DNA of 64,000 nucleotides from positions 1 to 64,000 of the forward strand of contig NZ_NIOF01000010.1 of assembly GCF_002205645.1 (NCBI RefSeq), written 5' to 3'. A model generated the notes under the pieces. The model saw only the letters and a list, made by a program, of their open reading frames with translations. It did not search any database and was not told the origin of the DNA. Origin of the DNA: Roseateles aquatilis (GTDB lineage Bacteria > Pseudomonadota > Gammaproteobacteria > Burkholderiales > Burkholderiaceae_C). Within the stretch, counting starts at the first letter, position 1, and each line of letters opens with the position of its first letter. This document shows positions 1 through 64,000 of this stretch, piece after piece. The position numbers and the translations under genes were made by a program.

Positions 1-57
1 CGACTCAGCGCCGATGATAGTGCGGACTCCCGTGTGAAAGTAGGTCATCGTCAGGCT
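1..57 (+). rRNA. rrf: 5S ribosomal RNA, 3' part
   Basis: The window opens inside a 5S rRNA gene. The segment from the GATGATAGTG region through GTGAAAGTAGGTCATCGTCA matches the conserved 3' third of betaproteobacterial 5S rRNA. The mature end is probably near base 57, and an intrinsic terminator follows at 69-108. The 5' part, and presumably the 23S and 16S genes, lie outside the window. The exact 3' end is an estimate. Confidence 0.9.
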
Positions 58-68
58 AATTTCCCGCC

Positions 69-108
69 AAACCCCTCGGTCAGCAATGATCGAGGGGTTT
101 CGCCTTTT
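69..108 (+). terminator. Intrinsic terminator of the rRNA operon
   Basis: A perfect 10-bp stem (AAACCCCTCG at 69-78 and CGAGGGGTTT at 91-100) closes a 12-base loop. It is followed by a T-rich run ending in CTTTT near 108. It lies directly behind the 5S rRNA, where rRNA operon termination is expected. Confidence 0.9.
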
Positions 109-135
109 CGGGGCTGAATTCTGGGGCCTCGATAT

Positions 136-1077
136 TCAGCGAATACTGATTACCGCGTCGGCTCCCGCCGAGCTTGCATTCAGCGCTTTATTTCGAACGA
201 GGTCACCGATCACGCGCTCAGCCCATATTTGAAGTGGCTCAGCTGAATAGAACCGCTGCCAAATGTCGAGCAATACTGGCGTCTGAGTCAGCCAGTCGAT
301 CAGCGCCTGGAGTCGACTCTCTTGAACCTCCAGCATGTGGAAGACGATCAGCGCCTTCACGGCATGCAGTGCATGCCGGGCCGGCTCCTTACGGAAGTAA
401 GCCAGCTTTTGACGAGCGGTCGAGAGTGCACCGGGGACATCGATGAACACTGCGCCATGCCCCGGTATCACGACCTCCGGACGAAGTGCTTCGATGATGT
501 TCAGGGTGTCCTCCACCTCATCGAATGCCGAATCCCCGTCGAGCTCAGGAAACACGATCCCGAAGCCGCGCTCCCACAGCGCGTCGGCGGAAATGAGCGT
601 TCGAAGGGATCGTTCAAAGAGGATGACCGAATGTGGGTCATGGCCCGGCGCCGCGTGAACCTCCCAGATCAACCGTCCTTGCCGAAGCCGATCCCCTGGC
701 AGCAGCTTGCCGGCGGCGCTGAAGCGCTCACAACGCTGCCCCGTTGCCCGATAGCTCAGGCGCCTCTCGTCCCACGCCTGCACTGCCTCGAAGTCCCCTG
801 GAGGAATCACGATCGGGCACCCATGCCGCGCGACCAAGGCCGCATTCCCACCGCAATGGTCGGAGTGAAGGTGCGTATTGGCGATGAGGCGAAGAGATTC
901 GCCCTCGTGTAGGGCATCACCAATCAGCGCCAACGTCTGTTGAGCGTGACTCGCGTATCCGCTGTCGATAAGCACGGCCCCTTCATCCGCCGACGTCCCA
1001 TGCAGCAGGATGTTGTTGGACGACAGCCACCCGCGCTCCAGCACCGTGACGCCGGCTGGCAGCAGCGAGTCGCTCAT
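136..1077 (-). CDS. MBL-fold metallo-hydrolase
   Basis: This 313-residue protein belongs to the metallo-beta-lactamase superfamily. The zinc-binding motif THLHSDHCGG (HxHxDH) lies near residue 70, with a later PGHDPHS segment and a VIPGHG segment, the usual further metal-ligand positions. These enzymes are mostly soluble hydrolases acting on thioesters, lactones or phosphoesters. The substrate cannot be read from the sequence. It starts at ATG 1077, 23 bases after the fadD stop on the same strand, so the two are probably co-transcribed. That suggests, but does not prove, a role with acyl-CoA or lipid substrates. Confidence 0.85.
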   Translation of the reverse strand: MSDSLLPAGVTVLERGWLSSNNILLHGTSADEGAVLIDSGYASHAQQTLALIGDALHEGESLRLIANTHLHSDHCGGNAALVARHGCPIVIPPGDFEAVQAWDERRLSYRATGQRCERFSAAGKLLPGDRLRQGRLIWEVHAAPGHDPHSVILFERSLRTLISADALWERGFGIVFPELDGDSAFDEVEDTLNIIEALRPEVVIPGHGAVFIDVPGALSTARQKLAYFRKEPARHALHAVKALIVFHMLEVQESRLQALIDWLTQTPVLLDIWQRFYSAEPLQIWAERVIGDLVRNKALNASSAGADAVISIR

Positions 1078-1100
1078 CGGGTGGGCCGCATTCGTATCCG

Positions 1101-2792
1101 CTATTGCCGAAGCTCGCGACGCAGAATCTTGCCGACATTCGTCTTCGGCAGTTCATCCCGGAACTCGATGTACTTCGGCCGCTTATAGCCCGTCAGCTGG
1201 GAATGGCAGAAGCTGCTGAGGTCTTCCTCCGCCAATGCTGGATCCCTCTTGATGACGAAGAGCTTCACGGCCTCGCCTGAATGCGGATCAGGCACGCCGA
1301 CAGCGGCGCATTCCAGGACGCCGGGATGCATGTTCACGACTTGCTCGATCTCCGTCGGATAGACGTTGAAACCGCTGACCAGGATCATGTCCTTCTTGCG
1401 ATCGACGATGCGCGTGAAGCCGTCGGCATCCATCACTCCGATATCACCAGTCTTGAAGAAGCCGTCCGGACCGATCGATTCGGCGGTGTCCTCTGGACGA
1501 TTCCAATAGCCGGCCATGACTTGCGGGCCGCGGATGCAGATCTCGCCGCGCTCGCCCAGGGGCACGTCGTTCCCTGCATCGTCGCGAATGGCGAGCTCGG
1601 TGTTGGGCACTGGCAGGCCGATCGATCCATTGAACTTGTCGAGGTCCAGGCGGTTGATCGTCGCGACCGGTGACGTCTCGGAGAGCCCATATCCCTCGAC
1701 CACCGGACAGCCCGTGATGCGCGACCACTTCTCGGCTGTCGCTTGCTGCACGGCCATGCCGCCGCCGTTCGAAATGACGAGTTCGCTGAAATCCAGCTTC
1801 GCGAAACCAGGATCGTTGGCCAGTGCATTGAACAGCGTGTTCACTGCCGGGAACATGTTGACGCGGTAATTGCGCAGCGTCGCGATGAGGCCGGGGATAT
1901 CCCGCGGATTCGGAATCAGCAGGTTCATCATCCCCATCCGGGCGCCGAGCATGTAGCAGGCCGTCAGGGCGAAGATGTGATACAGCGGCAATGCGCAGAC
2001 GATGGTGAGCGGCTTGTCGCCGATCTTCTGCAGCATCGGCGCGAACCACGCTTCGCTTTGCAGAATGTTGGCGATGACATTGCGATGCAGCAGCGTCGCG
2101 CCCTTGGACAGGCCGGTCGTGCCACCGGTGTACTGCAGGAAAGCCGGATCATCGGCGCCGAGCTGGACCGGCTTCAACGACATCCGCGCGCCTTCGGACA
2201 GCGCCTGGTTGAAACGCGTGACCGTGCGGCCGTCGGTCAAGGGGAGGCGGAACTCCGGCACCATCTTCTTCAGATGCCGGACCGCGAAGTTGATCAGCGG
2301 GCCGCGCCACCATCCCAGCATGTCGCCCAGTGAGGTCAGCACCACGTGCCTGACCTGCGTCCGCTCGATGACCTCCGACAAAGTCTTCGCGAAGTTCTCC
2401 AGGACGATGATGACCTCGGCGCCAGAGTCCTTCAACTGGTGCTCGAGCTCGCGTGGCGTGTACAGCGGGTTCACGTTCACGACGACATAACCGGCGCGCA
2501 GGATGGCCGCGATCGTCACCATGTACTGCAGGACGTTGGGCATCATGATCGCCACGCGGGCGCCGCGTGCCAGTCCTCGCTGCTGCAACCAGGCGCCAAG
2601 TGCCGATGACAACTCATCGACCTGGCCGAAGGTGAGCCGCTGATCCATGCAGACCGCGGCATCGCGCCGCGCATGCTTGCGGAAGGCCTCCTCCAACAGG
2701 GCCACCAGCGAGGGATAGACATCAACCGAAATCTCGGCGGGGACGCCCGGCGGATAGCTCTTCAACCAAGGTTTGTCGGCGTAGGTGGTCAT
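1101..2792 (-). CDS. fadD: Long-chain fatty acid-CoA ligase FadD
   Basis: This 563-residue acyl-CoA synthetase activates fatty acids to acyl-CoA through an acyl-adenylate, the first step of beta-oxidation. The AMP-binding signature YTGGTTGLSKGA, the motif GYGLSETSP and the C-terminal DRKKDMILVSGFNVYP hinge are intact. The length matches E. coli FadD (561). I chose ATG 2792 because GAGGAGAC sits just upstream; an upstream in-frame extension to 2954 is Arg/Pro-rich and looks non-coding. The metallo-hydrolase gene follows 23 bases downstream. The divergent neighbour is a lipase-like hydrolase, which fits a lipid-use locus. Confidence 0.92.
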   Translation of the reverse strand: MTTYADKPWLKSYPPGVPAEISVDVYPSLVALLEEAFRKHARRDAAVCMDQRLTFGQVDELSSALGAWLQQRGLARGARVAIMMPNVLQYMVTIAAILRAGYVVVNVNPLYTPRELEHQLKDSGAEVIIVLENFAKTLSEVIERTQVRHVVLTSLGDMLGWWRGPLINFAVRHLKKMVPEFRLPLTDGRTVTRFNQALSEGARMSLKPVQLGADDPAFLQYTGGTTGLSKGATLLHRNVIANILQSEAWFAPMLQKIGDKPLTIVCALPLYHIFALTACYMLGARMGMMNLLIPNPRDIPGLIATLRNYRVNMFPAVNTLFNALANDPGFAKLDFSELVISNGGGMAVQQATAEKWSRITGCPVVEGYGLSETSPVATINRLDLDKFNGSIGLPVPNTELAIRDDAGNDVPLGERGEICIRGPQVMAGYWNRPEDTAESIGPDGFFKTGDIGVMDADGFTRIVDRKKDMILVSGFNVYPTEIEQVVNMHPGVLECAAVGVPDPHSGEAVKLFVIKRDPALAEEDLSSFCHSQLTGYKRPKYIEFRDELPKTNVGKILRRELRQ

Positions 2793-3055
2793 GTCTCCTC
2801 GTCTCGTTCTTGATGGGGAAGGGGCGTCGCGCCGCTGGAGCCTTCGATGCTGGCCGGAGCCGCTTGCCTGGCGTAGGGGAGTTGCCCTAGGCCGCCTCGT
2901 CGCGTCCGGGACAACGAGGGCGACCGTTGCTCGTCGAGTCGACCCGCGAAGCATTTTCCGAAGACCAGGCGCGGGCCAACCGATGCGCGCCCCTGGCAGG
3001 GCGAGTCCTTCGCGCAGGCCCCTACACTCGCGCGATTGTCTGATCGGGAGCCTTG

Positions 3056-3982
3056 ATGAACGGCAGGTTGCAGCGCCTCAGCTCGCTGTTTCGTTGGATC
3101 GCCGGCCCGCTGCTCGCGGTGCTGGCCGGGTGGCATTGGGGGCCGTGGGGCTTCGTCGGCGTGCTCCTGCTTTTCGTGGTGGGGCCGGCGCTGGCGATGC
3201 TGCCGGGTTTTCTGATCCTGCGCTTCATTCCCCCCGCTCCCGGGTTGCCGGTCGCTCCGATGGGGGATCTGCTGCAGGCCTGGTGGCGCGAGGTCGTCGT
3301 GGTGACGAGGGTCTTCAGTTGGCAGCAACCGTGGGCCGAGCATCAGGAGCCTGACTACCTCCCCCCGCCCGAGCAGGCGCGGGGGCGTCGCGGCGTCGTG
3401 CTGCTGCATGGCTACAGCTGCAATCGCGGGTTGTGGAACGGCTGGATGCGGGAGCTTCGCCGGCGTGGCATTCCGTTCATCGCGGTGACGCAGGAGCCCG
3501 CCTTCGGCTCCATCGATCGGTACGCGCCGGTCGTCGATCGCGCGATGCGCACGCTGCAGGACCATACCGGTCTGCCGCCGCTGATCGTCGCGCACAGCAT
3601 GGGCGGCCTGAGTGCGCGGGCCTGGTGGCGCAGCGTGGGACACCCGCAGGACCGCGTTCATCGCATCCTGACGCTGGGCACGCCGCACCATGGCACCTTG
3701 CTGGCCCGACTGGGGACAACCGAGAACGCCAAGCAGATGCGGGGCGACGGTGAATGGTTGAACCAACTGGCCCGTGACGAAGCGGGGCGGTGGGCCGACC
3801 ACTTCGACTGCCTCTACGGGCATTGCGACCAGATCGTCTTTCCGGCCGAGACCGCCGTGCTGCCCGGTGCCCGCGTGCTGCACCTGCGCGCGCGGGGACA
3901 CCTGCAGCTGGTCTTCGAGCCCCAGGCGTTCGAGCGCGCGCTGACGTTGCTCGAAGAGCCTGCCCTGTCCCGCGCCGCCTGA
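3056..3982 (+). CDS. Alpha/beta-hydrolase, lipase-like, membrane-anchored
   Basis: This 308-residue protein has one or two N-terminal hydrophobic segments (about residues 15-65) followed by an alpha/beta-hydrolase domain. The oxyanion region HGYSCNRG lies near residue 120 and the nucleophile elbow AHSMGG near residue 182. A later DQIVF segment and RARGHLQ segment are candidates for the acid and histidine of the triad. It resembles triacylglycerol lipase/esterase-type proteins. The start is ATG 3056 behind GGGAG; a TTG one codon earlier is possible. It is divergent from fadD, so a lipid-hydrolysis role is plausible but not shown. Confidence 0.8.
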   Translation: MNGRLQRLSSLFRWIAGPLLAVLAGWHWGPWGFVGVLLLFVVGPALAMLPGFLILRFIPPAPGLPVAPMGDLLQAWWREVVVVTRVFSWQQPWAEHQEPDYLPPPEQARGRRGVVLLHGYSCNRGLWNGWMRELRRRGIPFIAVTQEPAFGSIDRYAPVVDRAMRTLQDHTGLPPLIVAHSMGGLSARAWWRSVGHPQDRVHRILTLGTPHHGTLLARLGTTENAKQMRGDGEWLNQLARDEAGRWADHFDCLYGHCDQIVFPAETAVLPGARVLHLRARGHLQLVFEPQAFERALTLLEEPALSRAA

Positions 3983-3987
3983 AAGCG

Positions 3988-4017
3988 AAAAGGGCCTGGA
4001 ACTCGCGTTTCAGGCCC
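3988..4017 (-). terminator. Intrinsic terminator downstream of hppD
   Basis: A 7-bp GC stem (GGGCCTG at 3992-3998 and CAGGCCC at 4011-4017) is followed, read on the minus strand, by CTTTTCGCTTTC. It lies 63 bases past the hppD stop. It may also serve the convergent hydrolase gene, although the plus-strand side has few T residues. Confidence 0.7.
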
Positions 4018-4079
4018 CTCTTGCGGGTGACCGCCTTGCTCGGCGGTGGTGCGACCGTCAGCTGTCGATCAGTGGGCGA

Positions 4080-5204
4080 TCAGGCGTCAGCCTTCAGCAC
4101 GCCGCGGCGGATCTGATCGAGCTCGATGCTCTCGAACAGCGCCTTGAAGTTGCCCTCGCCGAAGCCTTCGTTGCCCTTGCGCTGGATGATCTCGAAGAAG
4201 ATCGGCCCGATCACTTCCTTGGTGAAGATCTGCAGCAGCAGCTCGTGCGGCGCGCCCTGGTGCGCGGCGCCGTCGATCAGGATGCGCAGCCGGCGCAGCT
4301 CGTCCAGGCTCTCGTTGTGCTCGGGCAGGCGCTTGCTCACCAGGTCGTAATAGGTGTCGATGGTGTCCTGGAAGGACACGCCGGTATCCCGCATGCCTTC
4401 GACGCTCTTGTAGATGTCGTCGGTGCCCAGCGCCACGTGCTGGATGCCCTCGCCGTGGTACAGGTCCAGGTACTCGGCGATCTGGCTCTTGTCGTCGCTG
4501 CTCTCGTTGATCGGGATGCGGATCTTGCCGCAGGGGCTGGTCATGGCCTTGGACTTCAGGCCGGTGAGCTTGCCCTCGATGTCGAAGTAACGGACCTCGC
4601 GGAAGTTGAACAGGCGCTCGTAGAACTCCGCCCATTCCTTCATCCGGCCGCGGAACACGTTGTGGGTCAGGTGATCGATGTAGGTCAGGCCATGGCCGAC
4701 CGGCTTCGACTCGACCGGCTTGCCGTCGGCATCCAGCAGCGGGACGAAGTCCACGTCGTAGATGCTGATGTTGCCGATCTCGCCGGCGGCCGCGCCGTTC
4801 TTGCCTTGCCAGCGGTCGACGAAGTAGATCAGCGAGTCGCCGATGCCCTTGATCGCCGGGATGTTCAGCTCCATCGGACCGGCCTTGTTGTCGAAGCCCC
4901 AGGCGCCCAGCTCCAGCGCGCGCTGATAGGCGAAGGCGGCATCCTTGACCCGGAACGCGATCGCGCAGATCGACGGTCCATGCAGGCGCGCGAAGCGCTG
5001 CGCGAAGGCATCCTGCTCGGCGTTGATGATGAAGTTCACATCGCCCTGGCGATACAGCGTCACGTTCTTGTGGCGATGGCGGGCGACGGCGACGAAGCCC
5101 ATCGAGGTGAACAGCGCGCCCAGCGCGGCAGGATCGGGGGCGGCGAACTCGATGAATTCGAAGCCGTCGGTGCCCATGGGGTTGTCCCAAGGAGTGAATG
5201 CCAT
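4080..5204 (-). CDS. hppD: 4-Hydroxyphenylpyruvate dioxygenase
   Basis: This 374-residue Fe(II) dioxygenase converts 4-hydroxyphenylpyruvate to homogentisate in tyrosine degradation. Two VOC-type halves are visible. The three iron ligands fit His178 (IDHLTHN), His256 (GIQHVAL) and Glu338 (FFEIIQR). The C-terminal gating segment GNFKALFESIE is present. ATG 5204 is preceded by CCGGAGACAAG, a good Shine-Dalgarno. An Lrp-type regulator gene is divergent across 138 bases that carry operator-like repeats. That arrangement, well known for hpd loci, suggests control by an aromatic amino acid. Confidence 0.95.
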   Translation of the reverse strand: MAFTPWDNPMGTDGFEFIEFAAPDPAALGALFTSMGFVAVARHRHKNVTLYRQGDVNFIINAEQDAFAQRFARLHGPSICAIAFRVKDAAFAYQRALELGAWGFDNKAGPMELNIPAIKGIGDSLIYFVDRWQGKNGAAAGEIGNISIYDVDFVPLLDADGKPVESKPVGHGLTYIDHLTHNVFRGRMKEWAEFYERLFNFREVRYFDIEGKLTGLKSKAMTSPCGKIRIPINESSDDKSQIAEYLDLYHGEGIQHVALGTDDIYKSVEGMRDTGVSFQDTIDTYYDLVSKRLPEHNESLDELRRLRILIDGAAHQGAPHELLLQIFTKEVIGPIFFEIIQRKGNEGFGEGNFKALFESIELDQIRRGVLKADA

Positions 5205-5275
5205 GTCTTGTCTCCGGTACCCCGGTCAAGGGGGTTTGATCAGCGATTGCTTCCGCCACTGTAGGGGGAAGGGTC

Positions 5276-5338
5276 CGCAGGATTCCTGCGATACAAGGCG
5301 CGACAACGAGGGGTGGCGCAAGAATCCTGCAAGAATCC
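5276..5338. promoter_or_regulatory. Operator-like repeats between hppD and the Lrp-type gene
   Basis: Bases 5276-5290 form a perfect inverted repeat (CGCAGGA, one central T, TCCTGCG). Further on, GCAAGAATCC occurs twice (5318-5327 and 5329-5338) at an 11-base period, about one helical turn, ending just before the Lrp-type start codon. Lrp-family octamers bind such phased sites. Assignment to this regulator is inference from position. Confidence 0.5.
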
Positions 5339-5342
5339 AGGG

Positions 5343-5825
5343 ATGGACAAGCAGATCGAGCTTGATGCGATCGACAGACGCATCCTCCACGCCCTCCAGG
5401 CCGATGGCCGGATGACCTACGACGCGCTGGCGGCGCAGGTGAACCTGTCCTCGTCGGCCGTGCTGCGACGGGTGCGCCGATTGGAGGAGGACGGCGTCAT
5501 CACCGCCTACGTCGCCCTGGTCAATCCGGAACGGGTCGGACTCGGGCTGACGGCCTACATCAACGTCAGGCTGGAGAAACACACCGACAGCCACAAGCGC
5601 ACGCCGATGGACCTGTTCCGCGCGGCGGTGCTGACTTGGCCCGAGGTGATCGAGTGCGCCGCGCTGACCGGGGAGATGGACTACCTGCTGCGGGTACTGG
5701 TCCGGGACATGAGCCACTATGCGCGCTTCATCAGCGACACGCTGCTCAGGCATCCGAGCGTGCAGGACTGCAAGACGAGTTTCGTGCTGGACCGGCTGAA
5801 AGATACGACGGCGTTGCCGGTGTGA
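5343..5825 (+). CDS. Lrp/AsnC-family transcriptional regulator
   Basis: This 160-residue protein has an N-terminal winged-helix domain with the typical opening LDAIDRRILHALQADGR (residues 6-22) and a recognition helix around SSSAVLRRVRRLEEDG. A C-terminal RAM/AsnC ligand-binding domain follows. I chose ATG 5343, which gives the normal family length; an in-frame GTG at 5313 would add ten unconserved residues. It is divergent from hppD, so it is probably the local activator or repressor of tyrosine catabolism, sensing an aromatic amino or keto acid. Repeats overlapping its own leader suggest autoregulation. Confidence 0.9.
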   Translation: MDKQIELDAIDRRILHALQADGRMTYDALAAQVNLSSSAVLRRVRRLEEDGVITAYVALVNPERVGLGLTAYINVRLEKHTDSHKRTPMDLFRAAVLTWPEVIECAALTGEMDYLLRVLVRDMSHYARFISDTLLRHPSVQDCKTSFVLDRLKDTTALPV

Positions 5826-6032
5826 GGTGACGCGCGGTGGCGGGGCTGCCCACCAGCCCGCCTGCCCGCGACGCGGGACGTGCCACATGCGGCGCGTTGG
5901 CCGCGGAAGCACGGGGCCGGCCTTCACTGAAACCCCGTGCTCCCCCGTCCCCCATCACCGAGGTCCCCCACGGCCGCGGACCGAGGTTCTCCACGGTTCT
6001 TTGGGGAAGGTTGGGGTGGCGGGTGCGCGTGT

Positions 6033-6644
6033 CTAGCGGCGTTCGAGGACCAGCGCGAGTTCGAACCAGCCGCGTTCGTGCGCCTGCTGGGCGTAGGGGG
6101 GCGCGGGCCACTTCCAGAGGGCTTGAGGGAACAGTGCGCGCATCGCGTTGATGTCGCAGTGGTACGGCGGGCCGATGACCTGGCCGTGCTCGGATTCCTC
6201 GCGGCGAGCCTGCATGAACAGCGCCAGCAAGCGCCCACCCGGCTTCAACCAGCGCTGCAGCTGCTCGGCGTAGGTGGTCCAGTGGTCGGGGTGCAACGCG
6301 CAGAGGCAGGTCTGCTCGTAGACGACGTCCAGCGCATGGTCGGGCCGCCAGGCCAGCACGTCGGCCTGCTCGACACGCCCCGGCAACCGCTCCTGGGCCA
6401 GCTTGGCGCGGGCGATGTCGACGGCCGCGGGCGTGTAGTCCAGGCCGGTCACCTCCAGCCCCGCGCGAGCCAGCACCGCGAGCTCGTGTCCACGTCCGCA
6501 GCCGGGTACCGCGATGCGTTCGCCCGGGCGCAGCAGGCCCGCGTCCAGCCAGGCGCTCAGTTGGGGATGCGGTCCGCCACGGTCCCAGGCGGTCTGCCCG
6601 GTCTCGAAACGCTGTTGCCAGAACTCGCGGTCAGGTCCCGCCAT
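6033..6644 (-). CDS. SAM-dependent methyltransferase, thiopurine methyltransferase (TPMT) type
   Basis: This 203-residue protein carries a Rossmann methyltransferase motif I (VPGCGRGHE), an acidic end of beta-2 (GLDYTP) and motif II (ADVLAW). The opening WQQRFETGQTAWDRG and the GPPYHCD segment are typical of the TPMT family, whose bacterial members methylate thiols, selenium or tellurium compounds. The substrate here is unknown. ATG 6644 is preceded by GAGGAGACAAG. The 207 bases between its stop and the Lrp-type gene show no convincing gene. Confidence 0.85.
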   Translation of the reverse strand: MAGPDREFWQQRFETGQTAWDRGGPHPQLSAWLDAGLLRPGERIAVPGCGRGHELAVLARAGLEVTGLDYTPAAVDIARAKLAQERLPGRVEQADVLAWRPDHALDVVYEQTCLCALHPDHWTTYAEQLQRWLKPGGRLLALFMQARREESEHGQVIGPPYHCDINAMRALFPQALWKWPAPPYAQQAHERGWFELALVLERR

Positions 6645-6720
6645 GGCTTGTCTCCTCGCGTCTGATGCGCTGCTCGAAAACCGCAGCCTACCGCGAGTGG
6701 CGCTGGCGCCGCGCAAGACC

Positions 6721-7653
6721 TCAGATGACGCCGTCGACCTCGTGCACCAGCTTCAGCGTGTGAGCGGGGGAGAGGCTCATCAGCTCGCCGATCTCGATCA
6801 GGTCGTCGGGCACGGCGGGGTTCTCCCAGCTTTGCGCGGTGTGCCGCGCGAGGCGCACCGCCAGCGTCACGCAGCGGACCTGTGGATCGAGGCCCTTCTT
6901 GTCGTCGACGATGTGGGCCAGCAGCTCCGGCAGATGCCACGCGCGCATCAACGCCTGCTCCAGATCGCCCAGCTCGATGTTGAGCACCGCGCGTTGCGCC
7001 GCCACGCTGCGCAGCGTCGAGTCGGCCGTCTGGCGGCGCTGGATCTCCAGCGCCAGGTCCGGCGCCTCGCACCACAGCAGCATCTCGGAGAAATCGTGCA
7101 GCAGCGCCGCGCCGTGGATGACCTCGGCGTCGGGGTCGGCACGATGCGCGGCGAAACCCAGCGCGAAGCGTGCCGCCCGCTCGGCGCGGTGCAGCACGCG
7201 CTGCAGGCCGGCAAGCGCGTCGGGACGCGCGGCCAGCCGCTGCTCGACCGTCGGCTGCTCGCCGAAGGCCCGGAAGAAGGGAGTGATGCCCATCAGCACC
7301 AACGCGGCCGTGACCGTCTCGGTGTCGGTCAGCAGCCGGCTGGAGCGCTGCGACGTGGCATACGCCAGCAGCTTGAGCGTCATCAGCGGATCCTTGTTCA
7401 GGATGTCGCCGAGCAGGCGCGCGTCGACCGCGTCCTCATTCGCACGCCAAAGCTCCAGTTGCTCGGCCGTGCTGGCCAGCACCGGAAGCTCCAGGTCGCG
7501 GAAGTGCGCCGTCCAGGCCGACAGGTCCGGCAAGGGCCGTGTCAGCGGCTGGAACGGCGCGCCGCTCGCGGAGGGCGCAGAAGCAGCGGGCGGAACGCTC
7601 ATGGTCATGAAGCGAGGTCGCCGCGGTGGCGGCGATACACGGTGGTCGTTCAT
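6721..7653 (-). CDS. HDOD-domain signalling protein
   Basis: This protein of up to 310 residues has an HDOD domain (HD-related output domain), visible as the run LPVLASTAEQLELW, the DPLMTLKLLAYA helix, LMGITPFFRAFGE and HGAALLHDFSEMLLWCEAP. HDOD proteins are regulatory relatives of HD phosphohydrolases, often linked to c-di-GMP or motility control, and usually lack catalytic metal ligands. Starts at 7653, 7608 and 7602 are all ATG and none has a strong Shine-Dalgarno; the first 30 or so residues are Pro/Ala-rich and may not be translated. Confidence 0.8.
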   Translation of the reverse strand: MNDHRVSPPPRRPRFMTMSVPPAASAPSASGAPFQPLTRPLPDLSAWTAHFRDLELPVLASTAEQLELWRANEDAVDARLLGDILNKDPLMTLKLLAYATSQRSSRLLTDTETVTAALVLMGITPFFRAFGEQPTVEQRLAARPDALAGLQRVLHRAERAARFALGFAAHRADPDAEVIHGAALLHDFSEMLLWCEAPDLALEIQRRQTADSTLRSVAAQRAVLNIELGDLEQALMRAWHLPELLAHIVDDKKGLDPQVRCVTLAVRLARHTAQSWENPAVPDDLIEIGELMSLSPAHTLKLVHEVDGVI

Positions 7654-7722
7654 CGTATATCGGCGCGCCGTCCGCCAGCTTGATCCCCACCGCGGCCAAG
7701 GCGACCGCGAACCAGACCGCGA

Positions 7723-7977
7723 TCACAGCCGTTGCACACCCGCGAGGGTGCCCAGCAGTTGACCGTCCGCGTAGATCCGGCCGCCTTCGGCGTCCGCCGC
7801 GGGGCTGAACTCGAACTCATGCGAGTCCGATCCCTGCCGCGCCGCGGGCGCGACCCGCCACGCCCAGCTGATCAGGCGCCCGCCGGCGCCCAGCAGCATG
7901 ATCGCCAACCAGCCCCTGAGGCTTTGCTGGCGGGCCAGGCCATGCATGCGGCCCGGCATCAAGATGATTTCTTGCAT
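7723..7977 (-). CDS. Small hypothetical protein, possibly membrane-bound
   Basis: This 84-residue reading frame is not a family I recognise. ATG 7977 is preceded by AGGGAGACAAGCA, the same leader type used by hppD and the methyltransferase gene, which supports translation. A hydrophobic stretch (about residues 22-41, GWLAIMLLGAGG region) could span the membrane. The polar C-terminal half ends in a short glycine-containing beta-like segment. It lies just upstream of the HDOD gene on the same strand. Confidence 0.5.
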   Translation of the reverse strand: MQEIILMPGRMHGLARQQSLRGWLAIMLLGAGGRLISWAWRVAPAARQGSDSHEFEFSPAADAEGGRIYADGQLLGTLAGVQRL

Positions 7978-8043
7978 TGCTTGTCTCCCTGGACGGCCTT
8001 CGCCGGGCCGGGAAGACGTCCCGGTCCGTCGGAGGCTCGCCCT

Positions 8044-8229
8044 TCAAGGGCTGAAGTCGTCGTGTCGCTGGAGCTCGCGCTTCAGCGCCTGGTGTTCCTG
8101 CTGGCGGCGTGCGCCCGCGGTCGGGCCGTGGCGGCCCGCTGAACGGCCGTGGCTGGCTGCCACGAAGGGATTGCGCGGCTTGCGCAGCGTCAGGGTCTGG
8201 CGCGGACGGGGTGTGATGAACTGGGCCAT
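8044..8229 (-). CDS. Small basic conserved-looking protein
   Basis: This 61-residue protein is very basic. The segment LRKPRNPFVAASHGRSAGRH is followed by a charged helix rich in Arg, Gln and Lys. ATG 8229 follows AAGGAGG with ideal spacing, the strongest Shine-Dalgarno in the region, and a plausible promoter lies at 8341-8368. I recall similar short KPRNP-type proteins in Burkholderiales but cannot name a family. The charge suggests nucleic-acid or ribosome association, which is inference only. Confidence 0.6.
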   Translation of the reverse strand: MAQFITPRPRQTLTLRKPRNPFVAASHGRSAGRHGPTAGARRQQEHQALKRELQRHDDFSP

Positions 8230-8340
8230 GGCAGCCTCCTTGTGGTGACGGATGGGAAGGGTCGGAGCGGAGCGCCGCGGGCTCGGAGCGGTCAGCTGCA
8301 AGAGGCTGTCCACCACGGCGGGGGCTCAAAAGTTGCGCAG

Positions 8341-8368
8341 ATGATAAACATTCGATTATCTTGCGCAA
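8341..8368 (-). promoter_or_regulatory. Sigma-70-type promoter for the small basic protein gene
   Basis: On the minus strand TTGCGC (8368-8363) and TATCAT (8346-8341) are separated by 16 bases. This lies in an AT-rich patch that stands out in a GC-rich region. Transcription would begin near 8334 and run into the gene starting at 8229. The 292-base interval 8230-8521 holds nothing else that I can identify. Confidence 0.55.
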
Positions 8369-8521
8369 GTGCTTTTTATCTGACGTTGTCCCCAGCCGAC
8401 GGGACGCGGATGGCGCAGGCGCGATCACCCGGCGACAGGCCGCGGCGCCTGCCGGTCAGGGGCATCGATGTGGAACGGGGCGGGGGCGAATGGCCCGCGC
8501 TGCCAGCGCGCTCACGCGCGA

Positions 8522-9106
8522 TCAGCGCTTCTTCGGCTTCAGCGGCGCGATGCTTTGCTGCAGCTTGCGCCATTCGTCGACCTGCGTGGTCGGCGATGCG
8601 GCGGGCTTCGGGGCCGGCGCCGGAGCAACAGCGGCGGTGGAGGGCGTCAGCACTTCGCCCAGCAGGTCCAGCAGACGGGTACGTGCCCGTTGCGGATGGC
8701 GCCGGTAGTAGGTCAGGACCAGGCCGACGATGAAGCGCTCGTCGTCGTCCTGCGGCAGGCTGGGGGAAGGCTCGGGCGCGCCCGGCGCGCCGGCCGGCGA
8801 GGCGCGGCCTGATAAAGGTCCGTTGCCCTGGAGGCTGGTCGCGCCGTGCTCCACATCCATCCAGCCGTTGGGCTTGTGGCTGAGCTGTTCGAACTGGCGG
8901 GCCAGCCGCTCACCGATCTGGCGGGACCGGCTCTTGATCTGGCTCCAGTAGCTGGGCTGGATCTGCAGACGCTCGGCGAAGCGCCGTTCCAGGCCGCGCA
9001 GGGCAGCGACGTCGGGGTTCTTGATCGTCGCGGCGACAAACTCGTCGAACAGGCGCATCGCGTTGTCCAGGCGGATCTGCGCGACATCGCGGGAGGCGGA
9101 GCACAT
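8522..9106 (-). CDS. Putative helix-turn-helix (XRE/CI-like) DNA-binding protein
   Basis: This 194-residue protein has, at about residues 35-85, the pattern LERRFAERLQIQPSYWSQIK followed by RSRQIGERLARQFEQ and PNGWMD. This resembles repressor helix-turn-helix proteins of the type 'YVSQIKSGKR..G...AR..E...GKP.GWMD'. A Pro/Ala-rich linker and a short C-terminal region with a conserved-looking Trp follow. No known regulon can be named. It stands alone between the small basic protein gene and the EF-G-like gene. Confidence 0.6.
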   Translation of the reverse strand: MCSASRDVAQIRLDNAMRLFDEFVAATIKNPDVAALRGLERRFAERLQIQPSYWSQIKSRSRQIGERLARQFEQLSHKPNGWMDVEHGATSLQGNGPLSGRASPAGAPGAPEPSPSLPQDDDERFIVGLVLTYYRRHPQRARTRLLDLLGEVLTPSTAAVAPAPAPKPAASPTTQVDEWRKLQQSIAPLKPKKR

Positions 9107-9231
9107 CCCCCAATGATAAAGCTTCGTTCACCAGCGCCCGCCCGGCGGCCCGGCTTCGTGCCGGCGCCGTTGCGGGAAGGGCCGGTGCCATGTCGCCGTC
9201 GCTGCCGGCGTCGGGCGGCCCACGCCGGCCG

Positions 9232-11361
9232 CTACTCGTCGTCTTTCAGGTGATAGCCGGCCGAAAGCTGCGCCTGCGTGTTGGGCGGCACCGCCTCGTA
9301 ATGGGACAGCACCATCGAGTAGCGACCCTGCCCGCTGGTCATCGCGTTGAGGCGGTTCTGATAGGCGCTCAGCTCCGCCAGCGGTGCCAGCCCCTCGACG
9401 CTGATCTGCCCCGGCACGATGCTTCGCGTCCCCAGCACCTGACCGCGCCGCGCCGCCAGGTCGCCGGTGACGTCGCCGGTGGACGCCTCGGGCGCGTTGA
9501 TCTCGATCTCCACGATCGGCTCCAGCACGATGGGCCGGGCCTCGCGCACGGCGGCGATGACCGCCTTGCGGCCGGCGGCGATGAAGGCGACCTCCTTGGA
9601 GTCCACCGAGTGGTGCTTGCCGTCGAAGACCGTCACCCGCAGGTCCACGACCGGATAACCGGCCACGACGCCGCGCTCCAGCGCCTGCCGGACGCCCTTC
9701 TCGACGGCCGGCATGAACTGGCCCGGCACCGTGCCTCCCTTGACGGCGTCGCGGAACTCGAAGCCGGCGCCGCGCTCCAGCGGCTCGACCCACAGCCAGA
9801 CCTCGCCGAACTGGCCGGCGCCGCCGGTCTGCTTCTTGTGGCGACTGTGCCCCTCGGCCTTCGCGGAGATGGTCTCCCGGTAGGCGATCTTCGGCGGCTG
9901 GGTCTGGACGTCGAATTTGTAGACCTCCTTCAGCCGGTCGAGCAGCACGCGCAGGTGCAGCTCGCCCAGGCCGTGGACCAGCGTCTCGCCGCCTTGCGGG
10001 CCCAGCCCCTCCTGATCGCCGCCGCGCTCCAGGCGCAGGCAGGGGTCTTCTTCCACCAGCCGCGTCAGCACCTCCCACAGCCGCTGCTCGTCGCCATGCC
10101 GGCTGGGCTGGATGGCGATGCCGTGCACCGGCGTTGGCAGCGACACCGGCGCCAGATGCAGGTGCTCGTCCTCCTGTGCATCGTGCAGCACCGCGTCGTA
10201 ATGGATCTCCTCCAGCTTGGCCAGCGCGCACAGGTCGCCGGGCAGCGCCTGCTCGATCTCGATGTGCTCCTTGCCCTGCAGCATGAACAGATGCGCGACC
10301 CGCACCGGCTTGCGCGCATGTCCGACGAACAACTGCGCGTTCTTCCTCAGCGTGCCCTGGTGGACACGCAGCATCGCCAGCTTGCCCAGGTAAGGATCGG
10401 ACTGGACCTTGAAGACATGCGCGACGACATGCCGCGTGGGGTCCATCTCGATGAACAGCGGCTCGGCCTCGTCGCCCTCGCGGCGCAGGAACTGCGGCGG
10501 GTTGGCCTCGTAGGGGTTGGGCAGCAGCTTCTCGATGATGTCCAGCAGTTCGGCCACCCCGGCGCCGGTGCGCGCCGACACGAAGCAGACGGGGATCAGG
10601 TGGCCTTCGCGAAAGGCCTGCTCCAGCGGTGCGTGCAGCTCGGTGGCGGGCACGTCGCCGTCGTTGAGATAGCGGTCGACGAAGTCCGGATCGACCTCCA
10701 CCACCTGCTCCACCAGCGCGCGGTGCGCGGCCTCGACCGAGCCGAAGTCGCTCTCGCCGCTGCAGCCGAAGAAGCAGTCCTGCACCCGGGCGCCACGCGC
10801 GGCGGGCAGGTTCAGCGGCAGGCATTCGCGGCCGAAGGCGGTCTGCAGTTGCCCCAGCAACGCCTGCGCGTCGACGCCGGGCGCGTCGATCTTGTTGACG
10901 ATGATCAGCCGCGTCAGGTCGCGCCCGGCGGCGGCGTCCATCATCCGCTGCGCCATCAGCTCCAGGCCGGTCTGCGCGTTGATGACGACGGCGACGGTCT
11001 CGACCGCCTCCAGCACCGGCAGCGCCTGGCCGATGAAATCGGGCGCGCCGGGCGTGTCCAGCAGGTGGATCCGCAGCCCATCGTGCGCGATGTGCATCAA
11101 CGAGGTCTGCAGGGAATGCTGCATCCGCCGCTCCAGCGGGTCGTGGTCGCTGACGGTATTGCCTTTCTCGACGCTGCCGGCGCTCTTGATCGCGCCCGCT
11201 TTCAGCAGCAGCGCCTCGGCCAGCGCGGTCTTGCCGGCGCCGGCCGGGCCGGTCAGTGCCAGGGTACGGATCGCCGCGATGCCGGGATGCCGAGGCAACG
11301 CGGCGATGCCTGGGCTGCCGGCGGGGGCGCCTTCCAGGTCGGGGGTGGGGCTGGGGCACAT
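9232..11361 (-). CDS. Elongation factor G-like GTPase (non-canonical EF-G paralogue)
   Basis: This 709-residue protein aligns over the whole EF-G architecture: a G domain with P-loop GPAGAGKT (38-45), DTPGAPDF (102-109) and NKID (156-159), then domains II-V, including the domain IV segment GGAGQFGEVWL and the C-terminal domain. It differs from housekeeping EF-G. The P-loop reads GPAGAGKT instead of GHVDAGKT, and the usual catalytic His of DTPGHVDF is replaced by Ala107. It is not in an str operon, so it is a second EF-G-type factor, possibly for stress or ribosome recycling. ATG 11361 follows GAGAGGA. Confidence 0.85.
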   Translation of the reverse strand: MCPSPTPDLEGAPAGSPGIAALPRHPGIAAIRTLALTGPAGAGKTALAEALLLKAGAIKSAGSVEKGNTVSDHDPLERRMQHSLQTSLMHIAHDGLRIHLLDTPGAPDFIGQALPVLEAVETVAVVINAQTGLELMAQRMMDAAAGRDLTRLIIVNKIDAPGVDAQALLGQLQTAFGRECLPLNLPAARGARVQDCFFGCSGESDFGSVEAAHRALVEQVVEVDPDFVDRYLNDGDVPATELHAPLEQAFREGHLIPVCFVSARTGAGVAELLDIIEKLLPNPYEANPPQFLRREGDEAEPLFIEMDPTRHVVAHVFKVQSDPYLGKLAMLRVHQGTLRKNAQLFVGHARKPVRVAHLFMLQGKEHIEIEQALPGDLCALAKLEEIHYDAVLHDAQEDEHLHLAPVSLPTPVHGIAIQPSRHGDEQRLWEVLTRLVEEDPCLRLERGGDQEGLGPQGGETLVHGLGELHLRVLLDRLKEVYKFDVQTQPPKIAYRETISAKAEGHSRHKKQTGGAGQFGEVWLWVEPLERGAGFEFRDAVKGGTVPGQFMPAVEKGVRQALERGVVAGYPVVDLRVTVFDGKHHSVDSKEVAFIAAGRKAVIAAVREARPIVLEPIVEIEINAPEASTGDVTGDLAARRGQVLGTRSIVPGQISVEGLAPLAELSAYQNRLNAMTSGQGRYSMVLSHYEAVPPNTQAQLSAGYHLKDDE

Positions 11362-11608
11362 GGCTCGATCCTCTCAGGCAAGAGTTGGACGTGGTCAGGA
11401 GCCGGAATTGCAGCCAGCGTAGAGGAAGCGCCCGGCATGCACAAGCGAGGGGCATCGATGACCGCCCATGGCGCCGACGCACCGACCGCCAGCGCCGGCC
11501 ACCGCCGGCCGACAGGCGCGGTCGCTCGTCGCCGCTCGCGGAGCCGGCGCGAGCGGCGCCTAGACTCGCCGGATCGACAGGGTCGACACAACTTCAAGGA
11601 GAACGGAC

Positions 11609-12784
11609 ATGAGCGTGGCGGAATGGATCTCGACGTTGGCGGTCGCGGTGGCGGCGACCGCCTGCGGCGGCGGCGGCGGTGGGGGCGGTGGCGACGACAC
11701 GGCCCTGCCCACGCAGCCCGGCGGTGGCGCGGCGGCCCCGACGATGCAGACGCTGAACACGGGCCTGGACCGCCCCTGGGGCATTGCGCAACTGCCTGAC
11801 GGGCAATTGCTGGTCACGCAGAAGGGCGGCACGGTGGTGCGCCTGTCCGCCACCGGCAAGACGCAGGCGACCGTCACGGGCGTGCCCAAGGTGCTCGACA
11901 GCGGCCAGGGCGGCCTGCTCGGCATCGCGATCGATCCCGACTTCGCGACCGCCGGCGGCAACTGGGTCTACGTCTCCTACTCGGAGCCCGGCACCGGCGG
12001 CGAGACCGGCCTGGCCGGCACGTCCGTCGCGCGGGGACGCCTCGCCGGCGACGCGCTGACCGACGTGCAGGTGATCTTCCGCCAGTCGCCGAAGGTCGAC
12101 AGCCCCGGGCACTACGGCTCCCGGCTGGTCTTCGCGCGCGACAAGACGCTCTACATCACCACCGGGGAGCGCATGAAGGGCGCGCCGTCTCAGGACCTGC
12201 AGCAGACGCTGGGCAAGGTGATCCGCGTCAATCGCGACGGCAGCATCCCAGCCGGCAATCCGACGTTCGCCTCGCCGGCCAGGCCGGGCATCTGGAGCTA
12301 CGGCCACCGCAACATCCAGGGCGCGGCGCTGAATCCCCGCACCGGCGAGCTCTGGATCACCGAGCACGGCCCGCAAGGCGGCGACGAGGTCAACATCGCC
12401 CGCGCCGGCCAGAACTACGGCTGGCCGGTGAAGAGCTACGGCTGCCCCTACGGCTCGCCGGTCGACGACGCCTGCCGCATCGGCGGCGGCACCCACGCGC
12501 CGACCTACGTGGAGCCGCTGACGACCTGGACGCCGATCTCCATCGCCCCCGCCGGGCTGACCTTCTACACCGGCGACATGTTCCCGGAGTGGCGCGGTCA
12601 ACTGATCTCCGGCTCGCTGGCGGGCACGGCGCTGTGGCGCATCGCGCTGGACGGCGACACCGTGACCGGCAAGGAGAAGATGTTCGGCGACCTGGGCGAG
12701 CGCTTCCGCGACGTCATCCAGGCGCGCGACGGCTCGCTGCTGATGGTCACCGACGGCGGCAAGCTGCTGCGCCTGGCGCGCTGA
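11609..12784 (+). CDS. PQQ-dependent aldose sugar dehydrogenase, lipoprotein-like
   Basis: This 391-residue beta-propeller belongs to the glucose/sorbosone dehydrogenase family (YliI/Asd type), which oxidises aldose sugars in the periplasm with PQQ. The conserved parts are DRPWGIAQLPDGQLLVTQ, GGLLGIAIDPDF, GHYGSRLVF, LYITTGER and ELWITEHGPQGGDE. The N-terminus has a hydrophobic stretch ending in ATAC (Cys19) followed by nine glycines, like a lipoprotein with a flexible spacer. The n-region lacks a positive charge, which is unusual. AAGGAG at 11596 fixes the start. It is divergent from the EF-G-like gene. Confidence 0.85.
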   Translation: MSVAEWISTLAVAVAATACGGGGGGGGGDDTALPTQPGGGAAAPTMQTLNTGLDRPWGIAQLPDGQLLVTQKGGTVVRLSATGKTQATVTGVPKVLDSGQGGLLGIAIDPDFATAGGNWVYVSYSEPGTGGETGLAGTSVARGRLAGDALTDVQVIFRQSPKVDSPGHYGSRLVFARDKTLYITTGERMKGAPSQDLQQTLGKVIRVNRDGSIPAGNPTFASPARPGIWSYGHRNIQGAALNPRTGELWITEHGPQGGDEVNIARAGQNYGWPVKSYGCPYGSPVDDACRIGGGTHAPTYVEPLTTWTPISIAPAGLTFYTGDMFPEWRGQLISGSLAGTALWRIALDGDTVTGKEKMFGDLGERFRDVIQARDGSLLMVTDGGKLLRLAR

Positions 12785-12791
12785 GCCGTCC

Positions 12792-12810
12792 CGGCGCGCG
12801 CGTCGCGCCG
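12792..12810. terminator. GC hairpin between convergent genes
   Basis: A 7-bp stem (CGGCGCG / CGCGCCG) with a 5-base loop lies between the convergent sugar dehydrogenase and GNAT genes. It has no clear T run, so a terminator role is only a suggestion from position. Confidence 0.35.
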
Positions 12811-12818
12811 TCTCGCGA

Positions 12819-13358
12819 TCAAGCCGTGGCGTCCGGGGCCAGGCGTTTCCAGTACAGGGCCGTCGCGCGCAACTCGCCATTCGGGCTGGTGGCGAAGCAT
12901 GGGATCTCGCCGGTGCGCTGCCAGCCCAGAGACTGGTAGAACGCCTCGGCGCCCGACTGCGCCTCGGTGTCCAGCACCAGCAGCGTGAGACGCTCCTGGC
13001 GCGCGGCCTGCTCCAGCGCCGCCATCAACCGGACCGCCACACCGCGCCGCCGCGCGTCGCGATGGACCATCAGCTTCTGCACCTCGGCGCGATGCCGCCC
13101 GTTGGGCTTGCCACAGATCGAGAGCTGCACCGTGCCGAGCACGCGGTCGCCCTCGCGGGCGATCCAGAGGCGCTGGCGCGGACCGAGCTGATCGAAGACG
13201 CCTTCCCAGTACTCGCGCATCTGCGCCTCGTCGACGTCCTCCAGGAAGCCAAGCGAGCCACCGCCGTCGATGGTGTCGAAGAACAGCTCGCCGAGGGCGG
13301 GCATCCAGTCGCGGTCGGCGCCGCGCAATTCGATGAGGTCCAGGAGGGGCGTGGTCAT
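12819..13358 (-). CDS. GNAT-family N-acetyltransferase (tandem copy 2)
   Basis: This 179-residue protein is a GNAT acetyltransferase. The acetyl-CoA-binding region VQKLMVHRDARRRGVAVRLM (about residues 94-113) contains the RRGVA pyrophosphate-binding turn, and a C-terminal EAFYQSLGWQRTGEIP follows. It starts 7 bases after the stop of the upstream GNAT gene, to which it is clearly homologous. The two form a duplicated operon. The substrate is unknown; the C-terminal CFATSPNGELRATALYWKRL pattern resembles small-molecule or antibiotic-type GNATs. Confidence 0.88.
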   Translation of the reverse strand: MTTPLLDLIELRGADRDWMPALGELFFDTIDGGGSLGFLEDVDEAQMREYWEGVFDQLGPRQRLWIAREGDRVLGTVQLSICGKPNGRHRAEVQKLMVHRDARRRGVAVRLMAALEQAARQERLTLLVLDTEAQSGAEAFYQSLGWQRTGEIPCFATSPNGELRATALYWKRLAPDATA

Positions 13359-13365
13359 GCCCGCA

Positions 13366-13998
13366 TCAGACCAGATGCGGCAGGCGCTTGTAGTACATCG
13401 CGGCGGCCTGCAACTGGCCTTCGGCGCCGTGGCAGTGGTCGGGGATCTGGCCGGCGCGTTGCCAGCCCAGGTGCGCGAAGACCGCCTCGGCCTGCGAGTC
13501 GGCGCAGGTCTCCAACTGCAGCAGGTAGCGGCCCTGCGTGGCGGCGGCGCACTCCAGGCGGCTCATCAGCTGGCCGGCGACGCCGCGGCTGCGCTCCTGG
13601 CTGTGCACCATCAGCCGTTGGACCTCCCCACGATGGTGCGCGTTGGCCAGCGGGCACAGCGACATCTGGACCGCGCCCAGCAGCCGGCCGGGTCCCTCGG
13701 CCTCGCAGGCGATCCACAGCGCGTGGTGCTGCCCCAGCCGGGCGAAGACGCCGTGCCAGTAGTCCAGCGCCTGATAGCGCGACATCGGCGCCAGGAAGCC
13801 CAGCGTCGCGCCGTGGTGCACGTTGTCGATCAACAGGTCCGTCAGGGCCGGCAGCCACTGCAGATCGCGGGAGCTCAGCTTGACGACCTCGATCGAGGCG
13901 CGTTGCAGGGAAGGGGACGCGGCCGCGTCGGCGGCCAGCGCATTGAGGGCTCGCGGGGCGCGGGCATGGACGGCGGTGGGGCTGAGGGCGACATACAT
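13366..13998 (-). CDS. GNAT-family N-acetyltransferase (tandem copy 1)
   Basis: This 210-residue paralogue of the next gene shares the core VQRLMVHSQERSRGVAGQLM and AEAVFAHLGWQRAGQIP. It has about 35 extra N-terminal residues rich in Ala. The start is ATG 13998; a longer frame to 14340 is Arg/Pro-rich and would run through a sigma-54-type promoter, so it is rejected. It is the first gene of a two-gene operon whose likely promoter is at 14085-14099. The function is unknown; nitrogen control is inferred from the promoter. Confidence 0.85.
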   Translation of the reverse strand: MYVALSPTAVHARAPRALNALAADAAASPSLQRASIEVVKLSSRDLQWLPALTDLLIDNVHHGATLGFLAPMSRYQALDYWHGVFARLGQHHALWIACEAEGPGRLLGAVQMSLCPLANAHHRGEVQRLMVHSQERSRGVAGQLMSRLECAAATQGRYLLQLETCADSQAEAVFAHLGWQRAGQIPDHCHGAEGQLQAAAMYYKRLPHLV

Positions 13999-14084
13999 GG
14001 GCGGTGAACTCCAGGTCTCGGGTACGACTGTCCCGGTGGTCGATCTTTTGGATCTGCGAAGGTCGGGACCTGGAAAACCCTGAC

Positions 14085-14099
14085 GCAAACGTCGTGCCA
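14085..14099 (-). promoter_or_regulatory. Sigma-54 (RpoN)-type promoter upstream of the GNAT pair
   Basis: Read on the minus strand, TGGCACG (14099-14093), four bases and TTGC (14088-14085) match the -24/-12 consensus TGGCACG-N4-TTGC exactly. Transcription would start near 14073, giving a leader of about 75 bases before ATG 13998. I could not identify a clear enhancer site between 14100 and 14239. Confidence 0.65.
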
Positions 14100-14239
14100 G
14101 CCCACGGGCCCCCGCTCGCGATTGGGCGATTGCCGCGCGATCGCGGTGGCGGCGAAGCGGACCTGCGTGATCCACGTCACGATTGGGCCGACGCACGCCC
14201 GGCGGCACGACCCCTGGCGGCGGGCGCGAGCGGGTGGCG

Positions 14240-15421
14240 TCAGGCCGGGACCGCGACGCTGAGCTCAGCCTCCAGCCCCGGTTCGGCGCACAGGCGCCCC
14301 TTGCCCTGGCCCTTGGCGGCATACAACGCCGCCTCGGCACGGCGCAGCAGGTCGTCGATGTTGCGATCGCCGCCGCGCAGCTTGGCCCAGCCGGCGGAGT
14401 AACCCAGCGTGAAGCCGAGCTCGCGCGGCGCCTGCTCCAGCAGCGCGTCGCGCTGGCGGCGGTCCAGCGCCGGCGGTCCGACCAGGTCCGACCGCGCCAT
14501 CAGCACCGCGAAGCGCTGGCCGTCGATGCGGGCGACGACGTCGCCCAGCCGCTTCTGCTCGTCCAGGCAGCGGGCGAACAGCGCGATCGCCTGATCACCC
14601 TTGGCCTCGCCGTGCGTGGCGTTGATCGCCTTGCAGCCGTCCAGGTCCATGACCAGCAGCATCAGCGGCTCGTTGTAGCGCCGCGCCATCGAGATCATGT
14701 CCACCGAGCGTTGCTGGAACGCGCGCCGGTTCGAGAGCCCCGTGGCGGCGTCGACCTGCGAGAGGCGGCGCAACTCGGCCTCGCTCTCGCCGCGCCAGGC
14801 GACCAGGATCGCGATCGCCGCGGCCAGCACGCAGATGTTGGCCATCACCGCGAAGCCCATGTTGAGCGGGTGATCGGCGTCGAAGCTGGGCAGGTGCGCG
14901 GTGTCGAAGCCGGCCAGGTAGGCGCGGGCCAGGTTCAGCAGCGCCAGCAGGCCCATGCTGGCCGAGAGCAGCAGCCGCCAGCGCAGGTTGCCCACGGGGC
15001 CGCGCTTGACCGGCTGCATCAGGCTGACGCACAGCGCCAGCATCTGCAGCCCGATGCAGCCGTTGGACCAGGCCAGCCGCAGCGCGTAGTTGTCCCAGCC
15101 CGCCCCGTAGCCGACCATCACCAGCACCGGCATGGCGCGCTGGATCCACCGCCCGGTGCGGCCCGGCAGCCATTGGTCCGCCGCCATCCACAGCAGCGAC
15201 ACGCTGACGCTGAGCAGGCCCAGCGCCAGGATCGACGTCGGCCGCGTGCCGTCCGGCGGCAACAGCAGCAGCGCCCAGCCGGCGGCCTGCGCGAAGGCGC
15301 TGAGCTGCGCGCGGCGCGCGGCGAGGCTGTCGCACCACCCCAGCAGCAACGGCAGCAGCACCGCCAGCGACAGGGACTGGATCAACATCAGGCTGAACAG
15401 CGTCGGGACATCGAAGCGCAT
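14240..15421 (-). CDS. Membrane GGDEF-domain protein with degenerate active site
   Basis: This 393-residue protein has about seven N-terminal hydrophobic segments (residues 5-210) and a C-terminal GGDEF domain with DAATGLSNRRAF, the metal-site region VMDLDGCKAINATHG and a GDQAI segment. The signature loop that should read GGDEF is DGQRF (context ARIDGQRFAVL). Loss of both acidic residues predicts no diguanylate cyclase activity. It may act as a c-di-GMP or GTP sensor, or be decaying. ATG 15421 was chosen because the sequence upstream is Pro/Arg-rich. It is divergent from the lactonase gene. Confidence 0.8.
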   Translation of the reverse strand: MRFDVPTLFSLMLIQSLSLAVLLPLLLGWCDSLAARRAQLSAFAQAAGWALLLLPPDGTRPTSILALGLLSVSVSLLWMAADQWLPGRTGRWIQRAMPVLVMVGYGAGWDNYALRLAWSNGCIGLQMLALCVSLMQPVKRGPVGNLRWRLLLSASMGLLALLNLARAYLAGFDTAHLPSFDADHPLNMGFAVMANICVLAAAIAILVAWRGESEAELRRLSQVDAATGLSNRRAFQQRSVDMISMARRYNEPLMLLVMDLDGCKAINATHGEAKGDQAIALFARCLDEQKRLGDVVARIDGQRFAVLMARSDLVGPPALDRRQRDALLEQAPRELGFTLGYSAGWAKLRGGDRNIDDLLRRAEAALYAAKGQGKGRLCAEPGLEAELSVAVPA

Positions 15422-15533
15422 ACGTGCGGGCCGGCGGCGAGGCCGGCGTGGGCAAGGCTTGATCGGGCATTGTGGCCGTGTCCGGGGCACCCCGGCTTGG
15501 GGCTTGCGAGGGGGACCCGTAAAGTAGCCGCCG

Positions 15534-16661
15534 ATGAGTCCCTTCACCTCCGCCACGCCCGCCACGCCATCCGTCCTCGAACCGGGACCGGTCCCCACCG
15601 CGACGAGCGGCGCGTTCGGGACCGTCGGAGCCGCGAGAGCCGCCGCGCCGCCCTTCGCCTTCGCCGGCGGTTATGCGCCGCGATGCGCCGGCATCCATGC
15701 GCTCCATCGAGACGGGGACGGCCGCGTGCGGGCGGTGCTCGCCGCCGAGCTGGCCGGCAGCCCGACCTGGCTCCACCTCGCCGATGACGGCCGGCGCCTG
15801 CATGCGCTGCTGGAGGAGTCGCATGAGCTGGTCAGCTTCGACGTGGCCGCGGCCGATGGCGCGCTGACCTTGATCGCCCGCCATCCGACGGGCGGGGTGC
15901 TGCCGGTGCACCTCCAGCTCGACGGCGCCCATGCCTGGATCGCGCATTACGGCGACGGCACGCTGCGCCGGGCCCCGGTGGGCGCGGACGGCGCGCTCGG
16001 CGCGCCTGACATGACGCTCACGCCGCGCGCCGGGGGTGAGCCGCATGCCCACATGGTCCGCCGCCATCCGCGCTGGCCGCTGATGCTGGCGAGCGACCTG
16101 GGACAGGACCTGCTCCGCGCATGGCGCATGGACGCAGGCCCGCGCCCGGTGGAGCTCGACGGTCTCGCCCTGCCGTCAGGCAGCGGCCCGCGGCACTTCG
16201 TTTTTCACCCGCGCGACGATGGCCAGCTCTATCTGCTGAACGAGCAGGCGAACGCGCTTGACTGGCTGGGCCTGGACGCGCACGGTCGGCTGACGCCTCG
16301 CGCCCGGCTGAGCAGCCTGCCCGCCGGCTTCGAGGGCCTCAGCCATGCCTCGGACCTGCTGGCCGCGCCGGACGGCCGGCGGCTGTTCGCGCTCAACCGG
16401 CTGCATGACGGGATCGCGGTCTTCGATCTCGACGCGCAAGGCCGCCCCGCCTGGACCGGCGAGGTGTGGGCGCAGGGCAGTTATCCGCGCAGTGCGACGT
16501 TCAGTCCGGATGGTCGTGAACTCTGGGTCTGCCTGCAGCGCAGCCACCAGATCTGCGTGTTCGAGTTGGATGACGCCTGCGATGGCACCGGGCTGCCTCG
16601 CTTCTCGGGCCGCTTCATCGACATGCCGGGCGCGGCGAGCCTCGTCTTTCGCCAACGCTGA
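15534..16661 (+). CDS. Lactonase-family beta-propeller protein
   Basis: This 375-residue protein resembles the 6-phosphogluconolactonase/lactonase family (seven-bladed propeller). Repeated blade motifs are visible: GSPTWLHLADDGRRLHAL, GSGPRHFVFHP, GQLYLLNEQ, SDLLAAPDGRRLFALNR and GSYPRSATFSPDGRELWV. The first 40 residues are Ala/Pro/Thr-rich and lack a clear signal peptide. Members hydrolyse sugar lactones, sometimes in the oxidative pentose pathway; the exact substrate here is not evident. A pair of microsatellites begins four bases after the stop. Confidence 0.75.
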   Translation: MSPFTSATPATPSVLEPGPVPTATSGAFGTVGAARAAAPPFAFAGGYAPRCAGIHALHRDGDGRVRAVLAAELAGSPTWLHLADDGRRLHALLEESHELVSFDVAAADGALTLIARHPTGGVLPVHLQLDGAHAWIAHYGDGTLRRAPVGADGALGAPDMTLTPRAGGEPHAHMVRRHPRWPLMLASDLGQDLLRAWRMDAGPRPVELDGLALPSGSGPRHFVFHPRDDGQLYLLNEQANALDWLGLDAHGRLTPRARLSSLPAGFEGLSHASDLLAAPDGRRLFALNRLHDGIAVFDLDAQGRPAWTGEVWAQGSYPRSATFSPDGRELWVCLQRSHQICVFELDDACDGTGLPRFSGRFIDMPGAASLVFRQR

Positions 16662-16664
16662 CAC

Positions 16665-16712
16665 CATCGACATCGACATCGACATCGACATCGACATCGA
16701 CATCGACATCGC
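16665..16712. repeat. Hexanucleotide microsatellite (CATCGA)
   Basis: Seven perfect CATCGA units run from 16665 to 16706, followed by one CATCGC. They lie in the intergenic space between the lactonase stop and the convergent FtrA-type gene. Such arrays change copy number by slippage. No gene reads through it with a plausible product. Confidence 0.95.
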
Positions 16713-16720
16713 CGAGGCGC

Positions 16721-16750
16721 CACGCCACGCCACGCCACGCCACGCCACGC
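16721..16750. repeat. Pentanucleotide microsatellite (CACGC)
   Basis: Six perfect CACGC units follow the hexamer array after eight bases. The pentamer unit does not keep a reading frame, in line with a non-coding position. Confidence 0.95.
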
Positions 16751-16786
16751 CGCGACCGACCGGGCCGCATGGATGCCGCCCGACCC

Positions 16787-17860
16787 CTATCCGAATTGAC
16801 GCCGATACCTCGACGGCGCCGGCAGCCCCATCCGTCGGAAGTGCCGCCGCATCGATTCCGGCGAGCCCAACCCGGCAAGGTCGGCGATGGCCTCGATATC
16901 CAGCGCCGCCCGTGTTTCCAGCAACTCCTTCGCGATGCCGACGCGCTCGCGCGTCAGCCATTCGAGCGGCGCCAGGCCGGTGCTGTCCTTGAAGCGGCGC
17001 TGCAGCGTGCGCGCGCTCATCGCGATGCGGCGGGCCATGGACTCGACGGTGTGCGCCTCGCGCGGATGCGCGCGCAGCCAATCCTGCAACACGGCGATGG
17101 GGCTGGCCTCGTCCGACGGCATCGGCCTGGGCACGAACTGCGCCTGACCGCCCTCGCGATGCGGCGACATCACCAGCCGCTGCGCCACCGCGTTGGCCAC
17201 GCGCGGTCCGTGATCGCGGCGGACCAGGTGCATCAGCATGTCCAACCCGGCGGCCGACCCGGCGGAGGTGACGAGTCGGCCCTCGTCGACATAGAGCGCC
17301 GACGGGTCGACATCGATCCTGGGGAACTCGCGCGCGAGCCGCTCGGCATAACGCCAGTGCGTCGTCGCGCGGCGACCGTCGAGCAACCCCGCATGCGCCA
17401 GCACGAACACGCCGGAGCAGATCGTGCACAGCCGGGCACCCCGGGCGTGGGCGGATCGCACGGCCCGCAGCAGCGCCTCGGGCGGGCGCTCGGCGGCATC
17501 GCGCCAGCCGGGGATGACGACGGTGTCCGCGCGCCGCAGCGTCGCCAGGCCGTGCGGCGCCTCGATGCGCACGCCACCGGTGCCGCGCAGCGGACCGGGT
17601 TCGACGGCGCACACCGCATGGCGGTACCAGGCGATGCCGAGCTCCGGCCGCTCCAGCGCGAAGAGCTCGACGGCGCAGCCGAACTCGAACATGCACAGCC
17701 GGTCGTAGGCGAGGATCGCGACGAGGTGCGGCGTGCCGGGAGAGGGCGCCGACGCGGGCGGGCGCCGCGACGCACGCGCAGCGCGCGGAGGCGCCGAGGC
17801 GGCAGAAGCCGCGGAAGCCGGGGTCGCTGACGTTGGCGCGGCTTGAGGTCGGCGTGGCAT
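16787..17860 (-). CDS. ftrA: GlxA/FtrA-type AraC-family regulator with DJ-1/PfpI domain
   Basis: This 357-residue regulator has a DJ-1/PfpI-like amidase domain (about residues 44-215) with the nucleophile-elbow-like ARLCTICSGVFVLAHAG, and a C-terminal AraC helix-turn-helix pair (about 255-350) with MSARTLQRRFKDSTG and LAGLGSPESMRRHFRRMG. The first 40 residues are low-complexity Ala/Pro/Arg. FtrA proteins are transcriptional activators whose ligand is generally unknown. It is divergent from a rhodanese gene across 107 bases, so it probably controls that gene. The symbol is a family-level assignment. Confidence 0.82.
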   Translation of the reverse strand: MPRRPQAAPTSATPASAASAASAPPRAARASRRPPASAPSPGTPHLVAILAYDRLCMFEFGCAVELFALERPELGIAWYRHAVCAVEPGPLRGTGGVRIEAPHGLATLRRADTVVIPGWRDAAERPPEALLRAVRSAHARGARLCTICSGVFVLAHAGLLDGRRATTHWRYAERLAREFPRIDVDPSALYVDEGRLVTSAGSAAGLDMLMHLVRRDHGPRVANAVAQRLVMSPHREGGQAQFVPRPMPSDEASPIAVLQDWLRAHPREAHTVESMARRIAMSARTLQRRFKDSTGLAPLEWLTRERVGIAKELLETRAALDIEAIADLAGLGSPESMRRHFRRMGLPAPSRYRRQFG

Positions 17861-17967
17861 GGCGTGATGTTACCGGTCGGCGTCATTCCAGCCACTCGCC
17901 GACGACGCGCCGTGTCGCGACACTGGCGCCATCGATACAGCGTTCATGCCGAACGAAAGGACCGCCG

Positions 17968-18393
17968 ATGGCCTCGCATGTCTCCACCGTTCCCGCCGCG
18001 CCCAGCGCCGCGGCGCTCGCCCACTTCGAGGGCGCCTTCGCCTTCGAGACCGACTGCTGGGATGTCCACGACGCCTTCTCGCGCGGACAGCCGGACTTCG
18101 TGCTGCTCGACGTGCGCAGCCACGAGCTGTACGCGCGCGGCCACGTGCCCGGCGCGTCGAGCCTGCCGCACGCCAAGATCACCGCGGGCAAGATGGCCGC
18201 GTACCCGATGGACACGCTGTTCGTCGTCTACTGCGCCGGGCCGCACTGCAACGGCGCGCATCGCGGGGCGGCACGGCTCGCGCGGCTGGGCCGGCCGGTG
18301 AAGCTGATGATCGGCGGGCTGACCGGGTGGGTGGACGAGGGGTTCGAGGTGGCGGTGGCTCAGCCGGCCGCGGCCGTCACTTCACCGGAATGA
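17968..18393 (+). CDS. Rhodanese-like domain protein
   Basis: This 141-residue single rhodanese domain contains [20 protein letters not shown], which is the typical substrate-proximal region. The active-site loop is [17 protein letters not shown], with two cysteines where most rhodaneses have one. It probably transfers sulfane sulfur or senses thiol reagents. ATG 17968 was chosen; a longer frame starting at 17833 would overlap the divergent regulator. The 3' end overlaps the convergent creA gene by 17 bases. Confidence 0.88.
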
Positions 18394-18895
18394 CCGTCGC
18401 CCGATCGACCGGCACCGCTGTCACGCTGTTCTGCGGCGATCCTTCGATGACGCGGTCGCTGTAGGTCAGGTAGACCAGCGTGTTGCGCTTGGCGTCGACC
18501 ATGCGCACGACGCGCAGCCGCTTGAAGACCAGCGAGGCGCGCTCGGAGAAGACCTCCTCCTGCCGGGGCAGCGGCTTCGGGAAGCTGATGGGGCCGACGG
18601 CGCGGCAGGCGATCGACGCCTCGGACTTGTCCTCCGCCAGGCCCAGTCCGCCCTTGATGCCGCCGGTCTTGGCGCGCGACACGTAGCAGGTCACGCCGTT
18701 GACGGCGGGATCGTCGTAGGCGTCGACGACGATCTTGTGGTTCGGGCCGATGAACTTGAACACCGTGCTCACGTCGCCGATTTCCTCGGCGCTGGCGGCC
18801 ATGCCGGCCGAGGCGGCCAGCGCCAGCGCGGCGGCGGTGGACAGGATCGCCGCGCGGCTGACACGGCGAAGGCGGAGAAGACGAGGGCTGCGCAT
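18377..18895 (-). CDS. creA: CreA family protein, secreted
   Basis: This 172-residue protein has an N-terminal signal peptide (Arg-rich n-region, hydrophobic core, cleavage near ASAEE). The CreA domain follows with [18 protein letters not shown], the conserved [20 protein letters not shown] and a late [15 protein letters not shown]. CreA is a widespread periplasmic protein of unknown biochemical role. ATG 18895 follows AAGGAG with good spacing; an upstream extension to 18940 lacks support. Confidence 0.9.
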
Positions 18896-19015
18896 GCTGA
18901 GGACTCCTTGGGTCCGTCGTTGTAGCACGCGCGCCGTCAACGAATCGCGAAGGATTTCAACGGTCCCGCGAGCGCCGCGGCGGCCATCGCCGTGATCACT
19001 CGCGATCCTCCGCGA

Positions 19016-19363
19016 TCACGCGTGGTGGCGCTCCCGGCTGTCTGCCGGCGCCTGCTCGCGCGCCGTCATGCCGTAGTCGCGCAGCACGGCGGCGACACGC
19101 AGCCGATAGTCGGCGAAGACGCCGGCGCGGCCCTCGGCCTGTGCTTCGCGATGCGTCTCCAGGCGGCGCCAGGCGCGCACCGCTGCCTCGTCCCGCCAGA
19201 ACGACAGCGACAGCAGCTTGGTCGGGTCGGTCAGGCTCTGGAAGCGCTCGATGCTGAGGAAGCCGTCGATCTCCTGCAGCAGCGGCTTGAGTTCCGCGGC
19301 CAGTTCCAGATAACGATCGCGCCCGTCGGCGCTGGGCGTGACTTCGAAGATGACGGCGATCAT
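19016..19363 (-). CDS. Antibiotic biosynthesis monooxygenase (ABM) domain protein
   Basis: This 115-residue protein has the ABM fold pattern: IAVIFEVTPSADGRDRYLEL, the central IDGFLSIERFQSL and LLSLSFWRDEAAVRAWR. These small dimeric proteins are cofactor-free monooxygenases or haem-degrading-type enzymes. Its ATG overlaps the stop of the P450-like gene by four bases (ATGA) and has its own AGGAG, so the two are translationally coupled. It probably works with the P450-like protein on the same small molecule. Confidence 0.85.
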   Translation of the reverse strand: MIAVIFEVTPSADGRDRYLELAAELKPLLQEIDGFLSIERFQSLTDPTKLLSLSFWRDEAAVRAWRRLETHREAQAEGRAGVFADYRLRVAAVLRDYGMTAREQAPADSRERHHA

Positions 19364-20337
19364 GGCTGGGTCTCCTGGTCGATGACGCGGGCCGGATGGA
19401 ACCGCGGGATGTCCATGTTGGGCAGCGACAGCGGCGTGTCCACGTCCGGCAGCCGCAGGCCGGGTTGCTGGGCGAGCCAGCCCAGCGCCGCGTGCAGGGT
19501 GGCGAGGGTCAGGCCTTGCCCGGGGCAGCGGTGCGCGCCGTCGCCGAACGGGTGATCGGTGCCCGCCAACGGCACCACGACCGGCGCGCCGACCGGCTCG
19601 CGCCGATCGAAGCGCCGCGTGTCGCGGACCGCCCCACCGTCGCGGGCGATGTGCCACAGCGCCTCGCGTGTCGGCGCGCCGCCGCCGGTTTTCATCGCCA
19701 GCAGCGCGTGGCCGAGCAGCGAAGCGCCGGCCTCATGGCTCTGCCAGATCAGCGCCAGCCGGTTGGCCGCGAAGGTGGCGCGGTCGGACCAGCGCGCCGG
19801 TGGTGCGTGGCGCAGCAGCGTCCATTGCAGCGGCGCGTCCGGCGAGCGCCGTTCAGCCTCGTCGAGGGCCTGCAGCAGGTGCTCGACCGCCGTGCCGGCC
19901 GCCCGCACCGCATCGCCGTCCGCCGCGGCGCTCAGCCCACCCGCCATCGTGCGCAGGGCCGCATGCAGCCGCTGCTGCGCGGCGAGGTCGTCGATCGGCA
20001 GGCCGAGCAGGCTGGCGACGGTCGCCGCCGGCACCGCCCAGCTCCAGTGCGGCCAGTCGCCTGCCCACGCGATGGCGGCTTGCCGGCGCGCGTGCGAGCG
20101 GATGTCGTCGTCGGAAAGCGCCTGCAGCGCACGCGTGAGGAAGCACTTCTCGGCCGCGTGGGCGTCGTCGTCGCGCTGCCTCAGCCAGCGCGCGAAGACG
20201 TCGGCCAGGGCGCCGCCATGCGCGCGAAGCGGGGCCGGAAGCGGCTCGCCGGGCGGGCGCATCCGCAAGTCCGGATCCTGCAGCGGGGAAAGGGCGGGCG
20301 GCGCGGCGGCGGCGCCTTGGAACGGGCAGGCAGTCAT
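19360..20337 (-). CDS. Compact cytochrome P450-like protein
   Basis: This 325-residue protein carries a clear P450 haem-binding loop, FGDGAHRCPGQGL, with the Cys ligand near residue 276. It is about 75 residues shorter than typical bacterial P450s. The I-helix signature (AGxxT) reads HEAGAS, and no canonical ExxR is visible in the K-helix region (EALWHIAR). Only about 40 residues separate that region from the haem loop, so the meander seems deleted. Activity is uncertain. It is coupled to the ABM gene downstream and divergent from an ArsR-type regulator. Confidence 0.75.
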   Translation of the reverse strand: MTACPFQGAAAAPPALSPLQDPDLRMRPPGEPLPAPLRAHGGALADVFARWLRQRDDDAHAAEKCFLTRALQALSDDDIRSHARRQAAIAWAGDWPHWSWAVPAATVASLLGLPIDDLAAQQRLHAALRTMAGGLSAAADGDAVRAAGTAVEHLLQALDEAERRSPDAPLQWTLLRHAPPARWSDRATFAANRLALIWQSHEAGASLLGHALLAMKTGGGAPTREALWHIARDGGAVRDTRRFDRREPVGAPVVVPLAGTDHPFGDGAHRCPGQGLTLATLHAALGWLAQQPGLRLPDVDTPLSLPNMDIPRFHPARVIDQETQP

Positions 20338-20414
20338 CGAATGAGCCTCGAATGCGGGTCGATGCGGGAATCTTCGCGGTACGCCGCCAGGAACGCTTCG
20401 CTTAGCATCGAAGC

Positions 20415-21122
20415 ATGATTGACGTTCCGACCGCCGACGAGGCGCTCGCCCACATCGCCGCCAGCATGGCCGAGCCGGTCCGCGCCCGCATGCTGTGCTG
20501 CCTGATGGACGGGCACGCGCGCACGGCCACGGAGCTGGCCGCCGTCGGCGACGTGGCCGCGTCGACCGCCAGCGCGCACCTGGCCAAGCTGCTGGCGCAG
20601 GGGCTGGTCGCGTGCATGGCGCAGGGCAAGCACCGCTATTACCGGCTGGCCGGCGCCGAGGTGGGCCAGGCGCTGGAGGCGATGCTGGTGCTGGCCGGGC
20701 AGCCGAAGCCGCGCTTCGAGCCGAGCACGCCGCCGGCGCTGCGCCAGGCGCGCCGCTGCTACGACCATCTGGCCGGCCATTGGGGCGTGCGGCTGCATGA
20801 TCACGCGCTGCGGCGGGCCTGGATACTTCCGGACGACGACGAGCCGCGCGGCTACCGCTTGAGCGACGCGGGCGCGGACGCGCTGCGGGAGCTCGGCGTG
20901 GACGTGGCGGCCGCCACCGCCGCGCGACGTCGCCGGCTGGCCTGCGCCTGCATGGACTGGAGCGAGCGCCGCCCGCACCTGGGCGGCGCGATCGGCGCGG
21001 CCTGGCTGCAGGCGATGCTGGCGCAGGGCTGGCTGGACCCCGACCTGGACAGCCGCGCGCTGCGCGTCACGCGGCGCGGACAGACCCGACTCGAACGATT
21101 GCTGGAGGACACGACGACATGA
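20415..21122 (+). CDS. ArsR-family winged-helix regulator
   Basis: This 235-residue protein has an N-terminal ArsR-type winged helix (about residues 8-95) with EPVRARMLCCLMDGHARTAT, the recognition helix STASAHLAKLL and the wing GKHRYYRLAG. The C-terminal half is a long Arg- and Trp-containing domain seen in the longer ArsR regulators without obvious metal sites. It is divergent from the P450/ABM operon across 77 bases, so it likely represses that operon. Its stop overlaps the next gene by four bases (ATGA). Confidence 0.85.
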   Translation: MIDVPTADEALAHIAASMAEPVRARMLCCLMDGHARTATELAAVGDVAASTASAHLAKLLAQGLVACMAQGKHRYYRLAGAEVGQALEAMLVLAGQPKPRFEPSTPPALRQARRCYDHLAGHWGVRLHDHALRRAWILPDDDEPRGYRLSDAGADALRELGVDVAAATAARRRRLACACMDWSERRPHLGGAIGAAWLQAMLAQGWLDPDLDSRALRVTRRGQTRLERLLEDTTT

Positions 21123-21916
21123 GCACTGCGATCCGCGTGGGCATCGGTGGCTGGAACTTCGAGCCATGGCGCGAAACCTTCTATCCGAAGGGCTGGCCCG
21201 CCGCCCGGGAGCTGGAATACGCCAGCCGCCAATTGACCGCCATCGAGGTCAACGGCACCTACTACAGCACGATGAAGCCGGCCACCTTCGCCAAGTGGCG
21301 CGACACGGCGCCGGAGGGCTTCGTGTTCTCGCTGAAGGCCAACCGCTTCGCCACCAACCGGCGCGTGCTGGCCGAGGCCGGCGACTCGGTGCGGCTGTTC
21401 CTGCACAGCGGCGTCTCGGAGCTCGGGCCCAAGCTGGGGCCCATCGTCTGGCAGTTCGCGCCGACCAAGCGCTTCGATCCCGCCGACTTCGGCGCGTTCC
21501 TGAAGCTGCTGCCGTCGCAACTGGACGGCGTGCCGATGCGGCATGCGCTCGACGTGCGGCACGAGAGCTTCCGCGATCCGGCTTTCCTCGCGATGGCGCG
21601 CGATCACGGCGCGGGCGTCGTGTTCACCGAGTCCGACGACTATCCGGCCATTCCCGACCTGACGACCGACTTTGTCTACACCCGCGTGATGCGCACGCGC
21701 TCCGAGCTGGTGACAGGCGTCACCGACGAGGAACTGGACAGCCTCGCCGCCTGCGCCTCGCGGTGGGAGTCGGGCGGTCAGCCGGACCGCCTGCCGCTGG
21801 TCGAGGCGGATCGCGCGCCGGCCCGGCAGCGACGCGACGTCTTCGTCTTCTTCATCAGCGGCGCCAAGGAGCGCGCGCCCGCCGCCGCGATGGCGCTGAT
21901 CGAGCGCCTGGCCTGA
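21119..21916 (+). CDS. DUF72 family protein (TIM-barrel-like)
   Basis: This 265-residue protein begins with RVGIGGWNFEPWRETFYP, includes AIEVNGTYYSTMKPATFAKW and ends with RRDVFVFFISGAKERAPAAA. These are hallmarks of the DUF72/YecE family, a probable TIM-barrel of unknown biochemistry. It overlaps the ArsR-type stop by four bases, so it is translated with the regulator. A link to the P450 system is possible but rests only on position. Confidence 0.88.
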   Translation: MSTAIRVGIGGWNFEPWRETFYPKGWPAARELEYASRQLTAIEVNGTYYSTMKPATFAKWRDTAPEGFVFSLKANRFATNRRVLAEAGDSVRLFLHSGVSELGPKLGPIVWQFAPTKRFDPADFGAFLKLLPSQLDGVPMRHALDVRHESFRDPAFLAMARDHGAGVVFTESDDYPAIPDLTTDFVYTRVMRTRSELVTGVTDEELDSLAACASRWESGGQPDRLPLVEADRAPARQRRDVFVFFISGAKERAPAAAMALIERLA

Positions 21917-21998
21917 GTCCCGAGTCGGCGCCGCGGCCAAGGGGGCACTGTCATGCTTGGGGTGGTCGGCGGGGCGCCGATCACTACACTGTCCCATC

Positions 21999-23216
21999 AT
22001 GCCGGCCTTGATGATTCACATCCCGACGCTGATGCTGGCGCTGCTGAGCGGCTTCGCCATGCTCGGGGTGCAGCTGTGGATGGCGCAGCGCAGCCGCCTG
22101 CGCTATCTGGATCTGGGCGTGTGGACCTGGGGCTCGTGGATCCTGCTGGGCGGCTTCGCGATGCTGTCGGCGCGCCCGGTGCTGCCGGTGTGGCTGTCCG
22201 CGCTGGCCGGCAACGGCCTGATCGCCCTGGGCATCGTGTTCTACAACGAGGCCATCCACCGTCACGTGCTCGACCGCTCGCTGCCACGCTGGATGTGGTG
22301 GGGCGCGCCGGCGACGGCCTGGGCGCTGACCGCGTGGATGCTGAGCTGGCCGCTGGCGGCACGCACCAGTGCGATCTCGCTGGTCTTCGCGGCGCTGCTG
22401 TGCCCGGCGATCGTCGTGCTGATGGGCCCGGGCTGGCGCGGCGAGTCGTCGCTGCGCGCGGTGGCCCTGACGCTGCTGGCCGCCGCGGCCAGCTTGCTGC
22501 TGCGCAGCATCCACGCGATCACCAATCCCGAGGAGTACCAGGACCTGATGCAGAGCAGCCTGGGCCAGGGCCTGACCTTCCTGTTCAGCTTCATCAGCCT
22601 GATCGGCGCCGGTTTCGGTTTCGTGCTGGCGAATTTCGAGCGGGTGGCGCGTCGCATGGAGGACATGGCCACCACCGACGGCCTGACCGGTTGCCTCAAC
22701 CGCATGACCGCCGACGCGCTGCTGCGGCATGAGCTCGAGCGCTGCCGCCGCGAGGGCACGCCGCTCGCCTTCGTGCTGCTGGACCTGGACCACTTCAAGG
22801 ACATCAACGACTGCCACGGGCACCACGCCGGCGATGCCGCGCTGCGTGCCTTCGCGGCCGAGGTACGACTGCGGCTGCGCGCGTCGGACGTGGTCGGCCG
22901 CTGGGGCGGCGAGGAGTTCGGCCTGGTCCTGCCGGCCACCGACGAGCCGGGCGCGACGCGGCTCGTGGACCAGATCCGCGAGGCGGTGGCGACGCTGAAG
23001 CTGTGCGACGGCGAGGGGCGGCCCTTCAGCCTGACCGTGTCCGCCGGCATCGCCGTGGCGCAGCGGGGCGCCAGCCTCAACGGCGATCAGATCTTCATGC
23101 GCGCCGATCGTGCGCTGTACCGGGCCAAGGACGGCGGTCGCAACCGCGTGCAGGTGCACGACAGCGCCTGGCCCCGGGAGTCGGACGTCGGCGGCATCGA
23201 GAGCTCCGCGGCCTGA
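21999..23216 (+). CDS. Membrane diguanylate cyclase
   Basis: This 405-residue protein has six or so N-terminal transmembrane segments (residues 5-205) and a GGDEF domain (about 235-395). The domain has DGLTGCLNRMTAD, the metal-site LLDLDHFKDINDCHGHHAGD and an intact active loop GGEEF (WGGEEFGLVLP). It should make c-di-GMP from two GTP. No RxxD inhibitory site is obvious just before the loop. ATG 21999 was chosen over an upstream frame; ATG 22011 is an alternative. Confidence 0.88.
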   Translation: MPALMIHIPTLMLALLSGFAMLGVQLWMAQRSRLRYLDLGVWTWGSWILLGGFAMLSARPVLPVWLSALAGNGLIALGIVFYNEAIHRHVLDRSLPRWMWWGAPATAWALTAWMLSWPLAARTSAISLVFAALLCPAIVVLMGPGWRGESSLRAVALTLLAAAASLLLRSIHAITNPEEYQDLMQSSLGQGLTFLFSFISLIGAGFGFVLANFERVARRMEDMATTDGLTGCLNRMTADALLRHELERCRREGTPLAFVLLDLDHFKDINDCHGHHAGDAALRAFAAEVRLRLRASDVVGRWGGEEFGLVLPATDEPGATRLVDQIREAVATLKLCDGEGRPFSLTVSAGIAVAQRGASLNGDQIFMRADRALYRAKDGGRNRVQVHDSAWPRESDVGGIESSAA

Positions 23217-23240
23217 GCCGGCGAGTCACGCAGACCTTCC

Positions 23241-23846
23241 CTAGCAGTTCTCGTACTTCCAGTTGCGCCGCTTGCCCTCGGCCATCCACTCGACGGACTG
23301 GGCGAGGCGGCGCTCGCGGGTCTCGGGCTTCTTGGCCTCGACGATCCAGTCGATGTACTCGCGCCGCTGTCCCGGCGGAAAGGCCTCGAAGGTCTTGCGC
23401 GCGGCGGCGTTCTTCTTCAGCGCGGCGGCCAGGTCGTCGGGCACCTCGGCCGGCGGCTTGGGCGCGGCGGGTCGGGGGGCGCGCGCCTTGACGCCGTCCT
23501 CGATGAGCTTCATCGCGCGGCGCAGGATGGCGTGCTGCTCCTTCTTCGGCGGCAGGTCCTTCAAGGCGGTGATGCGGCCGAATTGGCCCATCGCGCCTTC
23601 CTTGGCATGGTCGGCGCCGACGGCCGCGTCACCGTGCCAAAAGCCAATCGAGCAATGGGCCTTGAAGGCCGCCATCCCGGTCAGGATCTTGTCGCGGTAG
23701 GTGAAGTTGGGGAAGCCCCACTTGATCGTCTCCACGACGTCGGGGCACTGGGCATGGACGGTGGCGCGCCAGTGGCGCAGCACGTCCTGGGCAAACGGGG
23801 CGGCGCGATCGATGTAGGCGTCGACGCGGGGATCGAGGGTCGGCAT
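23241..23846 (-). CDS. YdeI/OmpD-associated family protein with DUF1801 domain
   Basis: This 201-residue cytosolic protein has an N-terminal DUF1801-like part (VVETIKWGFPNFTYRDKILTG region) and a C-terminal OmdA/YdeI helix region (FEAFPPGQRREYIDWIVEAK, then KPETRERRLAQ). Members are widespread with no firmly known biochemical function. ATG 23846 gives the usual N-terminus TLDPRVDAYI. It is divergent from chaA across 58 bases. Confidence 0.82.
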   Translation of the reverse strand: MPTLDPRVDAYIDRAAPFAQDVLRHWRATVHAQCPDVVETIKWGFPNFTYRDKILTGMAAFKAHCSIGFWHGDAAVGADHAKEGAMGQFGRITALKDLPPKKEQHAILRRAMKLIEDGVKARAPRPAAPKPPAEVPDDLAAALKKNAAARKTFEAFPPGQRREYIDWIVEAKKPETRERRLAQSVEWMAEGKRRNWKYENC

Positions 23847-23904
23847 GGCGCGCAGCGTAGCGATTCGGCGATCGTTTCGCCATCGTGGTCTATGCTCACT
23901 CCCC

Positions 23905-25020
23905 ATGAGCGCCAAGTCTTCCTCCTCGCTTTTCTCCCGCCTGCCGGCGGCCCTTCCGGTCTGGACGCTGCTGTCGCCGATCGCGGCGATCGGCGCGTTG
24001 ATCGCCTTGTCGGATGGCAGCAGTTCGTCCGTGGTGCTGTCGGTGGTCAGCGCCTTGCTGATCGCGGCGGTGCTCGCCGCGGTGCATCACGCCGAGGTCG
24101 TCGCGCACCGCGTGGGCGAGCCGTATGGATCGCTGGTTCTGGCGGTGGCGGTGACCGTCATCGAGGTGGCGCTGATCGTGTCGCTGATGCTGGCCGGCGG
24201 CGAGTCCACCAACGCGCTGGCGCGGGACACGGTGTTCTCCGCGATCATGATCGTGTGCAACGGCGTGTTGGGCCTGTGCATCCTGGTGGGTGGCTGGCGC
24301 CACAAGGTGCTGGCCTTCCGCGTCGAAGGCACCAGCCCCACGCTGGCGGTGCTGGCCGCGCTGTCGGTGTTGACGCTGGTGCTGCCCGCGTTCACGACCA
24401 GTTCGCCGGGGCCGACGTTCTCCCGCTCGCAGCTGCTGTTCGCGGGCGCCGTGTCGCTGGTGCTGTACGGCGCCTTCGTGTTCGTGCAGGCGGTACGGCA
24501 TCGCGACTACTTCCTGCCGGTGACGGGCGTGGACGACCAGGACGCGCACGCCGAGCCGCCGAGCTGGCGCGTTGCGGGCACGAGCGTGGTGCTGCTGCTG
24601 GTGTGCCTGGTGGGCGTGGTGGGGCTGGCCAAGCTGCTGGCGCCGACGATCGAGCGCGGCGTGCATGCGATCGGCGCGCCGCCATCGCTGGTGGGCGTGA
24701 TCGTCGCGATGATGGTGCTGCTGCCGGAGACGGTGGCGGCGGTGCGCGCGGCGCTGCACAACCGGCTTCAGACCAGCCTGAACCTCGCGCTGGGCTCGGG
24801 CCTGGCGAGCATCGGCCTGACGATCCCGACGGTGGCGGTGCTGTCGCCGCTGTTCCCGCACTCGCTGGTGCTGGGCCTGACGCCGCTGAGCATGGTGCTG
24901 CTGTTCCTGACCTTCATCGTCGGCGGCCTGACGCTGGCCGGCGGCCGCGCCACGGTGCTGCAGGGCGCGGTGCACATGGTGGTGTTCGTGGTGTTCCTGT
25001 TCCTGGCGGTGGTGCCTTGA
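23905..25020 (+). CDS. chaA: Calcium/proton antiporter ChaA
   Basis: This 371-residue integral membrane protein of the Ca2+:cation antiporter family exports Ca2+ (and Na+/K+ in E. coli) in exchange for protons. Eleven or so hydrophobic segments are visible. Both alpha-repeat motifs are present: VTVIEVALIVSLML around residue 90 and MMVLLPETVAAVRAAL around residue 270, each with its membrane Glu. The length matches E. coli ChaA (366). ATG 23905 was preferred to a longer upstream frame that would overlap the divergent gene. Confidence 0.9.
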   Translation: MSAKSSSSLFSRLPAALPVWTLLSPIAAIGALIALSDGSSSSVVLSVVSALLIAAVLAAVHHAEVVAHRVGEPYGSLVLAVAVTVIEVALIVSLMLAGGESTNALARDTVFSAIMIVCNGVLGLCILVGGWRHKVLAFRVEGTSPTLAVLAALSVLTLVLPAFTTSSPGPTFSRSQLLFAGAVSLVLYGAFVFVQAVRHRDYFLPVTGVDDQDAHAEPPSWRVAGTSVVLLLVCLVGVVGLAKLLAPTIERGVHAIGAPPSLVGVIVAMMVLLPETVAAVRAALHNRLQTSLNLALGSGLASIGLTIPTVAVLSPLFPHSLVLGLTPLSMVLLFLTFIVGGLTLAGGRATVLQGAVHMVVFVVFLFLAVVP

Positions 25021-25024
25021 CGGC

Positions 25025-25046
25025 TTGAGCGGCGCGGCCGGCTCAA
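25025..25046. terminator. Hairpin between convergent chaA and serine hydrolase genes
   Basis: TTGAGC (25025-25030) pairs with GCTCAA (25041-25046), extended by GGC/GCC with one bulged G. It overlaps the hydrolase stop codon and lacks a T run on either side, so termination is only suggested by position. Confidence 0.3.
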
Positions 25047-26311
25047 CGCGTCGTGGCGCCGTACTCCCATTCCCACGGCACCCCCGCCTCGCCGAGCAGC
25101 TGCCGCACGATCGTCGGATAGAGCGTTTCCGCCATCACGTCGTTGGATAGCAGCACGACGCAGGCGCGGCGGCGCTCGACGCAGACCATCGTGTTGCCGG
25201 TCTGGTCGTCGTGGCCGCCCTTGAAGAAGGCGTGGCCCTGCGGACCGTCGAAGACGACCACGCCCAGCCCCGCGGCCAGGTCCGGGCGGCGCCGCGCGAC
25301 GGGCAGCTCCGGCTGCAGCGTCGGGAATTGGGACGCCGTGGTGATCGGCGCTTGCGGCCGTGTCATCTCCGCGCGGCTGCGCGGCGACAGGCCGTCGCCG
25401 CGCATCAGGCCGGCGGCGAACCGGGCGAAGTCCTCGATCGTTGTGTCCATCGACCCCGCCGCGCGGACGCGGCTGCGCTCGTCATGCGGCACCCAGCGTC
25501 TGTCCTTCGTCACGCCGTCCGCCAGGTTGGCGGCGAAGTCGGCGCGCCACGTCATGCTGGTGGTGGCCATGCCGAATCGATCGAACACGCGGCGCTGCAT
25601 CTCCCGGCCCAGGTCGAGCCCGGGCCGGCCTTGCTCCAGCACGAGCTGCAGCAGGATCATTCCCTCGCCCGAGTAGGCGTAGCGGCTGCCCGGATCGAAG
25701 TGCAGACGCAGCTTGCCGTCGGGTTCCAGGAAAGCGAAGTTGGCGAAGCCGGCGCGATGCGACAGCAGCATGCGCGGCGTGATGTCGCGCCAGCGCGGGT
25801 CGTCGCGCAGGTCCTGCCAGCGGCCGCTGCGGCGATAGTCGGGCAGGGGGCGGTCCAGGTATCGCGAGATCGACGCGTCGAGATCGATGACGCCCTCGTC
25901 CGCCAGTTGCATCACCGTGTAGGCGAAGACGGTTTTGGTCAACGACGCGCCGTACATCACCGTGCCGGTCTGCAGCGCCTGCCCGCTGGCGTTGCGGTGG
26001 CCGTAACCGCGCACGGCCCGGACCTCGCCGTCCTCGATGTAGGCGAGCGCCAGGCCCTTGATGTCGCCGGCCGTGATCGCCGCGCGGATCGTCGCCTCCG
26101 CGCCGTCGAGTCCGCTCGCCGTCCGGGAGGCCGGCGGCGATGACGGGCTCGACGACATGGAGACGGGCAGCGGCGGCGCCGAGGGCATGGAAGACGCCGA
26201 GGACGAACGAGCCGACCCGCTGCAGGCCGCGAGCCATGCGGTCGCGACGAGGGCCAGCAGCGGGACGATGACGCGGCGGGCGTTGCGGGCGGAGGCTGTG
26301 GACGGTCGCAT
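25043..26311 (-). CDS. Serine hydrolase of the beta-lactamase/class C family, lipoprotein
   Basis: This 422-residue protein has a lipoprotein signal peptide with lipobox LAAC (Cys30). A Ser/Pro-rich linker (31-65) and a class C beta-lactamase-like domain follow. The nucleophile motif is SLTK (Ser123 to Lys126), a YSGEG segment stands at the second motif, and HDDQTGN near the C-terminus may take the place of the third. Such enzymes are often esterases or D-aminopeptidases rather than true beta-lactamases. It is 11 bases downstream of the chemoreceptor stop on the same strand, so readthrough is likely. Confidence 0.85.
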   Translation of the reverse strand: MRPSTASARNARRVIVPLLALVATAWLAACSGSARSSSASSMPSAPPLPVSMSSSPSSPPASRTASGLDGAEATIRAAITAGDIKGLALAYIEDGEVRAVRGYGHRNASGQALQTGTVMYGASLTKTVFAYTVMQLADEGVIDLDASISRYLDRPLPDYRRSGRWQDLRDDPRWRDITPRMLLSHRAGFANFAFLEPDGKLRLHFDPGSRYAYSGEGMILLQLVLEQGRPGLDLGREMQRRVFDRFGMATTSMTWRADFAANLADGVTKDRRWVPHDERSRVRAAGSMDTTIEDFARFAAGLMRGDGLSPRSRAEMTRPQAPITTASQFPTLQPELPVARRRPDLAAGLGVVVFDGPQGHAFFKGGHDDQTGNTMVCVERRRACVVLLSNDVMAETLYPTIVRQLLGEAGVPWEWEYGATTR

Positions 26312-26322
26312 CGGCGGGCTCC

Positions 26323-27873
26323 TCAGGCCGCGAGCCGGAACGCGCTCACCAGCGCGTTGAGCTGCTCCGCCTGCGTGCGCAGGCTGCCCGCCGCGGCGGC
26401 GGATTCCTCGACCAGCGCGGCGTTCTGCTGCGTCATTTCGTCGAGCCGCTGCACGGCGACATTGACCTGGCCGATGCCGTCCTTCTGCTCCACGGCGGCC
26501 GTCGCGATCTCGCCGACGATGTCGGCCACGCGGCGCACGCCCTGGACGATCTCGCCCATCGCATGGCCCGCGTCCTGCACCAGTCGCGTGCCGGACTCGA
26601 CGCGCGCGACGCTTTCACCGATCAGGCTCTTGATCTCCTTGGCCGCCGCCGCGCTGCGCTGGGCCAGCGCCCGCACCTCGCTGGCGACGACCGCGAAGCC
26701 GCGGCCCTGCTCGCCCGCGCGCGCCGCTTCCACCGCCGCGTTCAGGGCCAGGATGTTGGTCTGGAACGCGATGCCGTCGATGACGCCGGTGATGTCGCCG
26801 ATCCGCTTCGAGCTGGCCTCGATCTGATGCATCACCGCCACCACCTCGCCCACCACCTCGCCGCCCTTGGACGCGGAGACGCGGGTCGCGCTGACCAGCT
26901 CGTTGGCCTGCTGCGCCGAGCTGGCGGTATGGGCCACCGTGCCGGTGAGCTCCTCCATCGACGACGCCGTCTCCTGCAGGTTGGACGCGGTGGCCTCGGT
27001 GCGGGCGGACAGGTCCTGATTGCCGGTGGCGATCTCGCGCGTGGCGACGTTGATGGTCTCGGTGCCGTCGCGCACCTGCCGCACCATGCGGCGCAACGCG
27101 TCCTGCATGGCGCTGAGCTGGCGCAGCAGCACGCCGATCTCGTCGGTGCGGTCGACGCGGATGTCCTGGCTGAGGTCGCCGCTGGCGATGGTCTGCGCCA
27201 CCTCGCCGGCCTGCACCATCGGCGTCCGCACCGAGTGCGTGACGCGCCACGCGATGACGATGCCCAGCGCGATCGCCAGGCCGGTCAACGCCAGCATCGT
27301 CACCACGGCCTGCTGCGCCTGGCCGCGCTGGCGGGCCGCGAAGCTTTCGGTGTCGTCGGAGATCAGCGAGACCAGCTTCTCGACGGAGGCCAGGTAGCTG
27401 GCCGCCGCGGGCGCCAGCGTCTGGTCCACTTGCCGCGCGCCGGCGGCCGGATCGGACTTGATCGTCGCCAGCACGCCCTTGCGGATGTCGATGTAGCGCT
27501 GCCGCTCCGCGGCGATGACCGGCAACTGCGCCTTCTGCTCGGGATCGTCGATGGTCTTCTCGAGCTCGGCCTGCAGCTGGTTGATGCGGTCGGTGGTCCG
27601 CTTCATCTCGGCGGCCAGGAAACTCCCCAGGCCCTCGTGGCCGTCGGACTTGGCCATCGCCATCACACGGGTCAGGTTGAGCTCGGTGGCGGCGCGCCAG
27701 TTCGTGGCCATCAGGCGGCGCTGCTCCTGGACGTTGAGCTGGTCGCTGAGCCGCACCATCTCGCGCAGCTTCAGCACGCCCTCGCCGGTCATGAGCGCGG
27801 CCATCGCCAGCACCGCCGCAAAGCCCACCTGCAACAGCGTGGTGATCTTCATCCGACTCAACGCCCGCACCAT
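26323..27873 (-). CDS. Methyl-accepting chemotaxis protein
   Basis: This 516-residue chemoreceptor has TM1 at about 10-30, a four-helix-bundle-type periplasmic domain (31-188), TM2 at 189-210, a HAMP domain (about 211-265) and a signalling domain. The signalling tip has the conserved [22 protein letters not shown] and EIKSLI. No CheR-binding pentapeptide is present at the C-terminus (ends AFRLAA). ATG 27873 follows CGGGAGAT; ATG 27852 is an alternative. A sigma-70-type promoter lies 31 bases upstream. Confidence 0.92.
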
Positions 27874-27903
27874 GGCGATCTCCCGGCTACAAGGGTGCGG
27901 ACC

Positions 27904-27932
27904 ATTATGGGAGTCGCCCCCGGGGCGGGCAA
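27904..27932 (-). promoter_or_regulatory. Sigma-70-type promoter for the chemoreceptor gene
   Basis: On the minus strand TTGCCC (27932-27927) and CATAAT (27909-27904) are separated by 17 bases. The start of transcription would be near 27897, just upstream of the Shine-Dalgarno. No sigma-28-type element is visible here, unlike the second chemoreceptor. Confidence 0.5.
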
Positions 27933-28000
27933 GGCACGGCGGGTAAGCCCTGCCCTGCGCGCGCGTCGGGGATGCGGGAGGCCGGTGGAGACCTGGCGCT

Positions 28001-28393
28001 TCAGCCCAGATAGAAGAAGATCGCCTTGCAGCCCGCATTGCGGCCGTAGGCGCGAATCGTCGTGCCGCCGACCTTCGCCGCCACCAGCGCCGCGTAGACG
28101 GCCTTGACGTTGGCGTGCCGCATCGCGGTGTCCCCTTGAGACCCCTCGTAGGTCAGCCAGGTCCCGGCGCCGCAACTGCCGACATTGGACTCGATGGCGA
28201 AGAGGATTCGGTCCGGCATGTAGGTGACTTCCATGGACGTGACCCGCGCGCCGACGACGGACCAGTCATAGCCGGGATCGGTCTGCGAGCGGCTGGCGGG
28301 CACGAGCGCGCCCATCAACCCGGCGACGAGGCCGAGCGCGCGGAGCATGGAACGGGCACGGCCGGCGCGGCCGTTCTGGTTGAAGCGGAGCAT
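28001..28393 (-). CDS. Small secreted protein of unknown function
   Basis: This 130-residue protein has an N-terminal signal-peptide-like segment ([20 protein letters not shown], residues 16-35). A mature domain of about 95 residues with two cysteines follows ([11 protein letters not shown] and [13 protein letters not shown]), which could form a disulfide. I do not recognise a named family with confidence. ATG 28393 follows GGGAGGAAACCTC, an excellent Shine-Dalgarno; ATG 28348 would start exactly at the signal peptide. It is transcribed toward the chemoreceptor gene. Confidence 0.65.
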
Positions 28394-28530
28394 GAGGTTT
28401 CCTCCCTGTGTGGATGTGCCGGTCGGCGCGACGATCCTGTCGCGTGCTTCGCCGGCTGCGCGGGAGGATAACCAAATGCGTGGGCCAGGACGTGACGTCG
28501 TTCAATGCCGCGCCGCATTCGTTCACCCCA

Positions 28531-29691
28531 TCACGGTCGCCATCGCAGCGGGTGGGCGACCGGTCGCGGCCCCGATGGCAGGCGCATGCGGCGCAGCAGG
28601 TCGGCATTCGGCAATGGGACGCCGAGTTCAAGGAACTTGTCGCGCAGCTCCGCCATCCCGGTGCCTTTCTCCCAGCAATTCTTCAGGCACCGCGCCGATG
28701 CATGGCGGTGCTTCTGTTCGTCCGGGAGGGGGGCAGGTCGTGCGTACGCCTTGCTGTCCGGCCAGGCCCACAGCCACATCTGCGCCAGCGTCGTCAGGTC
28801 CTCGGACGATCGCGATCTCAAGCCGCCGTGCACGCGCGGACAAGCGACGTCGCGAAGATCGTCGAAGAGTCTGCTCAACCGCTCGACATGGCGTTCGCGC
28901 AACGTCGGAAGGTCGCATGCGCTCGTCAGCCGTTTTTCCATGCGTTCGACGAGGACCGCCGCATGGGCCGGCAGGAGTTCCCGAGGAACGCGTCGCAGCA
29001 GCGCGGCCAGGTAGGAGGCCTCCGGCACGGTCAAGGCGGGCAAGCCCGCGTTGAGCCGCCTCCTGGCCCGGTCGAGGATGTTGCGGCAGTCGCGCGTCGG
29101 AAGAAAGAAATCGCGGGCCTGCGCCAGTTCCAGCTGGTGGTCCTCCCGCGCGAGCGCCAGGCGCAGTCCTTCGACGCAGCCCGCCGGCGTGCCGGCCAGC
29201 GGCGAGGCCACGCGCGGCAGGAAGGTCGGCGGCGAGCAGGACGGCCGGCGCAGCACGGGGACATGCGGCGCGTTCAGGAGGCGGGGCGACGGCTGGGGCG
29301 TCTCGAAGAGGCGCAGGCGCGGTCCGAGGGTCAGATCGACCATGCCGTCGTCCGGCGCGATGGCCTCCACGCTGCAGATCTCGAGGTCCGGCAGTTCGCG
29401 AAGGAAGCGGTTGATCGTGGCCGCGGAGCAGGTGGGCAGGGCCAGCCGCGATGGTGTCGGCACGTCCGGCTTGCCGGTCTTGAGCACGCCGGAGATGAGA
29501 CCGTCGGGCATCGCGTCCAAGTCGCCGCGCGGCAGGTCACGCAGATCCGCATGGGGCGTGGTCGTGTCGGTCAGCAGCCGGATCAGGCGATTGATGAAAG
29601 GCTCTTGCGAGCCGAGGCTCGAGGAATCGCCGACCGGGCGAAAGGGCGGCAACGGCCGAGCCGTGCTGCACGAGGGCGCGGGGAAGCTCAT
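28531..29691 (-). CDS. Hypothetical protein, no recognised domain
   Basis: This 386-residue reading frame has no family that I recognise. The first 40 residues are Ser/Pro-rich without charge clusters. The middle (about 180-310) is helical with Leu/Arg repeats such as ASYLAALLRRVPRELLPAHA. Two cysteines and a Trp pair (WLWAWPDS) lie near residue 320. No signal peptide or membrane segment is seen. No good Shine-Dalgarno precedes ATG 29691. The opposite strand is also open but gives an Arg-rich, shadow-like product. A secreted effector is one possibility given the N-terminus, with no direct evidence. Confidence 0.5.
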   Translation of the reverse strand: MSFPAPSCSTARPLPPFRPVGDSSSLGSQEPFINRLIRLLTDTTTPHADLRDLPRGDLDAMPDGLISGVLKTGKPDVPTPSRLALPTCSAATINRFLRELPDLEICSVEAIAPDDGMVDLTLGPRLRLFETPQPSPRLLNAPHVPVLRRPSCSPPTFLPRVASPLAGTPAGCVEGLRLALAREDHQLELAQARDFFLPTRDCRNILDRARRRLNAGLPALTVPEASYLAALLRRVPRELLPAHAAVLVERMEKRLTSACDLPTLRERHVERLSRLFDDLRDVACPRVHGGLRSRSSEDLTTLAQMWLWAWPDSKAYARPAPLPDEQKHRHASARCLKNCWEKGTGMAELRDKFLELGVPLPNADLLRRMRLPSGPRPVAHPLRWRP

Positions 29692-29780
29692 GGCGGAAGG
29701 GCGACAGGGTGGTGGAGGCCGCCGTAGTGGCCTCGCCCGCTCGCCTCATCCGACACCGCGTCCGGGCCGCGCGCCGGGCC

Positions 29781-32700
29781 TCACATGCTGCGCCGGTACT
29801 GCCCACCCACCTCGAACAGCGCCGCCGTGATCTGCCCCAGCGAGCACACGCGCACCGCGTCCATCAGCACCTCGAACACGTTGCCGTTGTCGATGACCGC
29901 CTGCTGCAGCCGCTTGAGCATCGCGGGCGCGTCGCCGACGTGGTCGCCGTGGAAGGCCGTGAGCCGCGACAGCTGGCTCTGCTTCTCGTCCTCGGTCGAG
30001 CGGGCCAGCTCGATGTGCTCCGGCACCGGCTCGCCATGCGGATTGCGGAAGGTGTTGACGCCGATGATGGGGTACTCGCCGGTGTGCTTGAGCATCTCGT
30101 AATGCATCGACTCTTCCTGGATCTTGCTGCGCTGGTAGCCGGTCTCCATCGCGCCCAGCACGCCGCCGCGCTCGGCGATGCGCTCGAACTCGCCCAGCAC
30201 CGCTTCCTCGACCAGCTCGGTCAGCTCGTCGATGATGAACGCGCCCTGGCTCGGGTTCTCGTTCTTGGCCAGGCCCCATTCGCGGTTGATGATCAGCTGG
30301 ATCGCCATCGCGCGGCGCACCGACTCTTCGGTCGGCGTGGTGATCGCCTCGTCGTAGGCGTTGGTGTGCAGCGAGTTGCAGTTGTCGTAGATCGCGATCA
30401 GCGCCTGCAGCGTGGTGCGGATGTCGTTGAACGCGATCTCCTGCGCGTGCAGGCTGCGGCCCGAGGTCTGGATGTGGTACTTCAGCTTCTGGCTGCGCTC
30501 GTTGGCGCCGTACTTGTCGCGCATCGCCACGGCCCAGATGCGGCGCGCCACGCGGCCCAGCACGGTGTACTCCGGGTCCATGCCGTTGCTGAAGAAGAAG
30601 CTCAGGTTGGGCGCGAAGTCGTCGATGTGCATGCCGCGCGCCAGGTAGGCCTCCACGAAGGTGAAGCCGTTGGACAGTGTGAACGCGAGTTGCGAGATGG
30701 GGTTCGCGCCCGCCTCGGCGATGTGATAGCCGCTGATCGACACCGAGTAGAAGTTGCGCACGTTGTGGTGCACGAAGTACTGCGCGATGTCGCCCATCAC
30801 CTTGAGCGAGAACTCGGTCGAGAAGATGCAGGTGTTCTGGCCCTGGTCCTCCTTGAGGATGTCCGCCTGCACCGTGCCGCGCACGTTGGCCAGTACCCAG
30901 GCGCGGATCTTGGCGGCTTCGTCGGCGGTGGGGTCGCGGCCGTTGTCGGACCTGAACTTCGCGAGTTGCTGGTCGATGGCGGTGTTCATGAACATCGCCA
31001 GGAGGGTCGGCGCCGGGCCGTTGATGGTCATCGACACCGACGTCGTCGGGTTGCACAGGTCGAAGCCGTCGTACAGGACCTTCATGTCGTCCAGCGTCGC
31101 GATGCTGACGCCGGAGTTGCCGACCTTGCCGTAGATGTCCGGCCGCGGCGCGGGATCGGCGCCGTACAGCGTGACCGAGTCGAACGCGGTGGACAGCCGC
31201 TTGGCGGGTAGACCCTCGGAAACCAGCTTGAAACGACGGTTGGTGCGGAAGGCATCGCCCTCGCCGGCGAACATGCGCGTCGGGTCCTCGCCCTCGCGCT
31301 TGAACGCGAACACGCCGGCGGTGTACGGGAAGCTGCCCGGCACGTTCTCCAGCATCAGCCACTTCAGCAGCTCGCCCTGGTCCTCATACGACGGCAGCAC
31401 GACCTTCCGGATCTTGGTGCCGGACAGCGAGGTCGAGACCAGCGCGGTGCGGATCTCCTTGTCGCGGATCTTCACGACGTATTCGTCGCCGGCGTAGGCC
31501 TGCCGCATGTCCGGCCATTGGGCCAAGAGGTGGCGCGCGTCGGCGTCCAGCCGGGCCTGGCGCGCGGAGGCCAGCGTCGTCAGCGCGGCGATGTCGGCGT
31601 CGGCCCGCGCGTCGGTCAGCATGGCGGCGCTGGCCTGCAGCTGCTGGATCTCGCGCGCCAGGCGGGCCTGCGCGCGGGCGCGCTTCTTGTAGGCGCGGAC
31701 CGTGTCCGAGATCTCGGCCAGATAACGCGCCCGGGCCGGCGGCACGATCGGTGTCTGATGGGTGCTGAAGCGCGTCGACGTCAGCGGCAGACGACCGTCG
31801 CGCAGCGACAGCCCCAGTCCCGCCAGCCGCGGCTTCAGCGCCTGATAGAGCGCGGTGACGCCGTCGTCGTTGAAGCGGCTGGCCATGGTGCCGAACACCG
31901 GCAGATCCTCGGCCCGCTTGCCCCAGGCTTCCCTGTTGCGCTGCACCTGCTTGGCGACATCGCGCCAGGCGTCGGCCGCGCCCTTGCGGTCGAACTTGTT
32001 GATGGCGACGAACTCGGCGAAGTCCAGCATGTCGATCTTCTCGAGCTGGCTGGCGGCGCCGAACTCCGGCGTCATCACGTACATCGGCACGTCGACGTGC
32101 GGCACGATGGCGGCGTCGCCCTGGCCGATGCCGGAGGTCTCGACGATGATCAGGTCGAAGCCGGCGACCTTGGCCGCGGCGATCACGTCGGGCAGCGCCT
32201 GCGAGATCTCGGAGCCGAAATCGCGCGTGGCCAGCGAGCGCATGTACACGCGTTGGCCGGCGGCCCATGGCGCGATCGCGTTCATGCGGATGCGGTCGCC
32301 GAGCAGCGCGCCGCCACTCTTGCGCCGTGACGGATCGATGGAGATCACGGCGATGCGCGGCGCGTCGTCCTGGTCCAGGCGCAGGCGGCGGATCAACTCG
32401 TCGGTGAGGCTGGACTTACCGGCGCCACCGGTGCCGGTGATGCCCAGCACCGGCACGCGCACCGCCGCCGCGGCGTCGCGCAGCGACTGGGTGAAGGCGG
32501 CATCGGCGCTGCCGTTCTCCAGCGCCGTGATGGCTTGCGCGAGCGCGCGCCAGGCCGGTTCCGAATGGCCGCGCAGCGCGTCGACGGTCTTGGGCGCCGC
32601 GGCGCTCAGGTCCTGGTCGCAGCGCATGACCATCTCGCCGATCATGCCTTGCAGGCCCATGCGCTGGCCGTCCTCGGGACTGAAGATGCGCACGCCCTGG

Positions 32701-33065
32701 TCGGCCAGGTCGCGGATCTCGGCCGGCACGATCACGCCGCCACCGCCGCCGAAGACCTGGATCGCCTCGCCGCCGCGCTGGCGCAGCAGCTCGACCATGT
32801 ACTTGAAGTACTCGACATGCCCGCCCTGGTACGAGCTGACCGCGATGCCCTGCGCGTCTTCCTGCAGCGCGGCGGTGACGACCTCGTCGACCGAGCGGTT
32901 GTGGCCCAGATGGATCACCTCGGCGCCCATGCCCTGCAGGATGCGCCGCATGATGTTGATCGCCGCGTCGTGCCCGTCGAACAGGCTGGCGGCGGTCACG
33001 AAGCGGACCTTGTGGGTGGGGCGGTACTCGGCCAGGGCCTTGTACTCGGCGGACATCTCGGTCAT
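29781..33065 (-). CDS. icmF: Fused isobutyryl-CoA mutase IcmF
   Basis: This 1094-residue B12-dependent enzyme interconverts isobutyryl-CoA and butyryl-CoA, and in some species isovaleryl- and pivalyl-CoA. Domains in order: cobalamin-binding (about 18-155, LFDGHDAAI with the DxH lower ligand motif), a MeaI-type GTPase chaperone (about 200-480, P-loop [12 protein letters not shown] and NKFD), and the substrate-binding TIM barrel (about 560-1094). This order and length match known IcmF proteins. ATG 33065 follows CCGGAGAC; ATG 33056 is possible. The upstream 249 bases contain a long palindrome and a promoter. Confidence 0.93.
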
Positions 33066-33162
33066 GACGTTGTCTCCGGCGGGCTGCGCGGATGCCTGCG
33101 GCCGATCGGGATGGCGGCCCGCCGCGGCACCTGTCGTTCTTGCGGTTCAAGTGTGCCCGCCG

Positions 33163-33192
33163 ATTCTAGGTGTCGGTTGACGTTTACGTAAA
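33163..33192 (-). promoter_or_regulatory. Putative icmF promoter
   Basis: On the minus strand TTTACG (33192-33187) and TAGAAT (33168-33163) are separated by 18 bases. The -35 element lies inside the palindrome at 33180-33195. Bound regulator would cover or remodel the promoter. This is a pattern match only. Confidence 0.45.
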
Positions 33193-33198
33193 CGTGAG
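33177..33198. promoter_or_regulatory. Palindromic operator upstream of icmF (LiuR-like)
   Basis: Bases 33180-33195 are a perfect 16-base palindrome centred on TTTACGTAAA, extended imperfectly to 33177-33198 (TTGA on one side, TGAG on the other). It resembles, from memory, operators of LiuR, the MerR-family regulator of branched-chain amino acid degradation in proteobacteria. That role would suit icmF. No regulator gene is present nearby. Confidence 0.6.
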
Positions 33199-33314
33199 AG
33201 ATGTGACGCGAGGGGATATCAGGCGACGCGGGCCGCGTCCTTCCCGGGCGCGCCGCGATGCGCGCGCTCCAGGCTTGGGGTAAACACCGACGGGACGGCG
33301 CCCGTGGGGGCGGC

Positions 33315-34304
33315 TCAGGCCGCGCGACGGCGCCGCGCGATCGCGCCCAGCAGGGCCAGCCCGCCGGCCATCAGCGCCCAGGTGCCGGGCTCGGGTACGG
33401 CCGCCATGGAGACGGCGTACTCGATGTTGTCGCTGTTGAGCGCGGTGAACGAGGTGATCCGGTTGCCGGCGGCGTCCACGACGGCCGTGATGCCGTCCCA
33501 GGCGAAGGTGTGGGAGAAGTCGGCGAAGGCATGGCCGCGCATCGCGCCCGCCGCGGTCGCGTCGCTGCTGCGCAGGCCGACCTCGGTGAACACGTCGCCG
33601 GTCCAGAACATGTTGATGGGGCTGCCGAACTGGAAGTCCAGGGTGAGGTCGTAGAAGCCGACACCGTTGCGGCTGCTGTCGACCACGATGCTGTCGTTGA
33701 CCATGGTGCGGCTGTTCCAGGCGGTCAGCGAGGTCCATCCCGGGCCAGGGAAGTCCATCGCGACGCCGTCGGCGCGCATTTGCAGCGTGGTCATCCAGCT
33801 GTACGTGGTGGTGCGGGTGCCGACGGCGTCGTTGAACCCGCCGGCCGCGCCGACGGCGTACTGGTCCTGGCCGTAGGTGCCGTCCACCAGGATGCGGAAG
33901 CTCATCCTGCCGCGCGTGCCGTCGACGCAGGTGCCGCAGCGGATGATGAAGCTGTCGACCAGCGTGGCGCTGGCGGAGGACTGCACGAAGACGTCCGACT
34001 GCGGCGAGCCGGCCTGCTGGTACGCCGTCGCGCGGGACGAGAAGTCCAGTCGCCCATAACCGGCCCAGGCCGCGGCGAAGCCGTCGGTGGTCTGGTGCGA
34101 GCCGGCGCCCCAGTCCTCCAGCGAGGACGTGGAGGACCCGTAGAGCGGCGCGTAGCCGCCTTTCCAGTCCGGCGTGACGTACTCGACCTGTGTGTTGGTG
34201 TTGGCCTGGATGCGGGTGTTGACCGCGAACTCCGCGGCATGGGCGGAGCCAGCGCCCGCCGACAGCAACAGGGCGAGGAGGAGGGGGAAGCGAGGCAGCG
34301 ACAT
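33315..34304 (-). CDS. PEP-CTERM-anchored exported protein
   Basis: This 329-residue protein has a signal peptide (residues 1-23, ending in AHAAEF). A Ser/Thr/Gly-rich beta-type domain follows. The C-terminus has the PEP-CTERM sorting signal VPEPGTWALMAGGLALLGAI followed by RRRR. Such proteins are processed by exosortase and placed on the cell surface or in exopolysaccharide. No exosortase gene is in the window. The single Cys pair RCGTCVDG could form a disulfide. The start follows CAGGGAGACCACC. Its ligand is unknown. Confidence 0.88.
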   Translation of the reverse strand: MSLPRFPLLLALLLSAGAGSAHAAEFAVNTRIQANTNTQVEYVTPDWKGGYAPLYGSSTSSLEDWGAGSHQTTDGFAAAWAGYGRLDFSSRATAYQQAGSPQSDVFVQSSASATLVDSFIIRCGTCVDGTRGRMSFRILVDGTYGQDQYAVGAAGGFNDAVGTRTTTYSWMTTLQMRADGVAMDFPGPGWTSLTAWNSRTMVNDSIVVDSSRNGVGFYDLTLDFQFGSPINMFWTGDVFTEVGLRSSDATAAGAMRGHAFADFSHTFAWDGITAVVDAAGNRITSFTALNSDNIEYAVSMAAVPEPGTWALMAGGLALLGAIARRRRAA

Positions 34305-34452
34305 GGTGGTCTCCCTGGCGGCGTGAGCGCCGCTCGCTGCGCACGTTAAGAGGAAGTGAAATCCATCGCGGCCCCCTCAAACGAGGACCGCGGGCACGGT
34401 GATTGCGCGCGGGCGGGAGCGGGGTTTGCTCCGCCGCGTCGGCGCGGGGCGC

Positions 34453-34466
34453 GGCACGGAACTTGC
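34453..34466 (+). promoter_or_regulatory. Sigma-54-type promoter near nasT
   Basis: GGCACG (34453-34458), four bases and TTGC (34463-34466) match the -24/-12 consensus except for the first T. Transcription would begin near 34478. That is one base before the GTG used here as the nasT start, so either nasT begins at GTG 34539 or another promoter is used. Nitrogen control would be expected for this operon. Confidence 0.5.
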
Positions 34467-34478
34467 GCCTGGCCCCGG

Positions 34479-35108
34479 GTGAATCGCCCGCCCGCTTCCG
34501 TCGCCCGCCCCGAGTCACCCGCCACCGCGGGGCTGCGGGTGCTCGTGATCGACGACGGGGCGCATCGGGTGGATCTGCTGCGCGACGAGCTGGTGCGGCA
34601 GGGCTGCGAAGTCGTCGGCGTGATCGAGCAGGCCACGCTGATCCACGACTGCGTGCTGCGATTGCAGCCGGACGTCGTGATCGTCGACGCCGAGTCGCCG
34701 ACGCGCGACACGCTGGAGAACCTCGCCACGCTGTCCGCCCGGATGCCGCGGCCGGTCGTCATCTTCGCGGAGGACGAGGACCGCGGCCCGATGCGCCGTG
34801 CGATCCAGGCCGGCGTCAGCGCGTATGTCGTGGCGGGCCTGCAGGCGCAGCGGCTGGCGCCGGTGCTGCATGTCGCCATCGCGCGTTTCGAGCAGGACCT
34901 CGCGCTGCGCGAGGAGCTGGGCAAGGCGCAGGCGCAACTTGCCTCGCGCAAGGTCGTCGACCGGGCCAAGGGCATCCTCATGCGCGAGCAGGGCCTGGAC
35001 GAGGACCAGGCCTATCAACGCCTGCGCAAGCTGGCGATGGACCGTGGCGAGCCGCTCGCGCAGATCGCGCAGCGGGTCATCGACGCACAAGACCTGTTGC
35101 GAGGCTGA
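34479..35108 (+). CDS. nasT: ANTAR-domain antiterminator NasT
   Basis: NasT is an RNA-binding antitermination protein of nitrate assimilation. A receiver-like domain (about residues 20-140; VLVIDDG and VIVDAESP) is followed by a helix and an ANTAR domain (about 150-205) with KVVDRAKGILMREQGLDEDQ and AYQRLRKLAM. The receiver lacks the usual Lys near its end, so it is probably not a normal phospho-receiver. The start is unsure: GTG 34479 (209 residues) or GTG 34539 (189); neither has a good Shine-Dalgarno. Its target leader lies immediately downstream. The NasS partner is not visible in the window. Confidence 0.88.
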   Translation: MNRPPASVARPESPATAGLRVLVIDDGAHRVDLLRDELVRQGCEVVGVIEQATLIHDCVLRLQPDVVIVDAESPTRDTLENLATLSARMPRPVVIFAEDEDRGPMRRAIQAGVSAYVVAGLQAQRLAPVLHVAIARFEQDLALREELGKAQAQLASRKVVDRAKGILMREQGLDEDQAYQRLRKLAMDRGEPLAQIAQRVIDAQDLLRG

Positions 35109-35208
35109 ACGCACCGCAACGGCGCATCGACGCCGCGAGGCAGTGCATGAAGGCCGTATGCCGGGCGACGGGCGCCGACGCTTCCCGGGCGCGGGACCAC
35201 GGGCCGCA

Positions 35209-35225
35209 TTGGCACGCTTCCTGCA
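35209..35225 (+). promoter_or_regulatory. Sigma-54-type promoter of the nrtA-cobA operon
   Basis: TTGGCACG (35209-35216), four bases and CTGCA (35221-35225) match the RpoN -24/-12 consensus with one change (C for T in TTGC). Transcription would start near 35236, just before the first ANTAR-type hairpin. NtrC-dependent activation is the expected control for nitrate assimilation; no clear NtrC site was identified. Confidence 0.7.
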
Positions 35226-35238
35226 AAGCTACGTTCAA

Positions 35239-35337
35239 GCCCTCGCAACGGCGCGAGGGTCACCTGGATGGTTGGGACAAAGGCGTCCGATCGGTCTCGC
35301 GCTCAGCGCGGGGCGGTCGAGACGCCTTTTCGTTTTT
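35239..35337 (+). ncRNA. ANTAR-target antitermination leader (two hexaloop hairpins plus terminator)
   Basis: Hairpin 1 is a 7-bp stem (CCCTCGC 35240-35246, GCGAGGG 35253-35259) with loop AACGGC. Hairpin 2 has stem GGAC/GTCC (35275-35278 and 35285-35288) with loop AAAGGC. Both loops are hexanucleotides with A at position 1 and G at position 4, the hallmark recognised by ANTAR proteins. Hairpin 2 shares bases 35279-35287 with the 5' arm of the terminator, so the two folds exclude each other. NasT binding should stabilise hairpin 2 and allow transcription into nrtA. The nasT gene lies directly upstream. Confidence 0.85.
35279..35337 (+). terminator. Attenuator terminator of the nitrate operon
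   Basis: AAAGGCGTC (35279-35287) pairs with GACGCCTTT (35321-35329). The stem continues with CGATCG opposite CGGTCG after a bulged A, and is capped by CGCGC-TCA-GCGCG (35298-35310). The T-rich tail TTTTCGTTTTT (35327-35337) follows. This is one of the strongest intrinsic terminators in the window and lies 17 bases before the nrtA start codon, so it must be conditional. Confidence 0.88.
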
Positions 35338-35353
35338 CTGCTGGGAGTCTTGA

Positions 35354-36604
35354 ATGCAATACGGTTCCACGGAGGGTCTGATGAGCGCGGAGCGTCGCAA
35401 ATTGCTGGCCGCGGGCGCGGCGCTGGGCGGCCTGTCGGCCTTGCCCGGCGGCGGCGCCTTCGCGGCGGGGTCGGACAAGCCGGAGAAGGAGGAGGTCCGC
35501 ATCGGCTTCATCCCGCTGACCGACTGCGCGTCGGTCGTGATGGCCGCGGCGCTGGGCTTCGACAGGAAGCACGGCATCAAGATCGTGCCGACCAAGGAAG
35601 CCTCCTGGGCCGGCGTGCGCGACAAGCTCGTCAACGGCGAGCTCGACATGGCGCACGTGCTGTACGGCCTGATCTACGGCGTGCATCTGGGCGTGGCCGG
35701 TCCGAAGAAGGACATGGCGGTGCTGATGACCCTCAACAACAACGGTCAGGCGATCACGCTGTCGAAGAAGCTGGCCGAGGCGGGCGCCGTGGACGGTGCG
35801 TCGCTGGCGAAGGCGATGCGCAAGGACAGGCGCGAGTACACCTTCGCGCAGACCTTCCCCACCGGCACGCATGCGATGTGGCTCTACTACTGGCTGGCCG
35901 CCGCGGGCGTCGATCCGATGAAGGGGGCCAAGGTCATCACCGTGCCGCCGCCGCAGATGGTGGCCAACATGCGGGTCGGCAACATGGACGGCTTCTGTGT
36001 CGGCGAGCCCTGGAACCACCGCGCCATCATCGACGGCATCGGCATCACCGCCGCCACCACGCAGGACATCTGGAAGGACCATCCGGAGAAGGTGCTCGGC
36101 ACCACCGGCGACTTCGTCAAGAAGTATCCCAACACCGCGCGCGCCGTGATCATGGCGGTGCTGGAGGCGGGCCGCTGGATCGACGCCAGCCTGTCCAACA
36201 AGCAGAAGATGGCCGAGACCATCGCCGACAAGGCCTACGTCAACACCAGCGTCGACGCCATCAACCAGCGCATCCTGGGCCGCTACCAGAACGGCCTGGG
36301 CAAGACCTGGGACGACCCCAACCACATGAAGTTCTTCAACGACGGCCAGGTCAACTTCCCCTGGCTGTCCGACGGCATGTGGTTCCTGACCCAGCACAAG
36401 CGCTGGGGCCTGATCAAGGAGCATCCGGACTACCTGGGCACCGCGCGGCAGATCAACCAGGTCGAGCTCTACAAGCAGGCGGCGGGCGCCCTCGGCGTCG
36501 CCGTGCCCAAGGACGTGATGCGATCGAGCAAGCTCTTCGACGGCGTCGTCTGGGACGGCAAGGACCCCGCCAGGTACGCCGACAGCTTCAAGGTCCGCGC
36601 CTGA
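35354..36604 (+). CDS. nrtA: Nitrate ABC transporter substrate-binding protein NrtA
   Basis: This 416-residue protein is of the CmpA/NrtA family, binding nitrate in the periplasm. The N-terminus has a twin-arginine-like signal (SAERRKLLAAGAALGG) and the mature domain begins around KEEVRIGFIPLTDCA. ATG 35354 (behind GGGAG) and ATG 35381 (behind GGAGGG) both have good Shine-Dalgarno sites; either includes the signal. It is the first gene after the ANTAR-controlled terminator. NasS, the usual partner of NasT, is a relative of this protein without a signal peptide; here only the exported form is seen. Confidence 0.92.
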   Translation: MQYGSTEGLMSAERRKLLAAGAALGGLSALPGGGAFAAGSDKPEKEEVRIGFIPLTDCASVVMAAALGFDRKHGIKIVPTKEASWAGVRDKLVNGELDMAHVLYGLIYGVHLGVAGPKKDMAVLMTLNNNGQAITLSKKLAEAGAVDGASLAKAMRKDRREYTFAQTFPTGTHAMWLYYWLAAAGVDPMKGAKVITVPPPQMVANMRVGNMDGFCVGEPWNHRAIIDGIGITAATTQDIWKDHPEKVLGTTGDFVKKYPNTARAVIMAVLEAGRWIDASLSNKQKMAETIADKAYVNTSVDAINQRILGRYQNGLGKTWDDPNHMKFFNDGQVNFPWLSDGMWFLTQHKRWGLIKEHPDYLGTARQINQVELYKQAAGALGVAVPKDVMRSSKLFDGVVWDGKDPARYADSFKVRA

Positions 36605-36688
36605 GCGGCGCTCCGTCCCCCTTCTTGAGTCCGTCGATCCCTCGATCGCCCCGACCCGTCCGATCCCGATCAGCGCAGGAGTCTCGCC

Positions 36689-37609
36689 ATGGTCAGTGCC
36701 GTCTTCCATTCCCCCGGTGACGCCTCCGCGGAGCCGGTGACCGTCTCGGTCGCCACGCCGTTGCCGCTGTCCCGCGACGCGGCCAACGAGCCCGTCAAGC
36801 CCGTGCCCGCGCCGGCCGCCGGGCGGCGCCCCGGCATCGATGGACGCGCCTTCTGGATGCGCGTGCTGCCGCCGCTGGCGGGCCTGGGCCTGCTGTGGCT
36901 GGTGTGGCAGCTCGCCACGTTCAAGGGCGGCGCCTTCCCCACGCCCGCGGCCACCTGGGACGCCGCGGCCAAGCTCTTCGCCGACCCGTTCTATCGCAAC
37001 GGCCCCAATGACCAGGGCATCGGCTGGAACGTGCTGTATTCGCTGCAGCGCGTGGGCGTGGGGTTCGGTCTTGCCGCGGCGGTGGGCATCCCGCTGGGGT
37101 TCATCATCGGCCGCTTCGAATTCGCGAGCCGCATGCTGTCGCCGCTGATCAGCCTGCTCAAGCCGGTGTCGCCGCTGGCGTGGCTGCCGATCGGCCTGCT
37201 GGTCTTCAAGAGCGCCAATCCGGCGGCGATCTGGACGATCTTCATCTGCTCGATCTGGCCGATGGTCGTCAACACCGCGGTCGGCGTGCAGCGCGTGCCG
37301 GGGGACTACCTCAACGTCGCCCGCGTGCTGCGCCTGTCCGAGTGGAAGCTCATGACGCGCATCCTGCTGCCGGCGGTGCTGCCTTACATGCTGACCGGCG
37401 TGCGGCTCTCGGTGGGCACCGCGTGGCTGGTGATCGTCGCGGCGGAGATGCTGACCGGCGGCGTGGGCATCGGCTTCTGGGTCTGGGACGAGTGGAACAA
37501 CCTCAACGTGCAGCACATCATCATCGCGATCTTCGTGATCGGGATCGTGGGCCTGCTGCTGGAGTGGGCGCTGATGGCCCTGGCCCGGCGCTTCTCCTTC
37601 GACGACTGA
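36689..37609 (+). CDS. nrtB: Nitrate ABC transporter permease NrtB
   Basis: This 306-residue inner-membrane permease has about six transmembrane helices between residues 58 and 295. The cytoplasmic coupling segment is visible around YLNVARVLRLSEWKLMTRILLPAVLPYML, the EAA-type loop. The first 50 residues are a Pro/Ala-rich cytosolic extension. ATG 36689 follows GCAGGAG. It works with NrtA and the ATPase encoded next. Confidence 0.92.
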   Translation: MVSAVFHSPGDASAEPVTVSVATPLPLSRDAANEPVKPVPAPAAGRRPGIDGRAFWMRVLPPLAGLGLLWLVWQLATFKGGAFPTPAATWDAAAKLFADPFYRNGPNDQGIGWNVLYSLQRVGVGFGLAAAVGIPLGFIIGRFEFASRMLSPLISLLKPVSPLAWLPIGLLVFKSANPAAIWTIFICSIWPMVVNTAVGVQRVPGDYLNVARVLRLSEWKLMTRILLPAVLPYMLTGVRLSVGTAWLVIVAAEMLTGGVGIGFWVWDEWNNLNVQHIIIAIFVIGIVGLLLEWALMALARRFSFDD

Positions 37610-37697
37610 ACCCACCATCGATCCGGCGATCGACCGCGCGTCCGATCGTCCGCCGATTCACCGATCCAACGAGATCACGGACATCGAGGAGATCCCG

Positions 37698-38501
37698 ATG
37701 AGCACTCCCTTCATCCGCGTGCAGCAGGCCGAGATGGTCTTCACCTCCCGCAAGGGCCGCTTCCACGCGCTGCGCGACATCGACCTGGACATCGCCAAGG
37801 GCGAGTTCGTGACGCTGATCGGCCATTCGGGCTGCGGCAAGTCCACGCTGCTGAACCTGGTCGCCGGCCTGTTGCGGCCCACCGGCGGCGGGCTGCTGTG
37901 CGACGGTCGCGAGATCGCCGGCCCCGGGCCGGAACGCGCGGTGGTGTTCCAGAACCACTCGCTGCTGCCCTGGCTGACCTGCCTCGACAACGTGCTGCTG
38001 GCGGTCGAGTCCGTCTTCGGCGGCCGCGAGCCGCGCCCGCGCCTGATGGCGCGTGCCGAGGAGGCCCTGCGCCTGGTCGGCATGAACCATGCGCTGTTCA
38101 AGCGACCGCACGAGATCTCCGGCGGCATGAAGCAGCGCGTGGGCATCGCCCGCGCCCTGGCGATGGAACCCAAGGTGCTGCTGATGGACGAGCCCTTCGG
38201 CGCGCTGGACGCGCTGACCCGCGCTTACCTGCAGGACGAGCTGATCCGGATCGTCGCCGCCACGCACAGCACCGTGGTGATGGTCACGCACGATGTCGAC
38301 GAGGCGGTGCTGCTGTCCGACCGCATCGTCATGATGACCAACGGACCGGCCGCGACGATCGGCGAGGTCCTGGCCGTCGACCTGCCGCGCCCGCGCGATC
38401 GCGTCGCGCTGGCCGAGGACGCCGGTTACGTTCACGCCCGCAAGGCGGTGATCGACTTCCTCTACACCCGCCATCGGCACGCGGACGCGCAGGCCGCCTG
38501 A
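37698..38501 (+). CDS. nrtD: Nitrate ABC transporter ATP-binding protein
   Basis: This 267-residue ATPase has Walker A GHSGCGKST (about residues 43-51), Q-loop VVFQNHSLLPWL, signature ISGGMKQRVGIARAL, Walker B VLLMDEPFGALDALTR and the switch His in VMVTHDVDEAV. It matches the NrtD/CynD type, a single ATPase without the NrtA-like C-terminal domain of cyanobacterial NrtC. It is 88 bases after nrtB, with its own Shine-Dalgarno (GAGGAG). It energises nitrate uptake. Confidence 0.92.
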   Translation: MSTPFIRVQQAEMVFTSRKGRFHALRDIDLDIAKGEFVTLIGHSGCGKSTLLNLVAGLLRPTGGGLLCDGREIAGPGPERAVVFQNHSLLPWLTCLDNVLLAVESVFGGREPRPRLMARAEEALRLVGMNHALFKRPHEISGGMKQRVGIARALAMEPKVLLMDEPFGALDALTRAYLQDELIRIVAATHSTVVMVTHDVDEAVLLSDRIVMMTNGPAATIGEVLAVDLPRPRDRVALAEDAGYVHARKAVIDFLYTRHRHADAQAA

Positions 38502-38573
38502 TCCCCACCGCCCCCATGACGCCGACGCAACGCGCGACGGCGCGGCGGAGCGCTGCCTCAAGGAGACGACCCC

Positions 38574-41126
38574 ATGAGCCCGACAAGAATGAAGCTGGTG
38601 ATGGTGGGCAACGGCATGGCCGGCGTCCGCACGCTGGAAGAGCTGTTGAAGATCGCCCCGGACCTCTACGACATCACCGTGTTCGGTGCCGAGCCGCACC
38701 CCAACTACAACCGCATCCTGCTCAGCCCGGTGCTGGCCGGCGAGCAGACCCTGGACGAGATCGTCCTCAATCCGCTGTCCTGGTACGAGGGACACGGCAT
38801 CCGCCTGCACCTGGGCAACGCGGTCACGCGCATCGACCGCGTCCGGCGCGTGGTGGTCGCCGCGGACGGCACCGAGGCCGGCTACGACCGGCTGCTGATC
38901 GCCACCGGCTCCACGCCCTTCATCCTGCCGGTGCCGGGCAAGGACCTGGACGGCGTGATCGGCTACCGCGACATCACCGATACCAACACCATGATCGAGG
39001 CGGCGACGCGGTACCGCCATGCCGTCGTCATCGGCGGCGGCCTGCTGGGCCTGGAGGCCGCCAACGGCCTGATGCTGCGCGGCATGCGGGTGACCGTCGT
39101 CCACATCGGCGACTGGCTGATGGAGCGCCAGCTCGACGACCAGGCCGGCGACCTGCTGCGCAAGTCGCTGCAGGACCGCGGCCTGCGCTTCCGCATGGGC
39201 GCGCAGACCGAGGCGCTGATCGGCGACCGCGACGGCCGCGTCATGGCCGTGCGCTTCAAGGGCGGCGAGGAGATCCCCGCCGACCTCGTCGTCATGGCCG
39301 CCGGCATTCGGCCCGCCACCGCGCTGGCGGAAAGCGCCGGCCTGCATTGCCAGCGCGGCATCGTCGTCACCGACACGCTGCAGACCGTCACCGATCCCCG
39401 CGTCTACGCCGTCGGCGAGTGCGCCGCGCATCGCGGCATCGCCTACGGCCTGGTGGCGCCGCTGTTCGAGCAGGGCAAGGTCTGCGCCAATCACCTGGCG
39501 CAGTTCGGCATCGGCCGTTACCTCGGCAGCCAGACCAGCACCAAGCTGAAGGTGACCGGCATCGACCTGTTCTCGGCCGGCGACTTCATGGGCGGCGACG
39601 GCACCGAGGAGATCGTCATGAGCGACCCCTTCGCCGGGGTCTACAAGAAGCTCGTGATCCAGGACGACCGGCTTGTCGGCGCCTGCCTGTACGGCGACAC
39701 CGTCGACGGCGGGTGGTACTTCAAGCTGCTGCGCGAGGGCCGCCGCATCGCCGACATCCGCGACAAGTTGATGTTCGGCGAGAGCAACATCGGCGACGTC
39801 GGCCATCAGGGCCAGAGCCGGGCCGCGGCGATGGCCGACGGCGACGAGGTCTGTGGCTGCAACGGCGTGACCAAGGGCGCCATCTGCAAGGCCATCAAGG
39901 ACAAAGGCCTGTTCACGCTGGAGGAAGTCCGCAAGCACACCAAGGCCAGCGCCAGCTGCGGCTCCTGCACCGGGCTGGTCGAGCAGTTGCTGATGTTCAC
40001 CGCGGGCGGCGACTACTCGTCGACGCCGAAGAAGAAGGCGATCTGCGCCTGCACCGAGCACAGCCATCAGGACGTGCGCGACGCCATCGTCGCGCAGCGC
40101 CTGGTCCGCATGGCCGACGTCTTCAAGCGGCTGGACTGGCGGACGCCCGACGGCTGCGCGACCTGCCGGCCGGCGCTGAACTACTACCTGATCTCGTCGT
40201 GGCCCAAGGAGGCGGTGGACGATCCGCAGTCCCGCTTCATCAACGAGCGCAGCCACGCCAACATCCAGAAGGACGGCACCTACTCGGTGATCCCGCGCAT
40301 GTGGGGCGGCGAAACGACCGCCGACGAGTTGCGCCGCATCGCCGACGCCGTCGACAAATACAAGATCCCCACGGTCAAGGTCACCGGCGGGCAGCGCATC
40401 GACCTGCTCGGGGTGAGGAAGGAAGACCTGGTCCACGTCTGGAAGGACATCGGCATGCCCAGCGGCCATGCCTACGCCAAGGCGCTGCGCACGGTGAAGA
40501 CCTGCGTCGGGTCCGAGTGGTGCCGCATGGGCACGCAGGACAGCACGCAGATGGGCAAGGACCTGGAGCGCGCGATGTGGCGCATGTATGCGCCGCACAA
40601 GGTCAAGTTCGCCGTCAGCGGCTGCCCGCGCAACTGCGCCGAGGCCGGCATCAAGGACGTCGGCATCATCGGCGTGGACTCGGGCTGGGAGATGTACGTC
40701 GCCGGCAACGGGGGCATCAAGACCGAGGTCGCGCATTTCCTCGTCAAGCTCAAGACCGCGCGGGAGGTGCTGGAGTACACCGGTGCCTTCATGCAGCTCT
40801 ACCGCAAGGAGGGCTGGTACCTGGAGCGGACCGTGCACTACGTGTCGCGCGTGGGCCTGGACCATGTGAAGCGGCGCATCCTCGACGACGCCGCGGGTCG
40901 CCAGGCGCTGTGGGCCGAGCTGCAGCACGCGCTCGACGGCGAGCCCGATCCGTGGTTCGAGTTCGCGAAGGCGCAGGTCGACCTGCGCCAGTTCGAGCCG
41001 GTCGCCGGCATGACCGCGAGCGCCGCCACGACCGCCACCGCGGCCGTCGCGTCGACGCTCGCCGCCACGGCCGCCGGCGCCGACGCGCGAAGCATTCCCG
41101 CCGCCCCCGTCGGCGACACCTTCTGA
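38574..41126 (+). CDS. nirB: Assimilatory nitrite reductase large subunit NirB
   Basis: This 850-residue enzyme reduces nitrite to ammonium with NAD(P)H. Domains in order: FAD site VMVGNGMAGVRTLEEL (8-23), NAD site VVIGGGLLGLEAAN, Bfd-like [2Fe-2S] region with CGCN (near 425) and CGSC (near 462), then the sulfite/nitrite reductase half. The sirohaem/[4Fe-4S] cysteines are in TCVGSEWC and SGCPRNC. The last 45 residues are an Ala/Thr-rich tail not needed for the fold. ATG 38574 follows AAGGAGAC. It works with NirD and depends on sirohaem made through the cobA product. Confidence 0.95.
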   Translation: MSPTRMKLVMVGNGMAGVRTLEELLKIAPDLYDITVFGAEPHPNYNRILLSPVLAGEQTLDEIVLNPLSWYEGHGIRLHLGNAVTRIDRVRRVVVAADGTEAGYDRLLIATGSTPFILPVPGKDLDGVIGYRDITDTNTMIEAATRYRHAVVIGGGLLGLEAANGLMLRGMRVTVVHIGDWLMERQLDDQAGDLLRKSLQDRGLRFRMGAQTEALIGDRDGRVMAVRFKGGEEIPADLVVMAAGIRPATALAESAGLHCQRGIVVTDTLQTVTDPRVYAVGECAAHRGIAYGLVAPLFEQGKVCANHLAQFGIGRYLGSQTSTKLKVTGIDLFSAGDFMGGDGTEEIVMSDPFAGVYKKLVIQDDRLVGACLYGDTVDGGWYFKLLREGRRIADIRDKLMFGESNIGDVGHQGQSRAAAMADGDEVCGCNGVTKGAICKAIKDKGLFTLEEVRKHTKASASCGSCTGLVEQLLMFTAGGDYSSTPKKKAICACTEHSHQDVRDAIVAQRLVRMADVFKRLDWRTPDGCATCRPALNYYLISSWPKEAVDDPQSRFINERSHANIQKDGTYSVIPRMWGGETTADELRRIADAVDKYKIPTVKVTGGQRIDLLGVRKEDLVHVWKDIGMPSGHAYAKALRTVKTCVGSEWCRMGTQDSTQMGKDLERAMWRMYAPHKVKFAVSGCPRNCAEAGIKDVGIIGVDSGWEMYVAGNGGIKTEVAHFLVKLKTAREVLEYTGAFMQLYRKEGWYLERTVHYVSRVGLDHVKRRILDDAAGRQALWAELQHALDGEPDPWFEFAKAQVDLRQFEPVAGMTASAATTATAAVASTLAATAAGADARSIPAAPVGDTF

Positions 41127-41142
41127 CCTGCGGAGGCCCGCC

Positions 41143-41523
41143 ATGTCGAACTGGATTTCCATCTGCGCCGTCGAGGACATCCCCGTGCTGGGATCGCGCC
41201 GCGTGGCGCGTCGGCAGGGGCCGCAGGTCGCGCTCTTCCGCACCGCCGACGACCAGGTGCATGCGCTGCTCGATCGTTGCCCCCACAAGGCCGGGCCGTT
41301 GAGCCAGGGCATCGTCTTCGGCAACGCGGTCGCCTGCCCGCTGCACAACTGGACCATCGCGCTGGACAGCGGCTGCGCGCGTGAGCCTGACGAGGGACGG
41401 ACGCCGGTGTTTCGCGTCAGGATCGTGGACGGCCAGGTGCAGCTGGACGGCGACGAGCTGGCGACCCTCGGCACCGATCTGCCGTTGGCGCAGGCCGGTC
41501 CCTGCACACGGGTCGCCTGCTGA
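41143..41523 (+). CDS. nirD: Nitrite reductase small subunit NirD
   Basis: This 126-residue protein has a Rieske-type fold. Cys46-Pro-His48 and Cys65-Pro-Leu-His68 form a complete CxH...CxxH ligand set, whereas some NirD proteins (such as that of E. coli) lack the cluster. The Shine-Dalgarno CGGAGG precedes ATG 41143, 16 bases after nirB. It is the partner of NirB in the NADH-nitrite reductase. Confidence 0.93.
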   Translation: MSNWISICAVEDIPVLGSRRVARRQGPQVALFRTADDQVHALLDRCPHKAGPLSQGIVFGNAVACPLHNWTIALDSGCAREPDEGRTPVFRVRIVDGQVQLDGDELATLGTDLPLAQAGPCTRVAC

Positions 41524-41533
41524 GCGCGACGCG

Positions 41534-44386
41534 ATGAACGCGCGCTCGCCCGAGTCCGATGTCGTCGCCGCGAGCGGCGCTGGCGCCGCGGTCCGCACCA
41601 CGCGCTCGACGTGCCCGTACTGTGGCGTCGGCTGCGGGGTGCTGATCGACAGCGTCGGCGACGGCGATGCTGGTGCTGGTGCTGGTGCTGGTGAGGTCGG
41701 TCCCCGTATCGTCGGCGTGCGCGGCGATCCGGACCATCCCGCCAACCACGGCCGGCTGTGCACGAAGGGCGCGACGCTGCACCTCACCGCGACGCCGCTG
41801 GTGCGCCGGCAGCAGCGCTTGCTGCGGCCCGCGTGGCGACCGACGCGCGGCGCGCCGCTGCAGCCGCGGGACTGGGAGGCGACGGAGCGCCACATCGCCG
41901 GGCAACTGCTGGCGATCCGCGCGCGGCACGGGCCGGACGCGATCGGCTTCTATGTCTCCGGGCAGTTGCTGACCGAGGACTATCACGCGTTCAACAAGCT
42001 GGCCCGCGGGCTGGTCGGGACCAACAACATCGACAGCAACTCGCGGCTGTGCATGAGCGCTGCGGTGGTGGGCTACAAGCAGTCGCTCGGCGCCGACGCG
42101 CCGCCGGCCTGCTACGAGGACCTGGAGCGCACCGACTGCCTGTTCATCGCCGGCTCCAACACCGCGTGGGCACATCCCATCCTGTTCCGCCGCATCGAGG
42201 CGGCGCACGCGGCGCGGCCGGACATGAAGATCATCGTCGTCGACCCGCGCCGCACCGAGACGGCCGAGTTCGCCGATCTGCACCTGGCGCTCAAGCCGGG
42301 CAGCGACGTGGCGCTGTTCCACGGCATGCTGAACGCGTGCATCTGGGAAGGCTGGATCGCTCCGGACTTCATCGAGCGGCACACCGCCGGCTTCGCCGCG
42401 CTGAAGGCGTTGGTGCGGACGATGACGCCGACGGAAGCGGCCCGGCTGACGGGTCTCGGGGAGACGCAGATCCTGCAGGCGGCGCAGTGGTTCGCGCAAT
42501 CGCCGTCGACGCTGTCGCTGTACTGCATGGGCCTGAACCAGAGCAGCAGCGGCGCGGCGAAGAACACCGCGCTGATCAACCTGCACCTGGCCACCGGGCA
42601 GATCGGGCGCGCGGGCGCGGGGCCGTTTTCGCTGACCGGCCAGCCCAACGCGATGGGGGGCCGCGAGACGGGCGGTATGGCCTCGCTGCTGCCCGGTCAC
42701 CGCGATCCGGGCAACGCGGCGCATCGGGCCGAGGTGGCGGCGTTGTGGGGCGTGGACGCGCTGCCGGCGGCACCGGGCAAGACGGCGGTGGAGCTGTTCC
42801 AGGCCGCGGCCGACGGGGAGATCAAGGCGCTGTGGATCGCCTGCACGAACCCGGCGCAGTCGATGCCCGATCAGGCACTGGTCCGCGCCGCGCTGGCGCG
42901 GTGCGAGCTGGTGATCCTGCAGGAGGCTTTCGCGGGCACGGCGACGGCGGACTTCGCCGATGTCGTGCTGCCCGCGACGACCTGGGCGGAGAAGGAGGGC
43001 ACCGTCACCAACAGCGAGCGGCGCATCAGTCGCGTCCGCGCGGCCTTGCCGCCGGCGGGCGAGGCGCGCGCCGACTGGCGCATCGTGCGCGACGTCGCGC
43101 GACGCATGGAGACGGTGCTGCGGCCGGGGCGACCGAGTCTCTTCGCGTGGGATCGCGTGGAGCAGCCGTGGATCGAGCACCGCGAGTCGACGCGTGGACG
43201 CGACCTGGACATCGGCGGCCTGAGCTACGCGATGCTGGAGGCGGCGCCGCGCCAGTGGCCGTGGCCGGAAGGGGCGAGCGCCGCGAAGGAGCGGCTCTAC
43301 GAGGACGGCCGCTACGCGCATGCGGACGGCCGGGCGCGTTTCATCGCCAAGCCGTTCGCGCCGACGGCGGAGGTGCAGGACGCGGCCTTCCCGCTGGCGC
43401 TGAGCACCGGTCGCCTGCGCGACCAGTGGCACGGCATGAGCCGCAGCGGTACCGTGGCGCGCCTCTTTGCCGGCGAGCCGGCGCCGGCCTTGTCCATGCA
43501 TCCGGCGGACATCGCGCGGCGCCTGTTGACGCCGGGATCGCTGGTGCGTGTGCAGTCGCGGCGCGGGCCGCTGATCGTGCCACTGCGCGCCGACGACAGC
43601 GTCGGGCCGCAACGCGCCTGGCTGCCGATGCATTGGGGCAGCGAGTTCCTCGGCGGGCGCGGTCAGTGCGGCATCAATGCGTTGACGCAGTCGGCGTTCT
43701 GTCCCGACGCGCGGCAGCCGGAACTGAAGTTCGCGGCGGTCGCGGTGGAGGCCGTCGACCTGCCGTGGCGGGTCGTCGGGGCGGCGTGGGTGGCGCCGGG
43801 GGAGGGCGCGGCGCTGCGCGGCCAACTGCGGGCGCTGATGGATCAGGCCGAATACGCCTGCTGCCTGCCCGGACCGGCGCAGGACGAGCTGGAGGGCTGG
43901 TGCCTGGAACTCGCCTTCGCCGCGCCACCGCCCGCGCCGGTGGTGCAGGCCCTGGCGATGGTGCTGGGCCTGGGCGGTGTCGGCGTGCTGCGGTATGCCG
44001 ACGGGCGACGGGGCCGCAGCCGGTCCCTGCGGTTGGCCGGCGAAGGCGCGCAGGCGCGGTTGCAGGCGCTGTTGCGCGTCGGCGAAGGCAACGAGGGCGA
44101 GTGGCTGGACGCGCTGTGGCGCGAGCGCGCGCCGGTGATGCCCTTCGGCCGGCGCCTGCTGGCGCCCGACGCCGAGCAACCCGCCCCGGCGCCCAGCCCG
44201 CAGGTTTGCAACTGCTTCAACGTCCGGGAGGACGCGATCGTGGCCTGCCTGCGGCGCGTGCCGGACGGGGGGAGCGAAGCGCGTCTGGGAGCCCTGCAGG
44301 AGGCGTTGCGCTGCGGGACGCAGTGCGGCTCCTGCCTGCCCGCGTTGCGGCGCCTGGTCCAGAACGAAGTGAAGGAAGCGACATGA
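41534..44386 (+). CDS. nasA: Assimilatory nitrate reductase catalytic subunit NasA
   Basis: This 950-residue molybdoenzyme reduces nitrate to nitrite in the cytoplasm. The N-terminal [4Fe-4S] site uses Cys27, Cys30, Cys34 and Cys76 (CPYCGVGC ... LCTKG). The bis-MGD domains follow with NSRLCMSAAVVGYK and GQPNAMGGRETGG. A C-terminal Bfd-like [2Fe-2S] domain (about 890-950) has CNCFNV and CGTQCGSCLPALR. A (Gly-Ala) run at about 46-52 is encoded by a GCTGGT repeat. ATG 41534 is 10 bases after nirD, and the stop overlaps cobA by four bases. Confidence 0.94.
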   Translation: MNARSPESDVVAASGAGAAVRTTRSTCPYCGVGCGVLIDSVGDGDAGAGAGAGEVGPRIVGVRGDPDHPANHGRLCTKGATLHLTATPLVRRQQRLLRPAWRPTRGAPLQPRDWEATERHIAGQLLAIRARHGPDAIGFYVSGQLLTEDYHAFNKLARGLVGTNNIDSNSRLCMSAAVVGYKQSLGADAPPACYEDLERTDCLFIAGSNTAWAHPILFRRIEAAHAARPDMKIIVVDPRRTETAEFADLHLALKPGSDVALFHGMLNACIWEGWIAPDFIERHTAGFAALKALVRTMTPTEAARLTGLGETQILQAAQWFAQSPSTLSLYCMGLNQSSSGAAKNTALINLHLATGQIGRAGAGPFSLTGQPNAMGGRETGGMASLLPGHRDPGNAAHRAEVAALWGVDALPAAPGKTAVELFQAAADGEIKALWIACTNPAQSMPDQALVRAALARCELVILQEAFAGTATADFADVVLPATTWAEKEGTVTNSERRISRVRAALPPAGEARADWRIVRDVARRMETVLRPGRPSLFAWDRVEQPWIEHRESTRGRDLDIGGLSYAMLEAAPRQWPWPEGASAAKERLYEDGRYAHADGRARFIAKPFAPTAEVQDAAFPLALSTGRLRDQWHGMSRSGTVARLFAGEPAPALSMHPADIARRLLTPGSLVRVQSRRGPLIVPLRADDSVGPQRAWLPMHWGSEFLGGRGQCGINALTQSAFCPDARQPELKFAAVAVEAVDLPWRVVGAAWVAPGEGAALRGQLRALMDQAEYACCLPGPAQDELEGWCLELAFAAPPPAPVVQALAMVLGLGGVGVLRYADGRRGRSRSLRLAGEGAQARLQALLRVGEGNEGEWLDALWRERAPVMPFGRRLLAPDAEQPAPAPSPQVCNCFNVREDAIVACLRRVPDGGSEARLGALQEALRCGTQCGSCLPALRRLVQNEVKEAT
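41669..41692 (+). repeat. Coding hexanucleotide repeat (GCTGGT)4 in nasA
   Basis: Four perfect GCTGGT units encode alternating Ala and Gly between Cys34 and Cys76 of the NasA iron-sulfur domain. Copy-number change would stay in frame. Confidence 0.9.
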
Positions 44387-45474
44387 ACAGCATCGACGTT
44401 GGCACCGGCACCGGCATCGCAGGTATCCGTGGCGGCGCCCGCGGCTGCGGCTGCGTCACCGGCAGCACTGGCGCGAGTCGCGGCCACAGCAACGACAACG
44501 ACAACGACCACGGCAGTGGCCATGGCGACGTGCCGTCGGACAGGGCCGCGCCGACGGTGTCCCTGGTCGGGGCAGGTCCGGGCGATCCGGAGTTGCTCAC
44601 GGTCAAGGCGCTGAAGCGCCTTCAACAGGCGGAGGTCGTGTTGACCGACGACCTCGTCGACGCGCGCCTGCTGGCGTGCCTGCCGAGGTCGGCGCGCGTG
44701 CTGCGCGTCGGCAAACGCGGCGGCTGCGTGTCGACGGAGCAGCGATTCATTCACGACCTCATGATCCGCGAGGCGCGGGCCGGCGCGCGCGTGGTGCGCC
44801 TGAAGGGCGGCGACCCGTTCGTCTTCGGCCGCGGCGGCGAGGAGGTCGACGCGTTGCGCGAGGCCGGCATCGAGGTCGAGGTGATCAACGGCCTGTCCGC
44901 CGGGCTGGCGGCGCCCGCGGCGGTCGGCGTGCCCGTGACGGACCGGCGCTGCACGCCGGGCGTGGCCTTCGTGACAGGACACAACGGCGAGCACGGCATC
45001 GCGCCCGACTGGGCGGCGCTGGCGCGGAGCCGGCTGACGCTGGTCGTCTACATGGGGCTCGCGCGCGCGGCATCGATCGCGCGGGCGTTGCGGGCCGGCG
45101 GCTTGATCGGGGCGACGCCGGCGGTCGTCGTCAGCGCCGCCCACACGCCGCGTCAGCGCGAGAGCTTCACGACGCTGGCCGATCTGGCCGCGACCATCGG
45201 GCGCGATGCGTTGCCGAGTCCGGCGTTGCTGGTGATCGGCGAGGTGGTGGCGTTGTCGCCCCGCTGGCGCGAGGACGTCGGGCTGTCGGTGCTGGCCGAG
45301 GACCGGTGCGAGCTTGGGCGTCGGGGCGATCGTGGTGGCCGCGTCGATCATGCGGGTCACGCCGACCGCGCCGACCGCGCCGATCAAGCCGATCAAGCCG
45401 ATCAAGCCGATCGCATGGAGGCGCCCGACGCGACGGCGCCGTCACGCCTCGCCGCGACGTTCCAGGCCGCGTAG
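44383..45474 (+). CDS. cobA: Uroporphyrinogen-III C-methyltransferase (sirohaem synthesis)
   Basis: This 363-residue SAM-dependent enzyme methylates uroporphyrinogen III to precorrin-2, the branch to sirohaem required by NirB. The catalytic core (about 58-310) has VSLVGAGPGDPELLT, VVRLKGGDPFVFGRGGEE and VYMGLARAASI. It is longer than the usual 250-280 residues. The first 57 residues are Gly/Asn/Asp/His-rich, and the last 50 carry Ala-Asp-Gln repeats. ATG overlaps the nasA stop (ATGA). The end overlaps the convergent MFS gene by 33 bases. Confidence 0.92.
   Translation: MNSIDVGTGTGIAGIRGGARGCGCVTGSTGASRGHSNDNDNDHGSGHGDVPSDRAAPTVSLVGAGPGDPELLTVKALKRLQQAEVVLTDDLVDARLLACLPRSARVLRVGKRGGCVSTEQRFIHDLMIREARAGARVVRLKGGDPFVFGRGGEEVDALREAGIEVEVINGLSAGLAAPAAVGVPVTDRRCTPGVAFVTGHNGEHGIAPDWAALARSRLTLVVYMGLARAASIARALRAGGLIGATPAVVVSAAHTPRQRESFTTLADLAATIGRDALPSPALLVIGEVVALSPRWREDVGLSVLAEDRCELGRRGDRGGRVDHAGHADRADRADQADQADQADRMEAPDATAPSRLAATFQAA
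44491..44508 (+). repeat. Coding repeat (AACGAC)3 in cobA
   Basis: Three AACGAC units encode Asn-Asp pairs in the unconserved N-terminal extension of the methyltransferase, followed by His/Gly-rich codons. Confidence 0.85.
45361..45412 (+). repeat. Coding nonanucleotide repeats in cobA 3' end
   Basis: Two GCCGACCGC units (45361-45378) are followed by three GCCGATCAA units and a partial one (45379-45412). They encode Ala-Asp-Arg and Ala-Asp-Gln repeats in the C-terminal extension, outside the catalytic domain. Confidence 0.9.
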
Positions 45475-46653
45475 ACGCAACAGGATGCCCATGCCCACGG
45501 TCAGCACGAGGGCGGTGATCCACAACGCCGCCTGGTAGTTGCCGCTGGCCTGGGCCATCGCGCCCGCCAGGGCGGGCGCGCTGATCTGTGCGACGCCGTA
45601 GCTCAGCGTGAGGCGCGCCATCGCCTTGCCCGGGTTGCCCGGCGAGCGCCGCCCGACCAGGGCGAGCGTGAGGCTGACCAGCCCGATGAAGGTCGCGCCG
45701 TAGAGCAGGGCGCCCGTCAGCGCGGCGGCCAGGCTGCCCGACAGCGCCGGCAGCACCACCGACGCGATCTGCAGCGCGAAGGCCGCCAGCAGCGCGTTCA
45801 GATCGCCGATGCGGCGTGCGACGCGGTCCCACAGGAACACGGCCGGCGTGGCGGCCAGCCCGACCAGCAGCCAGGCCCACGGCCCTTGCCCCTTGAGCAG
45901 CGGCTGGCGCTCGACGATCGCGACGGTGAAGGTGGCGCTGATGACGAAACCCCAGCCGGCGCAGAAATAGCAGGCCAGCATCCAGCGCATCCACGTCGCG
46001 CTGGGGGCACCGGCGCCGAGGGCGGTCGTGGCGGGCGGCGGCGCGGGCGGCCGCCACCACCAGGTGATGGCCAGCAGCGGCACGCCGACGGCGACGAATC
46101 CCCACCAATGGCAGGCCCAGTCCAACCCCATCCGGTCCATCGCCATCGCGCCGACGGCGGACACGACGATGCCCAGGCCCAGCCCCATGAAATGCACGCC
46201 CAGTTCAGGCCGCTTGCCCGATCGCATCAGGAAGCCGAGCACCAGCCCGGAGCCGAGCAGCATGCCCGCGGCACCGCTCAGGCCGCCGAGGTAACGCGAC
46301 AGCGCCCACAACGCGAGGTTGGGCGCGAGCGGCATCAGCGCGGTCGCGACGAGGCCGAGCAGCATTCCCCAGAAGTAGAGCCGGGCACGCCAACGCGGAT
46401 CGTCGATCCAGGCGGCGAGCAAGGCGCCGCTCATGTAGCCGGCGTAGTTCACGGCGGCCAGCGTCCCGCCCATTGCGTCGCCGAGACCCGCCTGCTGCTG
46501 CATCAACGGCAGCAACGGCGTGTAGGCGAAACGCGCCAGGCCGATGCTCAGGATCAGGCCGGCGATGCCGCCGGCGGAGACTTGCCAGGGGTGGAGGAGA
46601 CGCTTCTGCGATGCGGAGGACGACGGCGTGACGTTGATGCGGGGCTCCTCCAT
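45442..46653 (-). CDS. MFS transporter, YbfB/YjiJ type
   Basis: This 403-residue protein has twelve predicted transmembrane segments. The opening GLILSIGLARFAYTPLLPLM and the NYAGYMSGALLAAW segment are typical of the YbfB/YjiJ family of major facilitator transporters, whose substrates are unknown. Its 3' end overlaps convergent cobA by 33 bases. It begins 6 bases after the stop of a small ParD-like gene and is probably the last gene of a four-gene operon with the toxin-antitoxin module. Confidence 0.88.
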   Translation of the reverse strand: MEEPRINVTPSSSASQKRLLHPWQVSAGGIAGLILSIGLARFAYTPLLPLMQQQAGLGDAMGGTLAAVNYAGYMSGALLAAWIDDPRWRARLYFWGMLLGLVATALMPLAPNLALWALSRYLGGLSGAAGMLLGSGLVLGFLMRSGKRPELGVHFMGLGLGIVVSAVGAMAMDRMGLDWACHWWGFVAVGVPLLAITWWWRPPAPPPATTALGAGAPSATWMRWMLACYFCAGWGFVISATFTVAIVERQPLLKGQGPWAWLLVGLAATPAVFLWDRVARRIGDLNALLAAFALQIASVVLPALSGSLAAALTGALLYGATFIGLVSLTLALVGRRSPGNPGKAMARLTLSYGVAQISAPALAGAMAQASGNYQAALWITALVLTVGMGILLRLRGLERRGEA

Positions 46654-46659
46654 GTCGGC

Positions 46660-46938
46660 TCACCTGTCTTGCTGCTGCTTCATGCGCACGTACGCTGCGC
46701 GCTTGGCGTCTTCGGACAGCAGTTGCTCGCGCATCCGGGACAGGTAGGCCTCATCCGGCGGCGGCTCCGGAGTCATGTCGCCGTGTCTGGCGGATGTGGT
46801 GCTCTTCTTGTGCATGACCAGCAACCGATCGACGAGGTGCAAGAGATAGGCCGATCGATCGGGGAAGTCCTCCATGAACGTACGTTCATCGACGAACGCC
46901 GCAAGGTTCGCGGAGTATTGGATGGTGATGGGTGTCAT
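46660..46938 (-). CDS. Small protein resembling a ParD/CopG-type antitoxin
   Basis: This 92-residue protein starts ITIQYSANLAAFVDERTF and continues DRSAYLLHLVDRLL, a pattern like ribbon-helix-helix antitoxins (a beta strand, then two helices). The C-terminal half is charged and helical (DEAYLSRMREQLLSEDAKRA), as in toxin-binding tails. It lies 24 bases downstream of a ParE-like toxin gene on the same strand and 6 bases upstream of the MFS gene. The family call is tentative; it could also be a DNA-binding relic of a second module. Confidence 0.55.
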   Translation of the reverse strand: MTPITIQYSANLAAFVDERTFMEDFPDRSAYLLHLVDRLLVMHKKSTTSARHGDMTPEPPPDEAYLSRMREQLLSEDAKRAAYVRMKQQQDR

Positions 46939-46962
46939 GAGATCACTCTTTCCTCGCCTCGA

Positions 46963-47286
46963 TCAGGGCGTGTGGAATCGACGCGAAATGTCCTGCTTGC
47001 CGTGCATGATCCGCAGCACGCGAATGCTCTGGGCGAGTTCGACATAGAAGATCAAATGGGGAAAGCGTGTGAGCTTCCAGAACCTGACCCCCGGAGCTCC
47101 CAACCCCTCCTGATGTCGGGGAGACCCGGTACCCGGCGCCATGGCAATGTGCCGGAAAGCCTTGCTCATTTCGCCGAGGAGCTTCCTGACCAGCGCGAGC
47201 TCGCCGGTGGTCTCGATGTAGTAGTCGAGGACTTCTCGTACGTCGTTTTTCGCGCGGGTGTTGTACCGGAGAGCCTTCGCATTCAT
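46963..47286 (-). CDS. parE: ParE/RelE-superfamily toxin
   Basis: This 107-residue protein fits the ParE fold: LRYNTRAKNDVREVLDYYIE, LLGEMSKAFRHIAMAPGTG, the RFWKLTRFPHLIFYV strand pair and the C-terminal IRVLRIMHGKQDISRRF. ParE proteins inhibit DNA gyrase, RelE proteins cut mRNA; the long helical start and HGKQDI end favour ParE. Its ATG overlaps the upstream antitoxin stop by four bases (ATGA), the standard coupling of type II modules. Confidence 0.85.
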   Translation of the reverse strand: MNAKALRYNTRAKNDVREVLDYYIETTGELALVRKLLGEMSKAFRHIAMAPGTGSPRHQEGLGAPGVRFWKLTRFPHLIFYVELAQSIRVLRIMHGKQDISRRFHTP

Positions 47287-47609
47287 CGTTGATGCTCCTC
47301 ATCCGACGGAACGCCGCATTTGCGCGAGATGTATTCGTCCAGATCCGAGAAGAAACGCTCGTCGACGTCGGCGAACTCCGTGGATCGAAATCCTTCCATG
47401 ATGCGGTCGCGAAACTCGATGCGATCACGCTCGTAGGCGATCAGTTCGACGATCAAGTCGGCGGTCGAATCGAAACCATCCTGTCGCGCCATCGCCGACA
47501 GATCGGCGATCTGTTCGTCCGTGAACAGGATGGTCTCGAATGGCATCGAAAGCGGCTCGGCATCGCCCGGTCGCGACGCATGGATGGAGGAGTGATGGCT
47601 GTATGGCAT
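47283..47609 (-). CDS. parD: ParD-like antitoxin
   Basis: This 108-residue protein is the antitoxin of the downstream ParE. The core ILFTDEQIADLSAMARQDGF, then DSTADLIVELIAYERDR and IMEGFRSTEFADVDERFFSDL, follows the ParD plan of N-terminal DNA-binding and C-terminal toxin-binding helices. ATG 47609 has a good GAGGG Shine-Dalgarno; ATG 47546 (87 residues) would start nearer the conserved core but has none. It probably represses the whole operon. Confidence 0.78.
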   Translation of the reverse strand: MPYSHHSSIHASRPGDAEPLSMPFETILFTDEQIADLSAMARQDGFDSTADLIVELIAYERDRIEFRDRIMEGFRSTEFADVDERFFSDLDEYISRKCGVPSDEEHQR

Positions 47610-47717
47610 GACCTGGCCCTCGAAGTGAAGAGGGCGATCAGCCTAAGCCCGGGTCATTTGACACCTGTCTGAGCCGGGCCACGAATCAGCGCCCGATCGC
47701 GGGCGCCTTGCGCGAGA

Positions 47718-49574
47718 TCAAAAAGTCTCCCAATCGTCGCCAGGGGCGGATGTGGCGCTGGGGCCCGCCGGTGCCGGGGCGGAAGCCTTCGGCGCGGGTG
47801 GGGGGGAAGGCTTCGCCACGGCGGGAGCGGACCTCACCACCGCGGGGGCCTTGGCGACGGGTTTCGGGGCCGCCTTCGGCGCGGGACCTTTCGACACGGG
47901 TGGCTTGGCGCCGCCCAGCTTGGCGCTGGCCGGCTTCGCGGCGGGCCGGGACGCGGCGGCTGGTTTGGCCACCGGGGCCGGCGCGCGCGGCGCGATCGAC
48001 GGCGCGCCGGCCGGCGCATCGCCCGGCTTCTGCGTGGCGTCGCTGACCTTGAAGTGCCCCACCAGCGCGGTCAGCCGGCGGGCCTGCTCGCTGAGCGATT
48101 CGGCGGCGGCGGCGGATTCCTCCACCAGCGCGGCGTTCTGTTGCGTCATCTGGTCCAGTTGCGCGACCGAGCCGTTGACGCTGCCGATGCCCTCGCTCTG
48201 CTCCACCGTGCTGGCGCTGATCTCGCCGATGATGTCCGACACGCGCTGCACGCTCGCCACGATCTCGGTCATCGTGGCGCCGGCGTCCCGCACCTGCTGC
48301 GAGCCGGCCTCCACCTTGGTCACGCTGTCGCCGATCAGCGCCTTGATCTCGCGCGCGGCCGCGGCGCTGCGCTGCGCCAGCGCGCGCACCTCGGAGGCCA
48401 CCACCGCGAAGCCCTTGCCGTGCTCGCCGGCACGCGCGGCCTCGACCGCCGCGTTCAGCGCCAGGATGTTGGTCTGGAACGCGATGCCGTCGATGGTGCC
48501 GATGATGTCGTTGATCTTCTTGGCCGAGGCGTCGATCTGCGCCATCGTGCCCACCACGTCGCCCACCGCCGTGCCGCCGCGCTGGGCGACTTCCGCCGCG
48601 CTGCCGGCCAGCTGGTTGGCGGTGCGCGCGCTGTCGGCGCTCTGCTGCACGGTGCCAGTCAGCTGCGACAGCGACGAGGCCGCCTGCTGCAGGTTGGACG
48701 CCGTCTGCTCGGTGCGCTGGCTCAGGTCCTGGTTGCCGCTGGCGATCTCCTGGCTGGCGGTCTGCATGCCGTCGGCGCTGGCCCGCACCTCGCGGATGAC
48801 CTTGCGCAGCGAGCTCTTCATCGCGGCCAGCGCCCGCTGCACGTCGCCGATCTCGTCGGCGCGGTAGTCGCGCTCGACGTGGAACAGGTCGCCCTCGCCG
48901 ATGCGCTCGGCCTCGGCCATCAGCGATTTCAGCGGCGCCGAGATGGTCCGCACGAAATAGGCCGTCGCCAGCGCCAGCAGGCCGACGATGGCCGCCATCA
49001 GCGCCGCCACGCCCCACACGGTGCGCATGCGCTCGGCGCCGGCGGCCTCGCGCAGCGCGGCGGAACGCTTCTGCTGCAGCGTGACGAAGTCCTGCTGCGC
49101 CGTCAGGTACTGCTCGATCGCGGGCACCACCTTCGAGGTCAGCGCCCGATGCGCGCCGTCGACGTCGCCGCCGGCCTTGAGCTTGTTGGCGTCGTTGCGC
49201 GCGGCGATGTAGGCCTGGCGGCGCTCGGCGATCCGGGCCATGGCGGCCTTGTCGTCGTCGCCGTCGGCCAGGGCTTCCAGCTGCTTCTGGATCTCGTTGA
49301 TCGTGTCGGTGGTGCGGCCGATGTCGGCCTTCATCGCGTCCGCGACCGCGTTGTCGTTGGCGGCCAGCCCGGCCTGCACGCGGCTGGCGTTGGCCTCGGT
49401 GAGCCCGCGCCAGCGCAGCGCCAGCTCGAAGCGCTGCTGCTGCTTCTCCTGCGTCACCTGCGCGACGGCCAGCAGCGCGCTGGTGCGGGATGCCGCGCCC
49501 AGCGACATCACGAGCGTCATGACCGCCATGACGGCGACGGGGATCCAGAGACGTGTGGCGATCGAGAACTTCAT
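47718..49574 (-). CDS. Methyl-accepting chemotaxis protein with CheR-binding tail
   Basis: This 618-residue chemoreceptor has TM1 at 10-28, a four-helix-bundle ligand domain (30-185), TM2 at 186-208, HAMP (209-262) and a signalling domain with the tip [20 protein letters not shown] Pro/Ala/Lys-rich tether of about 95 residues follows, ending in DWETF. That is nearly identical to the NWETF pentapeptide by which E. coli Tar and Tsr recruit CheR and CheB. ATG 49574 was chosen because TM1 begins there. A sigma-28-type promoter lies 68 bases upstream. Confidence 0.93.
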
Positions 49575-49641
49575 CGGGGGCCGTGGCCTTCCTGCGCGAA
49601 GGCGCCGCCCCGGGATGGTGCGGCGAGCCTTCTCCCATCCT

Positions 49642-49669
49642 AAATCGGCAACTGGGCGCACCGCCTTGA
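49642..49669 (-). promoter_or_regulatory. Sigma-28 (FliA)-type promoter for the chemoreceptor gene
   Basis: On the minus strand TCAAG (49669-49665), 15 bases and GCCGATTT (49649-49642) match the flagellar sigma-28 pattern (TCAAG-N15-GCCGATA type). It overlaps the upstream region of divergent coaX. It implies that this receptor is made together with the flagella. Confidence 0.65.
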
Positions 49670-49720
49670 GGACAAACACTGCTAACCTGCCGCCCTGTCC
49701 CAGCGCAGCCCGCTTGAATC

Positions 49721-50506
49721 ATGAGCTTTTTGGCGATCGACATCGGCAACACCCGCTTGAAGTGGGCGCTTTATGCCGGCCCCCAACCGGGCAGCCCGAT
49801 GCTCGCCCACGGCGCGCAATTCCTCGAGAACGTCGAGAAGCTCGCCGAGCACGACTGGGCCGCGCTGCCCGTGCCCACCAGCCTGTTGGGCTGCAACGTG
49901 GCCGGGGACGGCATGCGGCGCCGCGTCGAGGAGCAGCTGGAACAGCTCGAACGCTGGGACCTGGAGCCGCGCTGGGTGGCCTCGTCGGCCCAGGCCGGCG
50001 GCATCGTCAACGGGTATGACCACCCCAGCCGGCTGGGCGCGGATCGTTTCGTCGCGCTGATCGGCGCCCGCCATCACGTGCTGTCGCGCGGGCGCGGCCA
50101 GGCGCCGAAACCGGCGCTGGTGGTGATGGTCGGCACGGCGGTGACGGTGGACGCGCTGGACGCCGACGGCCGTTTCCTCGGCGGCCTGATCCTGCCGGGC
50201 CACGGCATCATGCTGCGCGCGCTGGAGGGCGGCACCGCCGGCCTGCGCGTGCCGACCGGCGAGGTGCGCGAGTTCCCCACCAACACCTCGGACGCATTGA
50301 CCAGCGGCGGCAACTTCGCCATCACCGGCGCCATCGAGCGCATGCATCGCCACATCGTCAAGCGCTGCGGCCAGGAGCCCGTCACGCTGATGACCGGCGG
50401 CGCGGGCTGGAAGGTGTCGCCGTCACTGGACATTCCGCACGAGCTGATCGACTCGCTGATCTTCGACGGGCTGCTGGCCGTGCAGGCGCATCGGCTGGCG
50501 TTGTGA
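49721..50506 (+). CDS. coaX: Type III pantothenate kinase
   Basis: This 261-residue enzyme phosphorylates pantothenate, the first step of coenzyme A synthesis. The ASKHA-fold motifs are present: [11 protein letters not shown] (phosphate 1), [12 protein letters not shown], the strand [14 protein letters not shown] and [12 protein letters not shown], with GGAG near the end. Type III kinases need a monovalent cation and resist CoA feedback. It is divergent from the chemoreceptor; the usual neighbour birA is not seen in the window. Confidence 0.94.
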
Positions 50507-50615
50507 CGCCCGCGCTGACGCGGCGCTGATCCGCGCTCGCGTCGGCCGCGTCCGGGCCCGCGACGCGGTCCGGTCCTACAGGGCGCGCGGCGGCGCGTGG
50601 CTACGCTTGGGCACC

Positions 50616-51197
50616 ATGAGCCCCTCTCCGTCCCCCTCGCGTCGGCCCGCCGAGGCCGATGTGCCCGACGCCGACGCATCGCCGCGCGACGCGACGCCGC
50701 TGCTGCTGCGCGGCTTCGCCGTCGTGCACGGGGCGCTGGCGTTGCTCTTCGCCTGCATGGCACTGGTGCTGATGGCGATCGCCGCGCGCGAGGCCTGGCA
50801 GGTGGTGGGCATGCAGTTGGGTCGCGAAGCGGCTCAACTGGTCATCGAGGCCGTCGGCGTGCTGGCCGCCGCGGTGGTGGCGCTGCAGATCGCGCAGACC
50901 ATCACCGAGGAGGAAGTCATCCGCAGCGCCCACATCAGCGCGCCGACGCGCGTGCGGCGTTTCCTGTCACGCTTCATGGTGGTGATCGTCGTGGCGCTGG
51001 CGATCGAGGCGCTGGTGGCGACTTTCCGCGCCGCTCACGACGATTCGACCGAGCTGCTGCACGCGGCGGCGATGGTGCTGGCGGTGGGCGTGCTGCTCGC
51101 CGGCTGGGGTGTCTTCATCCGCCTGAACCGCTACGCCGAGGAACTGGAGCCCGAGGCGATGCGGGAAGCCAAGCGCGAGGATCACAAGCTGAAGTGA
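50616..51197 (+). CDS. Hypothetical membrane protein
   Basis: This 193-residue protein has four likely transmembrane helices (about 38-60, 75-98, 118-137 and 150-168) and a charged C-terminus with EELEPEAMREAKRED. The motif TITEEEVIRSAHISAPTRVR between helices 2 and 3 is polar and probably conserved. I do not recognise a named family. ATG 50616 was preferred to TTG 50607. It follows coaX by 109 bases and is convergent with hslU. Confidence 0.7.
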   Translation: MSPSPSPSRRPAEADVPDADASPRDATPLLLRGFAVVHGALALLFACMALVLMAIAAREAWQVVGMQLGREAAQLVIEAVGVLAAAVVALQIAQTITEEEVIRSAHISAPTRVRRFLSRFMVVIVVALAIEALVATFRAAHDDSTELLHAAAMVLAVGVLLAGWGVFIRLNRYAEELEPEAMREAKREDHKLK

Positions 51198-51245
51198 GCG
51201 GCGAGGGCGGGGCCGTCCCGTCCCACGCCCGCGCGGTCTCCATCG

Positions 51246-52595
51246 TCAGAGGATGAAGCGGCTCAGGTCCTCGTTCTGGGCCAGCGCGCCCAGCTTCTCG
51301 TCGACCTGCGGGCCGTCGATGGTGACGGTCTGGCCGGCGTACTTGTGGGCGTCGAAGCTGATGTCGTCGAGCAGGCGCTCCAGCACCGTCGACAGGCGCC
51401 GGGCGCCGATGTTCTCGGTCCGCTCGTTGACCTCGAAGGCGATCTGCGCCAGTCGGCGGATGCCGTCGGCGCCGAGCTCCAGCGCCAGGCCTTCCGTCGC
51501 CAGCAGCGCCTGGTACTGCTTGACCAGGCTGGCGTGCGTGCTCGACAGGATGGCCTCGAAGTCCTCGACGGACAGCGACTTCAACTCGACGCGGATCGGG
51601 AAGCGGCCCTGCAGCTCGGGGATCAGGTCGCTGGGCTTGCTCAGGTGGAACGCGCCGGAGGCGATGAAGAGGATGTGGTCCGTCTTCACCATGCCGTACT
51701 TGGTGTTGACCGTCGTGCCCTCCACCAGCGGCAGCAGGTCGCGCTGCACGCCCTGGCGCGACACGTCGGCGCCGCCCGAGTGCTCGGAGCGGGTGGCGAC
51801 CTTGTCGATCTCGTCGATGAAGACGATGCCGTTCTCCTGCGCGTGCGCCAGCGCGGCGGCCTTGATCTCGTCCTCGTTGACGAGCTTCTCGGCCTCTTCC
51901 TCGATCAGCAGCTTCATCGCCTCGCCGATCTTGACCTTGCGCGCCTTCTTGCGGCTCTGGCCCATCTGCGAGAACAGGCCCTTGAGCTGCTCCGCCATCT
52001 CTTCCATGCCCTGCGGGCCGAGGATCTCCATCGACGTCTTGGCCTCGGCCAGCTCGATCTCGATCTCCTTGTCGTCCATCGAACCCTCGCGCAGGCGCTT
52101 GCGCATCACCTGCCGCGCGGTGTTGTCGGCGGCGGGCGCGGCGTCGGCGGCGGGCGTGAAACCGGCCGCGGCGCGGGGCGGCGGGACCAACGCGTCCAGG
52201 ATGCGATCCTCGGCGGCGTCCTCGGCGCGGGCGCGCTGCAGGCGGACCTGGCGCTCGCGCTCCTGCTTGACGGCGATGTCGACCAGATCGCGCACGATGC
52301 TGTCGACGTCCTTGCCCACGTAACCGACCTCGGTGAACTTGGTGGCCTCGACCTTGATGAAGGGCGCGTCGGCCAGCTTGGCCAGGCGGCGCGCGATCTC
52401 GGTCTTGCCGACGCCGGTCGGGCCGATCATGAGGATGTTCTTCGGCGTGATCTCGCCGCGCATCTTCTCGTCCACCTGCTGGCGGCGCCAGCGGTTGCGC
52501 AACGCGATCGCGACGGCGCGCTTGGCGTCGGCCTGGCCGACGATGTGGCGGTCGAGTTCGGAGACGATTTCCTGCGGGGTCATGCTGCTGCTCAT
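51246..52595 (-). CDS. hslU: ATP-dependent protease ATPase subunit HslU
   Basis: This 449-residue AAA+ unfoldase feeds substrates to the HslV peptidase. Walker A is GPTGVGKTE (about 58-66), the pore loop is GYVG, Walker B is [10 protein letters not shown] and the I-domain insert runs about 110-240. The C-terminus ends DLSRFIL, the short tail that docks into HslV. It follows hslV by 20 bases, as in other proteobacteria. ATG 52595 or 52583 could be the start. Confidence 0.97.
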
Positions 52596-52615
52596 TCGTG
52601 TGCTCCGTGCGCCGG

Positions 52616-53176
52616 TCAGTCCAGCGTCTCGATCGTGTGATTGCCGTTGGTGTAGATGCAGATCTCGCCGGCGATGACCAGCGACTGCTTCACGATGTCC
52701 ACCGCGCCCAGCTCGCTGTGGTTCAGCAGCGCCTTCGCGGCCGCCTGCGCGTATGCGCCGCCGCTGCCGATGGCGACGATGCCCTGCTCGGGCTCCAGCA
52801 CGTCGCCGTTGCCGGTGATGATCAACGAGGCGGTGCGGTCCGCCACCGCCAGCATCGCCTCCAGGCGCCGCAGCACGCGGTCGGTACGCCAGTCCCGCGT
52901 CAGGTCGACGGCGGCGCGCACCAGGTGGCCCTGGTGCTTCTCCAGCTTGGACTCGAAGCGCTCGAACAGCGTGAAGGCATCGGCCGTCGCGCCCGCGAAG
53001 CCGGCCAGCACCTGGTTCTTGTAAAGCTTGCGCACCTTGCGCGCGGTCGACTTGACCACGATGGTCCCCAGCGTCACCTGGCCGTCGCCGCCGATGGCGA
53101 CCTGATTGCCGCGGCGCACGCTGACGATGGTGGTGCCGTGATACGGCGGAAGCGGGGAGGAATGATCTTGAGACAT
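52616..53176 (-). CDS. hslV: ATP-dependent protease peptidase subunit HslV
   Basis: This 186-residue threonine peptidase forms the dodecameric core of HslUV. The propeptide ends at HG and the mature protein begins TTIVSVRR with the catalytic N-terminal Thr. Conserved parts include [24 protein letters not shown] and the IGSGGAYA turn. ATG 53176 has AGGAC upstream; ATG 53194 has no Shine-Dalgarno. A sigma-32-type promoter is placed at 53204-53231. Confidence 0.96.
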
Positions 53177-53203
53177 GGTCGTCCTGAACGTCATGAAGTC
53201 ACC

Positions 53204-53231
53204 ACGTGGGTCCCGACGAGGGATTCACAAG
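53204..53231 (-). promoter_or_regulatory. Heat-shock (sigma-32)-type promoter for hslVU
   Basis: On the minus strand CTTGTG (53231-53226), 14 bases and ACCCACGT (53211-53204) approximate the RpoH consensus CTTGAA-N13/14-CCCCAT. The match is partial. It is supported by the known heat-shock control of hslVU in other proteobacteria. The 315 bases from 53177 to 53491 contain this element and, at the far end, the terminator at 53448-53466; I see no gene there. Confidence 0.4.
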
Positions 53232-53447
53232 GTGAGAAAAAGCCTGGCACGCCGAGTGTGCGAATCCCGATTGACGAGCCGCCCCGGCCCATCGCCGCCA
53301 CGACCGAAAGCGCCTGTCAGCGAGCGTTGGCGGGCCGCGGAAGCCGGGGGCACCCTGACGGCCCTGGGACCTGGGAGGAGGGGGCCCGGCTTCCGCGGCC
53401 ATGCCCGGCCCGGCCCGGTCCGTCATGATCCGGCATTTGAAAGACCA

Positions 53448-53466
53448 ACGGGGCCCGAGGCCCCGT
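53448..53466 (-). terminator. Intrinsic terminator of the TPR/STAS gene
   Basis: A perfect 8-bp stem, ACGGGGCC with GGCCCCGT, closes a 3-base loop 26 bases past the stop at 53492. On the minus strand the downstream bases TGGTCTTTC are moderately T-rich. It separates the upstream gene from hslVU. Confidence 0.6.
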
Positions 53467-53491
53467 CGACGCGATGGTTGTGAGGCTGTTC

Positions 53492-55267
53492 TCAGACGTG
53501 CCGCACCTTGACCCGCGCGTGTTCGTTGATGCCCATCGCACCGAAGAACAGCGCCACCAGCCGATGCGCGTCCGTGAACACCACCGCCCGGTTCTCGCTG
53601 CGACGCGCCAGCACCCAGTTGAGCAGGTCGCCGGCGGCCATGAAGTCCAGCCGGATCAGCTTCGGGCAGGCGATCGTTACCAGCGACGCGCCGCCGAGCT
53701 GATCCGTCATCAGCTGCAGGGTCTCGCTGATGTCGCCGCTCAACTGGCCGGACAACTCCATCAACGCGGCGGTATTGAGCGCGTCGGTCATCGTCGATTC
53801 GAGGAACGCGATGCCGGTGTCCAGCGTCGAGGGTTGCACCGTTGATTGCGGCGAGCTGGTCGACAGCGCGTTGCCGCTGATGCGCAGGTGGCACTGCGCC
53901 TTTTCCCAGCTCGGCGGCGACACCTCGTAGGTGACGCAATAGTCGATCGCGACCTCGTCGAACTGGTCGGGGCGATTCGCCAGCCGCAGCGCTTCCAGCC
54001 GCAGCATCCAGATGACCGGATCCGCGTCGCGGCTGCCCACCGGCGCCTGGTCCTTCAGCACCTGGAAGAAATGGTCGCCGGACAGCCAGCGCAGGTCCAG
54101 CGCCTGCTGCGCCCAGGCGCGGAACAGCTCGCGCAGCCGCGCGCAGGCCTCGGCGTCGATCTGCTTGAGCGGCGCCCAGTCCAGCACCCATGGCATGGGC
54201 ATGTTCTCGCAGCGGGCGCGCATCTGGCTGACCGCCTCGACATCCAGATACTCCGGGCTGGTCCACGACACGCTGCTGGCGCGACCGCGCGGCGTGCGCT
54301 CCTGCTGCACCGCCTCGGCCACCAGCTTGGGCAGCGAGAACCATTGCGGCGAGGACAGGCCGAACTGCTGCGCGTAGTCGTTGGCCAGGTGTTCGAACTT
54401 GCCCTGCTGGCCGGTCGCCCGGTACAGGTCGAACAGCACCAGCCAGGTGTCCGCGTGCTCGTGGCGCGCGGCGCCGGCACGGGTCAGGTCGGCCAGGCTG
54501 CGTTCGCAGTGTTCGTAGTCGGCGTTGGCGAAGGCGATGACGGCCTCGTCCAGCTCGGCATCGTGCACGACCTCGCTGACCTCGACCTGCGGGTCGGCGA
54601 CACGGAAGCTCAGCGTCGGGATCGCGTGCTTGAGCTCGGGGATCGGCGCGGCGGCGGCCGACGACAACGGCGACATGCCGCCGCCCATCGTCGCCGCGGC
54701 GGGCGCGGGGGACAGGTCCAGCCGTTCCATCTCGCCTGGCGGCGCGTAGTCGGAGACCCGCGCGCCGACCTGGTCGGCCGGCTGCGTCATCGCGAAATTG
54801 ACCGGCCGTGTGCTGGTCTCGAAGAAACCGGGCGGGTGCTGGCCCTGCACCTGCGTCGGCGCGAACCCCTCGCCGACCATCTGCTGTTCGATCTGGTCGA
54901 TCTTGGATTTGACGCTGACGTCGTCGCGGCGGGCGCCCTGGATCTCGCTGATGCGGCCCAGTTCGTCGATGCCCGACGTGGCGTGGCCACCCAGCGCGGC
55001 GAGCTGCTCGGGCGTCAGGCCCTCGCGGCGGATCTTGCGCAGCATGTCGAGCTCGCGCTTGCGCACGAAGTCGTTGCGCCGCTTGCGCTCCACCATCGCC
55101 CGCAACTCCGCCTTGGCGGCATCAGCCTCGGGGTCGTCCTGGCGCGAATTGATCTCTGCCCAGTCGGTCGTCGGATTGGCGACGAAACGCGCCACCTTCC
55201 GGAAGAAGCTCTCGCCGTCTTTGCTGACGTCTTTGGGGTCGGACATGCTTGCGGGCACCTCGCTCAT
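53492..55267 (-). CDS. TPR-like/STAS-domain protein of unknown function
   Basis: This 591-residue cytosolic protein has several parts. A charged N-terminal region (about 20-110) contains RRNDFVRKRELDMLRKIRRE. A disordered linker follows, then a FimV-like TPR segment (about 235-310) with FANADYEHCERSLADL and DTWLVLFDLYRATGQQGKFE. A C-terminal STAS-like domain (about 500-590) has IRLDFMAAGDLLNWVLAR. No catalytic site is evident. It looks like a scaffold or regulator. ATG 55267 or 55246 could be the start. It is 31 bases downstream of dksA on the same strand. Confidence 0.72.
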   Translation of the reverse strand: MSEVPASMSDPKDVSKDGESFFRKVARFVANPTTDWAEINSRQDDPEADAAKAELRAMVERKRRNDFVRKRELDMLRKIRREGLTPEQLAALGGHATSGIDELGRISEIQGARRDDVSVKSKIDQIEQQMVGEGFAPTQVQGQHPPGFFETSTRPVNFAMTQPADQVGARVSDYAPPGEMERLDLSPAPAAATMGGGMSPLSSAAAAPIPELKHAIPTLSFRVADPQVEVSEVVHDAELDEAVIAFANADYEHCERSLADLTRAGAARHEHADTWLVLFDLYRATGQQGKFEHLANDYAQQFGLSSPQWFSLPKLVAEAVQQERTPRGRASSVSWTSPEYLDVEAVSQMRARCENMPMPWVLDWAPLKQIDAEACARLRELFRAWAQQALDLRWLSGDHFFQVLKDQAPVGSRDADPVIWMLRLEALRLANRPDQFDEVAIDYCVTYEVSPPSWEKAQCHLRISGNALSTSSPQSTVQPSTLDTGIAFLESTMTDALNTAALMELSGQLSGDISETLQLMTDQLGGASLVTIACPKLIRLDFMAAGDLLNWVLARRSENRAVVFTDAHRLVALFFGAMGINEHARVKVRHV

Positions 55268-55298
55268 CGCGGAAGGACGCGAAAGAAGGAACGGCGAC

Positions 55299-55940
55299 TC
55301 AGTCGCCGAACATCTTCTGTTTCAACTCGCGACGCTGCTGGGCTTCCAGCGACAGCGTGGCGGTCGGACGGGCGATCAGGCGACCCAGGCCGATCGGCTC
55401 GCCGGTCTCGTCGCAGTAACCGTACTCGCCGTTGTCCAGGCGGGACAGCGACTGCATGATCTTCTTCAGCAGCTTGCGCTCGCGGTCGCGGGTGCGCAGC
55501 TCCAGCGCGTGTTCTTCCTCGATCGTGGCGCGGTCGGCCGGATCGGGGACGATGGACGTGTCCTCGCGCAGATGTTCGGTGGTCTCGCCCGCGTTGGACA
55601 GGATGTCTTCCTTGAGCTGCGTCAGCTTGGCGCGGAAGAACTCCACTTGCTTGTCATTCATGTACTCGCCGTCCGGCATGGCCAGCACTTCGGCATCGGT
55701 GAGTTCGGCACCAGGCTTGGTCTTCCAGGCAGAGGCGAGTTTGGGATCGGGCTTCACGGCAGGGCGGCTATTCTGGTTCGAGGTTGAAGTCGGGGTCGAG
55801 TGCCGGACAGGACTGTCTGGCGCAGCGACCGTGCTGTCTGGCGCGTCCGCGTCGACGGGGGTGTCCGCCGGGGATGCAGCCTTCGCGGCCTTGGCGGATG
55901 CCTTCGGCGCGGCGGTCTTGGAGGCCGGTGTCTTGCTCAC
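55299..55940 (-). CDS. dksA: RNA polymerase-binding factor DksA (single-Cys type)
   Basis: This 213-residue protein binds the RNA polymerase secondary channel and works with ppGpp. A long Ala/Pro/Lys-rich N-terminal tail (1-65) precedes the DksA core, with the coiled coil around EFFRAKLTQLKEDIL and the tip D-x-x-D/A region DPADRATIEEEHALELR. The zinc-finger region YGYCDETGEPIGLGRL keeps only one of four cysteines, so it should not need zinc. GTG 55940 is favoured because AGGAG lies 7 bases upstream; GTG 55946 is too close to it. Confidence 0.93.
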   Translation of the reverse strand: MSKTPASKTAAPKASAKAAKAASPADTPVDADAPDSTVAAPDSPVRHSTPTSTSNQNSRPAVKPDPKLASAWKTKPGAELTDAEVLAMPDGEYMNDKQVEFFRAKLTQLKEDILSNAGETTEHLREDTSIVPDPADRATIEEEHALELRTRDRERKLLKKIMQSLSRLDNGEYGYCDETGEPIGLGRLIARPTATLSLEAQQRRELKQKMFGD

Positions 55941-56076
55941 GTTCACTCTCCTAGCGGCTCGTTATACCTGCTTGCGGTGCGGGGCCGGAGCTCCTCACCG
56001 GATGCGCAAGGGCCTGGTTCGGGCGCGGCGGATTGTAGCCACCTCCAGCGCACCCTCCTGGTCAGCGAGTGTGGCA

Positions 56077-57174
56077 CTAAGCCAGGCACCCTTCCAGCCC
56101 CTGCAACAGGATGTCCTTCGGCAGATCGATGCCGATGAACACCATCTTGCTGACCTTCTTCTCTCCGGGCATCCATTTCGGGCCCAGGTCCGAGCCCATC
56201 AGTTGGTGCACGCCCTGGAAGATCACCTTCTTGTCGGTGCCGTTCATGTTCAGCACGCCCTTGTAGCGCAGCATCTTCGGGCCGTACACCTGCACGATCG
56301 CGCCCAGGAAGTCTTCCAGCTTGGCCGGATTGAAGGGACGCTCCGACCGGAACACGAAGGACTTCACGTCATCGTCATGATGGTGGTGGTGCGGGTGGTC
56401 GCAGTGCTCGCCGGGCGCGTGGTCGTGGCCCTCGTGGCCGTGATCGTGACCATGGTCATGTCCGTGGTCGTGGTCATGATCGTCGGCGTTCAGGAACGCG
56501 GGGTCGATCTCCAGCTTGGCGTTCAGGTTGAAGCCGCGCAGGTCGAAGACGTCCTTGATCGGCACCTCGCCGAAGTGCACGCGCTGTTGCGGCGCGCGCG
56601 GGTTCATGTGCTTGAGGCGGTGCGACAGCGCGTCCACGGCGTCGGCGTCCACCAGGTCGGTCTTGCTCAGGAACAGCTGGTCGGCGAAGCCCACCTGCCG
56701 GCGCGCCTCCTGGCGCGTGTCGAGCTGCTCGTTCGCGTGTTTGGCGTCGACCAGCGTCAGGATCGAGTCCAGCAGGAAGGTCTCCGCGATCTCGTCGTCC
56801 ATGAAGAAGGTCTGCGCGACGGGGCCCGGATCGGCCAGGCCGGTGGTCTCGATGACGACACGCTCGAAGTCCAGCTCGCCCTTGCGGCGGCGGGCGGCCA
56901 GGTCGGCCAGCGTGGTGCGCAGGTCCTCGCGGATGGAGCAGCAGACGCAGCCGTTGCTGAGCTGGATGATCTGCTCGTTGGTCTCGCTGACGAGGATGTC
57001 GTTGTCGATGTTCTCCTCTCCGAACTCGTTCTCGATGACCGCGATCTTCTGGCCATGCGTTTCGGTCAGCACGCGCTTGAGCAGCGTGGTCTTGCCCGAG
57101 CCCAGGAAGCCGGTGAGGATGGTGGCGGGGATCAGGCCCGGGGCGGCCGCGGCGGTGTCAGGGGCGGTGGACAT
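56077..57174 (-). CDS. COG0523 (CobW/YjiA) metal-chaperone GTPase
   Basis: This 365-residue GTPase has Walker A GFLGSGKTT, the metal site GCVCC (CxCC), the switch ETTGLADPG and SKTD as the base-specificity motif. Between the GTPase and the C-terminal CobW_C domain is a His/Asp-rich stretch (about 230-270, HDHDHGHDHGHDHGH type) that should bind Zn or Ni. ATG 57174 was chosen as the start nearest the conserved core. It lies upstream of dksA on the same strand, and is divergent from corC. A role in zinc distribution is likely. Confidence 0.9.
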   Translation of the reverse strand: MSTAPDTAAAAPGLIPATILTGFLGSGKTTLLKRVLTETHGQKIAVIENEFGEENIDNDILVSETNEQIIQLSNGCVCCSIREDLRTTLADLAARRRKGELDFERVVIETTGLADPGPVAQTFFMDDEIAETFLLDSILTLVDAKHANEQLDTRQEARRQVGFADQLFLSKTDLVDADAVDALSHRLKHMNPRAPQQRVHFGEVPIKDVFDLRGFNLNAKLEIDPAFLNADDHDHDHGHDHGHDHGHEGHDHAPGEHCDHPHHHHHDDDVKSFVFRSERPFNPAKLEDFLGAIVQVYGPKMLRYKGVLNMNGTDKKVIFQGVHQLMGSDLGPKWMPGEKKVSKMVFIGIDLPKDILLQGLEGCLA

Positions 57175-57301
57175 GGTCGATGACTCGATGACGGATGGTG
57201 AAGGCAAGGGCCCAGAACCTGGGGGCGGATGACTGTGTTTCAAGCGAATGTCAATGTCAATCGGTTATTCTGGCGGCTTCTCCACGACGGCACACACCAC
57301 A

Positions 57302-58192
57302 GTGTCTGAACCCCAGCCTAGTCGGCCCGCCAAGCATGGCGGGCGCGGCAACGATCATCGCGGTCTGCTCGACCGCGTCCTCGAATTCCTCCATCCCGGC
57401 CCCGATTCGACCAGCGAGCTGATCGAGACGCTGGCCGAGGCCGAAGAGCGCGACCTGATCGCGCCCGAGTCGCGCCAGATGCTCGAAGGCGTGCTGCGCA
57501 TGGCCGAGCTCAGCGCCGGCGACGTCATGGTCGCCGCCCCGCGCATGGACCTGCTGGACATCCAGTCCACCACGGACGAACTGCTCGGCGCCGTCATCGA
57601 CACCGGTCACTCGCGTTTCCCGGTCTACGACGGCCAGCGGGACAACATCATCGGCATCCTCCTGGCCAAGGATCTGCTCAAGCTGCAGCGCGCGCCGGAG
57701 CTGAATGTGCGCGCCCTCCTGCGCCCGGCAGTTTTCGTGCCCGAGAGCAAGGGCCTGAACGAATTGCTGCGGGATTTCCGCTCCAACCGCAATCACCTGG
57801 CCATCGTCATCGACGAGTTCGGCAACACCGCCGGTCTGATCACGATCGAGGACGTGCTGGAGGAGATCGTCGGCGAGATCGAGGATGAATTCGACGTCGA
57901 CGTCGGCGACGGCGACGCCGGCATCTACACGCTGGCGGACGGCAGCTACCGCGTCGCTGGCGATGCCGACATCGACGCGGTCAATGACGCCTTCGGGCTG
58001 AAGCTGTCCGACGCCGACTTCGACACCATCGGCGGCATGGTCGCGCACGAGCACGGCCGCGTGCCGCGCCGCGGCGAGACGGTCGAGATCGCCGGCCTGC
58101 GTTTCGCGGTGATGATCAACCGCGGCGGCGCGGTGCGCTGGTTCAAGGTGACCCGCACCCCGGCGTCCGAGGCCGACGAACTCAGCGGCTGA
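57302..58192 (+). CDS. corC: HlyC/CorC-family CBS-domain protein
   Basis: This 296-residue cytosolic protein has two CBS domains (about residues 65-185: VMVAAPRMDLLDI to GNTAGLITIEDVLEEIVGEI) and a CorC_HlyC C-terminal domain (about 205-290). The family acts in Mg2+/Co2+ handling. GTG 57302 gives the usual N-terminus (SEPQPSRPAKHGG) and length of E. coli CorC (292). An ATG at 57248 would add 18 residues and run over a promoter-like TATTCT at 57266. Its stop overlaps the lnt start (TGATG). Confidence 0.88.
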   Translation: MSEPQPSRPAKHGGRGNDHRGLLDRVLEFLHPGPDSTSELIETLAEAEERDLIAPESRQMLEGVLRMAELSAGDVMVAAPRMDLLDIQSTTDELLGAVIDTGHSRFPVYDGQRDNIIGILLAKDLLKLQRAPELNVRALLRPAVFVPESKGLNELLRDFRSNRNHLAIVIDEFGNTAGLITIEDVLEEIVGEIEDEFDVDVGDGDAGIYTLADGSYRVAGDADIDAVNDAFGLKLSDADFDTIGGMVAHEHGRVPRRGETVEIAGLRFAVMINRGGAVRWFKVTRTPASEADELSG

Positions 58193-59703
58193 TGCGGACG
58201 GCGCTCCGTCCCCTGTCGCGTCCTCTATCGCGCCACCCGGCGCTGGCGCTGGTCGTCGGCGCGTTGCACACCGCGTCCTTCGCGCCCAGTCCCGCCTGGT
58301 GGCTGCAACCGCTGGCGCTGGCCTGGCTGTTCTGGGCCTGCCTGGACGAGGGCGTGCGCCCGCGCCGCGCGGCGCTGACCGGCGCGCTGTTCGGCGTCGG
58401 CTGGCTGGCCTCGGGGCTCTGGTGGCTCTACATCAGCATGCACGACTTCGGGCATCTGCCCGCGGTCGTGTCGGCGCTGGCGGTGCTGCTGCTGGCGCTG
58501 TTCCTGTCCCTGTACTACGCGGCGGCGATGGGCCTCGCGGCGCGGATCGCGGCGTCGACCTCCCCGATGCGCCGCGCGCTGGCCCTCGCCGGGGCGTGGC
58601 TGGCGGCCGAGCTGGCCCGCGCCACGCTGCTCACCGGCTTTCCCTGGATCGCCAGCGGATACGCCCATGCCCAGGGCCCGTTGGCGGTCTTCGCGCCCTA
58701 CGTCGGCGTCTACGGCATCGCCGCGCTGGCGGCGTTGCTGGCCGCCGCGCTGGCGACGCGGCGCTGGGCGCTGCTGGGCGCGCTGGTCGTCGCGGTGGGC
58801 GCCGGGCAATTCCTGCCGCATGAGTTCACCCGATCGACCGGCACGCTGGCGGTCTCGCTGGTGCAGCCCAACATCCCGCAGGACCAGAAATTCGACCGCG
58901 ACCTGTTCAATGACAACCTCGACCAGCTCACCTCGCTGATCGAGTCGGCCCGCGGCCAGATCGTCATCACGCCGGAGTCCGTCCTGCCGCTGCCGCTCGC
59001 CTACCTGGACGACGACCATGTCCAGCGCCTGCAGCGCAACGCCGCCGCGCGCCCGCTGCTGCTGGGCACCTTCCTGGGCAACGAGCGCGACGGCTTCGTG
59101 AACTCGCTGGCCTCGCTGGGCCTGCCGACGCCCTACGACTACGGCAAGCGGCATCTGCTGCCCTTCGGGGAGTTCATCCCGCCCGGCTTCCACTGGTTCG
59201 TCAGGGCCATGAACATCCCGATGGACGACCAGGCGAGCGGGCAGCACCAGCGCGCGCTCGCCTTCGCCGGCCAGCGCCTGCGGCCGCTGATCTGCTACGA
59301 GGATCTGTTCGGCGAGGACTTCGTCGCCAGCGCGCTCGACGACGGCGAGCCGGCCGCGACGGTGCTCGTCAACGCCAGCAACCTGGCCTGGTTCGGGCCT
59401 CGCATGGTGCAGGACCAGCACCTGCAGTTCTCGCAGATGCGGGCGCTGGAGTTCCAGCGGCCCATCGTCCGCGCGACCAACACCGGCGCGACCGCGCAGG
59501 TCGATCACCGCGGCCGGGTCGTCGCGCGCCTGCCCGCGGAGCAGGCCGGCGTGCTGGAGGTCACCGTCGACGGTCGCGCCGGCGTCACGCCGTATGCGCG
59601 CTGGCTGTCGACGCTGGGCCTGTGGCCCTTGTGGGCGTTGGCGGCGCTGCTCGTGCTGCCGGCGCTGACGCGGCGCGGCGGCCCCGGCCGGGGTCAGGGC
59701 TGA
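58192..59703 (+). CDS. lnt: Apolipoprotein N-acyltransferase
   Basis: This 503-residue inner-membrane enzyme adds the third acyl chain to lipoproteins. About seven transmembrane segments occupy residues 15-210, and one more lies at the C-terminus. The nitrilase-like domain holds the catalytic triad Glu262 (ITPESVLPL), Lys319 ([12 protein letters not shown]) and Cys368 (LICYEDLFG). It starts one base inside the corC stop, so the two are translationally coupled. This order is conserved in Burkholderiales. Confidence 0.95.
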
Positions 59704-59812
59704 AGCCTTTCGCGGGCCGTCGCCGCGCGGCCTCGACGGCGGCCTGCGCGGCGTGCCAGGACACATAGAATCGGTCGGTTTTCCCCAACCCCGCCCCGAG
59801 GCCCGACGCCCC

Positions 59813-60784
59813 ATGCTGACTTTCCAGCAATTGATCCTTCGCCTGCAGGAATACTGGTCCAAGCAAGGCTGCGCACTGCTGCAGCCCTACGACATGGAAG
59901 TCGGCGCCGGTACCAGCCACACCGCGACGTTCCTGCGCGCGCTTGGCCCGGAGCCCTGGAAGGCCGCCTACGTCCAGCCCAGCCGCCGCCCCAAGGACGG
60001 CCGCTACGGCGAGAACCCGAATCGCCTGCAGCACTATTACCAGTTCCAGGTCGTGCTCAAGCCGGCGCCGGCCAACATCCTGGAGCTGTACCTGGGCTCG
60101 CTGGAGGCGCTGGGCTTCGACCTGAAGAAGAACGACGTGCGCTTCGTCGAGGACGACTGGGAGAACCCCACCCTCGGCTGCTGGGGCCTGGGCTGGGAGG
60201 TCTGGCTCAACGGCATGGAGGTGACGCAGTTCACCTACTTCCAGCAGGTCGGCGGCATCGACTGCAAGCCCATCACCGGCGAGATCACCTACGGCCTGGA
60301 ACGCCTGGCGATGTACCTGCAAGGCAAGGAGTCCGTGTACGACCTGGTCTACGCGGACGGCCTGACCTACGGCGACGTGTTCCACCAGAACGAGGTCGAG
60401 CAGTCGACCTACAACTTCGAGCACAGCGACGTCGACTTCCTGCTGCAGGCCTTCGCCGCGCACGAGAAGCAGTCCAAGCACCTGATGGACTCGCAACTGG
60501 CGCTGCCCGCCTACGAGCAACTGCTCAAGGCCGGCCACACCTTCAACCTGCTGGACGCGCGCGGCGCGATCAGCGTGACCGAGCGCGCCGCCTACATCGG
60601 CCGCATCCGCAACCTGGCTCGCGCCGTCGCGCAGGCTTACGTGGACAGCCGCGCGCGGCTCGGTTTCCCGATGGCCCCGAAGGACTGGGCCGACGAGGTG
60701 ATCGCGCAGATCGAGAAGAAGAACGCCGGCAAGGTGGAGAAGGCCGTCGCGGCCGATCCGGCCGACAAGAAGGCCGCCGCCTGA
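59813..60784 (+). CDS. glyQ: Glycyl-tRNA synthetase alpha subunit
   Basis: This 323-residue catalytic subunit of the alpha2beta2 enzyme makes glycyl-adenylate and charges tRNA-Gly together with GlyS. The opening [14 protein letters not shown], the region [20 protein letters not shown] and [22 protein letters not shown] are typical. ATG 59813 fits the family N-terminus; a longer frame from 59753 does not. A Lys/Ala-rich tail ends the protein. glyS follows after 25 bases. Confidence 0.97.
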
Positions 60785-60809
60785 AGCCCGAGCCGAGGAA
60801 ATCATCCCC

Positions 60810-62951
60810 ATGACCACGAAGAATCTTCTCGTCGAATTGTTTGTCGAGGAATTGCCGCCCAAGGCGCTGAAGAAGCTGGGCGAGGCCTTCTCGTCCGTGC
60901 TGGCCGACAGCCTGAAGGCGCAAGGTCTGGCCGCCGCCGACGCGGCGGTGACCGCGTTCGCGACGCCGCGCCGGCTTGCCGTGCACGTCGCCGACGTGGC
61001 GGCCAAGGCCGCGGACCGCGCGGTGCAGCAGAAGCTGATGCCGGTGAGCGTCGCGCTGGACGCCGCGGGCAACGCCACGCCCGCGCTGCTGAAGAAACTG
61101 GCCGCGGCGGGCGTTGACGCCTCGGTCGTGCCCAGCCTGAAGCGCGCCCCGGACGGCAAGGCCGAGGCACTGTTCCTGGACACCGTCGTGGCCGGCGTGT
61201 CGCTGCGCGACGGCCTGCAGAAGGCGCTGGACGAGGCGCTGGGCAAGCTGCCCATTCCCAAGGTCATGACCTACCAACTGGCCGACGGCTGGAGCGACGT
61301 CAAGTTCGTCCGCCCGGCCCACGGCCTGGTGGCGCTGCACGGCGACGACGTCGTCGAGCTGACCGCGCTGGGCCTGACGTCGGGCCGCGCGACGCGCGGC
61401 CATCGCTTCGAGGCCAAGGTCGACACGATCACGCTGAAGAGCGCCGACACCTACGAGCAGCAGCTGCGCGAAGAGGGCGCGGTCATCGCGTCCTTCGAGC
61501 AGCGCCGCGCCGAGATCGTCCGCCAGCTGCAGGCGAAGGCCGCGCCGCTGGGCCTGACGCCCATCGACGCGCCCGAGCTGCTGGACGAGGTCAACGCGCT
61601 GGTCGAGCTGCCGAACGTGCTGTCGTGCCAGTTCGAACCCGAATTCCTCGCCGTCCCGCAGGAATGCCTGATCCTGACGATGAAGGCCAACCAGAAGTAC
61701 TTCCCGCTGCTGGACGGCCACGGCAAGCTGACGCACCGCTTCCTGGTCGTCAGCAACGTGCATCCGGACGACGCGTCCAAGGTCGTCGAGGGCAACGAGC
61801 GCGTCGTGCGACCGCGTCTGGCCGACGCGAAGTTCTTCTTCGACCAGGACCGCAAGAAGACGCTGGCCTCGCGCGTCGAGGGCCTGGGCAAGGTCGTCTA
61901 TCACGGCAAGCTCGGCAGCCAGGGCGACCGCGCCGAGCGCGTGCGCGCGATCGCGCACGGCATCGTCAACCAGCTGCGCATGGCGCAGCACCCCTACACG
62001 GTCGAGGCCAAGGACGAGTACGACGTGCTCGACAGCAAGGCGCAGGAAGCCGCGCGCCTGGCCAAGGCCGACCTGCTGACCGACATGGTGGGCGAGTTCC
62101 CCGAGCTGCAGGGCATCATGGGCGGCTACTACGCCCGCCACGAGGGCCTGCGCGACGGCGTCGCCAAGGCGATCGAGGACCATTACAAGCCGCGCTTCGC
62201 CGGCGACGCGCTGCCGCGCAACCACACCGGCACCGTCGTGGCGCTGGCGGACAAGCTGGAGACGCTGGTCGGCCTGTTCGGCATCGGCCAACTGCCCACC
62301 GGCGACAAGGACCCCTTCGCGCTGCGCCGCCATGCGCTGGGGGTGATCCGCATCCTGGTCGAGAACCGCATGCACCTGGACCTGCCCGCGCTGATCCAGG
62401 CCGCGCTGCCGGCCTTCGGCGAGCTGATCCAGGACCCGACCGCGGCGTTGCTCGGCTTCTTCGCCGACCGCCTCGCGGTCAGCCTGCGCGACCAGGGCTA
62501 CAGCGCCCAGGAAGTCGACGCGGTGCTGGCGCTGAACCCGGCGCGGCTGGGCGACGTGCCGCGCCGCCTGGAGGCGGTGCGCGCCTTCGCGGCGCTGCCC
62601 GAATCGGCCTCGCTGGCCGCGGCTAACAAGCGCGTGGGCAACATCCTCAAGAAGATCGAGGGCGAACTGCCGACGGACGTGAGCCCGGCGCTGCTGACCG
62701 AGGCCGCGGAGAAGGCGCTGGCCGACGCGCTGGCCGGCGTGAAGCCGCAGGCCGACGCGCTCTTCGAGCAGCACGACTACGCCGGCTCGCTGAAGGCGCT
62801 GGCCGCATTGAAGGCGCCGGTGGACGCGTTCTTCGACGACGTGATGGTCAACGCCGAGGATCCGGCGCTGCGCGCGAATCGCCAGGCGCTGCTCAAGCAG
62901 CTGCACGAGGCGATGAACCGCGTGGCCGACCTGTCGCGCCTGGCCGCCTGA
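60810..62951 (+). CDS. glyS: Glycyl-tRNA synthetase beta subunit
   Basis: This 713-residue tRNA-binding subunit begins NLLVELFVEELPPKALKKL, as in other GlyS proteins. It contains an HD-like region and a C-terminal DALR-type anticodon-binding domain (about 600-700). It follows glyQ by 25 bases, with a GAGGAAATC leader. The arrangement is the standard two-subunit bacterial type. Confidence 0.97.
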   Translation: MTTKNLLVELFVEELPPKALKKLGEAFSSVLADSLKAQGLAAADAAVTAFATPRRLAVHVADVAAKAADRAVQQKLMPVSVALDAAGNATPALLKKLAAAGVDASVVPSLKRAPDGKAEALFLDTVVAGVSLRDGLQKALDEALGKLPIPKVMTYQLADGWSDVKFVRPAHGLVALHGDDVVELTALGLTSGRATRGHRFEAKVDTITLKSADTYEQQLREEGAVIASFEQRRAEIVRQLQAKAAPLGLTPIDAPELLDEVNALVELPNVLSCQFEPEFLAVPQECLILTMKANQKYFPLLDGHGKLTHRFLVVSNVHPDDASKVVEGNERVVRPRLADAKFFFDQDRKKTLASRVEGLGKVVYHGKLGSQGDRAERVRAIAHGIVNQLRMAQHPYTVEAKDEYDVLDSKAQEAARLAKADLLTDMVGEFPELQGIMGGYYARHEGLRDGVAKAIEDHYKPRFAGDALPRNHTGTVVALADKLETLVGLFGIGQLPTGDKDPFALRRHALGVIRILVENRMHLDLPALIQAALPAFGELIQDPTAALLGFFADRLAVSLRDQGYSAQEVDAVLALNPARLGDVPRRLEAVRAFAALPESASLAAANKRVGNILKKIEGELPTDVSPALLTEAAEKALADALAGVKPQADALFEQHDYAGSLKALAALKAPVDAFFDDVMVNAEDPALRANRQALLKQLHEAMNRVADLSRLAA

Positions 62952-62988
62952 TCCCGGCCCGACCGCATCCTTTCACCCGGAGACCACC

Positions 62989-63639
62989 ATGCCCACCCGG
63001 TCCGACCACTCGCACGGCATGAAGCTGGTGATCCTGGGCCGCGACGGCACGATCAACCGCTACCGCGACGACCACGTGAAGTCGCCCGAGGAGCTCGAGC
63101 CGCTGCCCGGCGCGCTGGAGGCCGTCGCGCGCTTGAACCACGCCGGCTGGCACACGGTGATGGCCACGAACCAGCCCGGCATCGGCCGCGGCCTGCTCGA
63201 CATGGCCTCGCTGAACGCGGTGCACCTGCGGCTGAATCAGCTGCTGGCGGAGAAGGGCGGGCGTCTGGACGCCGCCTTCTTCTGCCCGCACACGCCCGAG
63301 GACAACTGCAACTGCCGCAAGCCGCTGCCCGGCCTGCTGGAGCAGATCGGCGAGCGCTTCGGCGTGGACCTGCCGGCGGTCCACATGGTCGGCGCCAGCG
63401 TGCGCGACGTGCAGACGGCGCGCAACGCCGGCTGCGTGCCGCACCTGCTGCGCGGCGACCGGCTGGCGGGCGTCGACGAGGACCAGTTGCAGGAACAGAT
63501 CGCGCTGATACCCGGCGCGCGGGTGCACGCGGACCTGGCCGCGTTCGCCGACACGCTCATCCATGAGGAACGCCGCGCGCGCGCCGAGTCGCGCGGCGAA
63601 TCCGTCCTACCCGCCACCGGCCCCGGAGATATGAGCTGA
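62989..63639 (+). CDS. gmhB: GmhB-like heptose bisphosphate phosphatase with altered catalytic residues
   Basis: This 216-residue HAD protein corresponds to D-glycero-D-manno-heptose 1,7-bisphosphate 7-phosphatase (LPS core pathway). Motif II ATNQPGIGRG, the zinc site C99-x-H101...C107-x-C109 and Lys111 are intact. Motif I, normally DRDG, reads GRDG, so the nucleophile Asp is Gly17. Motif IV, normally VGDxxxD, reads VGASVRD (Ala136). ATG 62989 or Met11 (63019) may be the start. It is followed by plsC with a one-base overlap. Either the activity is lost or this clade uses other residues. Confidence 0.85.
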   Translation: MPTRSDHSHGMKLVILGRDGTINRYRDDHVKSPEELEPLPGALEAVARLNHAGWHTVMATNQPGIGRGLLDMASLNAVHLRLNQLLAEKGGRLDAAFFCPHTPEDNCNCRKPLPGLLEQIGERFGVDLPAVHMVGASVRDVQTARNAGCVPHLLRGDRLAGVDEDQLQEQIALIPGARVHADLAAFADTLIHEERRARAESRGESVLPATGPGDMS

Positions 63640-64000
63640 TGCTCGTCGCGCTACGTTCCTTCCTGTTCGTCCTGTACCTGATCGTCACCGTCGTGCCCTG
63701 GGGCTCCGCGGTCGTGCTGGCGTCTCCGTTCCTGAGCAGCACCCGGCTGTATTGGATGTGCGCCGGCTGGCTCAGCATCGCCATCCGCGGCGCGCGCATG
63801 ATCTGCGGCGTGCGCTGGCGCGTGCGCGGCATGGAGCACCTGCCGACCGACGAGCAGCAGTCGGTGATCCTGCTCTCCAAGCACCAGTCGACCTGGGAGA
63901 CCTTCGCCTACCCGATGCTGATGCCGCGGCCGCTGGCCTACGTGTTCAAGCGCGAGCTGATCTACATCCCGTTCTTCGGCTGGTCGATGGCCCGGCTGGA
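63639..64000 (+). CDS. plsC: 1-Acyl-sn-glycerol-3-phosphate acyltransferase, 5' part
   Basis: The window ends within this gene after about 120 codons. The product has an N-terminal hydrophobic segment (residues 4-30) and the acyltransferase motif KHQSTWETF (His, four residues, Glu), then FKRELIYIPFFGW. It should convert lysophosphatidate to phosphatidate. ATG 63639 overlaps the gmhB stop (TGATG). The 3' part lies outside the window. Confidence 0.9.
   Translation, partial: MLVALRSFLFVLYLIVTVVPWGSAVVLASPFLSSTRLYWMCAGWLSIAIRGARMICGVRWRVRGMEHLPTDEQQSVILLSKHQSTWETFAYPMLMPRPLAYVFKRELIYIPFFGWSMARL

What the first reader, a model, noticed from the sequence alone, without database searches (positions are those of the whole stretch)
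35209..35353. Complete ANTAR-type antitermination leader in front of the nitrate operon
A sigma-54-type promoter is followed within a few bases by two hairpins with six-base loops AACGGC and AAAGGC, both with A1 and G4 as ANTAR proteins require. The second loop and its 3' stem (35279-35288) are also the 5' arm of a terminator with a 9-bp outer stem and a TTTTCGTTTTT tail. The two folds exclude each other. The upstream gene encodes an ANTAR protein (NasT). Paired hexaloop RNAs with ANTAR proteins are known from nas/eut systems; this instance is read directly from sequence.
Basis: partly seen in the sequence, partly recalled or inferred. Interest (0 to 1): 0.7.

Follow-up and report, generated by a model that had tools for sequence, protein, structure and literature searches.

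The report
Nitrate-operon RNA switch lacking its sensor
The RNA at the start of this bacterium's nitrate-uptake operon carries a conserved on/off switch of a known kind, but the genome appears to lack the protein that normally tells the switch whether nitrate is present, and related species suggest that the exported nitrate-binding transport protein may do that job.

Summary
A -24/-12 (sigma-54-type) element at 35210-35224 precedes two hairpins with hexaloops AACGGC and AAAGGC (A1, G4); the second loop and its 3' stem form the 5' arm of an intrinsic terminator. A covariance model built without the window finds it at 79.2 bits, E 1.5e-16. Hairpin 1 and the terminator covary across 32 leaders. 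Rfam P11 and narK RNA match below their cut-offs. This is a member of the known ANTAR-target RNA kind, with nasT upstream.

The circuit is the unusual part. No NasS, the usual nitrate sensor of NasT, was found in the genome; its one strong NrtA/NasS-type protein is the Tat-signalled transport protein NrtA behind the leader. Among 128 NasT-linked relatives, all 112 with a cognate NrtB keep the signal; of 16 without NrtB, 12 lack it (not independent). Some of these keep a remnant of the cleavage region. My boldest reading is that NrtA doubles as NasS; constitutive NasT is the main rival. A second sigma-54-type element is placed so that nasT mRNA would be leaderless here and in 40 of 156 nasT genes.

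The parts
34452..34466 (+). sigma-54-type element CGGCACG-GAAC-TTGC ahead of nasT
   Evidence: such an element in 42 of 62 loci (shuffles 2.2%)
34479..35108 (+). nasT; likely start GTG 12 nt after the element (mRNA would be leaderless); Response_reg + ANTAR
   Evidence: PF03861 74.8 bits, PF00072 34.3 bits; start inferred
35110..35126 (+). weak NtrC-like site (10 of 12 positions of a recalled consensus)
   Evidence: mean best match over 55 leaders 9.3, shuffled 8.0
35210..35224 (+). sigma-54-type promoter of the leader
   Evidence: element in 55 of the 56 leaders found, 21-27 nt before loop 1
35239..35260 (+). hairpin 1 (P1), hexaloop AACGGC 35247-35252
   Evidence: covariation
35275..35288 (+). 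hairpin 2 (P2), hexaloop AAAGGC 35279-35284
35279..35337 (+). intrinsic terminator: 35279-35287 with 35321-35329, T tract 35327-35337
   Evidence: covariation
35381..36604 (+). nrtA, nitrate-binding protein with Tat-type signal (ERRKLL; by eye); open frame from 35354
   Evidence: PF13379 338.3 bits; NrtA 2g29, E 4.4e-78
36689..37609 (+). nrtB, permease
   Evidence: TIGR01183
37698..38501 (+). nrtC, ATPase
   Evidence: TIGR01184
38574..41126 (+). nirB
   Evidence: TIGR02374
41143..41523 (+). nirD
   Evidence: TIGR02378
41381..44386 (+). open frame of a nitrate-reductase-like molybdoprotein (true start probably further in)
   Evidence: best matches Fdh-alpha, NasA, NasC, all below their cut-offs

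Best explanation
The leader is a NasT-controlled transcription attenuator. RNA polymerase with sigma-54 starts near 35236, presumably under nitrogen limitation. The nascent RNA forms hairpin 1 and then hairpin 2. If NasT holds both hexaloops, the 5' arm of the terminator stays in hairpin 2 and polymerase reads on into nrtABC-nirBD and the reductase gene; otherwise the more stable terminator forms and transcription ends near 35337. Shown here: the sequence, the mutually exclusive folds, the covariation, the linkage to nasT, and the failure to find NasS. Inferred: NasT binding, the response to nitrate, NtrC activation. How NasT learns of nitrate without NasS is the open step; see the novel case for the reading I favour. 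The confidence given is for the attenuator, not for the sensor.
For: Exclusive folds and chance control. Model without the window, 79.2 bits, E 1.5e-16. Covariation on 32 leaders, 0 of 500 shuffles for percentage paired and covariation score. 56 of 64 items with the whole arrangement, 55 with the promoter at near-constant distance. Response_reg + ANTAR gene directly upstream. In other ANTAR systems a pair of hexaloop hairpins with A1 and G4, the second overlapping the terminator, is the proven target (PMC3369931, passages).
Against: Hairpin 2 is short and hardly varies (3 of 5 pairs never change), so its conservation could be sequence rather than pairing. Rfam matches stay below the curated cut-offs. 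L041 and L046 change loop 2 without compensation in the terminator arm, and the leaders of L060-L063, L065-L068 and L070 have a poor T tract. No experiment on this organism.
Confidence: 0.87

Rival explanations
1. On the sensing step: NasT acts here without nitrate sensing. It is always active, and nitrogen status alone, through sigma-54 promoters at nasT and at the leader, governs the operon; the attenuator then reads the amount of NasT.
For: No NasS found. Loss of NasS in Paracoccus gives nitrate-independent expression and normal growth (PMC3795266 Discussion; PMC5424462 passages). A sigma-54-type element ahead of nasT too.
Against: Does not explain why signal-less relatives of NrtA persist behind or beside nasT without a cognate NrtB.
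Confidence: 0.35
2. On the sensing step: another protein, not recognised by homology to NasS, or a diverged binding protein elsewhere, holds NasT.
For: The NasS search is by homology only; five of 15 nasT-bearing genomes of the genus hold a further weak relative elsewhere.
Against: In the own genome the next PF13379 match is 77.3 bits against 340 and looks like a generic binding protein.
Confidence: 0.22
3. On the ligand: a different ANTAR protein, not the adjacent NasT, binds this leader.
For: A second, weak ANTAR match exists (27.2 bits, 27.6 with its neighbours, C34). Some relatives have an ANTAR-PilJ protein.
Against: Adjacency of nasT; the ANTAR-PilJ protein is not in this genome; the C34 protein lacks the first part of the ANTAR profile (positions 15-54).
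Confidence: 0.05
4. The terminated leader is itself a trans-acting small RNA, as the Rfam label of P11 ('Gene', sRNA) suggests.
For: Match to RF00625 over its full length; a stable terminated product is expected.
Against: It lies ahead of the nitrate operon in the leaders found, and outside the loops and the terminator arm the sequence is largely free to vary. No target was sought.
Confidence: 0.08

Closest known systems
ANTAR-target dual-hexaloop RNA (eut leaders of EutV, nasF leader of NasR, amiE leader of AmiR; PMC3369931)
   Same: Two hairpins with A1/G4 hexaloops, the second overlapping the 5' arm of an intrinsic terminator; ANTAR protein in the genome
   Different: Nothing essential in the RNA; here with a sigma-54-type promoter about one turn ahead of hairpin 1
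Rfam RF00625 (P11) and RF03032 (narK RNA)
   Same: Full-length alignment, hexaloops in register, including the stretch of the promoter element
   Different: Scores 35.7 and 36.1 against cut-offs 70 and 43.2; linker and terminator loop differ
NasS-NasT of Paracoccus denitrificans (PMC3795266, PMC5424462)
   Same: NasT-type Response_reg + ANTAR protein next to the leader of a nitrate assimilation operon with two hairpins
   Different: No NasS found here; the position is taken by an exported NrtA behind the leader
NasR/nasF of Klebsiella
   Same: Antitermination of a nitrate operon by an ANTAR protein
   Different: NasR carries its own NIT nitrate-sensing domain (PMC3369931 passages); NasT here has a receiver domain

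Membership tests
ANTAR-target RNA | Two stem-loops of at least 3 bp with six-base loops, A at 1 and G at 4 | tested here: met
ANTAR-target RNA | Second hairpin overlaps the 5' arm of an intrinsic terminator; folds exclude each other | tested here: met
ANTAR-target RNA | Pairing kept by compensatory change in relatives | tested here: met
   hairpin 1 in 7 of 8 pairs, terminator in 5 of 14; hairpin 2 in 1 of 5 only
ANTAR-target RNA | An ANTAR protein is encoded in the genome | tested here: met
ANTAR-target RNA | Bound by the ANTAR protein | not testable with these tools
   needs gel shift or in vitro transcription
Rfam RF00625 P11 | Score at or above the gathering cut-off | tested here: not met
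   35.7 bits, cut-off 70; not filed as a member
Rfam RF03032 narK RNA | Score at or above the gathering cut-off | tested here: not met
   36.1 bits, cut-off 43.2; not filed as a member
NasS-NasT two-component system | NasT: receiver plus ANTAR domain, beside the nitrate operon | tested here: met
NasS-NasT two-component system | NasS: cytoplasmic NrtA-like sensor without signal | tested here: not met
   the one strong relative is NrtA, with a signal by eye
NasR (NIT-ANTAR) | NIT domain fused to ANTAR | tested here: not met
   Response_reg and ANTAR only
sigma-54 promoter | -24 GG and -12 GC at the right spacing, conserved in relatives | tested here: met
sigma-54 promoter | Transcription depends on RpoN and an activator such as NtrC | not testable with these tools
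   only indirect: Acidovorax citrulli ntrC mutant, nasS down (PMC10052978 passages)

The most novel reading that the evidence does not exclude
In this clade the Tat-exported transport protein NrtA moonlights as the nitrate sensor: folded in the cytoplasm before export, nitrate-free NrtA holds NasT, and since nrtA is the first gene behind the NasT-dependent leader the circuit limits itself. Dedicated cytoplasmic NasS-like proteins of Burkholderiales arose more than once from such NrtA by losing the signal when transport was taken over. In addition, nasT is read from a sigma-54 promoter as a leaderless mRNA.
Probability: 0.33. Interest if true: 0.75.

Novelty: new variant of a known kind. Interest (0 to 1): 0.5.

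Why it matters
The leader is a well-supported new member of the ANTAR-target kind and gives a large comparative set of it in Burkholderiales, and it ties two Rfam families (P11, narK RNA) to this kind. If the circuit reading is right, a transport protein on its way out of the cell serves as the cytoplasmic sensor of an RNA switch; at the least, it makes directly testable how NasT works where NasS is missing.

Tried and rejected
Further NasT targets: a whole-genome search with model R1 found only the window's leader (84.9 bits; the window is one of the sequences in R1); next came 16.8 bits, the reverse strand of the same hairpin, and three of E above 3. The first look scored 150 of 15717 candidates and the model is of nrtA leaders, so other kinds of target could be missed.

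A diverged NasS elsewhere: the second PF13379 match of the own genome (77.3 bits, L004) is a generic-looking binding protein beside a GGDEF/EAL-like gene (by eye). The five lower matches were not examined one by one, nor were the further weak NasS relatives of five genomes of the genus.

A cytoplasmic NrtA from an internal start: I see no Met between the signal and the mature part of the window's NrtA; L150, L151, L171 and L174 do have one. Left open.

NtrC sites: a weak excess only (mean best match 9.3 of 12 against 8.0 shuffled).

L073, meant as a NasS control, looked like an AmiC/AmiR-type locus and was dropped. A first signal scan failed through a faulty motif and was redone. The automatic rule marked L013, L048, L055, L092, L095, L102, L150, L151, L171 and L174 as unsignalled; by eye they carry signals.

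Structure prediction and fold search were not used.

Papers: searches for NasS + NasT + NrtA + signal peptide (one paper, on plant nutrient sensors, listing only), NasT/NasS/ANTAR/Tat signal (the 20 listed show no occurrence of 'Tat signal'), substrate-binding protein/moonlighting/antiterminator (one unrelated paper), P11 + ANTAR + nitrate (none), 'narK RNA' (no occurrence in the 20 listed). These are open-access papers only, so absence from print is not shown.

Full report
OBSERVATION. Between nasT and nrtA lie a -24/-12 element at 35210-35224, hairpin 1 at 35239-35260 (loop AACGGC), hairpin 2 at 35275-35288 (loop AAAGGC) and a terminator whose 5' arm 35279-35287 is loop 2 plus the 3' stem of hairpin 2, with a T tract at 35327-35337. 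Folding 35225-35353 gives -60.7 kcal/mol, z -3.47, 0 of 200 shuffles as stable. On 35236-35345 the free fold (terminator) has -60.1 and the fold with hairpins 1 and 2 enforced -46.8; folding growing transcripts puts hairpin 2 in the best fold at ends 35288-35289, 35296-35312 and 35318-35323, and the terminator from 35327. Termination is thus the default at equilibrium and the antiterminator must be held.

CHANCE AND COVARIANCE. A strict scan for the whole arrangement gave one hit in the window on both strands and a mean of 0.0 in 40 dinucleotide shuffles. Rfam at gathering thresholds finds nothing in the window. With permissive thresholds on 701 bases two of four matches stand out: P11 (RF00625, 35.7 bits, E 4.1e-6, cut-off 70) and narK RNA (RF03032, 36.1 bits, E 4e-5, cut-off 43.2), both over the full model with the hexaloops in register. 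A model from 23 relatives without the window (R2) finds 35235-35337 at 79.2 bits, E 1.5e-16; the next of 12 matches is 15.2 bits, the reverse strand of the same hairpin. E-values of these models are rough.

RELATIVES. NasT found 65 loci in species genomes. Of the window and 63 of them (64 items; L073 and L074 left out), 56 gave both hexaloops with a terminator arm in a scan, and 55 of these a -24/-12 element 21-27 nt before loop 1. Misses: L018, L019, L020, L039, L059, L064, L069, L072; L018-L020, L039 and L064 still show two such loops or close variants by eye. On a MAFFT alignment of 32 leaders hairpin 1 has both-sided changes in 7 of 8 pairs and 92.2% of cells paired; hairpin 2 has 93.8% paired, three of five pairs that never vary and one both-sided change; the terminator 98.0% and both-sided changes in 5 of 14 pairs. 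Percentage paired and covariation score exceed all 500 shuffles; the number of pairs with both-sided change was reached by 2 and 13 of 500 shuffles. The structure was named from the window's fold, which favours it over the slid controls, and relatedness is not corrected. Where loop 2 changes, the 3' arm often follows: AACGGC with GCCGTT in L029, AATGGC with GCCAT in L049, AAGGGC with GCCCTC in L057 and L058; L041 and L046 do not compensate. In 95 further loci, 68 have an R1 match at E 0.01 or better (my count from the table); some of these loci repeat ones in the model (L078 is L011, L079 is L014), and the L154 match is not at the expected place.

GENES. Upstream: Response_reg + ANTAR, nearest in the PDB the 'putative antiterminator' 1s8n (E 4e-23), then a response regulator 6wsh and AmiR 1qo0. 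In the alignment with 1s8n, Ala stands at the conserved Thr and Lys of the receiver, so phosphorylation is doubtful. Downstream: NrtA (PF13379 338 bits; 2g29 E 4.4e-78), NrtB, NrtC, NirB, NirD and a nitrate-reductase-like protein.

NO NASS FOUND. The genome is 100% complete with 0.57% contamination by the tool's estimate. PF03861 gives NasT (78.2 bits) and one weak match of 27.2 bits. PF13379 gives NrtA (340 bits) and six others of at most 77.3 bits. A rhizobial NasS (L077) finds only NrtA here, at 34% identity; of 16 genomes of the genus 15 have a strong ANTAR match, and in 10 of these 15 the NasS query has one match only (my count). The same query finds 15 loci of 40-45% identity in 185 genomes of the class (L199-L213), so NasS-type proteins would be seen. 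In Paracoccus, loss of NasS makes the genes nitrate-independent (PMC3795266, Discussion read; PMC5424462, passages).

NRTA AS CANDIDATE SENSOR. NrtA carries a Tat-type signal (by eye). In some relatives the protein behind the leader lacks it yet keeps a remnant of the cleavage region: L041 MSEASNPLPVAAWAAGSDAPE, L049 ending PATAWVAGSDAPE, L119 ending NAAVHAGGSDAPE; L122 and L158 also lack a signal. In L041, L049, L119 and L122 a second, about 35%-identical NrtA follows; L050 and L128 have that too but keep the signal. Caballeronia (L076) and loci L145-L147 have nasT followed by a signal-less protein of the same clade. Tally over 153 distinct proteins: 7 with under 1.2 kb downstream and 18 without detected NasT upstream were set aside; of the remaining 128, signal and cognate NrtB 112, signal without NrtB 4 (L050, L128, L157, L192), no signal with NrtB 0, no signal without NrtB 12; Fisher p 7.7e-14. 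The 18 set aside were 16 with signal and NrtB, one with signal only (L167), one with neither (L170). These are not independent. On a tree of 61 proteins the signal changes 7 times on the best tree and at least 4 times by well-supported branches, but the independent-pairs test has no power (one informative pair, median p 1). The six loci with a second NrtA form one clade, so that replacement may be one event. A second tree puts the window's NrtA with the signal-less beta proteins in a set of 30 (support 100; three rows of other orders among them), apart from ordinary NrtA (17 rows, support 100) and from the NasS group; long branches and a weak root limit it, and L203 and L208 of the NasS group have Tat-like signals, so the trait may go both ways. 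NasT-linked NrtA with a signal is thus close kin of proteins that can only act in the cytoplasm. That the exported form already serves NasT is inference.

NITROGEN CONTROL. An Acidovorax citrulli ntrC mutant could not use nitrate and had nasS down and nasT up (PMC10052978, passages). If its nasS is the gene behind a leader like this one, that fits a separate NtrC-dependent promoter between the two genes; its locus was not examined.

LEADERLESS NAST. A second -24/-12-type element lies ahead of nasT (34452-34466); such elements occur in 42 of 62 loci against 2.2% of shuffles. Of 156 distinct nasT genes with at least 150 nt upstream, 69 have an element with an in-frame start within 80 nt, and in 40 an ATG (23) or GTG (17) lies 11-14 nt after it, where sigma-54 transcription is expected to begin (recalled); shuffles give 1.0% and 0%. 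The candidate nearest to 12 nt was taken in each gene. Of the 37 with an element among genes at least 60% identical to the window's, 28 fall in that range. In the window the GTG is 12 nt downstream and the next in-frame start lies in the receiver domain. Against it: 87 of the 156 show no such arrangement, and non-AUG starts are reported as inefficient on leaderless mRNAs (PMC3616915, passages).

VERDICT. The finding is real and of a known kind. The circuit around it is a variant with an open sensing step and a clear test.

Noticed in passing
34452-34481 and relatives: A sigma-54-type element ahead of nasT with the start codon 12 nt downstream: the mRNA would be leaderless. 40 of 156 distinct nasT genes have the start 11-14 nt after such an element.
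   Followed up: yes
L079:5149-6474 (-), L078:6053-7855 (-); L129-L132, L142-L144: Some relatives encode a second ANTAR protein with two PilJ-type (PF13675) matches, in L078 and L079 on the other strand after nrtC; in L129-L132 and L142-L144 the best match to NasT is of this type. Not in the window's genome. It may be a fused nitrate sensor.
   Followed up: partly
Rfam RF00625 and RF03032: The P11 'sRNA' and the narK RNA consensus both show two A1/G4 hexaloops by eye and begin at a -24/-12-like stretch: they look like the same ANTAR-leader kind under two names.
   Followed up: partly
L060-L063, L065-L068, L070: Leaders whose terminator arm pairs but whose T tract is poor (2-6 T in 10, against 6-9 in the other 47 leaders).
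   Followed up: no
L076:4829-4931 (+) and 4376-4503 (-): Caballeronia plasmid: two leader matches in opposite directions between nirB and nasT (28.6 and 26.2 bits).
   Followed up: no
L041, L049, L050, L119, L122, L128: First NrtA proteins form one clade and are followed by a second NrtA, yet the linked NasT proteins are of two types (67-69% and 42-46% identical to the window's): possible transfer of the operon under a resident nasT.
   Followed up: no
33315-34304 (-) and L011:4583-5740: A PEP-CTERM protein gene lies upstream of nasT; in L011, L012, L014 and L015 about 1.3 kb separates nasT from nrtA, and in L011 it appears by eye to hold such a gene on the other strand.
   Followed up: no
29781-33065 (-): A fused isobutyryl-CoA mutase gene (IcmF) lies upstream of nasT; the same neighbour shows in many of the related loci.
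   Followed up: no
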